Assembly (NCBI RefSeq): GCF_030519375.1
Contig: NZ_JAUMKB010000001.1
Location: 310,001 to 374,000 of the forward strand
Source of the DNA: Mucilaginibacter tolerans
GTDB taxonomy: Bacteria; Bacteroidota; Bacteroidia; Sphingobacteriales; Sphingobacteriaceae
Length of the DNA stretch: 64,000 nt
Direction of reading: 5' to 3'
The position numbers and the translations under genes are program-made. The notes beneath the pieces are model-generated. The model searched no databases, was not told the origin of the DNA, and was given only the letters and a program-made list of their open reading frames with translations. The first letter of the stretch is position 1. The number at the start of each line of letters is the position of its first letter. Below, one piece after another: positions 1 through 64,000 of the stretch.

Positions 1-756
1 ATCAATAAAATGATTATCCGGTTGCAGAATGAGTGAACCCGGATGTTTGTCGAGCCATGCACTAAGAGTAGACTGCTCATAAGTTATTTCTTTTAGCCTG
101 GAACCGCTCATCGGTCCCGCAGCCGCCTCGCCTGTAGCCTGGTACCACCAGGTGCCGCTGCTTTCGTCCTCAATAACTGCGTTATAATGCCTCGCACCCA
201 CCAAACGGAAATTTTGACGTACCCCATTAATAAGGGGGCTATAAACCCTACCCGAACGGCACATGGTACAATAGGTAACCAAAACTGGCAGCTTGCCCAC
301 ATTATCTTGTATTTTGTGATGATAGCCCAGGTAATTCAGCGGGTATGCTTTAGCAACGCCATCGCTTACCACGCCGAGCACAACATTAGTTTCGGGCACT
401 TTATTATCTATCGCATTGGCAAATTTGATATCCACAGGTTCTTCAAACATTGCCGAGGCTTTGTAGCCAATGTCAGTCACGTAAAAACTGGCTAATCCTA
501 TCACCAAAACTACTCCTTTTACCCAGCGACCCTTTTTTGTATTGTTTGCAAAAAATTTAAATAAATACCAAAACAATAGCAAGCCACCTGCTATTCGCAA
601 CGGCAGTATTATTTTTTCAAGATAGTAACAAAGTTTTATGGCCTCCAGGTTCTGACTACCCGGAAATGGCATTAAAAGGTAAGCATGCAGCAAACCGGGG
701 AAAAACAGCAGGAACATACCTGCCCAGAATAAAAATGGCTGTGTACTCTTTTTCAC
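1..756 (-). CDS. DUF3179 domain membrane protein (partial, 3' end outside window)
   Basis: The frame runs open from the left edge back to a GTG at 756 (a TTG at 765 is an alternative; an in-frame TAG lies just upstream). The 252 visible residues start with a hydrophobic N-terminus and two or three predicted membrane spans, followed by a soluble part with the signature TYCTMCRSGRVYSP and a downstream region ending in W-Y-Q-A-T-G and G-S-R-L. These are hallmarks of the DUF3179 family, whose biochemical role is unknown; the paired cysteines suggest metal or redox chemistry. A GAGAGGAG stretch abuts the GTG. The C-terminus lies outside the window. Family assignment is firm, the exact start is not. 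Confidence 0.72.
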   Translation of the reverse strand, partial: MKKSTQPFLFWAGMFLLFFPGLLHAYLLMPFPGSQNLEAIKLCYYLEKIILPLRIAGGLLLFWYLFKFFANNTKKGRWVKGVVLVIGLASFYVTDIGYKASAMFEEPVDIKFANAIDNKVPETNVVLGVVSDGVAKAYPLNYLGYHHKIQDNVGKLPVLVTYCTMCRSGRVYSPLINGVRQNFRLVGARHYNAVIEDESSGTWWYQATGEAAAGPMSGSRLKEITYEQSTLSAWLDKHPGSLILQPDNHFID

Positions 757-874
757 TCCTCTCAATTGGTTTTTGCCGTCTGCAACTGGTTGAATTAGCT
801 AATATATTAATTATATTAAGAAAAGCCAATTTGTTGAAAAAAGCCTATCATCTACATTTTTACTTTCAACTTAC

Positions 875-903
875 TTTGATATAAGTGTTGTAACATATTT
901 TTG
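875..903 (+). promoter_or_regulatory. Bacteroidota-type promoter of the DsbA-like gene
   Basis: TTTG at 875-878, a 17-base spacer and TATTTTTG at 896-903 match the Bacteroidota -33/-7 consensus (TTTG, TAnnTTTG). Transcription would start near 908-910, which argues that translation begins at the ATG at 926 rather than at 908. Confidence 0.55.
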
Positions 904-925
904 TATTATGAGAGCTACAGAAAAA

Positions 926-1633
926 ATGAAGGTTGAAATATGGTCGGATGTGATGTGCCCGTTCTGCTACATTGGTAAACGCCGTTTTGAGGAGGCTTTA
1001 GGGCAATTTGCAGATAAAGCTCAAATAGAACTTGAATGGAAAAGTTTTCAGCTTAATCCTAATATGAAGACCGACCCCACCCTGAATATCAATCAATATC
1101 TTGCTGATGTAAAAGGATGGACGCTTGATTATGCCCGTCGCATGAATGATCATGTGACCGAAATGGGGGCGCAGGTTGGCCTTACCTACGATTTTGACAA
1201 AGCTGTAGTTGCCAATAGCTTCAATGCACACCGCATTAGTCATTTAGCCAAAAAGGATGGCCTGGGCGATGCTATGGAAGAAGCCTTGTTCAAGGCCTAC
1301 TTTACTGAAGGCAAAAACATAGATGATAAAGAAACACTTGTCGATCTGGGTGTTTCTGTAGGCCTGAGAGCAGAAGAAATAAGGCAAACGCTGGATAGTC
1401 ATGATTTTGCTGATGCTGTAAAGCATGATATTACAGAAGCACAGCATCTGGGCATCCAAGGTGTGCCATTTTTTGTAATGAACAATAAATACGGAGTTTC
1501 CGGTGCACAGGCCGTTCCTGTTTTTGCAGAAACGCTTGAAAAATCATTCTCAGACTGGCAACAGGAAAATTCAAAACCCAAGCTTACCGTAATAGAAGGC
1601 GAAAGCTGCAGCCCGGATGGAGACTGCAGTTAA
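926..1633 (+). CDS. DsbA family oxidoreductase (FrnE-like)
   Basis: A cytoplasmic thioredoxin-fold protein of the DsbA/FrnE (2-hydroxychromene-2-carboxylate isomerase-like) group, predicted to act as a dithiol-disulfide oxidoreductase. The N-terminus reads KVEIWSDVMCPFCYIGK, with the CxxC pair at Cys11 and Cys14, followed by the helical insertion and the cis-proline segment QGVPFFV near the C-terminal third. No signal peptide is present, as expected for FrnE. The last residues contain CSPDGDCS, an extra cysteine pair also seen in FrnE relatives. The start at 926 was preferred over the in-frame ATG at 908 because a good promoter ends at 903 and family alignments begin at MKVEIW. Substrate unknown. 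Confidence 0.9.
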   Translation: MKVEIWSDVMCPFCYIGKRRFEEALGQFADKAQIELEWKSFQLNPNMKTDPTLNINQYLADVKGWTLDYARRMNDHVTEMGAQVGLTYDFDKAVVANSFNAHRISHLAKKDGLGDAMEEALFKAYFTEGKNIDDKETLVDLGVSVGLRAEEIRQTLDSHDFADAVKHDITEAQHLGIQGVPFFVMNNKYGVSGAQAVPVFAETLEKSFSDWQQENSKPKLTVIEGESCSPDGDCS

Positions 1634-1697
1634 ATTCTAACAAATTTCTAAACAGCCTTATGGTTTGGCGGTTGTAATTTAGGGCGCAAGCATTTAA

Positions 1698-1728
1698 ATT
1701 GCATTTATTTAAAATGTTGCTATCTTTG
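1698..1728 (+). promoter_or_regulatory. Probable promoter of the MFS gene
   Basis: ATTG at 1698-1701 and TATCTTTG at 1721-1728 are separated by 19 bases and resemble the Bacteroidota -33/-7 boxes. The MFS start codon lies 46 bases downstream. Confidence 0.45.
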
Positions 1729-1773
1729 TAATAAAGACACTTAGTGTATATTTTACACTAATGTTTACTTGAA

Positions 1774-2949
1774 ATGGATACAGCTTTGCATCAACCTGTT
1801 ACAACATCACGGCTGGCACTGCGCATTGCCGTTGGAGCTATGTTTTTCATGGCGGGCTTATGTTTTGCAAGCTGGGCATCACGTATACCAAGCATTCAGC
1901 AAACGCTGCATTTATCTGATGCAGGCCTGGGCGGCGTATTACTTGCTATCCCTACCGGGCTGATGTGTTCTCTACCTTTTACGGGTTGGATCATCACCAA
2001 AATTGGCAGCCGCAAACTGCTCATCATCGCCATTTGCTTATATGCCTGTTTTCTTGTCGGTTTAGGTGCCGCGCAAACCCCAGTAGAGCTGATTGCTTGT
2101 TTATGGTGTTTTGGTTTTGTAGGCAATGCAGCCAACATAGCAGTGAACACTCAAGCCGTTGCTGCCGAAAAGCTATATAAAAAACCAATCATGGCCTCGT
2201 TTCATGGTATCTGGAGCCTGGCAGGCTTCACCGGTGCGGGCATTGGTATTTTTATGATCGGACATAAGATCGTTCCTTTTCATCACTTCATTGTAATCCT
2301 GATATTGATTGTTATAGGGGTTGTTTTTACTTCGCGACAACTGAATGATGATAGCGGACTGGTTAGTAAAGAGGAAGTTATGGTACTCTCCATCCGCGAC
2401 CGCCTTCGCACTATGGTGCCGCTGCTTAAACTGGGCGTTATCGCTTTCTGTTCGATGATATGTGAAGGGACAATGTTTGACTGGAGCGGGGTGTACTTTA
2501 AAAAAGTAATTCATGCCGAAAATGGCTGGATTGGCGCCGGGTATTTCGCATTCATGTGTTTTATGGCGATGGGCCGGTTTGTTACCGACTGGTTTGCCGG
2601 GCAATTCGGATTGAAACGAACATTACAGATTAGCGGCACGCTAACAGCGGCAGGCTTACTGGTGTCTGTAATATTCCCATATCTATGGCCGTCTATCTTT
2701 GCATTTATGCTGGTCGGGATCGGTGTATCATCCGTAGTTCCAATGATATACAGTTCAGCCGGAAAAACGGCTACTATGTCTCCGGGCGTGGCACTGACTG
2801 CAGTATCTACTATCGGCTTTTCAGGGTTTATGATTGGTCCACCGCTTATCGGATTTATTGCAGGGATAGCAACGTTAAGGGCATCATTCCTGTTGATTGC
2901 CTGTATGGGAATGTGCGTGGCTCTCCTTTCGAGCAAAGCAAAGCTGTAA
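1774..2949 (+). CDS. MFS transporter, YbjJ-like
   Basis: A 391-residue inner membrane protein with about 12 hydrophobic segments. The first span and loop (MFFMAGLCFASWASRIPSIQ) resemble the YbjJ group of the major facilitator superfamily, where the segment ASWASRIP is conserved. Family members are annotated only broadly as MFS carriers, and the substrate cannot be read from the sequence. It has its own promoter-like boxes upstream and converges on the antiporter gene with only 13 bases between the two stop codons; no hairpin is visible there. Length is normal for the family and no frame problem was seen. Confidence 0.85.
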   Translation: MDTALHQPVTTSRLALRIAVGAMFFMAGLCFASWASRIPSIQQTLHLSDAGLGGVLLAIPTGLMCSLPFTGWIITKIGSRKLLIIAICLYACFLVGLGAAQTPVELIACLWCFGFVGNAANIAVNTQAVAAEKLYKKPIMASFHGIWSLAGFTGAGIGIFMIGHKIVPFHHFIVILILIVIGVVFTSRQLNDDSGLVSKEEVMVLSIRDRLRTMVPLLKLGVIAFCSMICEGTMFDWSGVYFKKVIHAENGWIGAGYFAFMCFMAMGRFVTDWFAGQFGLKRTLQISGTLTAAGLLVSVIFPYLWPSIFAFMLVGIGVSSVVPMIYSSAGKTATMSPGVALTAVSTIGFSGFMIGPPLIGFIAGIATLRASFLLIACMGMCVALLSSKAKL

Positions 2950-2962
2950 TCAACTGACTTCC

Positions 2963-4201
2963 TTAAAAAACTTTTAGTCTTGCAGCAACCTTACCGATTG
3001 TAAGGCCCTGTACTACAATAGAAAATATCACAATGATATAGGTAATCAGCACCAATTCATCGCGATGCATACTTTGAGGTAAGGAAAGAGCCATTGCTAC
3101 CGACAAGCCTCCCCTCAAACCACCCCAGACCAAAATTGCCACAGCATTTTTTTCAAATTTTATTTTAACCCTCATTAGCAATACCGGGAAGTAAACTGAC
3201 ACCCATCGCGCCAGCAAAACAACCAGGATCATAGCAAATCCTATGAAAACTATGGTTGAATATATTTTTACCTGGAGTATTTGCATACCGATAAGCAGAA
3301 ACAATATGGCATTAAATATCTCATCTATCAGATCCCAGAATTTGCCGAGATAATCCCATGAAGTTTGTGAAAAAGCGATGCCACGCACTTTTGAGCCAAT
3401 AATGATACCAGTAACAATTATTGCCAATGGCGCCGAAATATGCAGACGGTCTGCGATGGTGTAACCTAGCGTTACAGTGGCTAAAGTGATCAACACTTCC
3501 ACACGGTAGTTGGCAATAGACCTGATAAAAAAGTAAGCAACATACCCCATTGCCGCGCCAAATAGAATGCCACCGCCGGCTTCTTTAAGAAAAAGCAGGA
3601 TGGCATTCGTAGCCGAAAAATTACTGCCCTTGCCGGTAGCAACTTCAAAGATCGTGAGGAAAACCACCACACCTACCCCGTCATTAAACAAAGATTCACC
3701 GGTAATTTTCAGCTCCAGCGATTTGGGGATACCCGCCCTTTTCAATATGGCCATTACGGCAATTGGATCGGTTGGCGACAGCAGTGCACCAAATAACAAG
3801 CAGTCGATATAAGGTATTTGCACGCCAAATAACCGGAAGAGATAATACGATAACAGACTAACCAGAAAGGTAGAAATAAACACCCCGATTGTAGCTAAAA
3901 TTAGCACGGGCCAAAACTCCTTTTTCAGTTTATCTGCGTCAATATGAATGGCCCCTGCAAAGAGCAAAAAGCTCAGCATGATCTTTAAAAGCACCTGACC
4001 AAAATCAATACCCGAAACAATACTGTGTGCCCGTGCTGAAAACGAAGGGAAGATATTGCCAAGAATAACAATGAGAATTGACGAGAACAAAGCCAGTACC
4101 ATAATCCCGATGGTGGGCGGCCATTTTATCCACCGGTCGTTTACATAGGCAAACAAGGCAGCTAACGCTATGATAATAGAAATGATCTGGTAAGTTGCCA
4201 T
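2963..4201 (-). CDS. CPA1-family sodium/proton antiporter
   Basis: A 412-residue polytopic membrane protein of the cation:proton antiporter-1 (NhaP/NHE) family, which exchanges Na+ (or K+) for protons across the inner membrane. The diagnostic stretch is LLSPTDPIAVMAILKRAG followed by GESLFNDGVGVVVF; the FND segment contains the conserved ion-binding aspartate of this family. A later conserved arginine-rich turn is WGGLRGGLSVAMALSLP, again typical. There is no cytoplasmic RCK/TrkA tail, so the protein is the short form. It is transcribed alone, divergent from nothing close by and convergent with the MFS gene. Ion preference cannot be decided. Confidence 0.92.
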   Translation of the reverse strand: MATYQIISIIIALAALFAYVNDRWIKWPPTIGIMVLALFSSILIVILGNIFPSFSARAHSIVSGIDFGQVLLKIMLSFLLFAGAIHIDADKLKKEFWPVLILATIGVFISTFLVSLLSYYLFRLFGVQIPYIDCLLFGALLSPTDPIAVMAILKRAGIPKSLELKITGESLFNDGVGVVVFLTIFEVATGKGSNFSATNAILLFLKEAGGGILFGAAMGYVAYFFIRSIANYRVEVLITLATVTLGYTIADRLHISAPLAIIVTGIIIGSKVRGIAFSQTSWDYLGKFWDLIDEIFNAILFLLIGMQILQVKIYSTIVFIGFAMILVVLLARWVSVYFPVLLMRVKIKFEKNAVAILVWGGLRGGLSVAMALSLPQSMHRDELVLITYIIVIFSIVVQGLTIGKVAARLKVF

Positions 4202-4352
4202 GCGACCCGATTAGTGTAAACGTCGCTAAAATACTGTTTTTGGGTGGTTTAGTTATAAAGGTGAAAAGCAATCCTAACCACTACAAGCTATAAACTCCTT
4301 GCAACCTATCTAGCATCCAGATAGAAGAAATATTTCAATGTTTATTAAAAAG

Positions 4353-4388
4353 CAATGTCACCCTGTATCTGCCCACAGGATGACATTG
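4353..4388 (-). terminator. Intrinsic terminator of the alpha-galactosidase gene
   Basis: A 14-bp stem (4353-4366 with 4375-4388, one G-U pair) and an 8-base loop, followed on the minus strand by CTTTTTAA. It sits 10 bases past the stop codon of the GH27 gene. Confidence 0.75.
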
Positions 4389-4398
4389 TGATCGGTTG

Positions 4399-5604
4399 TT
4401 ATTTAGTAAGCTTCAGCATCACCACATCATGCGATGGTATGGTTTGCTTGAATGCTTTTTGCGTGGTGCCTACATCCTTATGTGCCCACAGATCACGCAG
4501 TTTGTAATTGTTTTTGCTGAAATCGACGTCGGTATTGGATACTTTGTCCTGTATCAAATGCCCTGCCCAGTCAAAATTGACCGTCTGCGAACGGTCTGAA
4601 CGGTTCAGGAACAACACGGCCAGGTTACCGTCGCTTAACGGCTTAACCAATATTTCCATGCCATCAAACTGGTAATATTTGAAACACTCCACTCCAAGTG
4701 CGTCCTGGTTTACGGCTATTGCTTCCTTATTAGTCAGGATGGTTTTGGTGTCTTCCGACATCGAGTGCAGATTATTCCCGGCCATCAAAGGAGCAGCCAG
4801 CATGCACCAGATTGAGAAGTGCGAGCGGTCTTCGGCAACACTCATTCCGTTGCCTACTTCCAACATGTCAGGGTCATTCCAATGTCCCGGACCTGCATAT
4901 TGCCTGATGCTATCCTGTTTGTCCAGGATGTTCAGTACGCTTTGTGGTGTCCAGCCACCTTTGGTAAGACTCTTATCAAAATATGGGCCTATGTCCCCGG
5001 TTGTCCTCCAAAGCTGACCTGCTTTTGCTCCCCACGCCCATGGACGATTAGTCCCCCATTCGCACAGGCTGAAAACAATCGGTCTGCCAGTGGCTTTCAG
5101 TGCTTTGCTCATTAACATATATGATTCACGGGCATTTTGACCTTCCGCATTACACCAGTCAAATTTCAGGTAATCAACACCCCATGATGCATATAACCTG
5201 GCGTCCTCATATTCATGGCCACGGGTGCCAGGATAGCCAGCGCAGGTTTTAACTCCCGCACAGTTGTATATCCCGAATTTCATCCCTTTTGAATGCACAT
5301 AATCAGCAAACGCTTTCATCCCATTAGGAAACTTTTGGGGATCTGCCACCAATTGCCCGTTAGCATCACGCTCCATGCTCATCCAGCCATCATCCAACAC
5401 AAAGTAGGTATAACCTGCATCGCGCATACCCGATGATACATAAGCATCCACCATACTTTTCAGTAAGGGTTCGTCAATTTTAGTTTGAAAAATGTTCCAG
5501 GTGTTCCAGCCCATGGGCGGTGTAAGAGCCAGATTTTCTGATTTTTGGGCAAAAAGGTGCGCGCTGGCCAATACCAAAGCAAATAAGGTAAATAGTTTTT
5601 TCAT
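4399..5604 (-). CDS. GH27 alpha-galactosidase, secreted
   Basis: A 401-residue glycoside hydrolase family 27 enzyme that releases terminal alpha-galactose residues. An N-terminal signal peptide (MKKLFTLFALVLASAHLFAQ) sends it to the periplasm or outside. The mature part begins with the family block LALTPPMGWNTWN; the nucleophile is Asp149 in YLKFDWCN and the acid/base is Asp204 in LWRTTGDI, by analogy with Asp170 and Asp231 of human alpha-galactosidase A. The GHWNDPDMLEVG block follows, and a beta-sandwich C-terminal domain completes a normal-length protein. A TATATTTG box at 5632-5639 suggests its own promoter. The AraC regulator directly upstream on the same strand probably controls galactoside use; that link is inference. 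Confidence 0.95.
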   Translation of the reverse strand: MKKLFTLFALVLASAHLFAQKSENLALTPPMGWNTWNIFQTKIDEPLLKSMVDAYVSSGMRDAGYTYFVLDDGWMSMERDANGQLVADPQKFPNGMKAFADYVHSKGMKFGIYNCAGVKTCAGYPGTRGHEYEDARLYASWGVDYLKFDWCNAEGQNARESYMLMSKALKATGRPIVFSLCEWGTNRPWAWGAKAGQLWRTTGDIGPYFDKSLTKGGWTPQSVLNILDKQDSIRQYAGPGHWNDPDMLEVGNGMSVAEDRSHFSIWCMLAAPLMAGNNLHSMSEDTKTILTNKEAIAVNQDALGVECFKYYQFDGMEILVKPLSDGNLAVLFLNRSDRSQTVNFDWAGHLIQDKVSNTDVDFSKNNYKLRDLWAHKDVGTTQKAFKQTIPSHDVVMLKLTK

Positions 5605-5631
5605 GAGTAAAGAGGTTTATAATTGTTTTCT

Positions 5632-5639
5632 CAAATATA
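5632..5639 (-). promoter_or_regulatory. -7 box of the alpha-galactosidase gene
   Basis: On the minus strand this reads TATATTTG, matching TAnnTTTG, 27 bases before the start codon. No convincing -33 TTTG lies at the right distance, as may be expected of an activator-dependent promoter. Confidence 0.4.
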
Positions 5640-5709
5640 TAATGTTTTGAGGACAGTTATAAGGAATCGATGATTCGTTAGCCGGCGACCAGTTAACTGA
5701 TTTACAACC

Positions 5710-6585
5710 TCAAATAAAAACCCTATTGCCGGTATAGGTCTCCCTAAACTCTCTGGGAATACAGAGTTTTTTGCGCTTAAATACGCGATTGAAATTGGAG
5801 ATGTTGTTGAACCCGCATTTGTAGGCGATTTCGGCGACGGTGTTATTGGTATCGATGAGCATCCGCGACGCGTGCCCCAGGCGGATCTCATTAAGGCTAT
5901 CGATAAATGTTTTACCCGTATGTTTTTTAATAAACCGGCTAAAAGAAGCTTCGGGCATGTTTGCTATTCGTGATACTTCGGCCAGGGATACCTGCTTATG
6001 GTAATTATTATTCATGTATTCAAACACCTTCTCTAAGCGCCGGCTGTTATAATTGAACCTTTCGTCGTTGAAAACAGGGTCGGAAAGCATTCGCATATTG
6101 CGTGATATCGAAAGGCTGTGTAAAATAGTTAACAATTCAAGCACCGAATCAAACCCGTGTTTTTTATCCAATGAAAGTAAACGATCGAGCAGGGAATGAG
6201 CCACTTCTTGCGAAAACAATATTCCTGATTGCGACCCCTCCAGCATGCTTTTTATAAAACTAAGCTGATTTCTGTTCAGGAAGAGCTCGTCAAATAAGTC
6301 TTTATGGAACTGGATAGTTACTTCGGTAAATTCGTCGCTCTGGCATTGATGAGCACCCCAGGTGTGATATAGATTGGGCCCGATCAGCACAAGTTCGATA
6401 TGATCTATCACCTCCATATGGCCGCCTATTACCCGTTTCGCTCCTTTTGCATTCAAAATCAGATTTAACTCGTATTCCTCATGGTAATGCAGCGGGGAAT
6501 CAAATTTTTGTTTAATCCTCGAAAAAATCGTAAAGCAATCATTAGGCGTCAAAGGGGTGATTTCCCTCATCACATGATTGATCAT
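5710..6585 (-). CDS. AraC family transcriptional regulator
   Basis: A 291-residue regulator with an N-terminal cupin-like sensing domain (residues about 15-110, with HYHEEYELNLIL typical of the metal- or sugar-binding cupin) and a C-terminal double helix-turn-helix (about 190-285, with SFSRFIKKHTGKTF and EIAYKCGFNNISNFNRVFKR). AraC proteins of this layout activate carbohydrate genes. It lies 105 bases upstream of the GH27 gene on the same strand, so regulation of alpha-galactoside breakdown is a reasonable inference. An in-frame ATG at 6570 is an alternative start. The 281-bp region to the Mla operon is a divergent promoter region. Confidence 0.9.
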   Translation of the reverse strand: MINHVMREITPLTPNDCFTIFSRIKQKFDSPLHYHEEYELNLILNAKGAKRVIGGHMEVIDHIELVLIGPNLYHTWGAHQCQSDEFTEVTIQFHKDLFDELFLNRNQLSFIKSMLEGSQSGILFSQEVAHSLLDRLLSLDKKHGFDSVLELLTILHSLSISRNMRMLSDPVFNDERFNYNSRRLEKVFEYMNNNYHKQVSLAEVSRIANMPEASFSRFIKKHTGKTFIDSLNEIRLGHASRMLIDTNNTVAEIAYKCGFNNISNFNRVFKRKKLCIPREFRETYTGNRVFI

Positions 6586-6850
6586 AGGTCAGGTATTATA
6601 TAGTTATCTGTTTAAAACTGGCGCGATATTGACGCAATATAAACTTACTTGATTTTTGTGACATTGTCAACCCAGACTAGTGCCTTTTCCGAATATTTTT
6701 TATTACAAAACATTTGTGAATCAGCAGGGTTTTTCAGGATATTGTTATCATAGTTTATTAGAAGGTACTTTTATGTTTATGAAAAATCATTTTTCAACTT
6801 TGATTCGTAAGTTTTTGCAACGACAGCATCGTTCATATCTTCATAAATAA

Positions 6851-6858
6851 TACCTTTG
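6851..6858 (+). promoter_or_regulatory. -7 box of the Mla-type operon
   Basis: TACCTTTG matches TAnnTTTG and ends only 8 bases before the ATG of the permease gene, implying a very short or absent leader. No clear -33 TTTG is found 17-19 bases upstream. Confidence 0.4.
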
Positions 6859-6866
6859 CCCCGTTA

Positions 6867-7676
6867 ATGAGCACCATAAACAAATCACCTGTGCCAGCTG
6901 CAAAAAAGGGCCCGTCGTTTAAAACGCGCCTGTCGAATGCTTTTGTTACGCTTTACAACATCAACAATTTTATACTTCGATTTTTCAGGCAGGCTTTTGT
7001 TCCGCCATTTGAGTTTAAGGAGGTGATGCGACAATGCTACGAAACCGGCGTTCGCTCATTTACTCTGATCACATTCACAGGCTTTATTACCGGTTTGATT
7101 TTCACCAAGCAGTCAAGGCCGTCTCTGGCAAATTTCGGCGCACAATCATGGCTGCCGTCTTTGGTTTCAATTGCTATTATGCGTGCACTGGCACCGCTGA
7201 TAACCGCGCTTATAGCCGCGGGAAAAGTTGGATCGAGCATAGGCGCTGAACTGGGTTCCATGCGGGTAACTGAACAGATCGATGCAATGGAAGTATCGGG
7301 CACTAAACCATTCAAATTTTTGGTTTGTACCAGGGTATTGGCAACAACGCTCACCATACCCATATTGGCCACTTATACAGGTTTTATAGCATTATTGGGG
7401 GGGTATCTGAATGTTTCAGTAAATGAAGGCACAAGTTACACTACATTTATGGAGCAGGTTTTTGAGCCGCTTACATTTGTTGATTTTGTTGCATCTTTAG
7501 CTAAAGCTATTGTTTTCGGCTTTACAATCGGAATTGTGGGTTGTTATCAGGGATACTATTCTACCAAAGGCACTGAAGGCGTAGGTAAGGCGGCTAACGG
7601 AGCTGTTGTAACTGCCATGTTTTTGGTGTTTGTTGAAGAAATATTGATCGTACAAATAGCAGGCTGGTTCCGCTAA
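6867..7676 (+). CDS. mlaE: MlaE family lipid ABC transporter permease
   Basis: A 269-residue inner membrane permease of the MlaE/YrbE family, which moves phospholipids between inner and outer membrane as part of an MCE-type ABC system. The family signature GKVGSSIGAELGSMRVTEQ followed by IDAMEV is intact, and about five to six membrane spans are predicted. The gene opens an operon: the ATPase starts 3 bases after its stop and the MCE protein follows. The N-terminal tail of about 30 residues is basic and would be cytoplasmic. The mlaA, mlaB and mlaC genes are not adjacent, the usual arrangement in Bacteroidota, where only the EFD core is clustered. Confidence 0.93.
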   Translation: MSTINKSPVPAAKKGPSFKTRLSNAFVTLYNINNFILRFFRQAFVPPFEFKEVMRQCYETGVRSFTLITFTGFITGLIFTKQSRPSLANFGAQSWLPSLVSIAIMRALAPLITALIAAGKVGSSIGAELGSMRVTEQIDAMEVSGTKPFKFLVCTRVLATTLTIPILATYTGFIALLGGYLNVSVNEGTSYTTFMEQVFEPLTFVDFVASLAKAIVFGFTIGIVGCYQGYYSTKGTEGVGKAANGAVVTAMFLVFVEEILIVQIAGWFR

Positions 7677-7679
7677 TAT

Positions 7680-8453
7680 ATGGAAAAGGGCAAAGCAAAT
7701 ATCGACTATCAAAATAAAGTAATCACCATCAGGGGCTTGGAAAAATCCTTTGGTGATTTTGAGGTATTGCGCGGGATCGATCTTGACCTTTACCAGGGAG
7801 AAAATCTGGTGGTGCTAGGACGATCAGGAACAGGGAAATCAGTACTGATCAAAATTATATCCGGTTTGCTTAAAGCAGATAAAGGTGAGGTAAATGTATT
7901 GGGCTGCAATCTGAATACCATAACCGAAAAAGAATTGCAGGAACTTAGGGTAAGAATTGGATTTTCGTTCCAGAACAGTGCATTGTACGATAGTATGACT
8001 GTTCGCAAGAACCTTGAATTCCCACTTGTTCGAAACCAGAAAGGTATTACGCGTACCGAAATAAATACCTCGGTGGAACGTGTACTGGATGCTGTTGGCT
8101 TACTACATACGATCAACCAAATGCCATCTGAACTATCAGGCGGGCAACGGAAGCGCATAGGCATTGCCCGTACCTTGATATTAAATCCCGAGATTATGCT
8201 GTATGATGAACCGACAGCAGGCCTCGACCCGATTACGTGCATTGAAATTAATGATCTGATCAACGAGGTTCAACAAAACTTTCATACCTCCTCGATCATA
8301 ATTACACACGACCTAACCTGTGCAAAAAGCACAGGCGATAGGATAGCGATGCTGCTCGACGGCCAATTTCAGCGGGTCGGATCATTTGATGAGGTGTTTA
8401 GCACGAATGATGATCGTGTAAAACCATTTTTTGAATATAACTTTATACAATAA
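7680..8453 (+). CDS. mlaF: MlaF-type ABC transporter ATP-binding protein
   Basis: A 257-residue ABC ATPase powering the MlaE permease. The Walker A motif is LGRSGTGKSVLIK, the signature is LSGGQRKRIGIA and the Walker B with catalytic glutamate is IMLYDEPTAGLDP; a switch histidine occurs in IIITHDL. The C-terminal tail mentioning RVGSFDEVF is typical of the MlaF/Ttg2A branch, whose extension contacts partner subunits. The start follows the permease stop by 3 bases, so the two are co-translated. All catalytic elements are present and the length is normal. Confidence 0.94.
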   Translation: MEKGKANIDYQNKVITIRGLEKSFGDFEVLRGIDLDLYQGENLVVLGRSGTGKSVLIKIISGLLKADKGEVNVLGCNLNTITEKELQELRVRIGFSFQNSALYDSMTVRKNLEFPLVRNQKGITRTEINTSVERVLDAVGLLHTINQMPSELSGGQRKRIGIARTLILNPEIMLYDEPTAGLDPITCIEINDLINEVQQNFHTSSIIITHDLTCAKSTGDRIAMLLDGQFQRVGSFDEVFSTNDDRVKPFFEYNFIQ

Positions 8454-8471
8454 GCTATTAGCCACAACAAT

Positions 8472-9470
8472 ATGGAGGCAACAGAAAACAGGAAAGCAAT
8501 TATAGTCGGGATATTTTTAGCCCTAGGCCTCATTATATTTATTGTGGGCGTGCTCACATTAGGCAGCGCACAAAAAACGTTTAACAAAAGTATACATATC
8601 ACCGCGGTGTTTGATGACGTTGCCGGTCTGAAAAAGGGGAACAACGTATGGTTCTCCGGGGTTAAAGTGGGCACTATCAGCGATGTGCGTTTCACAGGGC
8701 CTTCTCAGGTTGATGTAAAAATGAGTATAGATGAGGCTTCTCAACCATACATACACCATGATGCAGGAGTAAAGATCGGATCTGACGGGTTAATAGGTAA
8801 CAAGATCATCGTAATAGAAGGCGGGAGTCCGCATGCTCCGGTTGTTCAGGATGGCGATGTTTTACAGGTCGAAAAAGTAGCTTCTACTGATGATATGCTG
8901 AAAACATTGCAGCAAAACAATGTAAACCTGCTGGCAATAACCAAGGATTTTAAAGAACTGAGCCATAAAATACTACAGGGAAAAGGAACTGTAGGCGCTT
9001 TATTAGCCGACAGCACCATGGGTATCCAGTTGAAAAACACCATGAAAAACCTGGAGACCACTTCGCAAAGTGCAGCGCGTATGGCTGTTCAACTGGATAA
9101 TTTCGGCAAAAAAATAAACACCAAAGGCGGTTTAGCTGATAAGCTGCTGACGGATACCGTTACATTTAATAAAATACAAGGCGCGATCGCTCAGTTACAA
9201 AAAACTGTAAACAGTGCAAGTGAACTGACCCAGAACCTGAACACCGCAAGCAGGAAATTAACCACTACCGATAATGCCATTGGTGTATTGTTGAATGATC
9301 CGAAAGGTGCAGAACAAGTGCGAACTTCATTAAACAATATACAGCAAAGTTCTATTAAACTAAATGATGACCTCGAGGCGGCCCAACATAATTTCCTGCT
9401 GAAAGGCTTTTTCAAAAAGAAGGCTAAAGCCCAGGCTGATAGTTTAAAGAAAGCTGCCGGCGGCAAGTGA
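8472..9470 (+). CDS. mlaD: MlaD/MCE family lipid-binding protein
   Basis: A 332-residue membrane-anchored periplasmic protein. Residues about 13-35 form a single N-terminal membrane span, and residues about 40-120 are the MCE domain (FDDVAGLKKGNNVWFSGVKV is its conserved core), which builds the hexameric ring that passes lipids through the envelope. The remaining 200 residues are helical and low in hydrophobicity (KNLETTSQSAARMAVQ, NTASRKLTTTDNAIG), probably a coiled coil extending into the periplasm, and the tail is lysine- and alanine-rich. It is the third gene of the operon, 18 bases after the ATPase gene. Confidence 0.93.
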   Translation: MEATENRKAIIVGIFLALGLIIFIVGVLTLGSAQKTFNKSIHITAVFDDVAGLKKGNNVWFSGVKVGTISDVRFTGPSQVDVKMSIDEASQPYIHHDAGVKIGSDGLIGNKIIVIEGGSPHAPVVQDGDVLQVEKVASTDDMLKTLQQNNVNLLAITKDFKELSHKILQGKGTVGALLADSTMGIQLKNTMKNLETTSQSAARMAVQLDNFGKKINTKGGLADKLLTDTVTFNKIQGAIAQLQKTVNSASELTQNLNTASRKLTTTDNAIGVLLNDPKGAEQVRTSLNNIQQSSIKLNDDLEAAQHNFLLKGFFKKKAKAQADSLKKAAGGK

Positions 9471-9546
9471 TTAGAGGCTAGAGATTAAAGATTAGTTGAA
9501 TGGTAACTTGACAACCTTTCAACTTTATAACATTACAACTACTACA

Positions 9547-9897
9547 ATGAAACCCGGAGATAAAGTGATATGTATCGATGCGAGGATCGATCCGGAAAAG
9601 GCGGAAGAGATTAAGCGCGATTTTGAGATCTGGATAACAAAGGATAAGGAATACACTATTCGTGAAATACTGGAAAACGATGGGATAGTACCAGGTGTCC
9701 TATTGGAAGAAGTTCATAATTTCCCAAAATACTTTAAGCTGTTAAATCGCTTCCAGGAACCGGCATTTGCTTTATGGCGTTTCCGTAAGTTAAGCTACGC
9801 TACAGGTCAACAGGAAGAAGAGCACGAGGCGGAGTTGGTAGAAGTGGGCAAGCCTTCGATAGAGCAACCCGAGCATCCTGGTGAGGAACGAATTTAA
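9547..9897 (+). CDS. Small uncharacterised protein downstream of the Mla operon
   Basis: A 116-residue acidic soluble protein, not recognised as a named family. The start at 9547 was chosen because the open frame upstream of it (from a TTG at 9496) encodes a low-complexity, threonine-rich stretch with no protein character. The N-terminus (MKPGDKVICIDARID) and the segment KEYTIREI resemble short SH3/KOW-like barrels found in small Bacteroidota and phage proteins, but this is only a resemblance. The last 30 residues are glutamate-rich and probably disordered. It is separated from mlaD by 76 bases and ends before a bidirectional terminator, so it may share the Mla transcript. Confidence 0.7.
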   Translation: MKPGDKVICIDARIDPEKAEEIKRDFEIWITKDKEYTIREILENDGIVPGVLLEEVHNFPKYFKLLNRFQEPAFALWRFRKLSYATGQQEEEHEAELVEVGKPSIEQPEHPGEERI

Positions 9898-9908
9898 ATT
9901 ATAGCAAA

Positions 9909-9932
9909 AAGGCGCACCTTACGGAGCGCCTT
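9909..9932. terminator. Bidirectional terminator between convergent genes
   Basis: AAGGCGC and GCGCCTT form a 7-bp stem around a 10-base loop, midway between two convergent stop codons (9897 and 9954). An A-run precedes the stem on the plus strand, giving a T-run on the minus strand for the flotillin-like gene. Confidence 0.6.
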
Positions 9933-9953
9933 GCATTGTGATAAAGGTAAAGG

Positions 9954-11876
9954 TTACTCCGTTCTGTTATCTGAATTGTTATCGTCTTTCCTTTTAGGAT
10001 GATCTTTTGCCTTTCCGTTTTCGGCTTGCAGCTTTTTCAGCATTTCGTTACCGATAAGGGCATCGATCATACCGCCACCGCTTTCACCATTTTTACCGCT
10101 GACCAATATTTCAGGAACTAGCTTGATATTATTGGTGGCCAACGTTTCGGCCACGCGAACAATAGCATATTGTTCTGAACCCATGGCCTGGGTTTTCTGC
10201 TTAGTAACTTCAGCCTCGGCCAAACCGATGGCTTTGATCTTACCGGCCTCGGCTTTACCGTTTACTTCAGTAGCGTTAGCATCGGCAGTAGCATTCACGG
10301 TTTTCACTTCGGCATCGGCTTTAGCGTTGATAGTTTTCACTTTAGCATCGGCTTCAGCATTGATGGTTTTTGATTCGGCCTCACCTTTGGCACTGGCAAC
10401 TTTTGAAGCGGCCAGTTGCGTATTGATCTCTACCTGGCGTGTTGATTTTACTACCTCAGGCTGCATATCGGCACCGGCTTTGGCGCTTTCAAATTCCTTA
10501 CGTTCCACCTGCGCATTACGCTGAATTTCGTAAGTGATCTTTTCCTGCTCTGCCAGTTTACGGTCGGTAAGGGTTTTCATCAAAGCTTCCGGAGGAACGA
10601 TGTCACCGATCAGGGTATCCACGCCCACCACGTTATAATCACTCAAAACCTTGCTGATATGCCCCTTTGCATCATCCTGCCGTTGTATACGGTTAGCCAG
10701 AAACTCGATCACGTCACTCTTTTGTGCCGAGTTACGGAAATAGTTGGCAATGGTTGGTTCCAGTACCTGCGATACCAGGTTCTTCATATTACCAAAACGC
10801 GCGATCACCTTAGGTGCTTCGTTTCTTGGTATATGGATGATCTGCGACACATCAAGGTTGAATGTAAAACCGTCTGATGACCTTACAGTAATTGTACACA
10901 AGTTCTTATCTAGCTCATGTGCCTCCGTACGGCTGTTGGCCCAGTTCAGCACGATATTAGTTGTAGGTACCACTTCCACAGCATGGGTGTAGATGTTTAC
11001 CGGGTGTTTACCCGGATCAAGTGGTTCATCCCAAACACCTTTCTGGCCCTTCTTCACAATATTGCCATGCTTAAAGCTGTCGCCGCTCGTATCCTTACCT
11101 TCAGGCCCAACGAAGGAGTTAACTACACCAACGTAACCAATCGGGATATAGATCATATCTACCTGCTCTACGATCACAAACCACGGGTTCAGGTAATATG
11201 TACCTGCAAGAATCACATCTTCCTGCAAACCTTTCATACCACCTGCATTGATGAATGCAATAGGATCCTGATAGTTTTTATGGCCTGCCACAGATACACC
11301 TGCAATTTCGCCTTTACCGAGTGGCTCACCATCGAGTGTAGTCACAATACCTACTTTATTTTCCTGTATCTGGGTGATAGGCACCATCTCGATATCAAAC
11401 AAGAAGGCGTTGATACGGTAGCTACCAGGAGTAAGAAACGCAGCTTGAGGACCTTTCTGGCCGCCGTTATCCAAAAACGCGGTAGCATCCTGAAATTTGT
11501 CGCATTCAACCGGTTTACCCAATACGCGTCCTGTATCCAAAGGAGCACCGTCTTTAGCCTTTACCAGTCCCAACTTATTTTGCTCGATAATAATAAACGG
11601 TTGCATAATAACCGAATACTGCCATGGCCACATACCCCAGTATAAACCCGGAGCCAATGCCTTGGCCTGCATACCGGCTTCGCCGTTGGTGGCGATGATA
11701 CGGCCATCGGGAAGTCGTTTGTTACCCGAAAGCACATATTTTTTAACAACCAAACCGATACGGTCATCCGGAACGATAACCATACCAAAGAAAACACGGA
11801 GCACAAATTTGTACCCCACAAGAAGTACGATGACAGGCACAGCCCACCAAAGTAATTGGATCGAAAAATTGTTCAT
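9954..11876 (-). CDS. SPFH/flotillin-like membrane protein with tandem N-terminal repeats
   Basis: A 640-residue protein with one N-terminal membrane span (about residues 7-30), an unusual repeat region, an SPFH/band-7 core (about 315-500) and a long alanine/lysine/glutamate coiled coil (about 490-590) with a recurring ten-residue unit such as KTINAEADAK and KTVNATADAN. Residues 35-315 hold about four related units, each carrying a G-(L/I)-V strand, a D-G-x-x-L turn and a P-G-x-Y strand (for example PGLYWGMWPW, PGSYRINAF, AGTYYLNPW). SPFH proteins organise membrane microdomains and chaperone membrane complexes; the specific role here is unknown. The tail after residue 600 is charged and probably disordered. 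It is transcribed alone. Confidence 0.88.
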   Translation of the reverse strand: MNNFSIQLLWWAVPVIVLLVGYKFVLRVFFGMVIVPDDRIGLVVKKYVLSGNKRLPDGRIIATNGEAGMQAKALAPGLYWGMWPWQYSVIMQPFIIIEQNKLGLVKAKDGAPLDTGRVLGKPVECDKFQDATAFLDNGGQKGPQAAFLTPGSYRINAFLFDIEMVPITQIQENKVGIVTTLDGEPLGKGEIAGVSVAGHKNYQDPIAFINAGGMKGLQEDVILAGTYYLNPWFVIVEQVDMIYIPIGYVGVVNSFVGPEGKDTSGDSFKHGNIVKKGQKGVWDEPLDPGKHPVNIYTHAVEVVPTTNIVLNWANSRTEAHELDKNLCTITVRSSDGFTFNLDVSQIIHIPRNEAPKVIARFGNMKNLVSQVLEPTIANYFRNSAQKSDVIEFLANRIQRQDDAKGHISKVLSDYNVVGVDTLIGDIVPPEALMKTLTDRKLAEQEKITYEIQRNAQVERKEFESAKAGADMQPEVVKSTRQVEINTQLAASKVASAKGEAESKTINAEADAKVKTINAKADAEVKTVNATADANATEVNGKAEAGKIKAIGLAEAEVTKQKTQAMGSEQYAIVRVAETLATNNIKLVPEILVSGKNGESGGGMIDALIGNEMLKKLQAENGKAKDHPKRKDDNNSDNRTE

Positions 11877-12175
11877 ATTATTTGTTTAGATTTTTTAACG
11901 GAGACCTTAAGGTGCGGACTCCTCACAAAAACTTATAGCTTGTTGAGACCTTAGCTATATAGCACCATTTAGAGATATTGCATTTTACTTTGTTACACAT
12001 TTTGATAAGATTTATTTTATCAAATATGCTTTTCGGATCTGTGATTTGCAATAGCCAGGATCATATTTTCTTATTAAATTATTGTGAATCATTTAATTGG
12101 CAAGCCCTCAATAATCGTTTATCAAAGGTTGATTTATTGGCAAAAAACCGCCAAATATTTTAGCTTTAATGCATT

Positions 12176-12589
12176 ATGAACAGATCATTTATAGCAAAAA
12201 ATACATTCATAGCAGGCATTGTATTGTTAAGCTTGTTCGTTTCCTGCCAGCTTTCTATTAAGCCTGAGATGTTATACGGCAAGTGGAAATATGTAAAGAT
12301 TGAGAACAATAGTGTTGCCAATACTACCAACGTTACCCCCGAGCAACTCGATGCAGAGTCGCCTTATATTACATTCACAAAAGATAGTTTGCTTATCTGG
12401 TGGGGTGGTAAGTTATTAAGTCATGGAAGCTATAAAATAGACGGCGACAAAATTCAATTCAAAGAAATATTAGAGGGAGGGAAAATAAGGGAGTTCCCAT
12501 TCATTGTTTCCCAACTTGATGATAAAAACTTGGTATTCAGCACCCAGGGGGATGATGGGGCAAAAGTGACGGCCTTGAAGGAGCAGTAG
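12176..12589 (+). CDS. Small lipocalin-like lipoprotein
   Basis: A 137-residue protein with a lipoprotein signal peptide ending in the lipobox LFVSC, so it is predicted to be lipidated and exported. The mature part starts with LYGKWKYVKIENN, has alternating beta-strand character and a KDSLLIWW segment, resembling the lipocalin-like (META/DUF5004-type) small barrels common in Bacteroidota. No function is known. It stands alone after a 299-bp intergenic region that follows the divergent flotillin-like gene, in which no other gene was found. Confidence 0.75.
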   Translation: MNRSFIAKNTFIAGIVLLSLFVSCQLSIKPEMLYGKWKYVKIENNSVANTTNVTPEQLDAESPYITFTKDSLLIWWGGKLLSHGSYKIDGDKIQFKEILEGGKIREFPFIVSQLDDKNLVFSTQGDDGAKVTALKEQ

Positions 12590-12694
12590 CCGTTGCGGTC
12601 GTTCAAATGACTAATGACCAGTAACTAATGATAATTTTCAAGAAAAAGGTGATAGTTTAACCTTAACTTGCACTTAGTAGTAAAGAACAAGCTT

Positions 12695-13234
12695 ATGCCA
12701 GGATTTAAATTTTCAAACCGGACAGCAGAAGAAAGGGAAGAGCTTTTTATCAGTCTTTATAAAAATGCATTCCCGACTGTGGCGCGGTACGTGAGCAAAA
12801 TGGGCGGAACATTTGATGAGGCGAAGGACATTTTTCAGGATGCGCTGGTTGTTTACTACGAAAAGTCTGTTGATTGTTCCTTCGAACTAAAGACGAATGA
12901 AAAAGCCTATCTTTTAGGCATTGCCAAACATTTATGGCTGAAACAACACCGGGATAATTCAAAACTTGCTCCACTTAATGACCTGGAGATAAAAAACGAA
13001 GTAACTGAACACGCATCCGACAAGAAAATCCTCAGCTTCCTGCAAATGGCCGGTAAAAAATGCATGGATCTGCTGCGTTCATTTTACTATGATGGGTTGC
13101 AACTTGCTGATGCTGCTGAATTATTTGGATTTTCAGGTGTGCGATCAGCCACTGTCCAGAAGTACAAATGCCTGGAAAAAGTAAGGGAAACCGTTAAACA
13201 AAAAGCATTAACCTATGAGGACTTCGTTGATTGA
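12695..13234 (+). CDS. RNA polymerase sigma factor, ECF-like
   Basis: A 179-residue sigma-70 family protein of ECF size. Region 2 is visible in LYKNAFPTVARYVSKMGG, FDEAKDIFQDALVVYYEK and the helix KAYLLGIAKHLWLKQHR; region 4 is the C-terminal HTH (FYYDGLQLADAAELFGFS and ATVQKYKCLEKVR). The start at 12695 (MPGFKF) was preferred over a TTG at 12668. The next gene begins inside its last 20 bases in another frame, and clpP follows, which suggests a transcriptional unit. No classical membrane-bound anti-sigma factor is present, so how it is controlled is unclear; the small overlapping gene is the only candidate. Confidence 0.88.
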   Translation: MPGFKFSNRTAEEREELFISLYKNAFPTVARYVSKMGGTFDEAKDIFQDALVVYYEKSVDCSFELKTNEKAYLLGIAKHLWLKQHRDNSKLAPLNDLEIKNEVTEHASDKKILSFLQMAGKKCMDLLRSFYYDGLQLADAAELFGFSGVRSATVQKYKCLEKVRETVKQKALTYEDFVD

Positions 13235-13487
13235 GACCGAGCAGATAGAAGCACACCTGACGCGCCTATCAGAACCAGGCGACCAGCTTGTGTTCGAAGC
13301 CAGGCTATTGCTGGAACCCGAACTGAATGAAAAAATGCAATGGCAACAGGAAGCCTATCGTATGGTAAAGCTTTATGGACGCGATCAACTGAAACAAGAG
13401 ATCGAGGCCGTTCAGCAGAAACTATTTACACAAAAAGAGCATTTGAGCTTCAGCCAGAAAATAAAAAGGTTATTCGCTAACCGATAA
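13215..13487 (+). CDS. Small soluble protein overlapping the sigma factor gene
   Basis: A 90-residue protein beginning 20 bases before the sigma factor stop. It is highly charged and helical, with the motif LTRLSEPGDQLVFEARLLLEPEL, which resembles the N-terminal leader of Bacteroidota anti-sigma-like or zf-HC2-like proteins but without cysteines or a membrane span. The remainder (KQEIEAVQQKLFTQ) is coiled-coil-like. Translational coupling to the sigma factor and position before clpP (13-base gap) make a regulatory partner plausible, but no function can be assigned from sequence alone. Real-gene status is supported by the compact spacing and protein-like composition. Confidence 0.72.
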   Translation: MRTSLIETEQIEAHLTRLSEPGDQLVFEARLLLEPELNEKMQWQQEAYRMVKLYGRDQLKQEIEAVQQKLFTQKEHLSFSQKIKRLFANR

Positions 13488-13500
13488 AACCCGAGATTTT

Positions 13501-14181
13501 ATGAAAATTGACCAAAATGAATTCCGCAAATATGCGGTGGGGCATCGCCATGTTCAAAGTTTACTGGTAGAGGATTATATTTCTAAAACCGAAAGCCGGA
13601 TCACGGCTTCTATGACGCCTTACATTACAGAAGAGCGCGAGCTGCGAGTAGCACAAATGGATGTATTCTCTCGCCTGATGATGGACCGCATTATATTTTT
13701 AGGCGCGGCAGTAGATGATAATGTGGCTAATATTATCCAGGCGCAGTTGCTCTTCCTGCAATCAACCGACCCGAAAAAAGATATTCAGATGTATATCAAT
13801 TCACCGGGGGGCTCGGTGTATGCAGGGTTTGGCATTTATGATACCATGCACCTGATTGCCCCGGATGTAGCCACCATTTGTACTGGTATGGCAGCATCTA
13901 TGGCGGCGGTATTATTATGTTCAGGAGCTGCGGGAAAGCGGGCTGCCCTCACCCACTCCAGGGTAATGCTGCATCAGCCTTTGGGCGGGGTGCAAGGACC
14001 GGCTTCAGATATTGAAATAACCGCACGTGAAGTATTGAAAGTCAAGAAAGAGCTTTATACTATACTCTCTAAACACAGCGGACAGGAATATCAAAAGATA
14101 CACGACGTATCCGACCGCGACTTCTGGATGATCGCTTCTGAAGCAAAAGAGTTTGGGATAATTGATGAGGTGTTAGGCTAA
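13501..14181 (+). CDS. clpP: ATP-dependent Clp protease proteolytic subunit
   Basis: A 226-residue ClpP serine peptidase, the chambered protease that degrades proteins fed by ClpX or ClpA/ClpC. The catalytic triad is Ser133 in GMAASMAAVL, His158 in MLHQPLG and Asp202 in IHDVSDRDFW. The oligomer-forming segment MYINSPGGSVYAG is also intact. The 30-residue N-terminal extension is usual for Bacteroidota ClpP. Unlike the common clpP-clpX order, no clpX or trigger factor gene is adjacent; the upstream neighbours are a sigma factor and a small unknown gene, so this may be either the main copy or a paralog in a stress operon. Confidence 0.95.
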   Translation: MKIDQNEFRKYAVGHRHVQSLLVEDYISKTESRITASMTPYITEERELRVAQMDVFSRLMMDRIIFLGAAVDDNVANIIQAQLLFLQSTDPKKDIQMYINSPGGSVYAGFGIYDTMHLIAPDVATICTGMAASMAAVLLCSGAAGKRAALTHSRVMLHQPLGGVQGPASDIEITAREVLKVKKELYTILSKHSGQEYQKIHDVSDRDFWMIASEAKEFGIIDEVLG

Positions 14182-14219
14182 GACACGATTGAAAGATTTT
14201 CAGGATTTTGCTTGACTCC

Positions 14220-14243
14220 GTTGGCTGTGTCTTCACAGCCAAC
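14220..14243 (+). terminator. Hairpin after clpP
   Basis: GTTGGCTGTG and CACAGCCAAC form a perfect 10-bp stem with a 4-base loop, 38 bases past the clpP stop codon. The U-tract behind it is poor (TATTTAG), so termination is likely but not certain. Confidence 0.55.
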
Positions 14244-14290
14244 TATTTAGTATTAGTACAATTCTCCTATTTTTGAGAAAAACCTGAAAT

Positions 14291-14647
14291 ATGATCTCGC
14301 GCGAACAAGCCTTAGCATTTGCAAACGAATGGGTAGATGCATGGAACGCTCACGACCTGCCACGAGTGCTGGAACATTATACCGACGACTTTGAAATGAG
14401 CAGTCCGCTAATGATACAAATGGGATTGAGCAAGACGGGAACGCTAAAAGGCAAACAGCAAATAGGCGATTACTGGCAAAAAGGATTAGCCAAATATCCT
14501 GATCTGCATTTCAAAATAATTGATGTGCTCACTAGCGTAAATTCGGTCGTCATCTACTACCACACCATCAACAATAAGCTATCGGCTGAGCTTTTTATAT
14601 TTAATGATGCCGGGAAGGTTTACAAATCCGCGGGGCATTACAATTAA
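14291..14647 (+). CDS. SnoaL-like (NTF2-fold) protein
   Basis: A 118-residue protein of the NTF2/SnoaL superfamily: the N-terminal helix ALAFANEWVDAWNAHDLPRV and the strand YTDDFEMSSP are characteristic. Members are small cone-shaped barrels used as enzymes or ligand binders, and the sequence does not reveal which. No signal peptide is present, so it is cytoplasmic. A TATTTTTG box at 14268-14275, 15 bases before the start, suggests its own promoter. Its stop codon overlaps the stop of the convergent exporter gene by 4 bases. Confidence 0.85.
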   Translation: MISREQALAFANEWVDAWNAHDLPRVLEHYTDDFEMSSPLMIQMGLSKTGTLKGKQQIGDYWQKGLAKYPDLHFKIIDVLTSVNSVVIYYHTINNKLSAELFIFNDAGKVYKSAGHYN

Positions 14648-15870
14648 TGCCCGGCAACCGCAGCTGGAGGTTCAGCATTGACGCCATGCTTAATATAACG
14701 GCGACCGATCAATAAAACCATCAGGGCTATAAAAGATGAGCCGGCCATGATGGCTGCCATCGGTGTTGCTGATCTGCTACTGAAAACGCCTACGCAAGCC
14801 GATGCACCAGCGCCAAGCCCTAACTGCATCGTACCTAATAACGCTGAAGCCACCCCCGCATTTTTGGGAAATGGTGCCATTGACAAGGCTGAAGTATTCG
14901 GATAGGTCAAGCCAACACAACATAACATCAGGAATATCATGGCTATGGTGCCGGTCAGACCGAACCACCCGTTTGCGGCACCAGTCAGAAACAGTGCACA
15001 AATAATTACTTGTGAGATAAGCGCCACCCGCACCACCTGTTCGCTTTTAAAGCTTCTAATGAGAAGACTGTTTAACTGGCCGGAGCCTATAAACCCGACT
15101 GACAGGCCTGCAAATACCCAGCCGTACTCTTTTTTGTCCAATCCAAATACATCCATAAATACCAAGGGTGAGCCTGCCACATAGGCAAAAAGTCCGCAAA
15201 AACCTACAGCACCCGCTATGGCATAAGTGTAGAACTGAGGATTGCGGATAACCAGCAGAAAGCTACTGATGATTGGCCCGGGCTTTAAAGAATATTCAGG
15301 GTCAGGCTTATAACTTTCAGGAAGAGTAAATACAACCGCTATTAAAATCAAAACGGCAATACCGAGCAATACAACAAAAACCGATTGCCAACCGAATGCA
15401 TCTGCCAGGTAACTACCGGCTGTAGGCGCTATTAATGGCGATGCGCCCAGCACCAACACCAACAATGCAAACACCTTTGCATTATCTTTCACTGGGAATA
15501 AGTCGCGAACCATAGCTATCGATGCTACTCCGGCAGCGCAGCCCCCTATGGCCTGAATGAGCCGCATCAGGATCAACATCTCAACAGAGCCTGACAAAAA
15601 GCAACCTACTGAGGCGACAATATAAAGGCCCAAACCGACATATAGAGGCCGCTTGCGCCCGAACCGGTCCATTAGCGGGCCATAGATCATCTGTCCTACG
15701 GCGAGTCCTATAAAATAGCTGGACAATGACAAATCGACTCTGGAAGTGGTGGTATTTAATGCCTTCGCGATGTCCTGAAAAGCAGGAAGGTACATATCAA
15801 TAGAGAATGGGCTCAATGCGGTGAGTGTGCCTAAAATGAGTACCAGGAAGAAATAGCGCTGTTTAGTCAT
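14644..15870 (-). CDS. Bcr/CflA family drug efflux MFS transporter
   Basis: A 408-residue inner membrane protein with 12 predicted spans. The first span ends in LSPFSIDMYLPAFQDIA, the characteristic Bcr/CflA signature, and the loop 2-3 motif A of the MFS is MDRFGRKRPLYVG. The family exports bicyclomycin, sulfonamides and chloramphenicol in other bacteria, but its substrate here is unknown. A TATCTTCG sequence on the minus strand (15888-15895) is a possible -7 element 17 bases before the start. The gene is divergent from the gluconate permease, with a 183-bp AT-rich control region between them. Confidence 0.92.
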   Translation of the reverse strand: MTKQRYFFLVLILGTLTALSPFSIDMYLPAFQDIAKALNTTTSRVDLSLSSYFIGLAVGQMIYGPLMDRFGRKRPLYVGLGLYIVASVGCFLSGSVEMLILMRLIQAIGGCAAGVASIAMVRDLFPVKDNAKVFALLVLVLGASPLIAPTAGSYLADAFGWQSVFVVLLGIAVLILIAVVFTLPESYKPDPEYSLKPGPIISSFLLVIRNPQFYTYAIAGAVGFCGLFAYVAGSPLVFMDVFGLDKKEYGWVFAGLSVGFIGSGQLNSLLIRSFKSEQVVRVALISQVIICALFLTGAANGWFGLTGTIAMIFLMLCCVGLTYPNTSALSMAPFPKNAGVASALLGTMQLGLGAGASACVGVFSSRSATPMAAIMAGSSFIALMVLLIGRRYIKHGVNAEPPAAVAGH

Positions 15871-16053
15871 AGTTGGTGGTCTGAGTGCGAAGATAAAAAG
15901 GGTTTCTTTGATGAAATGTAAATTTTAATGAATACCAGGAAATTGACTACTTTTTAAACTTTTTAAAAAAGTATATCGATTGAATTTTAAAGCCAAATAT
16001 TGTTGCTATTTTAGCCATACTGCTTTATTAACCTAAAAAAAGCTGTATATCCA

Positions 16054-17373
16054 ATGACCGTATTGACCATCCTTTTTTGCATCATCTTGCTCGTCGTACT
16101 GGTGAGCTGGGCAAAAATGAACCCGTTCCTCTCGTTCCTCATCGTGTCTATCATTGCCGGTCTATTATTAGGCATCCCAATGAATAAAGTTACCGGAGCT
16201 GTACAAAAAGGGCTTGGAGATACTTTAGGAACAATTACTATTATTATTTGCCTTGGTGCTATGACGGGGAAGTTGGTGGCTACCAGTGGTGCCGCACAAA
16301 AGATTGCCGAAGTGCTGGTAAAACTATTTGGGGTAAAATATATTCAATGGGCTTTGGTTGTGGTGGGATTTATAGTTGGTATCCCATTATTTTACAATAC
16401 CGGTTTTGTACTGATGGTACCACTTATATTTTCGGTAGTATACAAGTACAAACTCCCTGCGGTGTATATCGGCTTACCTATGCTAGCCGCTTTATCGGTT
16501 ACACATGGTTTTTTACCTCCTCATCCCTCACCTACCGCGTTGGTAAATATGTTTCACGCCAATATGGGCACTACACTTAGCTATGGTTTGATCCTGGCGA
16601 TACCCGCGATCATCCTGGCGGGGCCTGTATTTGCCACTACGCTTAAGAAGATACCTTCAACCCCGCTGGAAACATTCCGGGCAGAAGAACTGCCCGCTGA
16701 TAAACTGCCCAGCGCTTTTACAAGCTTTCTTACCGCGCTATTGCCGGTTATTATTCTGATGGGAAGCGCTTTTTATCTGAACACCGACCGTAGTACCGGA
16801 CCTGTACACAACTTCATCGCCTTTATCGGCGACGCGCCAATTGTGATGCTGATATCGATACTGGTTGCTACCTATTCACTGGGAATAAAACAAGGTATCG
16901 GCATGAAAAAACTGGCCGGACTATATGGTGACGCAGTAAAAGATATCGCTGGCATTTTGCTCATCATAGGCGGTTCCGGAATATTTAAGGAGGTACTGGT
17001 GACCAGCGGCGCCAATAACGATATCACCGCCATGATGCAAAGCATGCAATTACAGCCTCTAGTTTTAGGTTGGCTGCTTGCGGCTATCATCCGCATCAGC
17101 TTAGGATCAGCGACAGTTGCCGGGCTTACTGCAGCAGGCATTGTATCAACCATGGTATTGCACGACCATACAATCGACCCCAACCTGATGGTGCTTTCAA
17201 TAGGTGCAGGCAGTCTGGCTTTTTCACATGTAAATGACGGCGGTTTCTGGATGTTTAAGGAATATTTTAACCTTTCTATTAAAGACACAATCAGATCATG
17301 GTCGGTAATGGAGTCTATCGTTTCCGTTGTAGGATTGGTGGGAGTTCTGATCCTTAATGCAATTATCAAATAG
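16054..17373 (+). CDS. Gluconate:H+ symporter (GntP family)
   Basis: A 439-residue permease of the GntP family, which imports gluconate and related sugar acids by proton symport. Predicted spans fill the whole length, and the family blocks GLLLGIPMNKV, GFLPPHPSPTA and GSATVAGLTAAGIVS are intact. No gluconate kinase, Entner-Doudoroff enzyme or GntR regulator is adjacent, so the actual substrate (gluconate, fructuronate, idonate or another acid) cannot be narrowed. It appears to be monocistronic; the next gene starts 116 bases downstream behind a short inverted repeat at about 17439-17457. Confidence 0.92.
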   Translation: MTVLTILFCIILLVVLVSWAKMNPFLSFLIVSIIAGLLLGIPMNKVTGAVQKGLGDTLGTITIIICLGAMTGKLVATSGAAQKIAEVLVKLFGVKYIQWALVVVGFIVGIPLFYNTGFVLMVPLIFSVVYKYKLPAVYIGLPMLAALSVTHGFLPPHPSPTALVNMFHANMGTTLSYGLILAIPAIILAGPVFATTLKKIPSTPLETFRAEELPADKLPSAFTSFLTALLPVIILMGSAFYLNTDRSTGPVHNFIAFIGDAPIVMLISILVATYSLGIKQGIGMKKLAGLYGDAVKDIAGILLIIGGSGIFKEVLVTSGANNDITAMMQSMQLQPLVLGWLLAAIIRISLGSATVAGLTAAGIVSTMVLHDHTIDPNLMVLSIGAGSLAFSHVNDGGFWMFKEYFNLSIKDTIRSWSVMESIVSVVGLVGVLILNAIIK

Positions 17374-17489
17374 AATCAGGGTAATATTTTATCCATAACT
17401 CATTCACTTTAAAAAATATATCCTAATTTAGGGCTACTCCAGGATTGGGTTTCCTGGCCTTCAAACATCAAATCCTTTAGACAATTACT

Positions 17490-19046
17490 ATGAAAACTTC
17501 AATCTTTTCAGGTCTACTCCTATTAACTACATTTTGCTGCGGTTTTGCTCAGGCACAGCAGGAAAATGTCGATACAGCTGCCATCCGCATGATTAGAGCT
17601 GCGGAAAAAACTAATTCGCATATTCCTATGATTGCACATTACCTGACGGATGTATCCGGGTCGAGACTGACTAACTCTCCCGGCTTTTTCCGTGCGGGAA
17701 ATTGGGCTGTTGAAACCATGAAAAAATGGGGATTGGTGAACGCCAAGCTCGAACCATGGGGTGATTATGGCCGTGGTTGGGAACAGGAAGAGTTTAGCGT
17801 TGATATGGAAGTACCTTACCATCAGTCGTTCATTGGTTATGCCATACCATGGACAGCCAATACCAATGGAAAGATACGCGCGCAGGTAGCTATCCTGAAT
17901 CCGGCCTCGATGATTGATACCAACTTTATGGCCAAACATGCTGCAGATTATAAAGGCAAGATCATTTTACTGGCAGGCGCCCGGGCTAAAATTGATGGTG
18001 ACTTCAAACCATTTTCGACGCGGTTAACGGATAGTGAACTGATGAAAATGCCCGACACCTACATGATAGCCCGTAAGTTGATCGATTATTACATGGGGCA
18101 GCTAAAAATACAAGGCGAGTCAATACAAAAACTGAAAGCTGCCGGGGCTTTGGCTCTCTTATCATCTAACGGCCGCGATGGTACCGTCACAGTACAAGCT
18201 TTTACCGGGTATAAAGGGGGTGGAAAAGAAGGATTGCCAGAGGCTGCTATTTCTGGTGTTGACGGGTTGAAACTTAAACGTCTGATCGAATCAGGGCATA
18301 CAGTTGAACTATCTTTAAACATTAAAGGAAAGTTCTATAGTGAGGATACCAAAGGCTATAATGTAGTGGCCGAAATTCCGGGAAGTGACCCTAAATTAAA
18401 GGCACAACTGGTGATGCTGGGTGGTCACATGGACTCGTGGCCTGCAGGTACTGGCGCAACTGATAATGGCGCGGGTTGTATTGTGATGATGGAAGCAGTA
18501 CGCCTACTGGACTCACTTCACCTGAAGCCTAAGCGCACTATCCGCATTGCATTATGGAGTGCTGAGGAAGAAGGGCTTTTAGGTTCTTATGCCTATGTAA
18601 AAAATCATTTCGGCAATGGCGAGACAGGCGTTTTCAAGCCGGAGCAGGCAAAAATATCAGCTTACTTCAACCTTGACAATGGTTCAGGAAAGATAAGGGG
18701 AATTTTTGCACAGAAAAACGACGCCGTGAAACCTATATTTGAACAATGGCTTGTACCGTTTGCCGATATGGGCGCCAAAACTGTAACCATGAGCAATACT
18801 GGTTCAACGGATCATTTATCATTCGATTGGGCGGATATTCCAGGTTTCCAGTTTATTCAGGACCCACTGGATTATGAAACCAAAACACATCATACAAATA
18901 TGGATACTTATGATTACCTGCAAATTGACGACCTGAAACAAGCGGCTGTGATTGTAGCTTCATTTGTATACCAGGCGGCCAATCGCCCGGAAATGTTACC
19001 ACGCAAAGCTCCGGTTAAAGAGCAGTTTGTGTTTGATGGGTTTTAA
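17490..19046 (+). CDS. Secreted M28 family metallopeptidase (carboxypeptidase Q-like)
   Basis: A 518-residue exported zinc peptidase. The signal peptide is MKTSIFSGLLLLTTFCCGFAQ. The N-terminal part includes a protease-associated-like insert, and the M28 catalytic domain carries the zinc ligands and catalytic residues in GGHMDSW (His313, Asp315), GATDNGAGC, SAEEEGLLGSYAY, FNLDNGSG and STDHLSF. This resembles plasma glutamate carboxypeptidase/carboxypeptidase Q, which hydrolyses dipeptides. The length and the full ligand set suggest an active enzyme in the periplasm or outside the cell. It has no operon partners. Confidence 0.93.
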   Translation: MKTSIFSGLLLLTTFCCGFAQAQQENVDTAAIRMIRAAEKTNSHIPMIAHYLTDVSGSRLTNSPGFFRAGNWAVETMKKWGLVNAKLEPWGDYGRGWEQEEFSVDMEVPYHQSFIGYAIPWTANTNGKIRAQVAILNPASMIDTNFMAKHAADYKGKIILLAGARAKIDGDFKPFSTRLTDSELMKMPDTYMIARKLIDYYMGQLKIQGESIQKLKAAGALALLSSNGRDGTVTVQAFTGYKGGGKEGLPEAAISGVDGLKLKRLIESGHTVELSLNIKGKFYSEDTKGYNVVAEIPGSDPKLKAQLVMLGGHMDSWPAGTGATDNGAGCIVMMEAVRLLDSLHLKPKRTIRIALWSAEEEGLLGSYAYVKNHFGNGETGVFKPEQAKISAYFNLDNGSGKIRGIFAQKNDAVKPIFEQWLVPFADMGAKTVTMSNTGSTDHLSFDWADIPGFQFIQDPLDYETKTHHTNMDTYDYLQIDDLKQAAVIVASFVYQAANRPEMLPRKAPVKEQFVFDGF

Positions 19047-19072
19047 ATGATTTTGTGCACTGGGTGTCATGT

Positions 19073-19126
19073 TGAGGCACTCGAAGCATGCGGGCGAAAG
19101 CCGTTACGCACATACTTCGAGCACCT
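19073..19126. repeat. Imperfect inverted repeat, probable interspersed intergenic element
   Basis: Arms at about 19073-19092 and 19107-19126 share the core AGG-Y-R-CTCGAAG-Y-ATG and can fold into a long hairpin between the peptidase gene and a small gene. Such CTCGAAG-containing elements look like dispersed repeats, but only one copy was seen here. Confidence 0.45.
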
Positions 19127-19170
19127 TACATTGGCGCCCCTCTTTTTTATTATTAACTATCAGTTTCTAA

Positions 19171-19374
19171 ATGAAAAAAGACGATAACAACCCATTCAGC
19201 AAGCTCGCACAACCTGCTCAACGTGCTGCAGCTAATGCTGGAATACAAACTTTGCAGCAATTATCGCAATTGACCGAAGCCGAGTTCATGAAACTACACG
19301 GCATCGGCAAAAATGCACTCAGCGTATTGAAGGATGACTTGCGAAAAGCCGGCTTGTCTTTTAAGTTGAAATAG
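19171..19374 (+). CDS. Small helix-hairpin-helix protein
   Basis: A 67-residue protein made mostly of a helix-hairpin-helix module: helix LAQPAQRAAANAGI, the loop-helix LSQLTEAEFMKLHGIGKNAL, and the following helix SVLKDDLRKAGL. The LHGIGKNAL turn is the canonical GIG hairpin that contacts the DNA backbone, and the layout resembles the C-terminal domain of the RNA polymerase alpha subunit. Stand-alone versions occur widely in Bacteroidota without known function. It ends 8 bases before the stop of the convergent desaturase-family gene. Confidence 0.82.
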   Translation: MKKDDNNPFSKLAQPAQRAAANAGIQTLQQLSQLTEAEFMKLHGIGKNALSVLKDDLRKAGLSFKLK

Positions 19375-19382
19375 AATCCCGC

Positions 19383-20426
19383 TTACTTAATTGCGACTTC
19401 TTTTTCCGGAACGGACTGATCTACTGTATCTGCTGCGTGATGACTCAACTCCTCAAAATACTTCTTCCTCACAATACTCGACATTTTATGATCGCCGGTA
19501 TGGCTCCAGCCGGGTGGCATGATGAGGTACAGAAATTTATTTTTAATACCCGGAGCCTTTGCTACGTCTTTTGCCAAAAGGAAGATTTCGCCAAAATAAG
19601 CATCGAGGAAGCTATTCGGTTTCATTGGCCGGGTAATGCCGTATTCAATTGGTATTTTGCGATCCTCGGGTTGATAGGTACGAAACACCCGGTCCCAAAC
19701 ATTTAATAGATTGCAAAAATTGGTGTCCATGTAAAGTGGGTTGCGGGCATGGTGCACACGGTGGAAGGACGGTGTGAGGACCATTCTTCCTAAAAATCCG
19801 AAGCGGGCGTCATTTACCAAGTTTTCACCAATATGTATAAATGCGCCCCATGTACCATCAATAAACATGATCACAAAAAGCATAGCAGGGTTAACGCCAA
19901 GTAAAACACAAATGGTAGTTCGTATCACATCTGCATAAGGCCCCTCCAAAAAGAAATGTGCATAGGTAACCGATAAATTCATTGATGTAGGCGCGTGATG
20001 GGTAGAATGCAGGCACCACAATATCCTCACCTTATGTGCCAGAAAATGATAAACAAAGTGCGCCAGTTCCCAAACCACATACCCGTATATGAACCAGTAC
20101 CAGGTGAATGTAGTTTTTAAGATGGCATACTTGCTAAAAAGGCCGATGCATGCTGCGACCATGGCAAAAGAGATCAACCGCCCCACGAAGGCATTGAACA
20201 CATAGGTCAAAAATGACAATTTATAATCAATTACTTTAAAACGTTTATAGAACACCCCGCGGATAATCTCGATAAGCAGCAGGAAAGGAATAAGCGGACC
20301 TAAAACAGAAGTGATGCCATGCCAGGTAAGCAATTCATCGTATTTACCTGATTTTAGTATATCTACCAGGTTACCAAAACCCCAAAAACCGAGGAACTCG
20401 TCCCAGATTGCTTTTAAGAAATTCAT
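19383..20426 (-). CDS. Sterol desaturase/fatty acid hydroxylase family protein
   Basis: A 347-residue integral membrane di-iron enzyme of the fatty acid hydroxylase superfamily. The clustered histidine motifs that bind the irons are present in order: HFVYHFLAH, CLHSTHHAP and FHRVHHARN. Several membrane spans lie before and between them. Members hydroxylate or desaturate lipids, sterols or carotenoids; the substrate here is unknown. The C-terminal 60 residues are soluble. It is transcribed toward the HhH gene and is separated by 94 bases from the CBS gene on the same strand. Confidence 0.9.
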   Translation of the reverse strand: MNFLKAIWDEFLGFWGFGNLVDILKSGKYDELLTWHGITSVLGPLIPFLLLIEIIRGVFYKRFKVIDYKLSFLTYVFNAFVGRLISFAMVAACIGLFSKYAILKTTFTWYWFIYGYVVWELAHFVYHFLAHKVRILWCLHSTHHAPTSMNLSVTYAHFFLEGPYADVIRTTICVLLGVNPAMLFVIMFIDGTWGAFIHIGENLVNDARFGFLGRMVLTPSFHRVHHARNPLYMDTNFCNLLNVWDRVFRTYQPEDRKIPIEYGITRPMKPNSFLDAYFGEIFLLAKDVAKAPGIKNKFLYLIMPPGWSHTGDHKMSSIVRKKYFEELSHHAADTVDQSVPEKEVAIK

Positions 20427-20520
20427 TGCAGAAGATTATTGATCAGGGTTCTAACATACATAAAAACATTAGAAATGGCCAAATCAATAGTTTAGAAATT
20501 AACGATACAGTAAGAAATCC

Positions 20521-20952
20521 TCAGGACTGAATATAGCTTCTTAGTTGCTCAATAGTTTCTTCGTGTGACAGGATAGTCTCGGTAACCAGGTCGTTAATAG
20601 AAATGATACCGCACAATTGATCGCCTTTAAATACCGGCAGATAACGAACGTTGTTCTCGCTCATGATATGCATACAGGTTTCAACCGAGTTATCCGGGAT
20701 AAGATGCGGAAGATTGGTGGTCATTATTTCCTGAACCGAAGTTTCATTAGATGATTTACCTTTAAGTATAACTTTCCGGGCATAATCCCGTTCGGTAAGC
20801 AGGCCCTGATATTGGCCATTTTCGTCGGTCACTACCACCGATCCAATGTTCCTGTCATCCATCAATCTTAACGCGTCTAATACAGAAGTTGACGCATCAA
20901 TAGTGACAACAGCAGAGCCCTTGCGGGCAAGAATATGTGCAACTTTTTTCAT
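20521..20952 (-). CDS. CBS domain pair protein
   Basis: A 143-residue cytoplasmic protein consisting of two tandem CBS motifs (about residues 10-70 and 75-130), which together form a Bateman module that binds adenine nucleotides. Recognisable pieces are ALRLMDDRNIGSVVVTDENG and HIMSENNVRYLPVFKG. There is no fused enzymatic domain, so it may sense AMP/ATP or act on a partner in trans. A TATATTTG box on the minus strand (20988-20995), 35 bases before the start, could be its -7 element. Confidence 0.93.
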   Translation of the reverse strand: MKKVAHILARKGSAVVTIDASTSVLDALRLMDDRNIGSVVVTDENGQYQGLLTERDYARKVILKGKSSNETSVQEIMTTNLPHLIPDNSVETCMHIMSENNVRYLPVFKGDQLCGIISINDLVTETILSHEETIEQLRSYIQS

Positions 20953-21063
20953 AACATTCAGATTTAGTGGAGAAAACGGCTTATACCCAAATATAATAAA
21001 TCCGTTTCAATACCACGAACTTTTATTTAAAAATGTAAAGTTTAATTTTTAGATTGGCGTACT

Positions 21064-21870
21064 ATGAAGAGAACCCCTTTATGGCTGATTATGCTGGTCT
21101 TTTTTTTCAGCCGGAATTCATTCGCCCAAACAGCTGGCGATGGACAATTCTATACTTCCTTTGATGGCACCAAAATTTATTACGAAGTAAAAGGAAACGG
21201 ATACCCTGTAATACTCATTCACGGCTTTTGCGGATCAGGCGATGGGTGGAAAAAGAGCATACTTTATACCAACCTGATCAAGGGGGGCTACAAGGTAATA
21301 ACAGTTGACCTGAGAGGTAACGGGCAATCGGATAAACCGCATATCGATGCAGCTTACAGCAATGATGCCGAAGCGAAAGATATAATGGGACTGATGACCA
21401 GCCTAAATATTACCAAATACAATATTGTAGGCTATTCCCGTGGTTCCATCATTGCTTCAAGACTGCTTATCCTGGATAACAGGGTAAATAAAACGGTAAT
21501 GGGCGGCATGGGTGATGGCTTTACCGATCCTCACTGGCCAAGGAGATTACACGCCTATGCCTCGCTGATGGGAAATAAAAATTACCACGAGTTTGATGAA
21601 ATGGTGAAATATATCCGCTCACAGAATTTAGATGTAGCTGCACTGGCTTTACAGCAAAAGTATCAGCCATCTACCAGCGGGGCTGAATTTTCAAAAGTAA
21701 CCAAACCAGTATTGATCATACGAGGCAGCGAAGACAAGGAAGATGGTTCTGAAGTTGGCCTACAAAGGCTCATTCCGGGTTCAAGGCTATCCTATGTACC
21801 CGGCGACCATAATACTGCTTCAAAAAACAATCAGTTTTCAGCAGCAGTATTCTTTTTCTTTCAATCCTGA
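21064..21870 (+). CDS. Secreted alpha/beta hydrolase
   Basis: A 268-residue hydrolase with a signal peptide (about residues 1-21, ending in NSFAQ). The oxyanion region is VILIHGFCGSGDGW, the nucleophile is Ser125 in GYSRGS, the acid is probably in RGSEDKEDGS and the histidine is in PGDHNTAS. This complete triad suggests an active esterase, lipase or related enzyme in the periplasm; the substrate is not readable. The gene is followed 64 bases later by an outer membrane barrel protein in the same direction, and the two might be co-expressed. Confidence 0.9.
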   Translation: MKRTPLWLIMLVFFFSRNSFAQTAGDGQFYTSFDGTKIYYEVKGNGYPVILIHGFCGSGDGWKKSILYTNLIKGGYKVITVDLRGNGQSDKPHIDAAYSNDAEAKDIMGLMTSLNITKYNIVGYSRGSIIASRLLILDNRVNKTVMGGMGDGFTDPHWPRRLHAYASLMGNKNYHEFDEMVKYIRSQNLDVAALALQQKYQPSTSGAEFSKVTKPVLIIRGSEDKEDGSEVGLQRLIPGSRLSYVPGDHNTASKNNQFSAAVFFFFQS

Positions 21871-21933
21871 TGTGATTTCGTATTCTTTCACGTTATTGTG
21901 ATTGTATATCACAAATTGCGTCTTTAAGGAATA

Positions 21934-23142
21934 ATGTACAAAAGCCTGATTTTACTTTACCTGCTTGGTGTCCCCTGTTTTTTATACGCGCAAAAAAACA
22001 TTGACCCCAGCAAACAGATCGACACTACAGGAAAAAAGGATTTAATTGATGTAGGTAAGTCCTTTTTCCATATCAGCCAAAAACCCGATACCGTTAATAA
22101 AGGCAGATCATTATATTTTTCCATCTTGCCATTATCATCCGCTGTGCCAGGGGGCGGACGGGCAATATTTACAGCCACTACAGCCGGGTTTTACCTAGGT
22201 GAACGAAGTACAACCTATCTGTCGACCATAACATTTGCTCCTTATTTTAATTTCAAAGGCAGGTATGGATTCCCTTTTCGTTCCAATTTATGGCTCAAAA
22301 ATAATAGCTGGACGATACAGGGCGATACACGCTTTTTGGTATACCCGCAAAATACCTGGGGACTGGGTGGTGGCACTCCGGAATTCAATAAATTTGTGGT
22401 GAACTATAACTACTCCCGTTTTTACCAAAGTGCGTTAAAACGTATCACGTCCTACCTGTATGCAGGGGCTGGCTATAATATGGATGTTTATATGGATATC
22501 GAAACCAATAATCCGGGGGCTTTGCAAAAATTCACCAAATACCCCTATGGCACATCATCGGAACAGACCTCTGTCTCCTCAGGTATTACAGCAAATTTGC
22601 TTTACGATAGCAGAAATAACCAATTTAACCCATTGCCTGGTGCCTATACCAGCGTTGTGTACCGTGTGAATGCCCATGCATTTGGAAGCGACGCCAATTG
22701 GCAGTCAATTTATATAGATATGCGGAAATATATTTCGCTTACCAATACTAATGAGCACAACGTACTTGCTTTTTGGACCTACTACTGGAAGACCTTTGGG
22801 AATGGTATTCCCTATCTCAACCTGCCAAGTATAGGGTGGGACCCTTACCAGCGGTCGGGGCGGGGCATAGAGCAGAACCGCTACCGTGGCAAAAGTCTCG
22901 TCTATTTCGAAACGGAATACAGGAGAGATATCCTTGAGAATGGATTGTTGGGCTTTGTAGTTTTTGCCAATGTTAATTCGGTATCTGAGCCGACCACCAA
23001 CCGCTTTACTTATTGGCGTCCAGCCGGAGGCACCGGTTTGCGCATTAAATTCAATAAAAAATCAAATACCAATATTGCCATTGATTATGGTATCAGCCAG
23101 GGTTATTCTGCAATTATTCTTGGTCTGGGCGAGGCGTTTTGA
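21934..23142 (+). CDS. BamA/TamA-type outer membrane beta-barrel protein
   Basis: A 402-residue protein with a signal peptide (to about residue 19, LYAQ) and a C-terminal Omp85-like 16-stranded barrel: alternating aromatic strands, the segment RGIEQNRYRGKS corresponding to the conserved RG motif of the family, and a final strand ending in phenylalanine (GLGEAF). It lacks POTRA domains, having only about 60 residues before the barrel, so it is not BamA itself. Related short surface-antigen proteins of Bacteroidota have unknown function. The hydrolase upstream is the nearest possible partner. Confidence 0.85.
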   Translation: MYKSLILLYLLGVPCFLYAQKNIDPSKQIDTTGKKDLIDVGKSFFHISQKPDTVNKGRSLYFSILPLSSAVPGGGRAIFTATTAGFYLGERSTTYLSTITFAPYFNFKGRYGFPFRSNLWLKNNSWTIQGDTRFLVYPQNTWGLGGGTPEFNKFVVNYNYSRFYQSALKRITSYLYAGAGYNMDVYMDIETNNPGALQKFTKYPYGTSSEQTSVSSGITANLLYDSRNNQFNPLPGAYTSVVYRVNAHAFGSDANWQSIYIDMRKYISLTNTNEHNVLAFWTYYWKTFGNGIPYLNLPSIGWDPYQRSGRGIEQNRYRGKSLVYFETEYRRDILENGLLGFVVFANVNSVSEPTTNRFTYWRPAGGTGLRIKFNKKSNTNIAIDYGISQGYSAIILGLGEAF

Positions 23143-23361
23143 GCGAATATTATTCATAATATTATTGCTTATATGTAAAGCAAATGTTACAAAACAGACG
23201 GCTTTAATACGCCCTTGGTATTTTACATAAACAAAAAAATATTATATTTGATGAGTAATTAGCTCGATCAGATTTTTAGCCGAAGCATTAGCTCTTACCG
23301 AGCTCTTTCACGTGACCCCAGTAATTTCTTTTCGGCATTAAAACTTTATCCAATTAAGCAG

Positions 23362-23721
23362 ATGTTAAAACGTGTACTAGTTTTAGATGATAATCAGGAT
23401 ATTCTTGACGTTGTTCAGGAAACATTGTCTTATGAAAAGTTTGAGGTGAAAAGCACTGCTGACAGTAATAAAGTAATGTCGCTCGTAAAAGAGTTTGAGC
23501 CTGACCTGATAATACTTGATTACAGAGTAGCGGGAACTAATGGAGGTGAGGTTTGCCAGCAAATCAAATCGCACCCGGAGTTTAATAATATACCGGTTAT
23601 TATTTTCTCAGCATATATCAATCATCAGGACGAAATACTGGCTTACGGCTGTGATGCTATCATTAACAAGCCTTTTGACTTAGCAGAATTGATCGACAAA
23701 GTGAACGATCTTATCTATTAA
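23362..23721 (+). CDS. Stand-alone response regulator receiver protein
   Basis: A 119-residue CheY-like protein with no output domain. The acidic pocket is in VLVLDDNQDILD, the phosphoacceptor aspartate in DLIILDYRVAG, the switch residue is serine in IIFSAY rather than the more common threonine, and the lysine is in NKPFD. It would pass phosphate or act through protein contacts. A double-CxxC small protein and a second receiver protein follow in the same direction; no histidine kinase is adjacent. A 219-bp AT-rich intergenic stretch precedes it, and no gene was seen there. Confidence 0.93.
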   Translation: MLKRVLVLDDNQDILDVVQETLSYEKFEVKSTADSNKVMSLVKEFEPDLIILDYRVAGTNGGEVCQQIKSHPEFNNIPVIIFSAYINHQDEILAYGCDAIINKPFDLAELIDKVNDLIY

Positions 23722-23796
23722 ATTTTACTATTTATATATCATCCCTTATTAAAGCAACTAATTTGAACTTGTTTATCAAAAACTTGTGAATTATTA

Positions 23797-24015
23797 ATGC
23801 TTAAAGAAGTAGAACAGATTTCGCCTGTAATTGTTAAACCTGCGACGGTCCGATATTGCCGCAAATGTGGTTCGTCTTTTCACTTTCAGCTGCACCGTAA
23901 CTGGTTTTTAAGAACCTTTCTTTTTTTCCTTCCTTTAAGAGTATATTTCTGTGCTAAATGCCAGAAGACCAGGTATGTTCTTATCAAAAAGAAAGCAAAA
24001 GCCCCGGATGCATAA
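23797..24015 (+). CDS. Small double-CxxC (zinc-ribbon-like) protein, copy 1
   Basis: A 72-residue basic protein with two CxxC pairs (YCRKCG and FCAKCQ) separated by 27 residues, suggesting one four-cysteine zinc site. Between the pairs lies an amphipathic, strongly hydrophobic stretch (FLRTFLFFLPLRVY), unusual for a small zinc ribbon. It is about 40% identical, without gaps and with identical spacing, to the protein at 46019-46216. The gene sits between two stand-alone receiver genes. I do not recognise a named family; DNA, RNA or protein binding, or membrane association, are all possible. Confidence 0.8.
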   Translation: MLKEVEQISPVIVKPATVRYCRKCGSSFHFQLHRNWFLRTFLFFLPLRVYFCAKCQKTRYVLIKKKAKAPDA

Positions 24016-24172
24016 TTTGTACTAAAAAAAGGAGCACCTCTGTCCTAAAATTCCTACTATGCCTCGTTATTTGGACATCCGCCATATCTTCAATATGTAG
24101 TATAAACTCAGTCTGTCCATGGTACAGTTATTGTTGATACAAATCTTAATACTAAGAATACACCTACTTAAT

Positions 24173-24538
24173 ATGCGTAAAATTATAGTTGTTGATGATA
24201 ACGAGGATATCTTAGAGATTATAAAGCTGATACTTGAAGGTTACGATTACGAAGTAATTACGTTGGCGGATGGAGGCTTGTTATTCAATAGCATCCGGGA
24301 GTTCAAGCCTGATTTAATTCTGCTTGATATTATGCTGGGCAATATGGATGGCCGCGAATTATGTAAAGCAATTAGGGAAAACGACCAAACCAAAGACATC
24401 CCTATTATATTCGTATCGGCTAGTCACAATTTATCAGACCCGTTTATGACAATGGATTCAAATGTGGATTTCCTGGCAAAACCGTTTGATATTAACGACC
24501 TGATAGACAAGGTTGCGATGACCTTGTCTGCTGCATAA
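24173..24538 (+). CDS. Stand-alone response regulator receiver protein
   Basis: A 121-residue CheY-like receiver with no output domain. Key positions are the acidic pocket in IVVDDNEDILE, the phosphoacceptor aspartate in LILLDIMLGN, the switch serine in IFVSAS and the lysine in LAKPFD. The start at 24173 was chosen because the receiver fold begins there; the open frame extends to an ATG at 24119 with a hydrophobic, probably untranslated stretch. It is similar in architecture to the receiver at 23362 but divergent in sequence, so the two probably have different partners. Confidence 0.92.
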   Translation: MRKIIVVDDNEDILEIIKLILEGYDYEVITLADGGLLFNSIREFKPDLILLDIMLGNMDGRELCKAIRENDQTKDIPIIFVSASHNLSDPFMTMDSNVDFLAKPFDINDLIDKVAMTLSAA

Positions 24539-24557
24539 TATTTCTCTCTAGCATTCG

Positions 24558-25028
24558 TCAATTGGTCTTTTTTCTGACCCTAGGATTATTTTGCGCCGCT
24601 TTGTGATCTGAAACACACTGCTCATAATCTTGTTTTACCTCGATCGCATTTTTTTTATATTTCAATATAGCTTCGCGCCAGTTACATCATAGCCAAACTC
24701 AACAAGTTTATCAGCTATAACTGACCCTTGCCTGGTGTGCTCCGCAATTGTGCCGACGCTGTTAAAAGAGCCATATCCTCTATTACCAGCCTGATGTCCT
24801 CATATGTATCCATAATAAATTGAAAATTGATCCTGTCTGCCGTTGACTGCATTTCCTGGATCACGTTTCGGGAATATGTTCAGCTTTACCAAGATACCCA
24901 TAAAACAAATGACAGGTGCCACGGCAAAAACGATAAACATTCTCGGCTATGCCCGCATATTTGAGTTGGACTATATCGGGCAGGCGGTCCTTATTGAGGG
25001 TTAATATCCGTTCATATACACTGCTCAT
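24558..25028 (-). pseudogene. Decayed DUF2252 family gene
   Basis: Reading the minus strand from an ATG at 25028 gives about 55 residues ending in RFCRGTCHLFYGYLG, which matches the conserved FFRGTCHLFY-type block of DUF2252, then a stop. A second frame continues with FIMDTYEDIRLVIEDMALL and TASAQLRST, and a third with RQGSVIADKLVEFGYDV; a further frame gives NWREAILKYKKNAIEV and DYEQCV, the family's C-terminal part. At least three frame changes and a large internal deletion (the NGDxHxxN core is missing) show that the gene is dead. DUF2252 proteins are kinase-like and of unknown function. This fills an otherwise empty 540-bp stretch. Confidence 0.82.
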
Positions 25029-25086
25029 TGTGTGGCAAAAGCGTTATTTTTATAAAAGATAATACTAAAAAAAGATACTTAAAAAC

Positions 25087-25407
25087 ATGCAAGAAAGAAT
25101 AGTTGTTGCCTGCTATCAACCGAAACCAGGTAAGGCAGAGGGCCTGAAAGAACTCATGCGTGAGCATTTATCCACTTTAAAAAATCAGGATCTGGTAACT
25201 GACAGCGCCTCGATAATGATGGAGTCAAAAGACGGAACCATTATAGAAGTTTTTGAGTGGAAATCTCAGGCAGCAATTGATCAAGCACATACTAATCCTG
25301 CAGTTTTGCAAATGTGGGGTAAACATGCCGTGGTTTGTGATTATATCCCTGTAGCACAAATACCGGAAGCGGCACAGCTATTTTCAGGATTTATTCCTTT
25401 TGTATAA
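25087..25407 (+). CDS. Antibiotic-biosynthesis-monooxygenase-like (ABM) protein
   Basis: A 106-residue protein with a dimeric alpha-beta barrel pattern: strand IVVACYQPKPGK, helix AEGLKELMREHLSTL, strand TIIEVFEWKS and helix QAAIDQAHTNPAVLQMW. This matches ABM/ferredoxin-like small proteins, which include monooxygenases and ligand-binding proteins. No catalytic residues can be named, so the function is open. It lies 58 bases downstream of the divergent, degraded DUF2252 gene. Confidence 0.75.
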   Translation: MQERIVVACYQPKPGKAEGLKELMREHLSTLKNQDLVTDSASIMMESKDGTIIEVFEWKSQAAIDQAHTNPAVLQMWGKHAVVCDYIPVAQIPEAAQLFSGFIPFV

Positions 25408-25462
25408 GGCTGAGTATTACGGGCGCGGCTAAGCGTTAAGAGGATTCGTTGTTTTTTTGTTA

Positions 25463-26134
25463 TTACTCAAGAATGTCGACCAACTGACTCTTTTGCATCT
25501 TAGCGTTTGCATTTGCCGGTGTCATCATAATTATATACAATAAATCATTTCTCTTCCTAAATGAAATGGACGCAGGAATATTCGATTCTGCTGCTTTTCC
25601 ATCGATATAATCCTGATCTTTATTGAATACAATTGAAAATGTCTTGTATTCAAAGTAATAAGTTATTTGGTCTTCCCCGATACTTACCACTTTTATATCA
25701 GGGCATTCTGCATTGATCTCAATATTATTTACCAAAGATACTTTTTCAGACTTTAGAAGAATTTCCCCTCCAAAACTCCTAATTGCAAAATACAACTGCG
25801 AGCTTTCCCGTTGTGAATGATTTTTGCTTATTCGAATTGCTTTTGAAAGCTTTAATGAAGCTGGTATGCGGGTTTTAGTAATAAGAACATTGAAATCATT
25901 TTTATAAATATATTGTGATTCTGGTTCACGAACTTTACTCTCTATTGTATTAAACAACTTTAGTTTCGCAAGTGCATCGTGCGTAAATAATTGTCGGTAG
26001 CTCGCGATTTCGCGCATCGACCAACTTTCTTGATCTACAATTAGACTATAAACTGACCTCGCCAAGGTTATCACAAACACTAAAAAAACTACGCTCCAAG
26101 CGATGATCCGATATTGCTTCTTTTTATTTTTCAT
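25463..26134 (-). CDS. Uncharacterised protein with one N-terminal membrane span
   Basis: A 223-residue protein, not recognised. It begins with a short basic stretch (MKNKKKQYR), one membrane span (about residues 9-28, IIAWSVVFLVFVITLARSVY) and an extracytoplasmic domain rich in beta-strands with a fairly regular charged/hydrophobic alternation, such as VVSIGEDQITYYFEYKTF. No cysteine, metal or catalytic motif stands out. It is upstream of nothing obvious and lies 7 bases from the broken DUF559 gene, whose reading frame ends at 26141. Assigned by length and composition as a real gene. Confidence 0.7.
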   Translation of the reverse strand: MKNKKKQYRIIAWSVVFLVFVITLARSVYSLIVDQESWSMREIASYRQLFTHDALAKLKLFNTIESKVREPESQYIYKNDFNVLITKTRIPASLKLSKAIRISKNHSQRESSQLYFAIRSFGGEILLKSEKVSLVNNIEINAECPDIKVVSIGEDQITYYFEYKTFSIVFNKDQDYIDGKAAESNIPASISFRKRNDLLYIIMMTPANANAKMQKSQLVDILE

Positions 26135-26140
26135 ATAAAA

Positions 26141-26515
26141 TTATGTTATCAGGTACATGGCATTCGGCTTAGAATCTATCACATTCAAAACCCTATCCAT
26201 ATCACCAAGAATCTCTTCATTCGTAACCCTCAAAATCGTCAACCCCAAGCGACCCAAAACCTCATCCCTGTTTTAATCATATTCTTTTTTACGCAGATGA
26301 ATTGGCCCATCAGCCTCGATCACTAATTTTGCTTTATGGCAATAAAAATCTGGAATATAATACAGACTCTTTCCAAATGCTGACGAAACGCAAACCGGAT
26401 ATCTTAAAAATTTATGATCTGAAAATTTTCTGTTTCTGAGATGTTGCCATAAAAGATTCTCGGCTGGAGTTTGGTACTTCCGCAAATCACGGCATTGGTC
26501 GATAATGTTAGGCAT
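26141..26515 (-). pseudogene. DUF559 endonuclease-like gene interrupted by an in-frame stop
   Basis: The minus strand from 26515 encodes LRKYQTPAENLLWQHLRNRK and later YIPDFYCHKAKLVIEADG, the conserved core of DUF559 (Vsr/restriction-like fold; the D and E-x-D residues form the putative nuclease site). A TAA at 26273-26275 stops translation after KKEYD. The same frame continues without a shift as NRDEVLGRLGLTILRVTNEE and ends at 26141, exactly the C-terminal part expected for the family (about 124 codons in total). A single substitution would restore it. DUF559 proteins are often linked to mobile DNA. The truncated product of 80 residues keeps the core but lacks the last strand and helix. Confidence 0.82.
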
Positions 26516-26545
26516 AGAACAAAAATAGGCAACCTGCAGAGTTTA

Positions 26546-26715
26546 GCAAATCGCTGAGTCGATTCACCCGTCATTGCTTCGCTCGAATGTCATCTCTCTC
26601 TGCTGCGCGCAAAGAGGGTTTTGTTTTCTTATTTTTTTCTTACCCTCTTTATCGCTTGCAATAGAGAGGGTCGAACAGTGTTGCACATCCGGGGAGAGTC
26701 GACTCTGCGATTTGC
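26546..26715. repeat. 170-bp inverted-repeat element
   Basis: The ends are imperfect inverted repeats: 26546-26570 (GCAAATCGCTGAGTCGATTC...) and the complement of 26691-26715, 22 of 25 positions matching. Nested inside is a second palindrome built on ACCCTCT/AGAGGGT (about 26642-26671). The layout resembles small non-autonomous elements scattered in Sphingobacteriaceae genomes. No coding potential was accepted within it. Confidence 0.6.
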
Positions 26716-26724
26716 CGTGTGGAT

Positions 26725-27825
26725 CTATCTCTTCACCCCAAACATCCGCAGCTCCTTATCAATCTGCTCATTCCATTGCGCCTGGGCAGCACGGTCCGTC
26801 CCATGCTTTGTTTCGCCATCGTATTGTTTTTGCATACGTGTTGCTTCGCGCAATGCTTCAAGATATTCTACATTAATAGGACCGTAAAAATTATCAGCAG
26901 GCAGCTTCATTGACAGCAATTTCTTCTTATACCGCTCGCTAATTATTTTCTCAATATCAAAGTGCCGTTGCTCATGGTTCAATATATAATCATCTTTTTC
27001 TCCTTTCACCCAGCAATCGCTTTTGGCTACGCTTACTTTGATGGCCATATCTACATAGATGATTCCGTTCACTACACTGTTCTGTTGTGCATAGCCCATT
27101 AACGGAATTACTTCCGCCTCAAAATGACTGTCCCGTGGCCGCTCCTTAAAATCGGCCCAGGTAAGCGGGCGTTTGGGAGAATAATAAATAGTATCGCCTT
27201 CGGGCGTTTCGGTATAATCTGTAAACCTGATTTTCACAGCTTTTGCGAGCAGTGGGTTGGTTCCGGCATTGTTGTTCATCCAGTCATTAAAGTCAGACAG
27301 TACGCCCTCCAATCCCATCCTTAGAATTGCTTCTATATCAACCTGCTGGTTGACACTCCTATCATAGCGGACACCTCCGCTAAAATCCACAAGATGCGTC
27401 TTATCGTATTTCGACTTCAGTGAGAATGAAAAAACAACAGTTAAGTGCCCGTTTATAGTGCCTGATGGTGATTTCTCTTCGGTCAGTTTTAATTCCTTTA
27501 TACCTAATACGATAGCACGTTTTTCTGTATTTCGATCTAAATTATGCAGTACAAAATCCCGGACCGATACCCCTGCCCCTCCTTGAAGATCAACCGGTTT
27601 GGAGGTAAGCGACCGATCGGGGTTTAAGTAGATCAGGGTTGCAACCGGGGCCTGGCTTTTTCGCTCATCTGCTACAGCTGAGATGTAAAACTCTTTGGGC
27701 GTTACTTTTATTTTTTCGTCACGCAGGATAATAGTATCGCCAGTTTTCTGTTTAATACCAGATGCCCCGCACAGCAAAATACTAACAATTGAAAACATTA
27801 AGACGAGACCGCGGTTAAATGACAT
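26725..27825 (-). CDS. DUF922 family Zn-dependent protease-like lipoprotein
   Basis: A 366-residue exported protein. The N-terminal hydrophobic segment ends with ILLCGAS, a plausible lipobox. The C-terminal half carries the DUF922 hallmark, YYSPKRPLTWADFKERP followed by ILNHEQRHFDIEKI, in which His284-Glu285-x-x-His288 is the zinc-binding motif of the predicted metallopeptidase. The N-terminal half is a beta-rich domain of unknown role. The family is annotated as putative secreted Zn-dependent proteases, without biochemical proof. It is a single gene beside the inverted-repeat element; its 3' end lies 10 bases from that repeat. Confidence 0.85.
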   Translation of the reverse strand: MSFNRGLVLMFSIVSILLCGASGIKQKTGDTIILRDEKIKVTPKEFYISAVADERKSQAPVATLIYLNPDRSLTSKPVDLQGGAGVSVRDFVLHNLDRNTEKRAIVLGIKELKLTEEKSPSGTINGHLTVVFSFSLKSKYDKTHLVDFSGGVRYDRSVNQQVDIEAILRMGLEGVLSDFNDWMNNNAGTNPLLAKAVKIRFTDYTETPEGDTIYYSPKRPLTWADFKERPRDSHFEAEVIPLMGYAQQNSVVNGIIYVDMAIKVSVAKSDCWVKGEKDDYILNHEQRHFDIEKIISERYKKKLLSMKLPADNFYGPINVEYLEALREATRMQKQYDGETKHGTDRAAQAQWNEQIDKELRMFGVKR

Positions 27826-27951
27826 GCTGATTAAAATCGGTTAGATGATAAAGCTATTATACAGTATTGTTTTTCTGATGATCTGACGCATAAAGTTTTC
27901 CACATCAATAACATACGTATTACCTAATCGTTCAGTAAAATAAAAGTGTTA

Positions 27952-27965
27952 TTCACATTTGTGAA
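27952..27965. promoter_or_regulatory. Perfect palindrome upstream of the TPR operon
   Basis: TTCACATTTGTGAA is a perfect 14-bp palindrome about 60 bases before the first gene of the envelope operon. It has the form of a dimeric regulator site and overlaps a TTTG that could serve as a -33 box. The cognate regulator is unknown. Confidence 0.45.
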
Positions 27966-28025
27966 TTACTTGTGTGGATTGCATTTTTGCGTTATAACTA
28001 CTTTCGCATATTGATATCTTGCGCT

Positions 28026-31000
28026 ATGACCAAACTGAAATACACCGCTATTATTATTCCTGTATTTTTTTCGCTAACAGCCAGAGCCCAGCAAGACCCT
28101 TCTTTCCAGATTTATAGAACGTATCACGCCGCATCAGACCTGCTTAGCAAAGGTAAGTATGTTGCAGCAGCTGAGCAATTCCGTTTGGTAGAACATTCAA
28201 GACTGGAAACAAGTACTCAACCTAAGTTTGAGTCGTCGCTGACACTGGTACAGGAAAATGCACAATATTACGAAGCGGTTTGCTCGCTTGAGCTGGGAAA
28301 TGACGATGCCGAGAGCCTTTTCATGAAGTTCATTAAAGATCATCCTGAAAATCCTCTGGCAAAAGTGGCATACTTTCAGATAGGTAAATTCTACTTTAAG
28401 GAGGGGAAATATACCGAAGCTTTACAATGGTTCAATAAAGTAAATGCGGGTGACTTAATAGGCAGTCAGACTATTGAGTACAAATTCCGAAAAGGTTATG
28501 CTTATTTCGAAACCAACGACTACAAAAATGCACAACTGCTTTTCAGCGAAGTAAAAAATGAGCAGTCGCCTTACACACAGGATGCGACGTACTATTTTGC
28601 TTACATCGCTTATCTGAACAAAGACTACCACCTGGCCCTGGTCAACTTTGAAAAACTAAAAAATTCAAAGAAATACGAGAGCAGCTATCCATACTACATC
28701 ACTGCGGTTTATTTCCTTGATAAACGCTATAACGATGTGATCAGCTATGCGGTGCCGATCTTGAAAACCACACATCAGCAGCACGAAACCGAAATGCTGC
28801 GCATAGTAGGTGCTTCTTATTTCACAAAGGCTGATTATGATAACTCTGTAAGCTATTATAGCCGCTTTGAAGATCAGGATCACGGCAAAACTCAAAATAC
28901 GCAGGATAGCTACCAGATGGGTTATGCTTATTTCAAGGTAGGCAACTATGCCAAATCAGCCAGTGAGCTGGAAAAACTGGTTGACCAGAACGATATCTAC
29001 GCTCAAAATGGCAATTATACTTTAGGAAATGTATTCCTGAAGATGAACAACAAGCAGAGCGCACGCAATGCCTTCTTCGTAGCGTCAAAAATGAATTTTG
29101 ATCCGCAATTGCAGGAAGATGCTTTGTATGAATATGCCAAATTATCTTATGAGCAGGATTTTAATACCCAGGCGCTGGATGCAACAAGATTGTACCTGAA
29201 AAACTATCCGCAATCGCGCAGAACCGATGAGGTAAAAACTTTGCTTGGTGAAGAATTACTCACCTCGAAAAACTACAAAGAAGCAGTTGAGATATTAGAG
29301 CCAATTCCGAATAAATCAGCAAGCGCAAGAGCGGCATATCAAAAAGTGACCTACTACCGCGGTTTGGAATTTTATAACGAGCGCGCTTTTGAAAATGCCA
29401 TCGGCATATTCCTGCGCTCATTAAAAAACCCATCAGACAAAAAGACCGAGGCCCTAACAGTTTACTGGATGGCAGAAGCGATGTTCGAAGTACGTAAATA
29501 CGGCGAATCGGTACAAAACTTTGAACGCTTTCTGGATATGGATGCTGCCAGCGAAACTGCTGTATACAACTATGCCAACTACGCATTAGCTTACGCCGCC
29601 TTTGGCGATGAGCAATACAAAAAAGCTGCCCGTTACTTTGAGAAATTTTTGGCCGGTGACGAAAAAGACCGCAATACCATTAACGACGCAATCACGCGCT
29701 TAGGAGACAGCTACTTCGTGCTGAAAGAATACGGGAAGGCACGTGAAAACTACGACAAGATCATCGCGCAGCATACTAAAGGCGAAGATTATGCTTTATT
29801 TCAACGCGGTATGATACAGGGTTTGCAGGGTTCGCCGGATGCGAAGATCAGCACCCTGACCGATGTGCTGAGCCAGTTCCCGAATTCAGACTATGCAGAT
29901 GACGCCTCTTTCGAGATCGCTTATACTTACTTCCTGAAAAACGATGGCTCAATAGCCAAACAGGATCTGCAGGCGATGATACAAAAGTATCCGCACAGCA
30001 GCTATATCCCGCGTGCATTGGTAACTATCGGTTTGATCGATTATAACGCAGGTAATGATGACCTGGCAGTTGAATCATTCAAAAAGGTAATATCTGATTA
30101 CTCATCAACCGACGAAGCTAAACAGGCGCTGAAACAGATCGAAAAAATATATACCGATAAAGGTGATGCACAAACATTCATCACTTATGCACAAACTACG
30201 CCTATTGGCAATTATACGGCTGCAGACCAGGAAAACATCATGTTTACGGCTGCCAACAACCTTTACTTGAAAGGTGATTGGGCCGGAACAGTTCAGGGGG
30301 TAAATGCCTACCTGGATAAGTTCCCAACTAAACCAATCTATGAAAAACAGGCGCACTTTATCAGAGGTCAAAGTTTGATCAACCTGAAACGTGGCGACGA
30401 CGCTGTAGCCGACTTCAACGTAATATTGAACGATTGGACCAGCGCTTATACCGAAAAATCACTGATCAGCATGGCCAACTGGGAAATTTCTCAGAAGAAA
30501 TATAACGAAGCCGTTGTATACCTGAAGAAGCTGGAGATCAACTCAGAATATAAAGCCGACTACTCATTTGCGATCAACAACCTGTTACTGTGTTATGCAC
30601 AAATGAAGAGCCCCGATGATGCATTAAAATATGCTAAACTGGTTCGTGAGTATGAGAAATCATCACAGGAAGATAAGTTCAAAACAGGTTTATATGCGGG
30701 CATAGCTTATATGCAAAAAGGCGATACCACATCGGCAGTTAAGGAATTTGACTACACCGTAGCTAATACCAAAACTATTGCTGCCGCTGAAGCTAAATAC
30801 AACATCGCCCAGATAGAATACAATAAAGGGAAATACAAATCATCGCAGAAGACCTGTTTTGATTTAGTTAAAGGACTACCAAATTATGACTACTGGGTGG
30901 CTAAGACCTACATCCTGCTGGCTGATAACTATATGGCGATGAAGGATAACTTCCAGGCTAAAGCTACGCTGCAAAGTATTATAGACAACTACAAAGGCGA

Positions 31001-31118
31001 CGATGATATTTTACCAACAGCAAAAGATAAGCTGGAAAGATTAGGTACGGGTGGAACTAAGGCGACTAAACAAGCACAACCCAAACAGGAAACCCAACCG
31101 GATACGACTAAAAATTAA
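28026..31118 (+). CDS. Large periplasmic TPR repeat protein
   Basis: A 1030-residue exported protein (signal peptide from MTKLKYTAII to about RAQ) composed almost entirely of tetratricopeptide-like helix pairs, for example YFQIGKFYFKEGKYTEALQW, AYFKVGNYAKSASELEKL and GLYAGIAYMQKGDTTSA. Such arrays bind partner proteins and resemble the TPR part of YbgF/CpoB in the Tol-Pal system. The start at 28026 was chosen because the signal peptide begins there; the frame extends to 27972. It is the first gene of a run of barrel, HU-SPOR, ExbB, ExbD and TonB-like genes and probably scaffolds that complex in the periplasm. The C-terminus is Gln/Thr/Lys-rich and disordered. Confidence 0.9.
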   Translation: MTKLKYTAIIIPVFFSLTARAQQDPSFQIYRTYHAASDLLSKGKYVAAAEQFRLVEHSRLETSTQPKFESSLTLVQENAQYYEAVCSLELGNDDAESLFMKFIKDHPENPLAKVAYFQIGKFYFKEGKYTEALQWFNKVNAGDLIGSQTIEYKFRKGYAYFETNDYKNAQLLFSEVKNEQSPYTQDATYYFAYIAYLNKDYHLALVNFEKLKNSKKYESSYPYYITAVYFLDKRYNDVISYAVPILKTTHQQHETEMLRIVGASYFTKADYDNSVSYYSRFEDQDHGKTQNTQDSYQMGYAYFKVGNYAKSASELEKLVDQNDIYAQNGNYTLGNVFLKMNNKQSARNAFFVASKMNFDPQLQEDALYEYAKLSYEQDFNTQALDATRLYLKNYPQSRRTDEVKTLLGEELLTSKNYKEAVEILEPIPNKSASARAAYQKVTYYRGLEFYNERAFENAIGIFLRSLKNPSDKKTEALTVYWMAEAMFEVRKYGESVQNFERFLDMDAASETAVYNYANYALAYAAFGDEQYKKAARYFEKFLAGDEKDRNTINDAITRLGDSYFVLKEYGKARENYDKIIAQHTKGEDYALFQRGMIQGLQGSPDAKISTLTDVLSQFPNSDYADDASFEIAYTYFLKNDGSIAKQDLQAMIQKYPHSSYIPRALVTIGLIDYNAGNDDLAVESFKKVISDYSSTDEAKQALKQIEKIYTDKGDAQTFITYAQTTPIGNYTAADQENIMFTAANNLYLKGDWAGTVQGVNAYLDKFPTKPIYEKQAHFIRGQSLINLKRGDDAVADFNVILNDWTSAYTEKSLISMANWEISQKKYNEAVVYLKKLEINSEYKADYSFAINNLLLCYAQMKSPDDALKYAKLVREYEKSSQEDKFKTGLYAGIAYMQKGDTTSAVKEFDYTVANTKTIAAAEAKYNIAQIEYNKGKYKSSQKTCFDLVKGLPNYDYWVAKTYILLADNYMAMKDNFQAKATLQSIIDNYKGDDDILPTAKDKLERLGTGGTKATKQAQPKQETQPDTTKN

Positions 31119-31154
31119 TTAACAGGATAACAAAGAAATAGGAAAAGACAAGCA

Positions 31155-32981
31155 ATGATCAGATCAAGATTTATATACGCGCTGCTTACCTTAGTAATAG
31201 TATTTTACTTTGCTCCTGCTAACGCACAGAATAAAACTACTACTAAAAATAAAAAGGCCACTACCGTTAAAAAGCCTGCTGAGAAGCCGAAAACAGCTGC
31301 TAAAAAACCAAAGGTTAGTTCAGCTGCACAGGATACCACAAAAAAAAGTGCACAGGGTCAAGCCAATAAAAACGCCAATCAAGGTGGTTTATCAGAAGAG
31401 GTAGTGGTGACTACTGCTTACAAACCGGTTTTGGCTGATGCAGTGAAAATACGCCGTAACCCTGATTTGGAAGATAAAACGCCATTTAAGGCGCCACTAA
31501 CTTACTTCCCGCTAGACAAACGCCTCGAGCGCAATACCGATATCCACCAACTACAGGCGATGCAGATGCCGAAAGAACAGGATTCGGTGCCGTCAAATAA
31601 CTATGCACGTATCGGCGTGGGCAATATGAAAACCACTTTTGGCGAGGTTTATATAAATAACGGACAGGATCAGGCACTACAGGTGGGCGGCTTTGGCAAA
31701 CATATTGCGCAATCAGGCAGTATCCCTAAGCAAAATGAAAGCCGCGATGAAGCAGGTGTATTTATAAAAGGCATTGTTGACGATAATGATATTATCGCAC
31801 GCATAGGATATAACAGAAGAGCAACTTATTTCTATGGATTCGATCCCAGCAATCCACCACAAGCATACAGCCCGTTAGCGCAGCATTTTAATACCATAAC
31901 CGGTACTGTCGAGCTGACTAAGAAATTCAAGGACGAGCAAAACGCATTTACCTACGCGGCTAAAATAGATGGCTATTTATGGAACAATGCATTTGCAACC
32001 AAGGAAAACAATATCGTACTGAGCGGCTTCGTTAACCAAACTGTTAAACAGTTTTATGCGGGCCTGGGCGCTTCATTAGACATGAGTTCTCAAAAGGACA
32101 GCGCTTATTCTATTAATAACAACCTGGTACGGTTGAACCCCTACTTGAAATTCCAGGGTGACAATTATAAAATCGATGTGGGATTGAACCTGGTTCGAGG
32201 GTTCGGCAACTCTACTAAAGCATACATCTTCCCTGCTGCCAAGCTTGAATTCCAGGTGATACCAAAATATGTGCGCCTGTTTGCCGAAGTGAAGGGTGAT
32301 GTCAATAAAACCTCGTTACATGATTTGGCCGAAGAAAATCCGTTTATCGAAAATAATATTCCAATCCAAAACTCAGTCGACAGACTTGATCTGGCAGCAG
32401 GCTTAAAAGGCACCGTTGCTCCGGGCGTTGGGTTCAAATTTACCGTATTCAGAAACAGGGTAAAAAATATGCCATTACTATTGCTTGACTCTAACTCATA
32501 TAACCATAACCAATTTGGAGTTGTGTACGACAACGGTACTGCAACTATCACGGGTGTAAATGGAGAGCTGGACGTTAAAGTTTCTGACGAAGTGAATGTA
32601 TTCGGCAGGGTTGAATATAAAGACTACAAAATGGCAAGTGAAGCTGAGCCCTGGAACCTGCCTAAATTTAAACTGACAGCAGGCACCCAACTGCATATCA
32701 CCAAACAGCTCAGCATTAATGGAACCTTGCTATTCAGAGGAAGTACATATGACAGAACTACCCCTGTAGTCATTACCAATGGTAACAGTACCACAACTAC
32801 ATTCCAACTGGTTCAGATCAGCTCATTTGCTAATCTTAGCGGCGGTGTAGAATACAAGATCAACAATACGTTTTCAATTTTTGGACAGGTAAACAATATA
32901 CTGAACAACAACCCTCAGGTCTGGCGCAACTACCAGGCATATGGTTTCAACATATTTGGTGGTGTAGGTGCACATTTTTGA
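31155..32981 (+). CDS. TonB-receptor-like outer membrane beta-barrel, plug domain reduced
   Basis: A 608-residue exported protein with a signal peptide ending in APANAQ, a 60-residue Lys/Ala/Thr-rich linker, and a barrel. Residues about 78-105 contain EEVVVTTAYKPVLADAVKIR, reminiscent of the TonB box and start of the plug of TonB-dependent receptors, but the rest of the plug is absent and the barrel begins directly. The many aromatic alternating strands and the final strand GFNIFGGVGAHF ending in phenylalanine support an outer membrane barrel. It follows the TPR gene by 36 bases and probably interacts with the TonB-like protein of this operon. Confidence 0.85.
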   Translation: MIRSRFIYALLTLVIVFYFAPANAQNKTTTKNKKATTVKKPAEKPKTAAKKPKVSSAAQDTTKKSAQGQANKNANQGGLSEEVVVTTAYKPVLADAVKIRRNPDLEDKTPFKAPLTYFPLDKRLERNTDIHQLQAMQMPKEQDSVPSNNYARIGVGNMKTTFGEVYINNGQDQALQVGGFGKHIAQSGSIPKQNESRDEAGVFIKGIVDDNDIIARIGYNRRATYFYGFDPSNPPQAYSPLAQHFNTITGTVELTKKFKDEQNAFTYAAKIDGYLWNNAFATKENNIVLSGFVNQTVKQFYAGLGASLDMSSQKDSAYSINNNLVRLNPYLKFQGDNYKIDVGLNLVRGFGNSTKAYIFPAAKLEFQVIPKYVRLFAEVKGDVNKTSLHDLAEENPFIENNIPIQNSVDRLDLAAGLKGTVAPGVGFKFTVFRNRVKNMPLLLLDSNSYNHNQFGVVYDNGTATITGVNGELDVKVSDEVNVFGRVEYKDYKMASEAEPWNLPKFKLTAGTQLHITKQLSINGTLLFRGSTYDRTTPVVITNGNSTTTTFQLVQISSFANLSGGVEYKINNTFSIFGQVNNILNNNPQVWRNYQAYGFNIFGGVGAHF

Positions 32982-33018
32982 GTTGGATGATTTGTGATTT
33001 ACTGTTACTTTTAGCGGA

Positions 33019-34173
33019 ATGGATTTAGCCGTATATATAAGTGAACTACTGGGATTAGAAGGCGAAGTAAATGTGCCGGGAATTGGTCGCTTTGCCCAAA
33101 CCCGCGTCAACGGCTACTATCAGGAGAAGGAAAATAAGTTCTACCCCCCGACACATAAAATAAGTTTCGACCCGGAGCATTTACCCGACGACAAGCTGGC
33201 CACTTTTATCTCGGAGAAGAAAAACATTTCGCTGGCATCAGCAAAATACTTTATCGACAAGTATGTCAACGGGTTAAAACAACAGATACCCGTACAAAAG
33301 GTGGATGTCGCTGGGATTGGGCAACTTTATTTAAATGGTTCAACAATTGGATTTAGCGAGGATGCGCCATCTAAAGAAAATGATCCCGCATTTTTTGGGT
33401 TGAAGCCTGTTAATGTAGAAGTACTGGTAGAAAAACCAACGGTGAGATACACTCCTCCTCCAATTAAAATTCAGGAAGAGAAAAAAGCCCCTTCCATTGC
33501 CGATCAGGTGATGACCGAACTGGTGAACGACCGCATTCCTCCGCCGCCACTCAAACCTATGGTTACAGAACAACCTCCTCCTGTTATTGAAAAACCAACG
33601 GTTATTGAGGAAACAGAACAGCCAGCAGAAGAAGAATATGTTTATGAAGAACCTGCAAGGCGGAATAATAATACCTGGATAGCAGTATTGCTGATACTGA
33701 TCATCGCCCTGCTCGCGTTGACGGGTCTTTATAGGTACAAGCCTGAGTGGTTTGACCGTTCGAAAGATAAGCCTCAAACTTTTGTACCTGTTGATACTAC
33801 CGCTAAACAACCGATAGAGAACCAAGCGACCGGTACAGATACAACTAAAAAGGCTGTCGTCGCTACCAAACAGGATTCTTTGGCAAAGGCACAAGCGCTT
33901 GTTACAAATAATACCGTTGATACGGCAGCCGTCCGCTGGGAAGTCATAGGAAGTTCATTTGAAACACAAGCAGCGGCAGAGCATGCAATAGGAAATTACA
34001 AAAGCATAGGACTTGAAGCCAAGGTAGTGACAGATGCACCCGGAAAACGTATAAAACTAACTTTAGGCACCTATAGGACTGAAAAAGAAGCAGAGGATGC
34101 AAAGTTAGCCTTAATTAAAACCGGAAAGGTTAAGAAAGACATTTATACATTAAAAATCAAACCAAAAAAATGA
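33019..34173 (+). CDS. HU (CCDC81-type)-SPOR transmembrane protein
   Basis: A 384-residue protein with a striking layout. Residues about 1-60 and 65-115 form two HU-like units of the CCDC81 prokaryotic type (LLGLEGEVNVPGIGRF and VQKVDVAGIGQLYL carry the repeated V-P/A-G-I-G turn). A proline-rich linker (about 125-215) leads to one membrane span (about 218-238, WIAVLLILIIALLALTGLY), then a disordered periplasmic linker and a SPOR domain (about 305-384, VRWEVIGSSFETQAAAEHAI), which binds denuded peptidoglycan. The HU part would be cytoplasmic. The gene overlaps the TolQ-like gene by 4 bases. Function is inferred as linking cytoplasm and cell wall. Confidence 0.92.
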   Translation: MDLAVYISELLGLEGEVNVPGIGRFAQTRVNGYYQEKENKFYPPTHKISFDPEHLPDDKLATFISEKKNISLASAKYFIDKYVNGLKQQIPVQKVDVAGIGQLYLNGSTIGFSEDAPSKENDPAFFGLKPVNVEVLVEKPTVRYTPPPIKIQEEKKAPSIADQVMTELVNDRIPPPPLKPMVTEQPPPVIEKPTVIEETEQPAEEEYVYEEPARRNNNTWIAVLLILIIALLALTGLYRYKPEWFDRSKDKPQTFVPVDTTAKQPIENQATGTDTTKKAVVATKQDSLAKAQALVTNNTVDTAAVRWEVIGSSFETQAAAEHAIGNYKSIGLEAKVVTDAPGKRIKLTLGTYRTEKEAEDAKLALIKTGKVKKDIYTLKIKPKK

Positions 34174-34874
34174 TGCTATTAGCACAAATAACTGATACGG
34201 CGCATAAACTGGCCGACACTGCAAAAAATTTACCACTCGTGCCCGGGCAGGGTGATGAGCTGAGATTCGGCGATTTGCTGATCAAGGGTGGTTGGGTAAT
34301 GATCCCGATTGGGTTTCTGGCAGTATTAGGGCTTGTAATATTCTTTGAGCGATATTTTACCATTCGCAAAGCCGCCAAAGATGAATCGAACCTGATGAGC
34401 CAGGTGCGTACCAGTATTTTGACAGGCAAGCTGGAATCTGCAATAGCGATATGCCGCAACAGTAATTCGCCGCTTGGCCGTATGCTGCAAAAAGGTTTGC
34501 TGCGTATCGGCCGCCCGATAAAGGATATTGAGGGTGCTATTGAGAATGTGGGTAAACTGGAAGTTTCCAAACTGGAAAAAAACATCAGTATATTAGGTAT
34601 CGTGGCTGGTATAGCGCCGATGTTTGGGTTCCTGGGAACAATTGCAGGGGTTATTAAAATATTTTATGATATATCAAAGACTGATAACATTAGTATGGGC
34701 GTAATATCCGGTGGTTTATATGTGAAGATGGTGACATCTGCAGCCGGTCTGATGGTTGGTATAGTGGCTTATGTATGTTATCATATATTACAGATGATGG
34801 TAGATAAAGTAATTTTGAAACTGGAAACCGATGCTATAGAATTTATCGACCTGTTAGAAGAACCAAGCAAATGA
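34170..34874 (+). CDS. MotA/TolQ/ExbB proton channel family protein
   Basis: A 234-residue inner membrane protein that, with its TolR/ExbD partner, uses the proton gradient to energise outer membrane processes. The first span is WVMIPIGFLAVLGLVIFFER and the conserved TolQ/ExbB core is APMFGFLGTIAGVIKIF and VTSAAGLMVGIVAYVCYH in the second and third spans. An N-terminal hydrophilic extension of about 30 residues precedes the first span. It overlaps the HU-SPOR gene by 4 bases and the TolR-like gene by 4 bases, so the three are translationally coupled. Confidence 0.94.
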   Translation: MMLLAQITDTAHKLADTAKNLPLVPGQGDELRFGDLLIKGGWVMIPIGFLAVLGLVIFFERYFTIRKAAKDESNLMSQVRTSILTGKLESAIAICRNSNSPLGRMLQKGLLRIGRPIKDIEGAIENVGKLEVSKLEKNISILGIVAGIAPMFGFLGTIAGVIKIFYDISKTDNISMGVISGGLYVKMVTSAAGLMVGIVAYVCYHILQMMVDKVILKLETDAIEFIDLLEEPSK

Positions 34875-35272
34875 ATTTAAGAAAAAGACATCAGCGCGTA
34901 TCGGCTGAGGTGCATACCTCGGCAATGAACGATATTATGTTCTTTCTGTTGCTTTTCTTCCTGATCGCTTCGACCATCACCAACCCGAACGTGATCAAAT
35001 TGATGCTGCCAAAATCATCGTCGGGCAAGGCAATGTCTAAAAAAACTATTTCGGTGAGTATTAGCAAGGATCTGAAATACACCGTAGAGAAAAAGCCGGT
35101 CAAAGTTGAGGATCTGCAAACTACACTAATGAGTTTCAAAAACGTGGCAACTGAATTGACGATAGTTTTGTCGGTAGACCGTACAGTAGCCATACAAGAC
35201 GTAGTCCAGGTGATGGATATAGCACAGAAATTGAATATAAAACTTGTTCTGGCAACGGAACCTAAAGGATAG
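34871..35272 (+). CDS. ExbD/TolR family protein
   Basis: A 133-residue protein with one membrane span near the N-terminus. The conserved span motif is MNDIMFFLLLFFLIASTIT, where the aspartate is the proton-carrying residue of the family. The remainder is a small periplasmic domain (YTVEKKPVKVEDLQTTL and DRTVAIQDVVQVMDIA) typical of ExbD/TolR, which contacts peptidoglycan or the TonB/TolA partner. It partners the preceding TolQ/ExbB gene. Length and motif are normal. Confidence 0.95.
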   Translation: MNLRKRHQRVSAEVHTSAMNDIMFFLLLFFLIASTITNPNVIKLMLPKSSSGKAMSKKTISVSISKDLKYTVEKKPVKVEDLQTTLMSFKNVATELTIVLSVDRTVAIQDVVQVMDIAQKLNIKLVLATEPKG

Positions 35273-35284
35273 ATTTTGTGGTAG

Positions 35285-35304
35285 AGACGCAATGCATTGC
35301 GTCT
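35285..35304. repeat. Perfect 20-bp intergenic palindrome, copy 1
   Basis: AGACGCAATG followed by its exact complement CATTGCGTCT lies in the short gap between the ExbD-like and TonB-like genes. A near copy is at 42702-42721. It could fold into a hairpin and weaken downstream expression, or be a dispersed repeat. Confidence 0.6.
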
Positions 35305-35322
35305 TTTAGTAATTGAAGAGAG

Positions 35323-36135
35323 ATGGAATATTACCAGGAAGAGAATAATTACCCCAAGGCATTTTTGGCCACAGGCATCATTATGGGAATATTGATCGCC
35401 TTGTGTTATTTCATTGTGTTTCATAACCCGCCTCCGCAAGAGATGGGAACCGGTGGAATATTGGTTAATTATGGTACAACCAATGAAGGTATGGGCGATG
35501 ATTATATGAGTACGGAAGAGCCTTCAAAATCAGAGAGACCAAATCATACAAAACCAACTAAAATTACTAAGGCACCTGTTACACCTCAAAAAACCCAGGA
35601 GGCCCCCAGCGATAAAAAGGTGGTTACCCAGACTACAGAGGATGCACCCGAGGTAAAGGACAATGCTAAAAAGCCGACTACTGCCCCGGTTTCACAAGCT
35701 ATTGCCAAACCTGCCAAGCCGACGCTAAATCAAAATGCATTATATAAGGGCAAACCCACAGGCGGAACAGGAAATGGCGACGGAACAACCAATACTCCCG
35801 GCAACCAGGGTAGCCCGAACGGATCGAACCTTTCAAATAACTATAATGGTACAGGTTCAGGAAATGGTGGTCTAGCCCTGGCAAACAGAAGTTGGGTATC
35901 GCGTCCTACTGTTGACGATAATCACCGTACTACAGGCGTTATTATGGTTCAAATACAAGTTGACAAAAATGGCAATGTTGTTTCTGCCACCCCGGGCGCC
36001 AAAGGTACAACCGTATCCGATTATGAACTTTTCAATAGATGCAAAGAGGCCGCGCTAAATGCGAAATTTAACCCTTCCGATAATGCTCCGGATTTACAAG
36101 TAGGTTATATAAAATTTACGTTTAGAGTAAAATAA
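35323..36135 (+). CDS. TonB-like energy transducer
   Basis: A 270-residue protein with an N-terminal membrane span (about residues 9-30, FLATGIIMGILIALCYFIVF), a long Pro/Thr/Lys- then Gly/Asn-rich periplasmic linker (about 60-185) and a C-terminal TonB domain (about 185-270, with IMVQIQVDKNGNVVSATPG and NRCKEAALNAKFNP). It receives energy from the adjacent ExbB/ExbD pair and would contact an outer membrane protein, probably the barrel encoded in the same operon. It ends the run of envelope genes, 51 bases after the ExbD-like gene with a palindrome in between. Confidence 0.9.
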   Translation: MEYYQEENNYPKAFLATGIIMGILIALCYFIVFHNPPPQEMGTGGILVNYGTTNEGMGDDYMSTEEPSKSERPNHTKPTKITKAPVTPQKTQEAPSDKKVVTQTTEDAPEVKDNAKKPTTAPVSQAIAKPAKPTLNQNALYKGKPTGGTGNGDGTTNTPGNQGSPNGSNLSNNYNGTGSGNGGLALANRSWVSRPTVDDNHRTTGVIMVQIQVDKNGNVVSATPGAKGTTVSDYELFNRCKEAALNAKFNPSDNAPDLQVGYIKFTFRVK

Positions 36136-36245
36136 ACAGTTTGCAGGTGTCGGGTTGCGGTTTGCATCTTCTAATTACATAGCTTTGTCCTATTCGATTG
36201 GCTATTGCCCACTGCCCACTGCCAACTGATAACTGCCAACTGAAA

Positions 36246-37535
36246 ATGGACTACCAACAAACCCTCGACTACCTTTACAGCCAGTTACCGATGTTTACCC
36301 GGGACGGGGCTTCTGCATTTAAAAAGGACCTGACCAATACGCTGGAGCTTTGCAAACGACTTGTTGATCCTCAAAAAAAGTTTAAAAGCGTGCATATTGC
36401 AGGGACGAATGGCAAAGGCTCCACCTCGCATATGCTGGCAGCTATATTACAAACGGCGGGATACAAAACAGGGCTTTACACGTCTCCTCACCTGCGCGAA
36501 TTCAGGGAACGCATCCGCATCGATGGGGAGATGATCAGTCAAGATCATGTGATCGATTTTGCAGAAAATCATCGTAAAGACTTTGAAGATATTAAACCTT
36601 CTTTTTTTGAAATGACAGTTGCTATGGCTTTTGACGCTTTTGCCCGCGCCAAAGTGGATATAGCGATTATTGAAGTTGGTTTGGGCGGAAGGCTTGACTC
36701 AACCAACATCATTACTCCCCTTCTTTCGGTAATTACCAATATTGGATGGGACCACATGAATATGCTGGGCGATACACTTCCTCTTATCGCAGGAGAAAAG
36801 GCAGGCATTATTAAACCTGGCATTCCGGTGGTTATAGGCGAATATCAATCTGAAGTTGCCGATGTTTTCATTAATAAAGCGAAAGCAGAAAACGCCCCGA
36901 TCAGATTTGCATCAGAGGAATGGGAGATTTTGAAGTCGGAGGTCACATCAGAACATTTAGAATTTAGCATCCTCAAAAAAGACTCAGGACTCAAGACTCA
37001 AGACTTAAAACTTGACCTCACCGGTACCTATCAACTTACAAATGCAAGGACGGTCTTATCTGCAGTAGACGAATTGCGCCGACGGGGTTTTGCAATAAGC
37101 GATGATGAGGTAACAACCGGATTGAGCCAGGTAAAAAGACTAACCGGGCTTCATGGTCGCTGGGAGACATTGAGTCATCATCCGCTTACCATTTGCGACA
37201 CTGGCCATAACCCGGAAGGCATAACCGAAGTATTAAAAAACATCGAAAGCACGCCACATGAAAACCTGCATATTGTGATGGGTGTAGTGAATGACAAAGA
37301 TATCAGCAAAATACTGGCAATCCTGCCCAAACGTGCCATCTATTATTTCTGCAAACCCGATATCCCGCGTGGACTAGATGCGGAATTATTACAACAAAAA
37401 GCCGTAGCCTTCGGTCTGCATGGCGAAATCTATGTGTCCGTAAAAGCCGCTCTGAAAACTGCACAAAGTCACGCCGATAAAAGCGATCTGGTGTTTGTAG
37501 GTGGAAGCACTTTTGTGGTAGCGGAGGTTGTCTAG
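36246..37535 (+). CDS. folC: Folylpolyglutamate synthase/dihydrofolate synthase
   Basis: A 429-residue cytoplasmic Mur-ligase family enzyme that adds glutamate to (dihydro)folate. The ATP-binding loop is HIAGTNGKGSTSHMLAAI, followed by GLYTSPHLREFRERIRIDG, and the Mur-type middle block is IAIIEVGLGGRLDSTN and GWDHMNMLGDTLP. The C-terminal domain includes TICDTGHNPEGI. The start at 36246 (MDYQQTLDYLY) was chosen because the frame upstream translates a repetitive, non-protein intergenic sequence. It follows the TonB-like gene by 110 bases and may be independently transcribed. Confidence 0.96.
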   Translation: MDYQQTLDYLYSQLPMFTRDGASAFKKDLTNTLELCKRLVDPQKKFKSVHIAGTNGKGSTSHMLAAILQTAGYKTGLYTSPHLREFRERIRIDGEMISQDHVIDFAENHRKDFEDIKPSFFEMTVAMAFDAFARAKVDIAIIEVGLGGRLDSTNIITPLLSVITNIGWDHMNMLGDTLPLIAGEKAGIIKPGIPVVIGEYQSEVADVFINKAKAENAPIRFASEEWEILKSEVTSEHLEFSILKKDSGLKTQDLKLDLTGTYQLTNARTVLSAVDELRRRGFAISDDEVTTGLSQVKRLTGLHGRWETLSHHPLTICDTGHNPEGITEVLKNIESTPHENLHIVMGVVNDKDISKILAILPKRAIYYFCKPDIPRGLDAELLQQKAVAFGLHGEIYVSVKAALKTAQSHADKSDLVFVGGSTFVVAEVV

Positions 37536-37563
37536 CCTTACCTACTACTTCTCGGCGCTTAGC

Positions 37564-38073
37564 TTATTCAACCCGCTCCCATACCACCTCTCCTCTTACT
37601 GAACCTCCCGTTGTTGGTGCGGGTACTGTGTATTTAAATATTTTCCCGTCCAACTCAAAAGGCCTGACTTGTTTGGTGCCTTCCCAGTTTGGAAACGAAG
37701 CATGATTGATATTGAATGTTATCGCATGCTTTATGGTGTCTATGGTATAGGTCCCGAAATGTGCATTGCTGCCTTGTAAAGCCAATTTATTCTCCTGATC
37801 AGTCCCTTTGCTCTTATCCCCTGAGGCAAATCTTGGCCTACCTTCGCTCACAATTTGCAAGCAGTAGTTCCCTTTACCATCCATTATCAGAATACCATGC
37901 GGATGATCGCCATATAAGTGGACCCTGTCGCCGTTGGCCAGCAAATTATCTACTAAAATTAATGAATAGGTACCGGCGATGGCATCCGGGACCTTTTTGG
38001 CAACGACGTTTTGTCCATAAGCTGCTGCGCCCCACGCCAGCAGGCAAAAATTTAAAAGGTATCTGATTTTCAT
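37564..38073 (-). CDS. Lipocalin-like exported protein
   Basis: A 169-residue protein with a signal peptide (about residues 1-21, ending in AAYGQ) and a lipocalin-like domain: AIAGTYSLILVDNLLANGDR, the glycine/aspartate turns in YGDHPHGILIMDGKGNYCLQ, and HFGTYTIDTIKHAITFNI are typical of the lipocalin-like (PF13924-type) group. These small barrels may bind hydrophobic ligands, but nothing is known of the ligand. It is divergent from an HxlR regulator, and candidate operators lie between the two, so it is a probable target of that regulator. Confidence 0.85.
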   Translation of the reverse strand: MKIRYLLNFCLLAWGAAAYGQNVVAKKVPDAIAGTYSLILVDNLLANGDRVHLYGDHPHGILIMDGKGNYCLQIVSEGRPRFASGDKSKGTDQENKLALQGSNAHFGTYTIDTIKHAITFNINHASFPNWEGTKQVRPFELDGKIFKYTVPAPTTGGSVRGEVVWERVE

Positions 38074-38122
38074 GCATCAAAGCTATATTTGTATAGTTTG
38101 TGTATCAAGTATGCACTAAAAA

Positions 38123-38159
38123 GTAACCTGCTTACCAAATAGTTACCAATCTGGTTATC
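38123..38159. promoter_or_regulatory. Candidate HxlR operator cluster
   Basis: The divergent gap holds repeated TACC/GGTA half sites: GTAACC (38123-38128), TTACC (38132-38136), GTTACC (38142-38147) and GGTTATC (38153-38159). The last two form an inverted ACC-N5-GGT pair, as expected for a dimeric winged-helix regulator. Confidence 0.5.
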
Positions 38160-38179
38160 AACTCAATTAGTTTAAAATA

Positions 38180-38539
38180 ATGGAGAAGAAAACAAAACAC
38201 ACGCTACCGCAATGCGGCATCGACTATGCTTTTCAACGCATTGGTGGCAAGTATAAAGGCAGAATAGTGTGGCGGTTGAGAACCGGTACATTCCGGTATG
38301 GCGAACTTCGCCGTACGGTGACAGGTGTTACTGCCAAAATGCTTACCCAGGCTTTAAGGGAACTGGAAGATGATGGCCTGATCGAACGAAAAGTGTATTT
38401 GGAAGTACCGCCCAAGGTAGAATATTCATTAACAGATACAGGTAAAGAACTGCTCCCTTTCCTTTCGCTTTTGCGCGATTGGGCCAAAGAGCAAATGCGG
38501 GCGAATAATATACAAGCAATGCCAACACCGACCTACTAG
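38180..38539 (+). CDS. HxlR family transcriptional regulator
   Basis: A 119-residue winged helix-turn-helix protein of the HxlR family. It has the conserved cysteine at the N-terminus (PQCGIDYAFQRIGGKYKGRI), the family's redox or aldehyde-sensing position, the recognition region FRYGELRRTVTGVTAKMLTQ and ALRELEDDGLIERKVY, and the wing VPPKVEYSLTDTGKEL. HxlR proteins respond to electrophiles or ligands. The lipocalin-like gene diverges 106 bases away and the aldo/keto reductase starts 73 bases downstream, so both are plausible targets. Confidence 0.93.
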   Translation: MEKKTKHTLPQCGIDYAFQRIGGKYKGRIVWRLRTGTFRYGELRRTVTGVTAKMLTQALRELEDDGLIERKVYLEVPPKVEYSLTDTGKELLPFLSLLRDWAKEQMRANNIQAMPTPTY

Positions 38540-38612
38540 TAGTAATTATTTTACACAGCGATTTTATTTTAAAATATTACTTTTAAGGCTCAACATTTAA
38601 AGCTTTTAACCA

Positions 38613-39602
38613 ATGACCTACCTGCCCTCTAAAGACAGATACAAAAATATGATATACCGTCGTTGCGGTCGCAGCGGCATTAAACTACCGGCTGTTTCGC
38701 TGGGTTTGTGGCACAACTTCGGCGGTGTGGATGTGATGGAAAATTTCCGCAAGATTCTTCATCTGGCATTCGACAGCGGTATCACCCATTTCGATTTGGC
38801 TAACAACTACGGTCCGCCGCCAGGATCCGCTGAAGAGAATTTCGGTATACTTTTAAAGAAAGATTTTCAGGGCTACCGCGATGAAATGATCATCTCCAGC
38901 AAGGCAGGTTATACCATGTGGGATGGCCCCTATGGCGATTGGGGTTCAAAAAAATACCTGGTATCAAGTCTCGATCAAAGCCTAAAACGCATGGGATTGG
39001 ATTATGTAGACATTTTCTACCATCACCGTCCCGATCCGGAAACACCACTGGAAGAAACAATGAGCGCTCTTGATTTGATCGTTCGCCAAGGGAAGGCACT
39101 TTATGCAGGTGTCTCTAATTACCCTGCTGATGAAGCCGAAAAAGCTTTTGCAATTTTAAAGAGGTTAGGAACACCATGCCTGATCCATCAGCCTAAATAC
39201 TCTATGTTTGAGCGTTGGGTAGAAGGTGGCTTATTGGATGTGCTGGAAAAAGATGGTGTAGGTTGCATTCCATTCTCCCCATTGGCACAAGGACTCCTAA
39301 CCAACAAATATCTGCACGGCATTCCGGAAGGTTCACGTGCGGCAAAATCAACAGGCTTTTTACAGGAAGGGCAGGTAACTGAGCAGCGTGTAAACCAGGC
39401 AAGGCAACTGAATGATATTGCGTCAGAACGCGGACAAACTCTGGCTCAGATGGCTTTAGCATGGTTGCTGAAAGATCAACGCATTACTTCAGTTCTGATT
39501 GGCACCAGTAGACCTGAACAATTGGCCGATTCATTAAAATGCCTCGATAATATTACATTTTCAAAAGAAGAATTGGCGAAGATCGAGCGTATTCTGAAAT
39601 AA
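38613..39602 (+). CDS. Aldo/keto reductase, YghZ-like
   Basis: A 329-residue NADPH-dependent reductase of the aldo/keto reductase superfamily. The catalytic tetrad is visible: aspartate and tyrosine in DLANNYGPPPGSAEENFG, lysine in IISSKAGY and histidine in VDIFYHHRPD. The combination with the N-terminal YRRCGRSGIKLPAVSLGLWHN block matches the YghZ (L-glyceraldehyde 3-phosphate reductase) branch, which detoxifies aldehydes. An NADPH-binding end block, SVLIGTSRPEQLAD, is intact. It lies downstream of HxlR and 3 bases before the Gfo/Idh/MocA gene, so the two are co-transcribed. Confidence 0.94.
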   Translation: MTYLPSKDRYKNMIYRRCGRSGIKLPAVSLGLWHNFGGVDVMENFRKILHLAFDSGITHFDLANNYGPPPGSAEENFGILLKKDFQGYRDEMIISSKAGYTMWDGPYGDWGSKKYLVSSLDQSLKRMGLDYVDIFYHHRPDPETPLEETMSALDLIVRQGKALYAGVSNYPADEAEKAFAILKRLGTPCLIHQPKYSMFERWVEGGLLDVLEKDGVGCIPFSPLAQGLLTNKYLHGIPEGSRAAKSTGFLQEGQVTEQRVNQARQLNDIASERGQTLAQMALAWLLKDQRITSVLIGTSRPEQLADSLKCLDNITFSKEELAKIERILK

Positions 39603-39605
39603 TCT

Positions 39606-40580
39606 ATGGATAACATTAACTGGGGAATAATCGGTTGCGGCAATGTAACCGAGAAAAAGAGCGGACAAGCTTATAATAAAATTCATAACAGCAGACTAAT
39701 AGCTGTAATGCGCCGAAACGCTTTGAAGGCGGCCGATTATGCAGCAAGACACAACGTAAGCCGCTGGTATGATGATGCTGACCATCTATTAAATGATCCC
39801 GAAGTAAACGCCGTGTCTGTCGCTACCCCTCCGGCTTTTCACCTGGAATATGCTATAGCGGCTTTAAAAAAGGGACTGGGCGTTTACGTAGAAAAACCCG
39901 TTACCCGCAATGCACAAGAGGCGCAAACCATGGCTGATGCTGTCAAACAATACAATGGCAAGCTAACTGTGGCGCATTACCGTCGGGCTTTACCGATGTT
40001 TCTATACGTAAAAGAGTTACTCGACAATCAGATCATCGGTGATATACGCACTGTACAGATCAGGATGTGGAAGAGTTTAAGGCCTGATCTGATCGCCAAC
40101 TCGGAAACCAATTGGCGGGTTCAGCCGGAGCTTTCGGGCGGCGGCTATTTTCACGACCTTGCCCCTCATCAACTCGACTTGATGCTGTACTATTTCGGAG
40201 AGCCTGAGAAGTATCATGGTTATTCACTAAATCAATCGAAAGCTACCCCGGCTGACGATCATGTTTGCGGAGAAATAGTGTTCAAAAATGGCGTGGTGGT
40301 AAATGGCTCATGGAGTTTTAATGTCGCCGAAAGTGAAGTGGTAGATAGTTGTGAGATTATCGGCACAAAAGGCAGAATAACGTTTCCTTTCTTCGGCACT
40401 TTTGTAAGCTGGAGAAACATTTACGAGCAACAAACGGTAAACTTCACCCATCCTGAACATATTCAGCAACCGATGATCGAAAAAATCGTACACTATTTCA
40501 GAGATAAAGGGCCAAACCCCTGCTCTATTGAAGAGGCGGTAACCCTGATGAAGATTCTCGACGCGTTTACAGTAACATAA
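39606..40580 (+). CDS. Gfo/Idh/MocA family oxidoreductase
   Basis: A 324-residue NAD(P)-dependent sugar oxidoreductase. The Rossmann fold starts with INWGIIGCGNVTEKKSGQAY, and the Gfo/Idh/MocA signature is LGVYVEKPVTRNAQEAQTMA with the catalytic EKP. The later histidine-containing block GGYFHDLAPHQLDLMLYYFG provides the second catalytic feature of the family. The substrate is probably a sugar or inositol, unresolved. The gap to the upstream aldo/keto reductase is 3 bases and to the downstream M48 protease gene 10 bases, indicating one transcript. Confidence 0.94.
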   Translation: MDNINWGIIGCGNVTEKKSGQAYNKIHNSRLIAVMRRNALKAADYAARHNVSRWYDDADHLLNDPEVNAVSVATPPAFHLEYAIAALKKGLGVYVEKPVTRNAQEAQTMADAVKQYNGKLTVAHYRRALPMFLYVKELLDNQIIGDIRTVQIRMWKSLRPDLIANSETNWRVQPELSGGGYFHDLAPHQLDLMLYYFGEPEKYHGYSLNQSKATPADDHVCGEIVFKNGVVVNGSWSFNVAESEVVDSCEIIGTKGRITFPFFGTFVSWRNIYEQQTVNFTHPEHIQQPMIEKIVHYFRDKGPNPCSIEEAVTLMKILDAFTVT

Positions 40581-40590
40581 AATATATTAA

Positions 40591-42690
40591 ATGACCGACC
40601 TCACCTTATCCTTCCCGAAAATGCCTGAAAATGCTGAGAAAAGTATTACCAGGCCATCAAAACAATTCAAAAAAAGTGTTTACAAAGTAGTTGTTGCAAT
40701 CATATCTTTCGTAGTTGTCTACATCCTGCTACTCATTTCAGCTACCGCCATTGCATTAGCAATGGGCTGGTTAGGCGTAATGATAATACTAGCGCTAAAA
40801 AATTTTGTAGTCCTTTTACTCGGTCTGGGACTTATTCTTTCAGGCCTGATGCTTGCATTTTTTCTTGTCAAATTCATTTTCGCAAAAAGAGAGAAAGCAA
40901 TTACCGGTCACGAAATAAAGGAGCATGAGCATCCCGAGCTTTTCGGTTTTATTCGCAAGGTGACCGATGAGGTCGGGACTAATTATCCTAAACATGTTTA
41001 TCTAACCAACGAGGTAAATGCAAGTGCATCATTCAGGCCCAATTTTTGGAGTTTATTTTTACCGATCAGAAAAAATCTGACTATCGGGTTGGGCTTGGTG
41101 AATAGTATAAATCAGTCGGAATTCAAGACTGTGTTAGCGCACGAATTCGGTCATTTTTCACAAAGAAGTATGCGGTTTGGCGGTTATGTCTACCATTTAA
41201 ACAGAGCCCTTTACAATTTATTGTATGAAAATACAGGTTACCACAAGGCATTGAACGCCTGGGGAAGCCGCCACTGGGCACTTCGTTTTGCTGCCATGAT
41301 CAACATTTATATCATCAGGTGCATCCAAGAGATTCTCCGAAAGATGTACATTTTTATTAATAAGAGCCACATGCAGCTATCCCGTCAAATGGAATTCCAT
41401 GCGGATACTATAGCAGCGTATGCAAGTGGCGGAAACAATGTGGTTTCATCATTAAGGAGGATTGAAATCGGGGATATGTGCTATAACCAAATGTTTGGCA
41501 TCATCAACTCAGAGCTCTCTGAAAAACAACGGCCTGCTAATATTTACGAACTACACTCCGTATTTCTAAAAAACTACGCCAACGATTATGGGCTTCCCAC
41601 AGATAAATGTGGGTTACCTATAGTTGGCAAAAAGATAGATGCTTTAGACAACGTGCAAATTACACTCGATAATCAATGGGCCTCTCATCCCGACCTGGAA
41701 GATCGTGAAAACAATGTAGACCGGCTTAACTTACACTCTCCGATAATATATGAATCGGCATGGGAACTGTTTAACAAGCCACAGGAACTACAAAAGTATT
41801 TTAGCGATTTGATATATGAAGGTGTAAGTTCTAAAGAAGAATTGGCCATAGTTGACATAAGACTAATTGAGGAGCATTTGGAAAATAAAAAAAACGCCAA
41901 TTCTTTTAATAAACTATACAAAGGTTTTTATGATAGCCGTTTACTGACCGTCTTTAATTTCGATGAAGCGTTAACAGAAAATACTGAGAAAGACCTGAAA
42001 CATTTTAACGATCTTTTTACCGATGAAAACAGTAATGTCCCGAGGCTCAGCAATGCGATAAACCTGGATATTACAAAGCTTGATACACTTATCGAAAGCA
42101 AAAGCGATGATATCAGGTCATTTGACTTTAAGGGTATAACGCACTATCCCAAAGATGCCGAAAATATAAAAGAGCAACTTGCCAACGCCTTAAAAGAAAA
42201 AGAAAGTGAGCTCGAAAATTTGGATAAAAATGCTTTTAGGATGTTTTATAATGCGGCATCGACCGATGAGTTAAAAAAGGAATTAATATCCCACTACGAA
42301 AAGGTGTTTAAATATCAAACCGAAGCCATTCAGGATTTTGGCAACTATAATATGGTGATGAATGCAGTAAGGCCGGTTTATACTCAAATGTCATTCAAAG
42401 ATATTTATGCAACAGTGGATCGCATTTATGCGGTGGAAAAGAATGTAAAAACCCGTATGACAGAAGTGCTCGCTGAACCCGCTACTCAACATTTCATAGA
42501 TGAAACACAGGCGGAAGTATTGGAGAAGTATCTAAAAAACAAATATATCTACTTTTTGGAACCTAAATATGACAACCAGGCATTGGGTACTCTTAACAGC
42601 GCAATGAATATTTATATCGATGTGCTGTATAAAAGAAATCATCAGTTTAAAAAGGACCTTTTTGATTTTCAATTAACATTGATCGATTAA
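40591..42690 (+). CDS. M48 family membrane metallopeptidase
   Basis: A 699-residue zinc peptidase anchored by two N-terminal membrane spans (about residues 30-60 and 65-90). The zinc motif is His184-Glu-Phe-Gly-His188 in VLAHEFGHFSQ, and the third ligand lies in QMEFHADTIAAY, as in HtpX/Ste24-type M48 enzymes. A third hydrophobic stretch (INIYIIRCIQEILRKMY) follows the zinc site. The C-terminal 400 residues are a helical extension of unknown role, longer than in HtpX. M48 proteases clear misfolded membrane proteins; this form is of the less studied large type. It follows the oxidoreductase by 10 bases. Confidence 0.88.
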   Translation: MTDLTLSFPKMPENAEKSITRPSKQFKKSVYKVVVAIISFVVVYILLLISATAIALAMGWLGVMIILALKNFVVLLLGLGLILSGLMLAFFLVKFIFAKREKAITGHEIKEHEHPELFGFIRKVTDEVGTNYPKHVYLTNEVNASASFRPNFWSLFLPIRKNLTIGLGLVNSINQSEFKTVLAHEFGHFSQRSMRFGGYVYHLNRALYNLLYENTGYHKALNAWGSRHWALRFAAMINIYIIRCIQEILRKMYIFINKSHMQLSRQMEFHADTIAAYASGGNNVVSSLRRIEIGDMCYNQMFGIINSELSEKQRPANIYELHSVFLKNYANDYGLPTDKCGLPIVGKKIDALDNVQITLDNQWASHPDLEDRENNVDRLNLHSPIIYESAWELFNKPQELQKYFSDLIYEGVSSKEELAIVDIRLIEEHLENKKNANSFNKLYKGFYDSRLLTVFNFDEALTENTEKDLKHFNDLFTDENSNVPRLSNAINLDITKLDTLIESKSDDIRSFDFKGITHYPKDAENIKEQLANALKEKESELENLDKNAFRMFYNAASTDELKKELISHYEKVFKYQTEAIQDFGNYNMVMNAVRPVYTQMSFKDIYATVDRIYAVEKNVKTRMTEVLAEPATQHFIDETQAEVLEKYLKNKYIYFLEPKYDNQALGTLNSAMNIYIDVLYKRNHQFKKDLFDFQLTLID

Positions 42691-42701
42691 ATCCTTTACA
42701 G

Positions 42702-42721
42702 AGACGCCATGCATGACGTCT
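42702..42721. repeat. Near-perfect 20-bp intergenic palindrome, copy 2
   Basis: AGACGCCATG and CATGACGTCT pair with one mismatch, extended by CAG/CTG at the ends to 42699-42724. It lies between convergent genes and may act as a terminator. It resembles the palindrome at 35285-35304. Confidence 0.55.
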
Positions 42722-42740
42722 CTGCTGTTTTACGCAGGAA

Positions 42741-42917
42741 TCAGGATTTCTTCTTCGGCACTTTGGCGCCTTCCTTCCGAGCTTCAGATAAGCCGATAGC
42801 TATTGCCTGTTTCCTGCTGCTCACTTTTTTACCGCTGCCGCTTTTTAGCTTACCCTCTTTCATTTCATGCATGGTTTTCTCAACCTTTTCTCCTGCTTTT
42901 TCTGAATATTTTGCCAT
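42741..42917 (-). CDS. Small lysine-rich DUF6496 protein
   Basis: A 58-residue very basic protein that reads MAKYSEKAGEKVEKTMHEMK and ends with EGAKVPKKKS. The central RKQAIAIGLSEARK stretch matches the DUF6496 family, short lysine-rich proteins of Bacteroidota and Proteobacteria with no known function; a DNA-associated role is only suggested by charge. It is short and was found by translating the minus strand between the M48 and SnoaL-like genes. An overlapping plus-strand frame of 75 codons is judged spurious. Confidence 0.85.
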   Translation of the reverse strand: MAKYSEKAGEKVEKTMHEMKEGKLKSGSGKKVSSRKQAIAIGLSEARKEGAKVPKKKS

Positions 42918-42994
42918 GGCTGTAAATTTTAACTAGATGATAATTAATTAACAACCATAAATAGAAGCAGTTTGCGGAGATTAGCATTCTGATA

Positions 42995-43471
42995 TTATTG
43001 AGGAATATCGGCTTTTGACGCGTGCAGGTGAACGATAAGATATTGTCCATTGACTTTCTTCATCACTATTGTGCGTCTGCTGAGTGCCCCCGGATCATTA
43101 AGTTCAAATGTAACCACCGCGACGTCACCATACAGGTCGACATTTAGCTTTTGAGGCTTTATTTCGAGGTATGGTGGAGATGACTTCTTCTCTTTTACCC
43201 GCTGAAAAAATGCTTTGAACACAGCCATTGCTTTTTCCTTCCCATCAACCCTGTCCGACACCATGGCCGATGGCGGGAAAAACACAGTCACATTGCCTGC
43301 AAAAAAAGATTGAAATTGGTCAAAGTCCAAATTCTCAAAAGCCTTTACGAACTTGCTTAATTGGTTATTTACTGCTATTGAGTCGGCATTTTTATTTTGA
43401 GCAATTGTTTGTGAATTTGCCGATAACGTAATAAGGAAGCCAAAGCTAAAAATAAGTGCATATCGGATCAT
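42995..43471 (-). CDS. Exported SnoaL/DUF4440-like protein
   Basis: A 158-residue protein with a signal peptide (about residues 1-24, to SQTIAQ) and an NTF2-fold core: LSKFVKAFENLDFDQFQSFF, FFPPSAMVSDRVDGKEKAMA and VAVVTFELNDPGALSRRTI are typical of the DUF4440/SnoaL group. It would act in the periplasm, and no catalytic role can be assigned. It is divergent from the nucleoside phosphorylase gene with 71 bases between the start codons. Confidence 0.85.
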   Translation of the reverse strand: MIRYALIFSFGFLITLSANSQTIAQNKNADSIAVNNQLSKFVKAFENLDFDQFQSFFAGNVTVFFPPSAMVSDRVDGKEKAMAVFKAFFQRVKEKKSSPPYLEIKPQKLNVDLYGDVAVVTFELNDPGALSRRTIVMKKVNGQYLIVHLHASKADIPQ

Positions 43472-43542
43472 AGGTTATCTTTTTATTTAAAGTTAATTGA
43501 TATGCGAGAACAAGCAAACTGCTTTGATTATTTTTACCATCA

Positions 43543-44418
43543 ATGAAACCAATAACAGAATCTGAACTGATATTAAACTCGGATGGCAGCATTTATCACC
43601 TGCATTTATTACCGGACGACGTTGCCGATACAGTAATAACAGTAGGCGACCCGGACCGTGTATCCAGAGTTAGCCGTCATTTTGATACAATCGATCTCAA
43701 AAAATCAAAACGCGAATTTGTTACCCACACAGGTACCATAAACGGGAAAAGAATAACCGTTATGTCGAGCGGGATCAGCACAGATAATATTGATATAGTT
43801 TTGAATGAGCTTGATGCGCTGGTTAATATCGATCTGAAGACACGGTTGCCTAAAACGCAATTGAGGAAATTGAATATTATCCGTATCGGCACTTCAGGTG
43901 CTATTCAAGCTGATATACCTGTTGATAGTCTGCTGGTATCGAAGGCCGCATTTGGGCTGGACACATTAATGCATTACTATAAGCAAAACATTACAAAGGC
44001 TGAGCAACAATTACTGGATACCCTTAAACAGGCGTTACCCAGCGATAGCGGGTTTGTCCCTTATATCGCGTCGGTCGACAAAGGATTATTGGCTGAACTA
44101 GGACACGGCATATTACAAGGCATAACTTTTACTGCACCTGGGTTTTATGCCCCGCAAGGACGGGAAATAAGAGCGCACGCCGCACACAGAGGCTTTATGA
44201 ATGCCCTACAAAAACTTGATCTGCATGGGCAACGTATTACTAACCTCGAAATGGAAACTGCCGGCATTTACGGGCTTTCAGCCGTTTTGGGACACAGGGC
44301 AATATCATTTAATATAATATTGGCCAACAGGTCAACCCAAACATTTAGTAAACAGCCCGAAAAAATAGTAGACAATTATATTCGTCAGTTATTGGACAGA
44401 GTTGCGGATATTTTATAA
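43543..44418 (+). CDS. Nucleoside phosphorylase (uridine phosphorylase-like)
   Basis: A 291-residue enzyme of the purine/uridine phosphorylase family, which splits nucleosides with phosphate in nucleoside salvage. Phosphate-binding pieces are visible in VITVGDPDRVSRVS and IRIGTSGAI, and the family-specific NLEMETAGIYGLSAVLGH motif near residue 245 binds the ribose through its glutamates. The remainder has the alternating alpha/beta pattern of this fold. Base preference (uridine versus other nucleosides) is not certain. It is 3 bases upstream of the AI-2E family gene. Confidence 0.92.
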   Translation: MKPITESELILNSDGSIYHLHLLPDDVADTVITVGDPDRVSRVSRHFDTIDLKKSKREFVTHTGTINGKRITVMSSGISTDNIDIVLNELDALVNIDLKTRLPKTQLRKLNIIRIGTSGAIQADIPVDSLLVSKAAFGLDTLMHYYKQNITKAEQQLLDTLKQALPSDSGFVPYIASVDKGLLAELGHGILQGITFTAPGFYAPQGREIRAHAAHRGFMNALQKLDLHGQRITNLEMETAGIYGLSAVLGHRAISFNIILANRSTQTFSKQPEKIVDNYIRQLLDRVADIL

Positions 44419-44421
44419 GTA

Positions 44422-45585
44422 ATGATAATTATCCTATCTTCAAAAAAACTTTACGAAAAGCCATTTGAAGGCAAAATCGACATTACCCCTATGAGCGTTA
44501 AAAAAGTAGCTGCCCCGTTTTATGAAAAACTTTCCTTAGTACTTGTTGGCCTTATTGCTTTGGGCTATCTGGTTATCTTAGGTAAAGACTTACTCGATCC
44601 ACTCATCTTCGGCTTTCTTTTTGCCATCCTCTTATTACCTGTATGCGGTTTTTTCGAAAAAAAATTCCGTCTTCCCCGTAGCATTGCCTCGCTTATGTCC
44701 ATTCTCATGCTGGTAGCATTTATAGGTGGCATATTGTACCTGGTTGGTTCGCAAATATCAAAACTAGCCGATGACTGGCCAATGCTAAAAAAACAGGTGG
44801 GCCAATCAATAGACCAGATAAGAGAATGGATACAAACCAGTTTCCATATCAATATGGAGAAACAAATGGATTATGTACACGATGCTACCGATAAACTGAT
44901 GGCGTCGGGCAGCAGCGTTATCGGCACTACTTTAGGGGCGGTATCATCATTAATGCTGTTCTATTCATTTATACTGATCTTTACTTTCCTGGTATTACTT
45001 TACCGCCGGTTATTATTCAAATTCCTGGTGTGGGTGTTCAGTGACGACAATTCGCCCACTGTGTTTGATATCGTCGAAAACATCCAGAATATTCTTAGAA
45101 AATACATTTTAGGTCTGGTTCTCGAAATGGTGGTTGTGGCCGCAATTGCCTGTACTGCATTTTTACTAATAGGCATTAAGTACGCCATGCTGCTTGGGCT
45201 AATTGTAGGCTTGTTTAACATTGTGCCTTATGTAGGGATATTTACAGCCTTGTTTTTAAGCTCACTCATCACGTTTGCAACCGGTAATCCCCAGGATGTA
45301 GTGTATGTGGTCGTAAGTGTGATCATTCTGCATGCGGTAGACTCGAATGTTTTATTACCTACAATCGTGGGGTCAAAAGTGCAGCTAAATGCGTTGATAT
45401 CCTTTTTGGGAATCGTAATAGGTGAATTGATATGGGGCCTGTCGGGCATGTTTCTGGCTATACCAGTAATTGCTATACTGAAGATCTGTTTCGACCGTAT
45501 AGAAAGTCTCAAGCCATGGGGTTTCCTTTTAGGCGGTGATTATGAATATAAAAAGGCGGCAGTAAAAGCGATGAAAATCGAATGA
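44422..45585 (+). CDS. AI-2E family (PerM-type) transporter
   Basis: A 387-residue inner membrane protein with about eight spans and the typical PerM/AI-2E pattern: a long amphipathic periplasmic segment after the first spans (WPMLKKQVGQSIDQIREWI) and the C-terminal block YVGIFTALFLSSLITF and DSNVLLPTIVGSKVQLNAL. Family members export small molecules or exchange sodium for protons; the name AI-2 exporter should not be taken as evidence of quorum sensing. The annotated start may be the ATG at 44491 (MSVKKVAAP) instead. The next gene ends immediately beside its stop, on the other strand. Confidence 0.9.
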   Translation: MIIILSSKKLYEKPFEGKIDITPMSVKKVAAPFYEKLSLVLVGLIALGYLVILGKDLLDPLIFGFLFAILLLPVCGFFEKKFRLPRSIASLMSILMLVAFIGGILYLVGSQISKLADDWPMLKKQVGQSIDQIREWIQTSFHINMEKQMDYVHDATDKLMASGSSVIGTTLGAVSSLMLFYSFILIFTFLVLLYRRLLFKFLVWVFSDDNSPTVFDIVENIQNILRKYILGLVLEMVVVAAIACTAFLLIGIKYAMLLGLIVGLFNIVPYVGIFTALFLSSLITFATGNPQDVVYVVVSVIILHAVDSNVLLPTIVGSKVQLNALISFLGIVIGELIWGLSGMFLAIPVIAILKICFDRIESLKPWGFLLGGDYEYKKAAVKAMKIE

Positions 45586-45897
45586 TCAGTGCGTCATTGT
45601 CAGCTGATAGACCCTGACAAATATAGTGGCGCAATAAGCCATCAATATCAGGGTATTAAGCGCCAGCAGACAGTTTGAATCTGGCTCTTTGTATTTATTC
45701 ATTGTACAACGTACCAGGAAATAAACAAAACCTCCAATTAAAACCACGGGGAAAATAAACAGCCATTTGCTGCTGGTTACAATATACAGATGCTGCAGTT
45801 TGTTAGGATCGACCTGAAACAGCGGGACCACCGCCAAGACCAATAACAACAGAAATAAACGACTAACTGCCTTAGCCACAATACCACTGATTTTCAT
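45586..45897 (-). CDS. Small three-span membrane protein, unknown
   Basis: A 103-residue very hydrophobic protein with three predicted membrane spans (about residues 10-30, 42-62 and 76-96) and no recognised motif. The single charged motif between spans is KYKEPDSNC. It lacks a signal peptide cleavage site and is likely an inner membrane protein. Its stop codon directly abuts that of the AI-2E family gene (convergent). The reading frame is intact and composition is membrane-protein-like, but the assignment as a real gene rests on that alone. Confidence 0.7.
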   Translation of the reverse strand: MKISGIVAKAVSRLFLLLLVLAVVPLFQVDPNKLQHLYIVTSSKWLFIFPVVLIGGFVYFLVRCTMNKYKEPDSNCLLALNTLILMAYCATIFVRVYQLTMTH

Positions 45898-46018
45898 GCG
45901 GCGTAAAACTAATTAAAATCGAAAATAAATAACGTTTTGCTAAATGAAAATGCTGCTTTGTAAATGACGCTAAAAACTTTTCCTTCATTTTTTTGTAGCT
46001 ATAGTTAAATACCCCCAT

Positions 46019-46216
46019 ATGGACCCATACAAAAGGAATTATAGCACTACCATAGTTTGCTGGCGCTGCCGCCAGACATTAGACACAAGAATAAGCAGAG
46101 GCTTTATTTTAAAAACATTAGCCTTTTGGCTACCTATAAAAGTATATTTCTGCCAGAAATGTCTTACAAAAAGATATGTCCTGAGTCTTAAAGACAATGC
46201 CGGATCCCTGGTATAA
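46019..46216 (+). CDS. Small double-CxxC (zinc-ribbon-like) protein, copy 2
   Basis: A 65-residue protein with two CxxC pairs (VCWRCR and FCQKCL) separated by 27 residues, gaplessly alignable with the protein at 23797-24015. Shared residues include the FxLPxxVYFCxKC block and the RYVL end. The stretch between cysteines is hydrophobic (FILKTLAFWLPIKVY), as in copy 1. Four cysteines suggest a bound zinc. It is not linked to receiver genes but lies 67 bases before a secreted phosphodiesterase gene, so the neighbour does not reveal a function. I do not recognise a named family. Confidence 0.78.
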   Translation: MDPYKRNYSTTIVCWRCRQTLDTRISRGFILKTLAFWLPIKVYFCQKCLTKRYVLSLKDNAGSLV

Positions 46217-46282
46217 TTCACAAACAATTCGCTTTTGATGAGCTGATGTGTATTTTCGGGGACAAAATAATACACATCCCAA

Positions 46283-47230
46283 ATGCGTGTTCTAGTAAAC
46301 TTTCTACTGGTATTTCTATTCCTGTGCCGAGTCTCTGCTTTTAGTCAAAATGCGTTTAAAATAGTGCCGCTTGGTGTTAAGGGCGGGATTGATGAAAGCA
46401 ATCTTTCGGCCTATATGCTGGCCCCTGCCAATAGTAGCAATTTCGTTTGCCTGGATGCCGGCACCCTACATTTTGGCATAGAAAAAGCCGTTGAAAAAGG
46501 AGTGTTCAAAGCCCCGGCTGAACAGGTATTAAGAAAATATATAAAAGGGTACCTTATTTCCCACTCACATCTGGATCACCTATCAGGGTTGATCATCAAC
46601 TCGCCCGAGGACACGACAAAAAATATCTATGCTTTTTCAGATTGTATTGAGACCTTTAAAACCCGCTATTTTACATGGAAAAGCTGGGCCAACTTTGCGG
46701 ATGAAGGCGAAACGCCACAATTGAAAAAATACCATTACAAAGTGCTCATTCCCGGCAATGAAACACCGATAGAAAATACGGAGATGTCGGTAAAAGCATT
46801 TCCACTAAGTCACTCGAATCTCACCAGCTCAGCCTTTTTGGTTAAAAGTCAGGACAGGTATATCCTTTATTTAGGCGATACTGGTCCGGATGAAATAGAA
46901 AAGGGCCATAACCTGGAACTATTGTGGCAATCCGTAGCCCCATTGATCAAAGAGAAAAAACTGAAGGCCATCATGATTGAAGTTTCTTTCCCAAACGAGC
47001 AGCCTGATAAAACGCTGTTTGGTCATCTTACCCCGCATTGGCTAATGAAAGAGATGGACGATTTGGAAAAATTAACAGGCGCGGGAAGCCTGAAAGGGTT
47101 TAATATCGTTGTAACGCACGTAAAACCACCACAAAGTAGTATCGGGCGTATCAAAAAACAATTGGCAACCGAAAATAAATTGCAGCTCAACCTGATCTAT
47201 CCCCAGCAAGGCAAGCCTATTGAATTCTAA
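46283..47230 (+). CDS. Secreted class II cyclic-nucleotide phosphodiesterase-like MBL protein
   Basis: A 315-residue exported protein with a signal peptide (about residues 1-21, ending in VSAFSQ) and a metallo-beta-lactamase fold. The motif H94-S-H96-L-D98-H99 (SHSHLDHLSGL) is the class II cAMP phosphodiesterase version of the HxHxDH signature, and the following IINSPED block is typical of this class. A second metal site lies in FPLSHSNLTSSAF and LYLGDTGPDEIEKG. The protein would hydrolyse cyclic nucleotides in the periplasm, which is unusual and may serve nutrient scavenging. Its end overlaps the convergent Ada-domain gene by 14 bases. Confidence 0.9.
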   Translation: MRVLVNFLLVFLFLCRVSAFSQNAFKIVPLGVKGGIDESNLSAYMLAPANSSNFVCLDAGTLHFGIEKAVEKGVFKAPAEQVLRKYIKGYLISHSHLDHLSGLIINSPEDTTKNIYAFSDCIETFKTRYFTWKSWANFADEGETPQLKKYHYKVLIPGNETPIENTEMSVKAFPLSHSNLTSSAFLVKSQDRYILYLGDTGPDEIEKGHNLELLWQSVAPLIKEKKLKAIMIEVSFPNEQPDKTLFGHLTPHWLMKEMDDLEKLTGAGSLKGFNIVVTHVKPPQSSIGRIKKQLATENKLQLNLIYPQQGKPIEF

Positions 47231-47483
47231 GCTGTCTCCAAAGCAAATATTGCCCGCGCATACAATGCCCGCAAGGGCGATAGCCTCTGTTCGCTGCTTC
47301 TCTTGCTGATTCAAAAAATATACGGTTCTCTGTTTTCATTCTTTTGCCTGATGAACATTTCAGCGTGCCATATATCTTCAGCTTTTTATTACCGGCGAGT
47401 TGAACTTGACCGCAATCAATCAAACCTTTAAGCTTTCGTGATCTTTTAAACGCGGTATCGCCCAACTCCAAATGTGCTATCAT
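47217..47483 (-). CDS. Stand-alone Ada metal-binding domain protein
   Basis: An 88-residue protein consisting of the Ada zinc-binding methyl-phosphotriester-repair domain: YGTLKCSSGKRM and GYRPCGHCM supply the four cysteine zinc ligands. In E. coli Ada, one of these cysteines takes the methyl group from a phosphotriester, converting Ada into a gene activator. The domain is here a separate gene, translated after the 2OG-Fe(II) oxygenase (4-base overlap) in an operon beginning with an AraC-Ogt fusion, so the Ada functions are split. Its end overlaps the phosphodiesterase gene on the other strand by 14 bases. Confidence 0.88.
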   Translation of the reverse strand: MIAHLELGDTAFKRSRKLKGLIDCGQVQLAGNKKLKIYGTLKCSSGKRMKTENRIFFESAREAANRGYRPCGHCMRGQYLLWRQLRIQ

Positions 47484-48175
47484 GCGGCATCATGAAAAAT
47501 GATTCCCAAAGTATGCCTGCGTCCTGAGGTTACTTCGCTTACACCATGTTTCATATTAACACGGTAATAACCTTTAGAACCTTTTACCGGTCTGAAATTC
47601 GTGGTAAATATCAGCATGTCCCCTTTCCCGGGTTTCAACACAACAGCTTTTGACTGTGCCCTTGGTCGTTGCTCTATTAATACAAACTCGCCGCCTTCGT
47701 AATCCTTACCCGGTTCATCCAAAAACAGTACCAATTGCATTGGGAAGTAGATATCGCCATACAGGTCCTGGTGAAGGGTGTTATAACCACCTTTATCATA
47801 TCGCAATATCAAGGGTGTTGGCCTGGTTTGCTGATGCACATAGCACTCGCTGAGTAATTCCTCATGTGTTTCAGGGAAGTGTTTATTGATATTCAGTACC
47901 CGCATCCAGCCATTAGCAACCGGAGCAAGGTACGGGTACACCTTATGCCTTATTTGCTCAATAATTGTTGGCAGTGGATAGTTGAAATATTTATACTCAC
48001 CCAGCCCGAACCTATATCGCTCCATATTGATTGTTTTGCGATATATATCTTTTTGGTCATATGCCTTTGCAAGCTGATCGCATTTATCCGCAGTAATGAC
48101 ATTATTAACCAAAGCATAGCCATGTTCATTCAATTGAACGGATATGATATTCCAATCTACTTTTTCGAATTCCAT
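47480..48175 (-). CDS. 2OG-Fe(II) oxygenase in the alkylation-repair operon
   Basis: A 231-residue 2-oxoglutarate- and iron-dependent dioxygenase. The iron ligands are visible as HQDLYGD (His-x-Asp) and the distal histidine in VNMKHGVSEVTSG; RRHTLGIIF near the end supplies the arginine that binds 2-oxoglutarate. The fold resembles the prolyl hydroxylase/AlkB superfamily, but this is not a standard AlkB. Its position between an AraC-Ogt protein and an Ada zinc domain gene suggests a role in alkylation damage, with DNA or protein as target; that role is inference. Confidence 0.9.
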   Translation of the reverse strand: MEFEKVDWNIISVQLNEHGYALVNNVITADKCDQLAKAYDQKDIYRKTINMERYRFGLGEYKYFNYPLPTIIEQIRHKVYPYLAPVANGWMRVLNINKHFPETHEELLSECYVHQQTRPTPLILRYDKGGYNTLHQDLYGDIYFPMQLVLFLDEPGKDYEGGEFVLIEQRPRAQSKAVVLKPGKGDMLIFTTNFRPVKGSKGYYRVNMKHGVSEVTSGRRHTLGIIFHDAA

Positions 48176-48217
48176 AAATGATGTTTAAGCTTTCCCTTTA
48201 GAAGAGGTTTAGAAGGT

Positions 48218-49069
48218 TTAAACAGCTATAGCATTTACCCGTGCCGCTTCCCAGCCGATGATAGCCGATTTTCGGGTTGAGCCCCAATGATAGTCACCGA
48301 ATTCACCTGTCGATCTAATTACACGGTGGCAGGGGATCAGAAAAGCTACCGGGTTATCGCCTATAGCGCTCCCCACCGCCCTGCTGGCATTTGGCGAATG
48401 AATATTTTGGGCCACCGATCCGTAGGTGTGTAACCCTCCCATCGGGATCCGGAGTAAGGCTTCCCAAACTTTAAGCTGGAACGGCGTTCCCTTTAAGTGA
48501 AGTTTTACGGTTGAAAGCTTTGCCCAGTCCTTTTTAAATATGAACAATGCGTTCTGCTGTATCATATCGACCACCTGGTGATAGGCAGCATTAGGGAATT
48601 GTGCCTGCAATTCTGCAAATGCAGCCTGTTTATCGTCGGCAAAAGCTAAGTAACATATACCTTTTGCTGTCGAGGCTACTAAAATATCTCCGAAAGGGCT
48701 CTCTGCAAAACTGTAATTAATGGTAAGCATCCTGCCCCCATGCTTATATTCTGCAGGTGTCATACCTTCAATATTCACAAATAAATCGTGCAAGCGCCCT
48801 GTTCCTGACAGGCCGGTTTGAAAAGCCGCATCAAAGAGTGTAGCCTGTTTTTCTTTAAGAATTCCTTTTGCATACTCTACAGTCAGGTATTGCAAAAACT
48901 TCTTTGGACTGATACCTGCCCAGTCGGTAAACATCCTTTGAAAATGAAAAGGGCTCATGTTGACCTTTTCTGCTACATCGTCGAGGTTGGGTTGATCTTT
49001 AAAATTCAACCTGATATATTTGATCGCGTCAGCAATGCGCTGATAATTGATCGTTTCCTGTGTCTCCAT
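48218..49069 (-). CDS. AraC-type regulator fused to O6-methylguanine-DNA methyltransferase
   Basis: A 283-residue Ada-like protein lacking the N-terminal zinc domain. Residues about 8-105 form an AraC helix-turn-helix (MSPFHFQRMFTDWAGISPKK), and residues about 120-280 form an Ogt/MGMT domain with the methyl-acceptor Cys247 in the motif IPCHRVI and the DNA-binding GSAIGDNP region. It transfers alkyl groups from O6-methylguanine to itself and probably regulates its operon. A TAATTTTG -7 box at 49091-49098 precedes it. The missing zinc domain is encoded as a separate gene at the end of the operon. Confidence 0.94.
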   Translation of the reverse strand: METQETINYQRIADAIKYIRLNFKDQPNLDDVAEKVNMSPFHFQRMFTDWAGISPKKFLQYLTVEYAKGILKEKQATLFDAAFQTGLSGTGRLHDLFVNIEGMTPAEYKHGGRMLTINYSFAESPFGDILVASTAKGICYLAFADDKQAAFAELQAQFPNAAYHQVVDMIQQNALFIFKKDWAKLSTVKLHLKGTPFQLKVWEALLRIPMGGLHTYGSVAQNIHSPNASRAVGSAIGDNPVAFLIPCHRVIRSTGEFGDYHWGSTRKSAIIGWEAARVNAIAV

Positions 49070-49090
49070 TTTTTTTAATTATTAACACAA

Positions 49091-49122
49091 CAAAATTACC
49101 CTGGAGCCCGCTCTCATAAAAC
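49091..49122 (-). promoter_or_regulatory. Probable promoter of the alkylation operon
   Basis: On the minus strand a TAATTTTG -7 box (49091-49098) lies about 22 bases before the Ada-like start, with TTTT about 19 bases upstream of it. A short palindrome, GAGC-GG-GCTC, between the boxes could be the operator of the Ada-like regulator. Confidence 0.4.
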
Positions 49123-49183
49123 CCGAAACTTGCTAATATAACATCACGTAAACTAACAATATATTTTTTACTATAGTAAATCG

Positions 49184-49191
49184 TAAATTTG
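49184..49191 (+). promoter_or_regulatory. -7 box of the outer membrane barrel gene
   Basis: TAAATTTG matches TAnnTTTG, 26 bases before the ATG at 49218. The -33 region is T-rich but not a clear TTTG. Confidence 0.35.
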
Positions 49192-49217
49192 TACTTAATC
49201 CTAAAAACAATTTGTCT

Positions 49218-49841
49218 ATGAAAAAACTCTTGACCACATTATTTATCATTCCTGCAATTTGCTCTGTTGCATTTGCTCAAATCAGAACTTCTGATGAATT
49301 CGGCCTTAATATTGGTTATAATGCTGCCAATGTTACTTATTCCGGAGGTTATGATCACAGCGATTATGTCAGCGGATTGAACATCGGATTTTCTGCAGAA
49401 CATTACTTTTCCGACCGTTGGAGTATTAAAGGTAAGGTAAATTACGACCAAAAAGGTTTTGGTAACGGCTATCTCACCTTTAACGACGGTACTGAAATCG
49501 ATGACGTTGATTTTCACCTTAATTATTTAACTATTCCGGTGATGGCCAATTGGCATTTTGGCAGAACACGGAACTGGTACCTTCATTTTGGCCCTTATGT
49601 GGGTATTTTACTAAGCGCCTCTGAATCATCTAATAGCGGCGTAGATGTAAAACAGGCATTCAATACTACCGATGTAGGTTTTGATGCTGGTATCGGTGTA
49701 AAATTTCCTATATCCAATCGGGCCAAATTCTTTATAGAGCTAGATGGGCAGGGCGGGTTTACAAATGTCTTTAAAGACGGCGATACTTTACAAAACGAGC
49801 GTTCAAGCATTAACTTCGGTTTCTTGTTCCCGTTGAGGTAA
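49218..49841 (+). CDS. PorT-family outer membrane beta-barrel protein
   Basis: A 207-residue exported protein with a signal peptide (about residues 1-20, VAFAQ). The rest is an eight-stranded barrel typical of PorT/OmpW-like small porins in Bacteroidota, with strands such as FGLNIGYNAANVTYSG, WSIKGKVNYDQKGFG and WYLHFGPYVGILL, and a terminal strand INFGFLFPLR. Function unknown. The ATG at 49218 was preferred over an in-frame TTG at 49212. It is divergent from the alkylation operon with 148 bases in between and has its own -7 box. Confidence 0.88.
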   Translation: MKKLLTTLFIIPAICSVAFAQIRTSDEFGLNIGYNAANVTYSGGYDHSDYVSGLNIGFSAEHYFSDRWSIKGKVNYDQKGFGNGYLTFNDGTEIDDVDFHLNYLTIPVMANWHFGRTRNWYLHFGPYVGILLSASESSNSGVDVKQAFNTTDVGFDAGIGVKFPISNRAKFFIELDGQGGFTNVFKDGDTLQNERSSINFGFLFPLR

Positions 49842-49872
49842 CACGCTCGGTCTCAAATTAAAGAGAGCCAGC

Positions 49873-50772
49873 TTAGTTTACGCTAAGCTTGTTCTCCTTA
49901 AAAAACTTCCATATCTCGTCGCAGGCGTTGAGGTTTTTAGAAAGCGAGCCTATCATAAATTTAGGCAGATATTGTGTCCCTCCCGGCCAGATATGTCCCC
50001 CATCCACGATAGTAAAGCCGATCACTTTTAGTCCATAACTATTGGTGTATTCTTCCTTCACAACGCTGGTACCATCGTTTACCATTACAGGTAAATTAGT
50101 AATCACCGGTTTGCTGTCACAGTGATCAACTGCGGCCCATTTTTTAAGCATGTCTTCGTGACTGTAAATAACGCCACCTGCACCCTTCATTTTTCCACCG
50201 GCAAATGGCACTAAGGGGTCCTTGGTTCCCTGGATATACATTACCGTCATGGGTTGGGTTGGTTGATATCCCATATCCTGATCCATTGATGCTGCGACAA
50301 TTGCGACTGCCGCAATACGATTATTAAGCTCACAGGCAAGGCGGGATGACATAAACCCACCGTTCGACATGCCTGTTATGTAAATCCGCGACGGATCGGC
50401 ATGATACGTATTAATGATATAAGTGATCAATTCATCAATAAATTTAACATCGTTTACCCCTCTTGAGTTAGCAGGTGTCCCTCGGCCATCGTTCCAGCTG
50501 CGTTCAATACCTTGTGGACAAACGATAATAAACTTGTCACGATCAGCAAGTGGTCTGAAATCGGCAAATTTAAGCTGGCCGCTGGCTGTGCCTAATCTTC
50601 CGTGCAATGAAATAATAACGGGTGGTTTATTTGTATTGTTGATTCCCGGGGGAAGGTAAGTGATGAATTCACGGCGCATATGATCGACAATCATGCTTTC
50701 GTTTTTTTGCTGCGCGGAGGTATCTGCCGACATAAACACCAGTATCAGTGTTAAAAAAGTTAAAGTTTTCAT
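49873..50772 (-). CDS. Secreted PHB depolymerase/LpqC-type esterase
   Basis: A 299-residue exported alpha/beta hydrolase of the polyhydroxybutyrate depolymerase/LpqC family. A signal peptide (about residues 1-20) was used to set the start at 50772 in preference to the ATG at 50799. The nucleophile elbow is YITGMSNGGFMSS, the oxyanion region PPVIISLHGRLGTASG, the acid is near IQGTKDPLVPFAGG and the histidine in VDGGHIWPGG. Members cleave polyesters or feruloyl and acetyl esters; the substrate here is unknown. It is 42 bases from the next gene on the same strand. Confidence 0.9.
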   Translation of the reverse strand: MKTLTFLTLILVFMSADTSAQQKNESMIVDHMRREFITYLPPGINNTNKPPVIISLHGRLGTASGQLKFADFRPLADRDKFIIVCPQGIERSWNDGRGTPANSRGVNDVKFIDELITYIINTYHADPSRIYITGMSNGGFMSSRLACELNNRIAAVAIVAASMDQDMGYQPTQPMTVMYIQGTKDPLVPFAGGKMKGAGGVIYSHEDMLKKWAAVDHCDSKPVITNLPVMVNDGTSVVKEEYTNSYGLKVIGFTIVDGGHIWPGGTQYLPKFMIGSLSKNLNACDEIWKFFKENKLSVN

Positions 50773-50814
50773 ATTGAGAATGAAGGGGCTAAAATCCATT
50801 GGACATTAACTACG

Positions 50815-51354
50815 CTAAAAGTTTAAATCCTTTTTCATATTCACCACCAATAAATGCTCCCCTCCTGGCAATGGCACATTTATTTTTTTAGATTGATGAT
50901 ATCCCATGGCCTGATAAAGCGGAACACCTGGCAACGTTGAGCCAATCTCCATCCTGGTAAAGCCATACTGATATGCTGCTTTTTCACATACGGTAATCAG
51001 CATACGGCCAATCCCCTGACGGGCCCAGTCGGGATGAACAAAAAAAGCCCGTATTCGCGCAGCATCTGTTGCCGGGTTCAGCAGCGGATCTGCATCATCT
51101 TTATGCTGATCGCCGCCAAAAAGTGTGCTCCGCATACTCCATCCCCCACAAGCTACGATACACTGTTTTGATTCGACCAAATAATAGGTGCCGTCCTGTA
51201 TCAGCCGGCTATCGACCCCAAAAACATACTTGATAGCGCCCTCAGTTTGCGCGATGGAATAATAACCATCGCTTAGCCCGCGAGCCGACAAAGCAATCAA
51301 CTGCTGCAATTCATCTATATCCTCAAAAGTGGCTAAACGGGTGGTTAATGACAT
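50815..51354 (-). CDS. GNAT family N-acetyltransferase
   Basis: A 179-residue cytoplasmic acetyltransferase. The fold is recognisable from RIRAFFVHPDWARQGIGRML, which contains the acetyl-CoA-binding Q-x-x-G-x-G/A motif, and the following helix ITVCEKAAYQYGF. GNAT enzymes transfer acetyl groups to amines; the acceptor is unknown. It lies upstream of the esterase gene on the same strand with a 42-base gap, which may or may not mean co-transcription. Length is normal and no frame problem was seen. Confidence 0.92.
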   Translation of the reverse strand: MSLTTRLATFEDIDELQQLIALSARGLSDGYYSIAQTEGAIKYVFGVDSRLIQDGTYYLVESKQCIVACGGWSMRSTLFGGDQHKDDADPLLNPATDAARIRAFFVHPDWARQGIGRMLITVCEKAAYQYGFTRMEIGSTLPGVPLYQAMGYHQSKKINVPLPGGEHLLVVNMKKDLNF

Positions 51355-51581
51355 GGCTCCTAAAATATTTATTTTCTGTTAGTCTTTTTATAGACATACG
51401 AAAATTGCATAAAGTTTAATTTCAACAGCTATGTAAAATTTAAAAAAACTTAAGGCATTAAACAGTACCCCATCATGGCGTTGTTCCCAATTGAAAAGGT
51501 CATGCTGAATTACGTCATGTTATTCCCGCGCATCCAATCAAGAATCTCAAATCTCATATCTCAAATCTCACATCTAAACCC

Positions 51582-51589
51582 TATCTTTG
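51582..51589 (+). promoter_or_regulatory. -7 box of guaA
   Basis: TATCTTTG matches TAnnTTTG and lies only 3 bases upstream of the ATG, implying a leaderless or nearly leaderless message. The bases before it are a simple ATCTCAAATCTC-type repeat without a clear -33 box. Confidence 0.4.
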
Positions 51590-51592
51590 CCC

Positions 51593-53122
51593 ATGCAAGA
51601 AAAAATCCTCATTCTTGACTTCGGCTCCCAATTTACCCAATTAATAGCGCGCCGTGTCAGGGAGCTCAATATCTATTGTGAGATCCACCCGTTCAATCAC
51701 ATTCCCGAAATCGACAGTTCAGTAAAAGGCATTATACTTTCAGGCAGCCCCTATTCAGTTCGCCAGGAAGATGCCCCGCATTTTGAATTTTCAAAGCATC
51801 ACAAAACAATGCCAATATTAGGTGTTTGCTATGGTGCGCAATATATCGCTCATTTCAATGGTGGCGAGGTATTGCCATCCAGCACACGTGAATATGGCCG
51901 GGCTAACCTTCAATATATTGAAAAAGGACACCCGTTATTTAAACAGGTGCCTGAAGGATCGCAGGTTTGGATGTCTCACGCCGACACTATTGCCCGCATA
52001 GCTAATGATTTCGAAATTATTGCCAGCACCGAAACTGTAAAGGTGGCTGCATACCATATAAAAGATACCCAAACCTACGGTATACAATTTCACCCAGAAG
52101 TAACCCACAGCATTGACGGCAAGCAATTGCTGCAAAACTTTCTGGTCGACATTTGCGGCTGTGCCCAGGATTGGACACCGGATTCGTTCGTCGAGACTAC
52201 TGTCGCTTCACTGAAAGAAAAATTAGGCAATGATAAAGTAGTCCTGGGCCTTTCAGGGGGCGTCGATTCATCTGTTGCTGCAGTATTATTGCACCACGCT
52301 ATCGGCAAAAACCTCTATTGCATTTTTGTTGATAACGGTCTGCTCCGCAAAGATGAGTTTGAGTCGGTATTAGATTCATATAAACACATGGGTTTGAACG
52401 TGAAAGGCGTTGATGCCAAACAACGTTTTTACGATGCCCTTGCAGGGTTAACTGACCCCGAGAAAAAGCGTAAGGCTATTGGCCGTGTGTTCATCGAAGT
52501 ATTTGATGACGAAGCGCACCAGGTGCAGGATGTGAAATGGCTTGGTCAGGGTACCATTTATCCCGATGTGATCGAGTCGGTATCTGTAAAAGGGCCGTCG
52601 GCTACTATCAAATCACATCATAATGTAGGCGGCTTACCTGATTTTATGAAGCTAAAGGTAGTTGAGCCACTAAATACCTTATTTAAAGATGAAGTTCGCA
52701 AGGTAGGTAAGGCTTTAGGCATTGATCAGAATATTTTAGGCCGCCACCCATTCCCAGGTCCCGGTCTGGCTATCAGGATATTAGGTGAGGTCACCCCTCA
52801 AAAAGTACAAATATTACAGGAGGCTGATGCAATTTATATCAACAATTTGCGCTCGGCCGGTGTTTACGATAAGGTTTGGCAGGCAGGCACCATATTTTTG
52901 CCGGTGCAGTCAGTAGGTGTTATGGGCGATGAGCGTACTTACGAAAACGTAGTGTGCCTTCGCGCGGTGGAATCATTAGACGGCATGACGGCCGACTGGT
53001 GTCATCTTCCATACGATCTGCTGGCCAAGATCTCCAACGAGATCATTAACAACGTAAAAGGTATCAACCGGGTAGTATATGACATTAGTTCGAAACCACC
53101 GGCTACTATTGAGTGGGAATAA
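51593..53122 (+). CDS. guaA: GMP synthase (glutamine-hydrolysing)
   Basis: A 509-residue enzyme that makes GMP from XMP and glutamine in purine synthesis. The N-terminal class I glutamine amidotransferase has its nucleophile Cys79 in [12 protein letters not shown] and a catalytic HPE triad in FHPEVTHS. The ATP pyrophosphatase domain begins with [19 protein letters not shown], and the C-terminal dimerisation domain is also present ([15 protein letters not shown]). The ATG at 51593 was preferred over an in-frame TTG at 51587. The downstream lipoprotein gene begins inside the last 44 bases of guaA. Confidence 0.97.
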
Positions 53123-54332
53123 GTGGTTACTTTTAGGAGGTATTGTTGTATTGGCGGCATGCTCGCCAAAGGTGCGAACCGTTTCTGCACCTGCAAAAAT
53201 CAGTACGCCTGAAGCAAAGAAAGAAGCTGAAAGAGCCTCGGAAAAACCAGTATCGACAAGGATATCCACAATATCTATGCTGCTGCCCTTTACTTTGGAC
53301 GATCTGAACGCAGGTGCTCAATACACGCCCGCTACTTTGAGCCGCGCTAATCTTTCATTGGATTATTACCAGGGATTTAAGCTGGCTTTAGACTCGCTTA
53401 CCGCAAAGGGATACAACTATAAGCTACAAGTGTATGATACCAAAGACGTACCTGCAACAGCAAGTAACTTAGCTACAGTGCCAGCCATCCGCACGAGTGA
53501 CCTTGTAGTAGGTCCGGTATTTCCTGACGATTTGCAGGCCTTTACCAATGTACTCGCGGGGTCAGGAAAAGTGATACCCACTGTCTCACCGCTTTCTCCC
53601 GCTGCCCCATCGACTGTTAAAGACCAGTTTTTGGTAACAGTGGCTACACCGCTGGAATATCATGCATGGTCGGCAGCAGAATATATCAATGAGCATTACA
53701 AGCCGAAAAAGGTCTTTATCCTGAAATCGGGTTATAGTGATGACAATAAGTATATTACTCCTTTCAAAAAGGGGATAGATAGCACTAGCAAGCGTAAAAC
53801 CAAAATCATTGCACCGACCATTGTCCGGGGCAGACTGGATGAATTGGTGCCGCAACTATCAACCACGGAGGAGAATGTATTTGTGGTTCCATCCACCAAT
53901 CAGCAGTTCCTGATGGTTACGTTACACTCGTTAGATTCACTTGCAAAAAGATATCCGGTTACTTTATTCGGGCATCCAAGCTGGACTAAGTTCGCCTATC
54001 TTAAACCTGATCTGCTGCAACGTTTAAAAACGCATATCACTACTACTGATAGAGTCGATTATAAGTCGCCCCAAATACTGGTTTTCATCCGCAATTACCG
54101 TAGGGCTTACCGCGCCGAGCCCACGCATTATGCCATGATGGGTTTCGACGAGGGCATGTATTTTGGCGCATTATTGGGGGAAAATCCGGATGACCTGAAA
54201 AAACTTGACAAAAAAGATTTTTCCGGATTGCTGAATAAGTATAGATTTATCAAAAAACCGGGGCTCGGCTGGATCAACACCCACGTAAATGTGCTCCAAT
54301 ACAATAATTTTGAGTTAAAAAAGGTAGAATGA
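53079..54332 (+). CDS. Periplasmic-binding-fold lipoprotein
   Basis: A 417-residue exported lipoprotein with a lipobox (VVLAACS). The mature protein has the type 1 periplasmic binding fold (ABC branched-chain amino acid receptor/LpoA-like): [37 protein letters not shown] and [20 protein letters not shown] are conserved blocks. No ABC permease is adjacent, so it may be an LpoA-like activator of peptidoglycan synthesis or a receptor; I cannot decide. The ATG at 53079 lies within guaA; a TTG at 53109 would shorten the overlap. It overlaps the next gene by 4 bases. Confidence 0.85.
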
Positions 54333-55489
54333 AGGCATTGAACCAGCTTAAAACGTTTCAGCGAATATTGGGTAGCTACCCTGCCGAAACGCCCCTAAGT
54401 AAGTTTTTGCCTGGCTTCTATCGTCAGAATAAGCAAATGGGATCAAACGACCGGCGTGTGGCCAACCGTTTGATGTATAACTATTTCCGTTTGGGAAAGG
54501 CTCTTTATAACACACCTACCGAAGATCGGCTCATTGTAGCCGAATTTCTGTGTAACACGCAGATAAACTCCTTTCTTCAGCATTTTAAACCCGAATGGGC
54601 ACTTTGCATAGGCTTTGATATTGATGAGAAGCTGAAACTGGTCAAAACCGCTTATCCTGATTTTAAGTTGACCGATGTTTTCCCCTGGTCGGCAGAACTT
54701 TCGGAAGGGATTGATAAACAAGCTTTCCTGAAATCCTTTTTTGTTCAGCCTGATCTCTTTATCCGCGTACGAAAAGGTTTTGAGCAGAATGTAAAATCGG
54801 TGCTGACCAAGGAGAGTATTACCTTTAAAGATGAAGGCAATGGCTGCTTTTCATTACCTAACGGAACCCGCCTGGAGACACTTTTCCCGCAGCAGAACTT
54901 TTTTGAGGTGCAGGACTTATCGTCGCAGCGAACAGCCAATTACTTTAAACCTGAAAAATGGGATGCCTGGTGGGATGCTTGTGCCGCTTCAGGTGGCAAA
55001 AGCTTATTGCTGCATGAGTTGGAACCCCATCTGAAACTCGTTGTATCGGACATACGCGAATCAATCCTGGCCAATCTTGATGAGCGCTTTCAACAGGCAG
55101 GATTGATCAAATACCAAAAGAAGATATTAGACCTTACCCAAAACGTTGATCCTGAACTGTACAACTATGAGTTCGACGGTATTATCCTCGATGCCCCGTG
55201 CAGTGGCTCCGGCACCTGGGGGCGTACGCCTGAAATGATCAGCCAGTTTGAGTCGCAAAAGATCAGCTTTTTTCAAAAGCTGCAGCAAAACATTGCCCGC
55301 AACGTGGTGAAATATCTTAAACCAGGGAAGCCGCTTATTTATATCACCTGCTCGGCATTTAAGGCAGAAAACGAAGCTAATGTTGATTTCCTGGCAAAGG
55401 AAGTTGGCTTAAAGCTTGAACAGCAAATTATATTAAAAGGCTACGAAAGCAAAGCGGATACGATGTTTGTGGCGAGGCTGGTGAGATGA
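54329..55489 (+). CDS. RsmB-like rRNA cytosine-5 methyltransferase
   Basis: A 386-residue RNA methyltransferase of the RsmB/NOP2/Sun family that makes 5-methylcytosine in rRNA or tRNA. The SAM-binding motif region is WDACAASGGKSLLLHEL; the catalytic block is ILDAPCSGSGTWGRTPEM, with the motif IV cysteine in DAPCSGSG and the second catalytic cysteine in YITCSAF. A RsmB-like N-terminal helical region (about 1-120) is present and probably binds RNA. The start codon overlaps the stop of the preceding lipoprotein gene (ATGA), so translation is coupled. Confidence 0.93.
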   Translation: MKALNQLKTFQRILGSYPAETPLSKFLPGFYRQNKQMGSNDRRVANRLMYNYFRLGKALYNTPTEDRLIVAEFLCNTQINSFLQHFKPEWALCIGFDIDEKLKLVKTAYPDFKLTDVFPWSAELSEGIDKQAFLKSFFVQPDLFIRVRKGFEQNVKSVLTKESITFKDEGNGCFSLPNGTRLETLFPQQNFFEVQDLSSQRTANYFKPEKWDAWWDACAASGGKSLLLHELEPHLKLVVSDIRESILANLDERFQQAGLIKYQKKILDLTQNVDPELYNYEFDGIILDAPCSGSGTWGRTPEMISQFESQKISFFQKLQQNIARNVVKYLKPGKPLIYITCSAFKAENEANVDFLAKEVGLKLEQQIILKGYESKADTMFVARLVR

Positions 55490-55495
55490 TGTGTG

Positions 55496-55568
55496 GATGT
55501 GCAGATTTTCGCATTGTCTCTGACTGAATAATCATTTGCACATTCGTATATCCTCGCAACTGCACATC
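55496..55568. repeat. Inverted repeat between convergent genes
   Basis: GATGTGCAG (55496-55504) and CTGCACATC (55560-55568) are exact inverted copies separated by 55 bases, between the stop codons of the methyltransferase and MarC genes. It may be a remnant of a dispersed repeat; the long loop makes it a poor terminator. Confidence 0.4.
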
Positions 55569-56137
55569 TACAAGTGCGTATTGCTCCTAAACAATTTAAT
55601 TGCAATAGCCAATAATATCACCCCAAATGCTTTGCGAAGAATGTTTAACCCTGTCTTACCCAGCAGATGTTCGAGCCATTTTACATTCTTCAGTACCAGG
55701 TATACAAACATTGTATTTAGTACGATGGCTACCACAATATTTTGTGTTTGATATTGCGATTTGAGTGATAGCAAAGTGGTCATGGTACCGGCACCTGCAA
55801 TAAGCGGGAAAGCCAGCGGAACAATGGATATGGTTTCGGGCATTTCTTCCTTAAAGAACTTGATGCCGAGTATCATTTCCATCGCTATAAAAAATATCAC
55901 CAGCGATCCGGCAATCGCGAAGGATTGTATATCCAATCCGATCAGGTCGAGCAGTTCATTACCTGCAAATAAGAAGCCGATCATCAATATCAACACCGCA
56001 ACAGACGCTTTTTCTGACTGTATATGACCCGCTTTCTGACGCAATTCAATGATCACCGGGATGGCCCCCAGTATATCGATGATAGCAAACAGGATCATCG
56101 TAACCGATATGATCTCTTTCAAAACAAAAGGGTGCAT
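55568..56137 (-). CDS. MarC family integral membrane protein
   Basis: A 189-residue protein with six predicted membrane spans, matching the MarC/NAAT family. Recognisable family blocks are VTMILFAIIDILGAIPVIIE, LIGLDIQSFAIAGSLVIFFI and IVPLAFPLIAGAGTMTTLLS. The family is annotated as a neutral amino acid transporter but in E. coli MarC itself has no proven role in drug resistance. It starts at an ATG at 56137 and is transcribed alone, convergent with the methyltransferase. Confidence 0.92.
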   Translation of the reverse strand: MHPFVLKEIISVTMILFAIIDILGAIPVIIELRQKAGHIQSEKASVAVLILMIGFLFAGNELLDLIGLDIQSFAIAGSLVIFFIAMEMILGIKFFKEEMPETISIVPLAFPLIAGAGTMTTLLSLKSQYQTQNIVVAIVLNTMFVYLVLKNVKWLEHLLGKTGLNILRKAFGVILLAIAIKLFRSNTHL

Positions 56138-56358
56138 AAGCCTCTAATTAAGTACTGTGAACGGACACACAAATAAAAATAGCAATTATGTAAATGTGAT
56201 AAAAAGAATAACATGATTTACAATCCATTAATAATATTATTTAACGTGTTGTTTTGACACTTCTAATATTTAAATAATATTATTATAATATAATCAAACC
56301 CCGCAACCAATTACTATCAAAATCGTAAAAGCACTGAAATAAAACCCATTACAAATTT

Positions 56359-57921
56359 ATGAATGAAGTAAATACATCCGTGCTGGTGATTGACGACGAG
56401 GAGATGGTGCGTGATAATATCGAGGACATTTTGATGCCTCATGGCAAGTCGGAAGAGCAAAGCAATATCGACAGTGCCTTTGATATCTTATTTGGCAGCC
56501 CCAAGCCTTTGTTGCTCACCCGTACCAAATGTATTCCCGCCTTTACCGTCGACAAAGCATCGAACGGTATGGAAGGTGTTAAAAAAGTCAAAAAAGCGAT
56601 TGAAGCCGGCAACCCTTATGCTGTGATCTTTTTAGATATGCGCATGCCCGGATGGAATGGTCTGGAAACAGCTGTTGAAATCAGGAAATATGATGCCAAA
56701 GCAGAAATCATTTTTGTTACCGCCTACAGCGACCGCTCTATTGACGAGATCGTAGAGCAGGCCGGGCAAAACGTGGGTTATCATTGCAAGCCCTATGCCC
56801 CTGAAGAGATCATTCAGCTTGCAACAAAAGCTGTAACCGACTATAACAAACTTCGTAACCTGGAAAAATTGATCGAGTCAATTTCATCGATAGGTTTAAG
56901 TAAAAATCAACTTAATTCTTTACTAAAAAACATATTGGAGCAGCTTGCCGGTTCGCTGGATAGCGATATGGCGTTGATAGGGAAGTTGGATAAAGAACTT
57001 AACTACGAAAAGATACTTTCTATAGGAGCTATTGAAGAGAGAGTAGATGTGGACCAGTTAGCCGAAAGAGTTAAAAACTCAGGCATTGAAAAGGATGAGG
57101 TAGTGCAGTTAGACGAGATGGTGCTGGCACGCCTTGAAAACTATTACGTGTTTACGCTGCTACAAAAGGAGGAGAAGCTGAAAACAGAAAAAATGTATCT
57201 GTTAAAGCTATTTGTACAAAACGCTGCACAGGCCATTCGTAATGCTGAATTGAATGAAAAACTGATCCGCAAGGAGAAGCTATCTGCGGTAGGTCAGGTG
57301 ATTGGTATGGTAATGCACGATCTGCGCACACCTATCAAAAACATCAAGTTTATGACAGATATGATGCGTCAGGAAAGTGACGGCAATGAACTGATCGATA
57401 TGATCGACCAATCAGCGGAACAGGCGTCTAATATATTTGAAGACTTCCTTGACTTTTTGAAAGAGATACCCGTACAAAAAATGCCCGTTGACCTGAATAA
57501 GGTTGTAAATGAAGCCATCGAGCTGGCTAAAAGTCACGAGGGATGGTCAAACATCACCATTCATTCTTATTTGCCTGACGGACAGTTTATTCCCGGAGAT
57601 GAAAGCAAATTAAGAAGAGTGATCAGCAACCTGGTTAACAATGCTGCCGATGTTTTGCATGATCATAAGGTAACTGAACCTACTATACATATTTCCGGCT
57701 GGGTTGAGAACAAGCATCTGATGCTGGTGATCTGCGATAATGGCCCCGGCATCCCAAAAGACATATTGAGCACCTTGTTTGAACCATTTGTGACCAAAAA
57801 TAAACGCTGCGGAACTGGTTTAGGTTTGGCTATTGTTAAGCAATATATAGCGGCGCATGGCGGAAAAATCGGCGTCAGCAATAATAACGGTGCTATCTTC
57901 ACTATCGCGTTGCCACTATAA
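56359..57921 (+). CDS. Receiver-histidine kinase hybrid with an insert in the receiver
   Basis: A 520-residue protein with an N-terminal receiver (about residues 1-160) and a histidine kinase (about 300-520). The acidic pair is in VLVIDDEEMVRDN and the phosphoacceptor is Asp93 in VIFLDMRMPGWNG, preceded by an unusual 35-residue insert between the first helix and second strand. A coiled-coil/GAF-like middle (about 165-300) leads to the H-box with His320 in VMHDLRTPIKN, the N-box NLVNNAADVL, G1 DNGPGIP and G2 GTGLGLAIVKQ. It lies 8 bases upstream of a PAS kinase gene, with which it probably forms a phosphorelay. It has no membrane spans, so it is cytoplasmic. Confidence 0.9.
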   Translation: MNEVNTSVLVIDDEEMVRDNIEDILMPHGKSEEQSNIDSAFDILFGSPKPLLLTRTKCIPAFTVDKASNGMEGVKKVKKAIEAGNPYAVIFLDMRMPGWNGLETAVEIRKYDAKAEIIFVTAYSDRSIDEIVEQAGQNVGYHCKPYAPEEIIQLATKAVTDYNKLRNLEKLIESISSIGLSKNQLNSLLKNILEQLAGSLDSDMALIGKLDKELNYEKILSIGAIEERVDVDQLAERVKNSGIEKDEVVQLDEMVLARLENYYVFTLLQKEEKLKTEKMYLLKLFVQNAAQAIRNAELNEKLIRKEKLSAVGQVIGMVMHDLRTPIKNIKFMTDMMRQESDGNELIDMIDQSAEQASNIFEDFLDFLKEIPVQKMPVDLNKVVNEAIELAKSHEGWSNITIHSYLPDGQFIPGDESKLRRVISNLVNNAADVLHDHKVTEPTIHISGWVENKHLMLVICDNGPGIPKDILSTLFEPFVTKNKRCGTGLGLAIVKQYIAAHGGKIGVSNNNGAIFTIALPL

Positions 57922-57929
57922 GTTCGCTA

Positions 57930-59678
57930 ATGTCAAGTACCGTTTTAAATAAAAAGTCGACGAAAGACAGTCAGCAACTATCTGCTCGTAAGGAAACCAC
58001 CAAACAATACCGGCAATTACTTATCATGTCGAAAACCGGTGCCTGGGAATATTTTCCTGCTACCGGAACGGTTGACTGTAATGATATCTACTTCTCTATG
58101 CTGGGAAGGGATATTAACGATTACAGAATGAGTTTAAATGAAGCATGGACCAACCTGCTTCATCCCGAAGACCGCGCCGATGCGATGCGGAAATTTACCG
58201 AATACCTGGAGAATCCAACCGGTATGTATGAATGCGAATTCCGTATGCTTCACGCTGATGGCAAATGGGTTTGGATATATTCAAGAGGGGGCCTATTGAA
58301 GGCCGATGACAATAAAGGAACTGTAAGTATCATTGGCACCCATGTAGACATAACCGAGCAGAAGCAAGCGCAGGAAGAGATTCAGCGTGACCGTATATTG
58401 CTGCGCACACTAATAGACAATCTGCCTGATACTATTTACGTGAAAGATGCTGAAGGGCGAAAAATCATAGCCAACAGAGCCGATGTGGCTACTATCGGCG
58501 CCAGGTGCGAAGCTGATGTGATTGGCAAAACGGACCTGGAATTGTTTCCCAACAGTATAGGTTTGCGCGGATACAAGGACGATATGGAGGTTTTACGTAC
58601 CGGTGAGCCATTAGTAAACCGGGAGGAATTTCTTTACAACGACAAGGGTGAAAAGTTTTGGTTGTCAACCTCTAAAGTTCCGGTTTATGACGAACATGGC
58701 AATATCATCCGTATACTGGGACTGGGGCACAACATCACCGAACGAAAGCGTGCCGAAGAAGCCCTTAATAAACTTAATCAGGAGCTGGCAGCGCAATCTG
58801 AAGAATTAAAAATATTGAATAGCCAACTTCTGCTTCAACAGGAGCAGGAACTGGAGAAAGCTATTGCACAAGGTAAATTCGAGATCGCATCAGAGGTTTT
58901 GCATGATATTGGAAATGCCCTGGTAGGTTTCGGCTCTTATCTGACAAGAATTAACCGGGTGGCGGAAAGCAATAACCTGGAAAGTATACGCAACCTGGGT
59001 ACTTTCCTTAAAACACAGCAGGCAGCTATCGGAACAGCTATTGGCGCTGATAAGGCAGCCGCTCTGGTGTCGATTACTGAAGGCATTGCTAAAGCCCAAG
59101 GCGATAATCAGAAGGAAGTAAGTACAGCTATTGGTGAATTATTAAACATCGTTTCACACATACAGGAAATACTGAATATACAGCGCCAATCGGTGCGTAA
59201 TCATAATGGCACACATGAGCGAAAACCGGTAAACCTGGGGGGTATTATTGATGATTGCAGGTCGATGCTTTTTGCCTCCTTCGATAAGAAGGGGGTAAAA
59301 TTCAACGTCAACATAAAACCTGGTAATTACGTGATCAAAGGTGATCATACCAAACTAATGCAGGTAATGCTGAATGTAATTAAAAATAGTTTGGAAGCGA
59401 TCGATATGGAACGCGACACTAAGTGGATCTCAGTTGCAATGGAATCAACCGGTGAATATATTCTATTGAAGATCGCTGACAATGGCCAGGGGTTTGATGA
59501 AAAGACGAGCGAACATTTCTTCGAACGTGGATTTACTACCAAAAAGAAAGGCACCGGGCTTGGCTTATACAATTGCCGGTCGATAGTAGAAAGCCACGAG
59601 GGAACATTTAATATCAGCAGTGACGGACCAGGGCTTGGTGCTGTTACAACTATAACATTTGCTTTACAGAACGCCTAA
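57930..59678 (+). CDS. PAS domain sensor histidine kinase with atypical H-box
   Basis: A 582-residue soluble kinase with two PAS/PAC modules (about residues 30-150 and 155-280: AWEYFPATGTVDCNDIYFSM, DNLPDTIYVKDAEGRKIIAN and the PAC end HNITERKRAEEALNKL), a coiled coil (about 280-320) and a kinase domain. The H-box is EVLHDIGNALVGFGSYLTRI with His325, atypical because it lacks the usual proline and reads HDIGN. The catalytic part is complete: N-box MLNVIKNSLEAID, G1 DNGQGFD, F FERGFTTKKKG and G2 TGLGLYNC. There are no membrane spans. It ends 53 bases before a bidirectional terminator. Confidence 0.9.
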   Translation: MSSTVLNKKSTKDSQQLSARKETTKQYRQLLIMSKTGAWEYFPATGTVDCNDIYFSMLGRDINDYRMSLNEAWTNLLHPEDRADAMRKFTEYLENPTGMYECEFRMLHADGKWVWIYSRGGLLKADDNKGTVSIIGTHVDITEQKQAQEEIQRDRILLRTLIDNLPDTIYVKDAEGRKIIANRADVATIGARCEADVIGKTDLELFPNSIGLRGYKDDMEVLRTGEPLVNREEFLYNDKGEKFWLSTSKVPVYDEHGNIIRILGLGHNITERKRAEEALNKLNQELAAQSEELKILNSQLLLQQEQELEKAIAQGKFEIASEVLHDIGNALVGFGSYLTRINRVAESNNLESIRNLGTFLKTQQAAIGTAIGADKAAALVSITEGIAKAQGDNQKEVSTAIGELLNIVSHIQEILNIQRQSVRNHNGTHERKPVNLGGIIDDCRSMLFASFDKKGVKFNVNIKPGNYVIKGDHTKLMQVMLNVIKNSLEAIDMERDTKWISVAMESTGEYILLKIADNGQGFDEKTSEHFFERGFTTKKKGTGLGLYNCRSIVESHEGTFNISSDGPGLGAVTTITFALQNA

Positions 59679-59730
59679 ACTTTATCAATTGGGATGCTGA
59701 GCGTTCAGCAGCAAGTTCTTTAAACGCAAA

Positions 59731-59757
59731 AAGGCCTCCCCAGAATAGGGAGGCCTT
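59731..59757. terminator. Strong bidirectional terminator
   Basis: AAGGCCTCCC and GGGAGGCCTT form a perfect 10-bp stem with a 7-base loop, with an A-run on the left (T-run for the minus strand) and a T-rich tract on the right. It sits between the convergent kinase and amino acid permease genes. Confidence 0.85.
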
Positions 59758-59776
59758 ACTATTTTATAGTAATACT

Positions 59777-61306
59777 TTACTTTAACTTTTCGAAATCTGA
59801 AGCAATGGGCAATGAATCGCCTGCGCTGCCCAATTTACTGTTTTTTGTGCCGTAGCTGAAATAGATGATCAGACCAATTACCAGCCATGCCAGGGCACTC
59901 AACTGTGTAGATAACGGCAAGCTAATGATCATCGCCAAACAAATAATAATACCCAATATAGGAACCAGCGGAACCAAAGGTGTTTTAAATGGCCTTACCA
60001 TAGTAGGGTTTGTTTTTCTGAGCAGCATTACCCCGATACATACCAGCACAAATGCGAACAAAGTACCTATTGAAGTCAGGTCTCCCGCGATGCTTTCAGG
60101 TAAAAAGGCTGCAAACAGGCCAACAAAAATAAATAATATCATGTTGCTCTTGTAAGGTGTACGGAATTTAGGATGCAGATCGGAAAATACTTTTGGCAAC
60201 AAACCATCTGTTGACATGGTATAGAACACCCTTGACTGCCCTAATAACATTACCAGGATGACTGATGAGAAACCGGCTAATATTGCAATGGTTACTAAAG
60301 TTGATAACCAGCCGAATCCATGCATATAAGTGCTTATTGCATAAGCTACTGATGCTTCTTTACCAGCATGCATAAAATCCTGGTATGGTGCAACGCCTGT
60401 TAATACCCACGAGAACAGGATATACAGAACAGTACAAACCACTAACGAACCTAGAATACCGATCGGCATATCACGTTTTGGATTTTTAGCTTCCTGGGCT
60501 GCAGTAGAAACCGCATCGAACCCGATAAAGGCAAAGAATACAATGCCTGCCCCGGTAAGTACTCCTCCCCATCCGTGATTAAAGAACGGCGCGTACGAAT
60601 AGGATGTGCCATCCGGTAATGTCGCGTTAGGAGCATTAGCAGGGATTAAATAAGGTGTGTGGTGAGCAGGATTAATGTACTGCCAACCTATTGCGATAAA
60701 CACTAATACGATAGCCACCTTTACAAATACGATGATCGCGTTAACAGTAGCTGATTCCTGCGTACCTTTTATCAATAATGCCGAAAGCAAAAATAATATA
60801 AATAGTGCAGGAAGATTGATTACGCCCTGGTGGGTTACTCCGGCCGCATCAATTGCCTTTTCCAGAGGAGAATGGCACCATTCGAACGGTATTCGCCCTC
60901 CGAGCAGTTTGTTCGCATATTCACTCCAACTTATAGATACTGTAGCGGCACCCAGTGCATATTCAAGTACCAAAGCCCAGCCGATTATCCAGGCAACAAT
61001 TTCGCCCATCGTAGCATAAGCATAGGTGTACGCACTACCGGCAATTGGGATAATAGATGCAAACTCTGCATAACAAAGTCCTGCAAAAGCACAGCCAACA
61101 GCTGCAATGATAAATGAAATAGTAACGGCAGACCCGGCATGCGCTCCGGCTGCAGCTGCGGTCCTCACGAAAAGACCGGCACCAATAATGGCTCCAATAC
61201 CAAGAGCGATCAGGCTGCCTGCGCCAAGCGTGCGTTTCAGACTGCCGTGCCCCTCCTCAGGAGTGGCCATCAGTTGTTCAAGAGATTTTTTTACAAATAA
61301 ACCCAT
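59777..61306 (-). CDS. APC family amino acid permease (CAT-like)
   Basis: A 509-residue inner membrane permease of the amino acid-polyamine-organocation superfamily, close to the cationic amino acid transporter group. The N-terminus contains RTLGAGSLIALGIGAIIGAG, the first-span motif of the family, and about 12-14 spans follow. The protein would import amino acids, with the substrate not determinable. A TACGTTTG -7 box at 61350-61357 precedes it. It is followed by the hairpin at 59731-59757. Confidence 0.92.
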   Translation of the reverse strand: MGLFVKKSLEQLMATPEEGHGSLKRTLGAGSLIALGIGAIIGAGLFVRTAAAAGAHAGSAVTISFIIAAVGCAFAGLCYAEFASIIPIAGSAYTYAYATMGEIVAWIIGWALVLEYALGAATVSISWSEYANKLLGGRIPFEWCHSPLEKAIDAAGVTHQGVINLPALFILFLLSALLIKGTQESATVNAIIVFVKVAIVLVFIAIGWQYINPAHHTPYLIPANAPNATLPDGTSYSYAPFFNHGWGGVLTGAGIVFFAFIGFDAVSTAAQEAKNPKRDMPIGILGSLVVCTVLYILFSWVLTGVAPYQDFMHAGKEASVAYAISTYMHGFGWLSTLVTIAILAGFSSVILVMLLGQSRVFYTMSTDGLLPKVFSDLHPKFRTPYKSNMILFIFVGLFAAFLPESIAGDLTSIGTLFAFVLVCIGVMLLRKTNPTMVRPFKTPLVPLVPILGIIICLAMIISLPLSTQLSALAWLVIGLIIYFSYGTKNSKLGSAGDSLPIASDFEKLK

Positions 61307-61349
61307 TATAAGATCAGTTTTGTTTTATTGAGATAAAATCAGTTTTTTT

Positions 61350-61357
61350 CAAACGTA
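61350..61357 (-). promoter_or_regulatory. -7 box of the amino acid permease gene
   Basis: On the minus strand this reads TACGTTTG, matching TAnnTTTG, 43 bases before the start codon. A TTTA 19 bases upstream may be a weak -33 box. Confidence 0.4.
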
Positions 61358-61440
61358 CTTAAATTTATTGAAAATCTAAAGTAGGCATAAAACTGAGGGA
61401 GATCGGCATATTTTTTCAATTATTGTGTAAAACCAAACAA

Positions 61441-61468
61441 AAAAGGAGCCCTGTTTTGAGCTCCTTTT
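61441..61468 (-). terminator. Intrinsic terminator of the pyrophosphatase gene
   Basis: AAAAGGAGC and GCTCCTTTT form a 9-bp stem around a 10-base loop, 20 bases past the stop codon; on the minus strand the stem is followed by a T-run (TTTTTTG). Confidence 0.8.
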
Positions 61469-61487
61469 ATCAAAAAATTATATCTGA

Positions 61488-63737
61488 TTAACCTTTTTTG
61501 TCTACTTTAAAGGCATTAACATGCATTGACTGCACCCTGATCTCCTTTTTAACCTGATGATCAATGCTTGCTGATTTTTGAACATTAGCATTTAAATGCG
61601 GCGCAATTACCAATGAAACGATAGACATCAGTTTGATCAAAATATTCATTGACGGGCCCGAGGTATCTTTGAACGGATCACCTACAGTATCACCGGTTAC
61701 TGATGCCTTATGCGGTTCCGATTTTTTATAAAACATTTCACCGTTGATCTCTACACCTTTTTCGAATGACTTTTTAGCATTATCCCATGCACCGCCTGCG
61801 TTGCTCTGAAATAAACCCATCAATACTCCTGAAACGGTCACACCTGCCAGCATTCCGCCTAAAACCTCAGGACCGAAAGTAAAGCCCACAATGATCGGGG
61901 TAATTAATGCTATCATACCTGGTGCTACCATTTCGCGGATAGATGCTTTGGTTGAAATGGCCACGCATTTTTCGTACTCAGGCTGTGCTTTATACTCCAT
62001 AATACCGGGTATTTCGCGGAACTGGCGGCGAACTTCTTCTACCATTGCCATGGCTGCACGCCCCACCGCTGATATAGCCAGCGACGAGAAAATAAATGGA
62101 ATCATCCCGCCAACAAATAAACCGGCCAGCACCGGCGCCTTGTAAATATCAATATGTTCAATGCCTGCTACACCTACAAAGGCTGCAAATAAAGCCAGTG
62201 AGGTTAAGGCTGCTGATGCAATAGCGAAACCTTTACCAGTGGCAGCAGTAGTGTTGCCCACAGCATCCAGGTTATCTGTGCGGTGACGAACTTCTTCAGG
62301 CAGACGGCTCATTTCGGCTATTCCACCTGCATTATCTGCTATCGGCCCAAATGCATCGATAGATAACTGCATGGCCGTGGTTGCCATCATGCCTGCTGCC
62401 GCTATCGATACACCATATAAACCTGCGCAATAATATGATCCGTAAATACCGGCAGCCAATACTAAAATCGGCAACACGGTTGATTCCATACCTACAGCCA
62501 AGCCGCCTATAATATTGGTGGCATGACCTGTTGACGACTGACGAATGATACCTAACACCGGGCGTTTGCCCATTGCAGTATAGTATTCAGTGATCATGGA
62601 CATCAAAGTACCTACCACCAAACCAACCACAATGGCGCCATAAACACCATTTCGGGTAAAATGAGAAGCACCTTCCTTCAATACACCACTCGCTTCGTCA
62701 CGAATCATATGTAGGTCATCAGCTGGCAACATCCATTGCACTACGAAATAGGTAGCAATAGCAGTTAAAATAATGGATGCCCAGTTACCAATATTCAATG
62801 CTTTTTGAACGCTGTCCGTTTCATTTTTTATTTTAACAAATGCTGCACCTACGATCGAGAAGATCAAACCTAAACCGGCGATAACCATCGGCAACAATAC
62901 CGGAGCGATACCTCCGAAATTATCGTGCGATGCCACTTCTCGACCAAGTACCATGGTTGCCAACATAGTTGCCACGTAGGAGCCAAATAAGTCGGCACCC
63001 ATACCTGCAACATCACCCACGTTATCGCCAACGTTATCAGCAATGGTTGCAGGGTTACGCACATCATCCTCGGGAATACCGGCCTCTACCTTACCTACAA
63101 GGTCGGCACCTACGTCAGCCGCTTTAGTATAAATACCGCCGCCCACACGTGCAAACAAAGCGATAGATTCGGCCCCCAATGAAAATCCGGCTAAAACATC
63201 CAGTGCCCTTGCCATATCTTCACCGTTAACCGTGCTACCGGCAACATTTTTAACATACACGGTATAGAATACAATAAAAAGAGAGCCTAAACCGATAATG
63301 GCTAAACCGGCAACACCTAAACCCATCACGGTGCCACCTGTAAACGACACTTTTAGTGCTTGAGCCAAACTGGTACGTGCAGCCTGTGTAGTGCGAACAT
63401 TTGCTTTGGTAGCGATACGCATACCGATAAAACCCGCAAATGCTGATAAAAATGCGCCGCAAATAAATGATACAGCTATTACCGGGCTCGAAGTAGCAAC
63501 AGTAGTGCCGGACCAGGCCAGCAATATGGCAGCAACTGCTACGAAGTAGCTCAGAATTTTCCACTCTGCTTTCAGGAAGGCCATCGCACCATCGGCAATA
63601 TGGCCTGAAAGTTCGGTCATTGCGCCATCGCCCGCGTCCTGTTTGGTAACCCATGATGATTTACCCAGCATAAACAGGATGCCGATAAAACCCATGATTG
63701 GAATAAAGTAAATTAGGTTATTGTACAAAAAATCCAT
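61488..63737 (-). CDS. hppA: Membrane-bound ion-pumping pyrophosphatase
   Basis: A 749-residue integral membrane pyrophosphatase that couples PPi hydrolysis to pumping of H+ or Na+. The catalytic signature [20 protein letters not shown] and the region [18 protein letters not shown] are complete, and about 16 spans are predicted. The sequence [10 protein letters not shown] carries an alanine where the K+-independent class has a lysine (GNTTKA), so potassium-dependent activity is predicted. Which ion it pumps (Na+, H+ or both, as in some Bacteroides enzymes) cannot be read. A good promoter precedes it and a terminator follows. Confidence 0.95.
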
Positions 63738-63785
63738 GTTAAAAAATTTGGTTTATAATTGATTGTATTTTAGAGTGATTGACTG

Positions 63786-63816
63786 CAAAAATAATTGGAC
63801 AGGGCAAAATAGCAAA
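63786..63816 (-). promoter_or_regulatory. Promoter of the pyrophosphatase gene
   Basis: On the minus strand: TTTG (63813-63816), a 19-base spacer and TATTTTTG (63786-63793), matching both Bacteroidota boxes; 48 bases before the start codon. This is the best promoter match in the window. Confidence 0.65.
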
Positions 63817-63890
63817 TTTAATTTCTTTACCATGCATAGCCCGATTATAAAATTTTTAAATAGCTTAGAGGTTTCAACTTAACTGACTTC

Positions 63891-64000
63891 ATGAAGGAAA
63901 CGCAACCATCACAAATGAAACATGAGCTTGGCCTGCTCGACGGCACCATGCTCGTCGCAGGGTCGATGATCGGCTCGGGGATATTTATTGTAAGCGCCGA
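63891..64000 (+). CDS. APC family amino acid permease (partial, 3' end outside window)
   Basis: The first 36 residues of a gene cut by the right edge. After a short hydrophilic N-terminus (MKETQPSQMKHELGLLDGTM) comes MLVAGSMIGSGIFIVSA, the characteristic first membrane span of amino acid-polyamine-organocation transporters, with the GSMIGSGIF motif that binds the amino acid backbone. It diverges from the pyrophosphatase gene. The specific substrate and the rest of the protein are outside the window. Confidence 0.85.
   Translation, partial: MKETQPSQMKHELGLLDGTMLVAGSMIGSGIFIVSA

Follow-up and report, generated by a model that had tools for sequence, protein, structure and literature searches.

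A six-gene cluster with an ExbBD-TonB motor, a plugless barrel and an HU-SPOR protein, candidate replacement for Tol-Pal in Bacteroidota

Within a 64,000-nucleotide stretch of the Mucilaginibacter tolerans genome (hereafter the window), six co-directional genes spanning positions 28026-36135 of the + strand encode a TPR protein, an outer-membrane barrel, an HU-HU-TM-SPOR protein, ExbB, ExbD and a TonB-like protein (Table 1). We favor, with moderate confidence, the interpretation that they form a second dedicated PMF machine linking the outer membrane to the cell wall and inner membrane. This machine would most likely fill the role of Tol-Pal, holding the outer membrane in place and drawing it inward, especially where the cell divides. 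Our preferred reading is of a system that functions as Tol-Pal does without belonging to it; the architecture of the six-gene machine is well supported, and we infer its Tol-like function. Bacteroidota are a dominant phylum in gut, soil and marine habitats, and how they hold their outer membrane in place and, during division, constrict it without Tol-Pal was still an open question in a 2025 paper (PMC12204202). As a successor to Tol-Pal in this major bacterial group, the cluster is the strongest candidate, and a concrete, phylum-wide one: its genes are named, the TonB C-terminal domain is predicted to contact the tail of the barrel, and mutual exclusion with Tol-Pal is predicted. In the openly accessible literature, our search for the cluster found only work on Riemerella TonB and a 2025 force-transducer paper.

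All six open reading frames reported in the initial annotation are present, together with two ATGA overlaps of 4 bases each, between the HU-SPOR and ExbB genes (34170-34173) and between the ExbB and ExbD genes (34871-34874); the other intergenic gaps measure 36, 37 and 50 bp. Its names for the six parts also stand, except that the HU protein has two HU domains (PF18174 and PF18175) and not one. Some of these names (barrel, TonB, SPOR) went beyond what single-protein searches supported and were later settled by family alignments and AlphaFold models. Scans for sigma-70-type promoters and terminators performed no better than on shuffled sequence.

Table 1. Features of the six-gene cluster and of the adjoining gene (positions in the window)
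Feature	Position	Strand	Characteristics
TPR protein, 1030 aa	28026..31118	+	Sec signal peptide, ~1000 residues of tetratricopeptide repeats; predicted periplasmic scaffold
Outer-membrane barrel, 608 aa	31155..32981	+	Predicted TonB-dependent-transporter barrel without plug domain
TonB-box-like segment EEVVVTT, residues 81-87	31395..31415	+	In the disordered N-terminal tail of the barrel
HU-HU-TM-SPOR protein, 384 aa	33019..34173	+	Cytoplasmic HU-CCDC81 domains 1 and 2, TM helix ~220-238, periplasmic SPOR
HU-CCDC81 domain 1	33025..33177	+	PF18174, E 1e-8
HU-CCDC81 domain 2	33196..33339	+	PF18175, E 7e-8
SPOR domain	33952..34110	+	PF05036, sub-threshold in the window protein, clear in relatives
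ExbB, short type, 234 aa	34170..34874	+	PF01618; proton-channel ring
ExbD, 133 aa	34871..35272	+	PF02472; axle subunit with conserved transmembrane Asp D21
TonB-like force transducer, 270 aa	35323..36135	+	TM helix 10-34, disordered linker, C-terminal domain 187-270 (AlphaFold)
FolC (folylpolyglutamate/dihydrofolate synthase)	36243..37535	+	TIGR01499, 379 bits; adjoins tonB in many families

The cluster is conserved well outside Mucilaginibacter. A TPR ortholog was found in 280 of 395 sampled Bacteroidota genomes and in about 96 of the 98 genomes of the window's class, and its gene adjoins the barrel gene in 73 of the 79 loci read. All six genes lie together in 25 loci and TPR-barrel-HU/SPOR-ExbB-ExbD in 42; these loci span many families, including lineages beyond the window's class, where the whole six-gene order recurs. 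A scan with the TPR protein alone retrieved 54 loci, nearly all from Mucilaginibacter or Bacteroidetes MAGs, and the order TPR-BAR-HU-ExbB-ExbD-TonB is kept in every one of the 45 Mucilaginibacter-type loci with contigs reaching tonB, so that it stands far beyond chance. In flavobacterial families, the TPR-barrel, HU-SPOR and ExbBD-TonB pieces occupy separate loci. This synteny, which extends across families and beyond the class, rules out local or chance clustering; the initial annotation had allowed that the neighborhood might be limited to close relatives, and the outcome was the opposite, a cluster recurring across the phylum.

The motor proteins retain their key residues: ExbB T157, G153 and G193 and ExbD D21 are each invariant in 65 of 65 sequences. 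In the transducer, TIGR01352 remained below threshold (16.5 versus 27.1 bits), a TonB_C domain was detected in 25 of 47 relatives, and the best PDB matches of the window model were TonB C-terminal domains, the fold that the model assigns to this protein. The transmembrane His of TonB/TolA proteins is kept in many relatives and is Met, Leu or Cys in the window's own family. Exactly two ExbB-type motors are encoded in the genome, that of the cluster and a canonical exbB-exbD-exbD-tonB locus available to ~60 plug-bearing transporters, and exactly two were also counted in 104 of 119 genomes of the window's class. In the ExbB tree, cluster ExbBs, linked or unlinked, group apart from canonical ExbB and TolQ (with moderate support and long branches); the window ExbB is not TolQ, in agreement with its score against the TolQ equivalog TIGR02796 (64.5 bits, cut-off 221). 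As in Tol-Pal, there is thus a separate dedicated PMF motor with a TonB/TolA-fold transducer, distinct from the nutrient Ton system.

The exbB-exbD-tonB1 locus of Riemerella anatipestifer very probably encodes the orthologous motor, judging from layout and sizes rather than from sequence comparison: its ExbB is short (24 kDa), its ExbD single (14.7 kDa) and its TonB of 30.6 kDa (PMC4446302, PMC5109031), and the second Riemerella locus, exbB-exbD-exbD-tonB2 followed by a phosphate-binding-protein gene, has the same layout as the canonical locus of our genome. Mutants lacking tonB1 grow more slowly in rich medium (PMC4446302, PMC5109031), yet their hemin uptake and iron-depleted growth are unimpaired while tonB2 is intact, whereas loss of tonB2 impairs both (PMC4446302). 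When expressed in Escherichia coli, however, Riemerella ExbBD-TonB1 drives the iron transporters of that host as well as the Riemerella hemin receptor, and hemin uptake is lost in a double mutant of tonB1 and tonB2 (PMC4446302). A motor of the cluster type is thus capable of serving as a Ton system. These last two observations favor viewing the cluster as a second nutrient-uptake Ton system placed beside envelope genes by happenstance, which we consider very unlikely given the intact hemin uptake and iron-depleted growth after tonB1 loss in the native host, the plugless barrel, the lack of any adjoining SusD, substrate enzyme or Fur-type gene, and the single-copy core character of a system with SPOR and TPR parts in a genome with a separate canonical Ton locus. 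General iron uptake, raised in the initial annotation as an account of phenotypes that would refute its proposal, is weakened in the form of a plain second iron-uptake Ton locus, although the motor may not be purely dedicated. In the openly accessible literature, only the ExbBD-TonB part has been described, through Riemerella TonB1 if the orthology holds, and there purely as a Ton system for iron and hemin; the TPR, barrel and HU-SPOR partners went unrecognized.

The barrel was modeled with a pLDDT of ~96, residues 26-147 being disordered and preceding the first strand. The structures closest to this model are BtuB and FhuA (Z ~22, Foldseek/VIA), and the family profile matches solved receptors, in keeping with a barrel of the 22-strand type; the models indicate a TonB-dependent-transporter barrel. 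A Pfam search of 15 family members gave zero matches, hence no plug domain PF07715, while ~60 plug-bearing receptors were detected elsewhere in the same genome as a control. A hydrophobic-alternating motif (EEVVVTT, KTIDVTS, REIEIRG, PEFVITG) recurs in the tail of most of 75 aligned barrels, exactly at the N-terminal EEVVVTTAY to which the initial annotation had drawn attention, and is of the right kind and in the right place for a putative TonB box. The cluster resembles Ton with its BtuB/FhuA transporters in the ExbB/ExbD/TonB and barrel folds and in the TonB-box-like tail, but differs in lacking a plug, in having TPR and HU-SPOR partners and one ExbD, and in being a single-copy core system. 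The dedicated, energized trans-envelope machine initially proposed is well supported by the phylum-wide cluster, its place as one of two motors with its own ExbB group, and this tail.

A plugless pore would fit export equally well, with the barrel as exit pore, the large TPR partner that nearly always adjoins it as periplasmic cap and cargo adaptor, and ExbBD-TonB opening the pore or pulling the cargo; a precedent is Oar/PopC of Myxococcus, in which a TonB-dependent barrel is required for protein secretion (PMC6434023). We nonetheless judge an export device unlikely: no signal-sequence family, protease or surface-layer gene is conserved alongside the cluster, a universal single-copy system would need a universal cargo, and export would account neither for the SPOR/HU protein nor for the lack of the system in the clade that has Tol-Pal. 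The TPR protein itself contains seven stretches matching the tol_pal_ybgF domain (187.5 bits, family profile search). Its identification as PorW/SprE of type IX secretion was rejected (NF052312, 55 bits versus a cut-off of 250).

The HU-SPOR protein of the window scores 35.4 bits with PF18174, above the cut-off of 26, and 32.7 bits with PF18175, just below the cut-off of 35, the latter domain being present in 19 of 19 family members. Its profile resembles HU-alpha over residues 2-55 only, with the DNA-gripping arm outside the match; no paper was found under the term HU-CCDC81 in the open literature. For SPOR (PF05036), the window protein reaches 16.5 bits against a cut-off of 21, 11 of 19 family members match (best E 1.3e-9), and the profile matches a solved SPOR domain; the HU proteins of families f2 and f3 have no SPOR. 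The SPOR family binds denuded glycan. In two families, a gene for a YbgC-type 4HBT thioesterase follows HU-SPOR; in E. coli, the YbgC gene is a neighbor of tol-pal.

The initial annotation had noted no TolB, TolA or Pal in the window, and for the TolB and Pal equivalogs this absence now extends to the whole genome: the best TolB match (TIGR02800) is partial and reaches 90.7 bits (cut-off 343), PF04052 has no match, and the best Pal match (TIGR02802) reaches 84.9 bits (cut-off 125.35), other OmpA-domain proteins being present. The same models recovered TolB in 20 of 20 green sulfur genomes (18 above cut-off, our positive control) and Pal above cut-off in all 20. These bacteria (f18, whose Chlorobiaceae-like identity is supported by the FMO protein family in 20 of 20 genomes) carry a canonical tolQRAB-pal-pal-cpoB operon, are the sole sampled clade with true tolQRAB-pal, and yielded no TPR ortholog. 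Conversely, none of 40 other genomes, 22 of them with the TPR system, exceeded the TolB or Pal cut-off; f13, f16, f29, f38, f41 and two genomes of the window's class have neither system at the thresholds used. The Tol-Pal analog reading, tentatively advanced in the initial annotation, gains support because the distribution is complementary to that of canonical Tol-Pal, a complementarity that concerns a single clade and so one evolutionary event; the function is still what we infer. Points against this reading are the lineages that have neither system, the separate flavobacterial loci, the HU proteins of f2 and f3 that have no SPOR, the replaced transmembrane His in the window's family, and the Ton activity of the Riemerella TonB1 complex.

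Tol-Pal and the cluster have in common a second dedicated PMF motor beside Ton, the transducer fold, a peptidoglycan link, a TPR partner (CpoB/YbgF-type repeats) and, in the two families mentioned, the thioesterase. In contrast with Tol-Pal, the cluster has neither a TolB propeller nor Pal above the family cut-off, its ExbB is not TolQ, its outer-membrane partner is a plugless transporter barrel, and it is linked to peptidoglycan by a SPOR protein of the inner membrane that carries HU domains. Conservation across the phylum also resembles that of a housekeeping system for outer-membrane biogenesis or lipid/LPS transport, in which the motor would move lipid or glycan across the periplasm or off the outer membrane, and Tol-Pal mutants do show lipid-homeostasis defects. 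We find this quite improbable, since domain searches of the cluster detected no component of the Lpt, Mla, Tam or Lol type and the barrel has the fold of a TonB-dependent transporter.

In ExbB5ExbD2 complexes, proton flow is converted into movement, and the cluster proteins, which keep the key residues, would do likewise in a Tol-Pal-like machine. The TonB-like protein, anchored by its one TM helix, would span the periplasm via its disordered linker and grip the barrel tail with its C-terminal domain, a contact predicted because of both structures and the conserved tail. As the barrel has no plug, the pull would act on an outer-membrane anchor or a bound partner and not on an import gate. The 1000-residue TPR protein may be the barrel's periplasmic partner, and its lever or cap, because the two genes are nearly always linked. 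Finally, HU-HU-TM-SPOR might target or license the machine at septal peptidoglycan through SPOR, with its HU-type domains as a cytoplasmic link. The corresponding evolutionary scenario, plausible if somewhat tentative, is that Bacteroidota replaced Tol-Pal with a transporter that lost its plug and became a handle pulled by ExbBD-TonB, with TPR as lever and HU-SPOR as tie to septal peptidoglycan, possibly also to division on its cytoplasmic side; the ancestor of most of the phylum would already have had the system, which would be lacking only where Tol-Pal was retained or both were lost. If true, a transporter barrel has turned into a mechanical anchor.

Agl-Glt of Myxococcus also combines a TolQR-type motor with TPR and envelope partners. 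The vWA-TPR-TolQR clusters of the PVC group do the same (PMC12204202), but both have another transducer and lack a plugless transporter barrel with a TonB-box-like tail and HU-SPOR. PorE, a CpoB-TolB-Pal fusion, has likewise been proposed as an answer to the absence of Tol-Pal, as a tether between outer membrane and peptidoglycan in Bacteroidetes, although it is one lipoprotein without a dedicated motor (PMC12204202); it may be a further partner of the cluster and not the same system. The FolC gene is a conserved neighbor, probably in the same unit as the six genes, with an unrelated function.

The initial annotation described six consecutive genes between 28026 and 36135, with ATGA-type overlaps; all six are present as open reading frames on the + strand, exactly as listed there, and the overlaps are found at the hu-spor/exbB and exbB/exbD junctions. 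The host genome is 5.2 Mb long and of Mucilaginibacter type, and its TPR protein has its nearest named relatives in Mucilaginibacter species (69-94% identity). Using full-length matches with E < 1e-30 to call a TPR ortholog, we detected one in 280 of 395 genomes sampled from the phylum and, by our count within Bacteroidia, in 96 of 98. Among 79 loci carrying this ortholog, chosen for diversity and not at random, the barrel gene adjoins the TPR gene in 73, the HU/SPOR, ExbB, and ExbD genes continue the cluster in 42, and all six genes occur in 25, folC being present too in 16 of the latter. In the neighbourhood comparison proposed at the outset, families within Bacteroidia and lineages beyond this class retain the gene order, as do all 45 Mucilaginibacter-type loci that reach tonB. 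The cluster is broken up in Flavobacteriaceae- and Weeksellaceae-like families: TPR-barrel, HU-SPOR, and ExbB-ExbD-TonB stand as separate pieces, and the ExbB of these families remains in the cluster ExbB group, a single branch with moderate support (65/78) in an ExbB tree where the joining of canonical ExbB with TolQ may reflect long-branch attraction, as the program warned. In the open-access papers searched, we found no description of the six-gene set. The gene folC follows the cluster tonB in many families (loci L051, L074, L123, and L132-L139) and stays with it even where the TPR-barrel half has relocated, a linkage possibly due just to a shared promoter. Other loci of the genus (L032-L035) have a divergent open reading frame of 362-397 aa at the position where the window carries a DUF922-like gene, to which it is similar in size.

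Features of the cluster and its surroundings in the window
Feature	Position	Length or residues	Strand	Remark
DUF922-like protein gene	26725-27825			divergent, upstream of TPR gene
TPR protein		1030 aa	+	periplasmic
Outer-membrane barrel		608 aa	+	
HU-HU-TM-SPOR protein		384 aa	+	
ExbB		234 aa	+	
ExbD		133 aa	+	
TonB-like protein		270 aa	+	
TM segment of TonB-like protein	35350-35424	residues 10-34		
folC	36243-37535			downstream of tonB-like gene

The window barrel is not recognized by Pfam. AlphaFold modelling with 75 family members predicts a confident barrel (pLDDT ~96) from residue 150 onward, preceded by a disordered tail and devoid of a plug; among PDB structures, the model is most similar to BtuB, FhuA, and other TonB-dependent transporters (Z ~22), and solved receptors are matched by the family profile in sequence as well. 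These results settle the identity of the protein as a plugless barrel of TonB-dependent-transporter type. The tail conserves a TonB-box-like motif (EEVVVTT in the window; KTIDVTS, REIEIRG, or PEFVITG elsewhere). In the folds of barrel and transducer the cluster resembles Ton, but its barrel lacks the plug of TonB-dependent transporters; in the main rival explanation, this barrel would be an export pore. The TonB-like protein, also unrecognized by Pfam in the window, is modelled with a TM helix connected by a disordered linker to a compact C-terminal domain; the PDB entries that Foldseek ranks highest for this model are TonB C-terminal domains, at modest E-values (0.004-0.02). Together with the TonB_C matches of 25 of 47 family members, this model settles its identity. 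Throughout the window's own family (alignment A5), Met, Leu, or Cys stands in place of the TM histidine typical of TonB/TolA, a substitution that weakens the case for literal Ton-like coupling in this family. The SPOR domain of the window HU-SPOR protein falls below the Pfam threshold; family matches (SPOR in 11 of 19 members, HU-CCDC81_bac_2 in 19 of 19) and a family profile matching a solved SPOR domain and HU-alpha settle the SPOR/HU identity. The SPOR part is absent in some families, and in other classes HU domain 1 often forms a small HU-like protein of its own, encoded just 5' of HU2-TM-SPOR (L059:9689-9853, L088:11182-11346, and L103:10586-10744).

The analysis supports the presence of a conserved motor, a transducer of TonB fold, a plugless transporter barrel with a conserved TonB-box-like tail, a TPR partner linked to this barrel, and an inner-membrane HU-SPOR protein. 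The transducer would grip the barrel tail and pull. A barrel without a plug offers no import gate for this pull to open in the usual way; the force would therefore act either on the barrel itself, as a handle on the outer membrane, or on its TPR partner, and SPOR would bring the machine to denuded glycan at the septum. Such a machine would constrict the outer membrane and keep it attached, the job of Tol-Pal and, in our analysis, most likely that of the cluster. Directly 3' of hu-spor, Flavobacteriaceae- and Weeksellaceae-like genomes carry the gene of a 4HBT (YbgC-type) thioesterase (L045:8485-8994 and L043:10740-11264); such a gene neighbours tol-pal in E. coli, and its position here fits a Tol-Pal-like job.

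Although the predicted machine resembles Tol-Pal in its general plan of working, the membership tests for TolB, Pal, and TolQ were negative. TolB-sized proteins with PF04052 are nearly confined to family f18. This family lacks a TPR ortholog, and its genomes all encode the FMO antenna protein (20/20), identifying them as green sulfur bacteria; those read carry tolQ-tolR-tolA-tolB-pal-pal-cpoB. A full-length TolB model matches all 20 f18 genomes (18 above the curated cut-off, two just under it) and exceeds the cut-off in none of 40 others, 22 of which have the TPR system; the Pal equivalog is found in 20/20 versus 0/40. Fisher tests on these tables gave p ~1e-5 and 5e-9, but related genomes are not independent; since f18 is one clade, the complementarity with Tol-Pal counts as one event. 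In 18 of the 40 other genomes TolB/Pal and TPR are both below thresholds (families f13, f16, f29, f38, and f41, one f20 genome, and two Bacteroidia, G394 and G269).

The window's genome encodes two MotA/ExbB-family proteins, one in the window and one at a canonical Ton locus (exbB-exbD-exbD-tonB-pstS; L236, C19:34000-45000), which is available to ~60 plug-bearing receptors. Exactly two such proteins, typically one long and one short, occur in 104 of 119 genomes of the class. The channel residues of the cluster motor are kept (ExbD D21 and ExbB T157, each in 65/65). Riemerella anatipestifer, with exbB-exbD-tonB1 (ExbB 24 kDa, ExbD 14.7 kDa) and exbB-exbD-exbD-tonB2 followed by a phosphate-binding-protein gene (PMC4446302), appears from layout and size to have the same two motors. 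There, hemin uptake and iron-depleted growth are affected by loss of tonB2 but not of tonB1, hemin uptake is lost in the double mutant, and ExbBD-TonB1 is able to power the transport of iron in E. coli (PMC4446302); in rich medium, whether or not haemoglobin is present, growth is slowed by tonB1 loss (PMC5109031). The main role of the ExbBD-TonB1-type motor in its host is thus not obviously iron uptake, though it can serve it. At the canonical Ton locus of the window's genome, tonB is followed by the phosphate-binding-protein gene and then a 585-aa TPR gene, and in one genome (L143:8027-14394) the cluster directly adjoins a second, long-type ExbB and two more ExbD-like frames.
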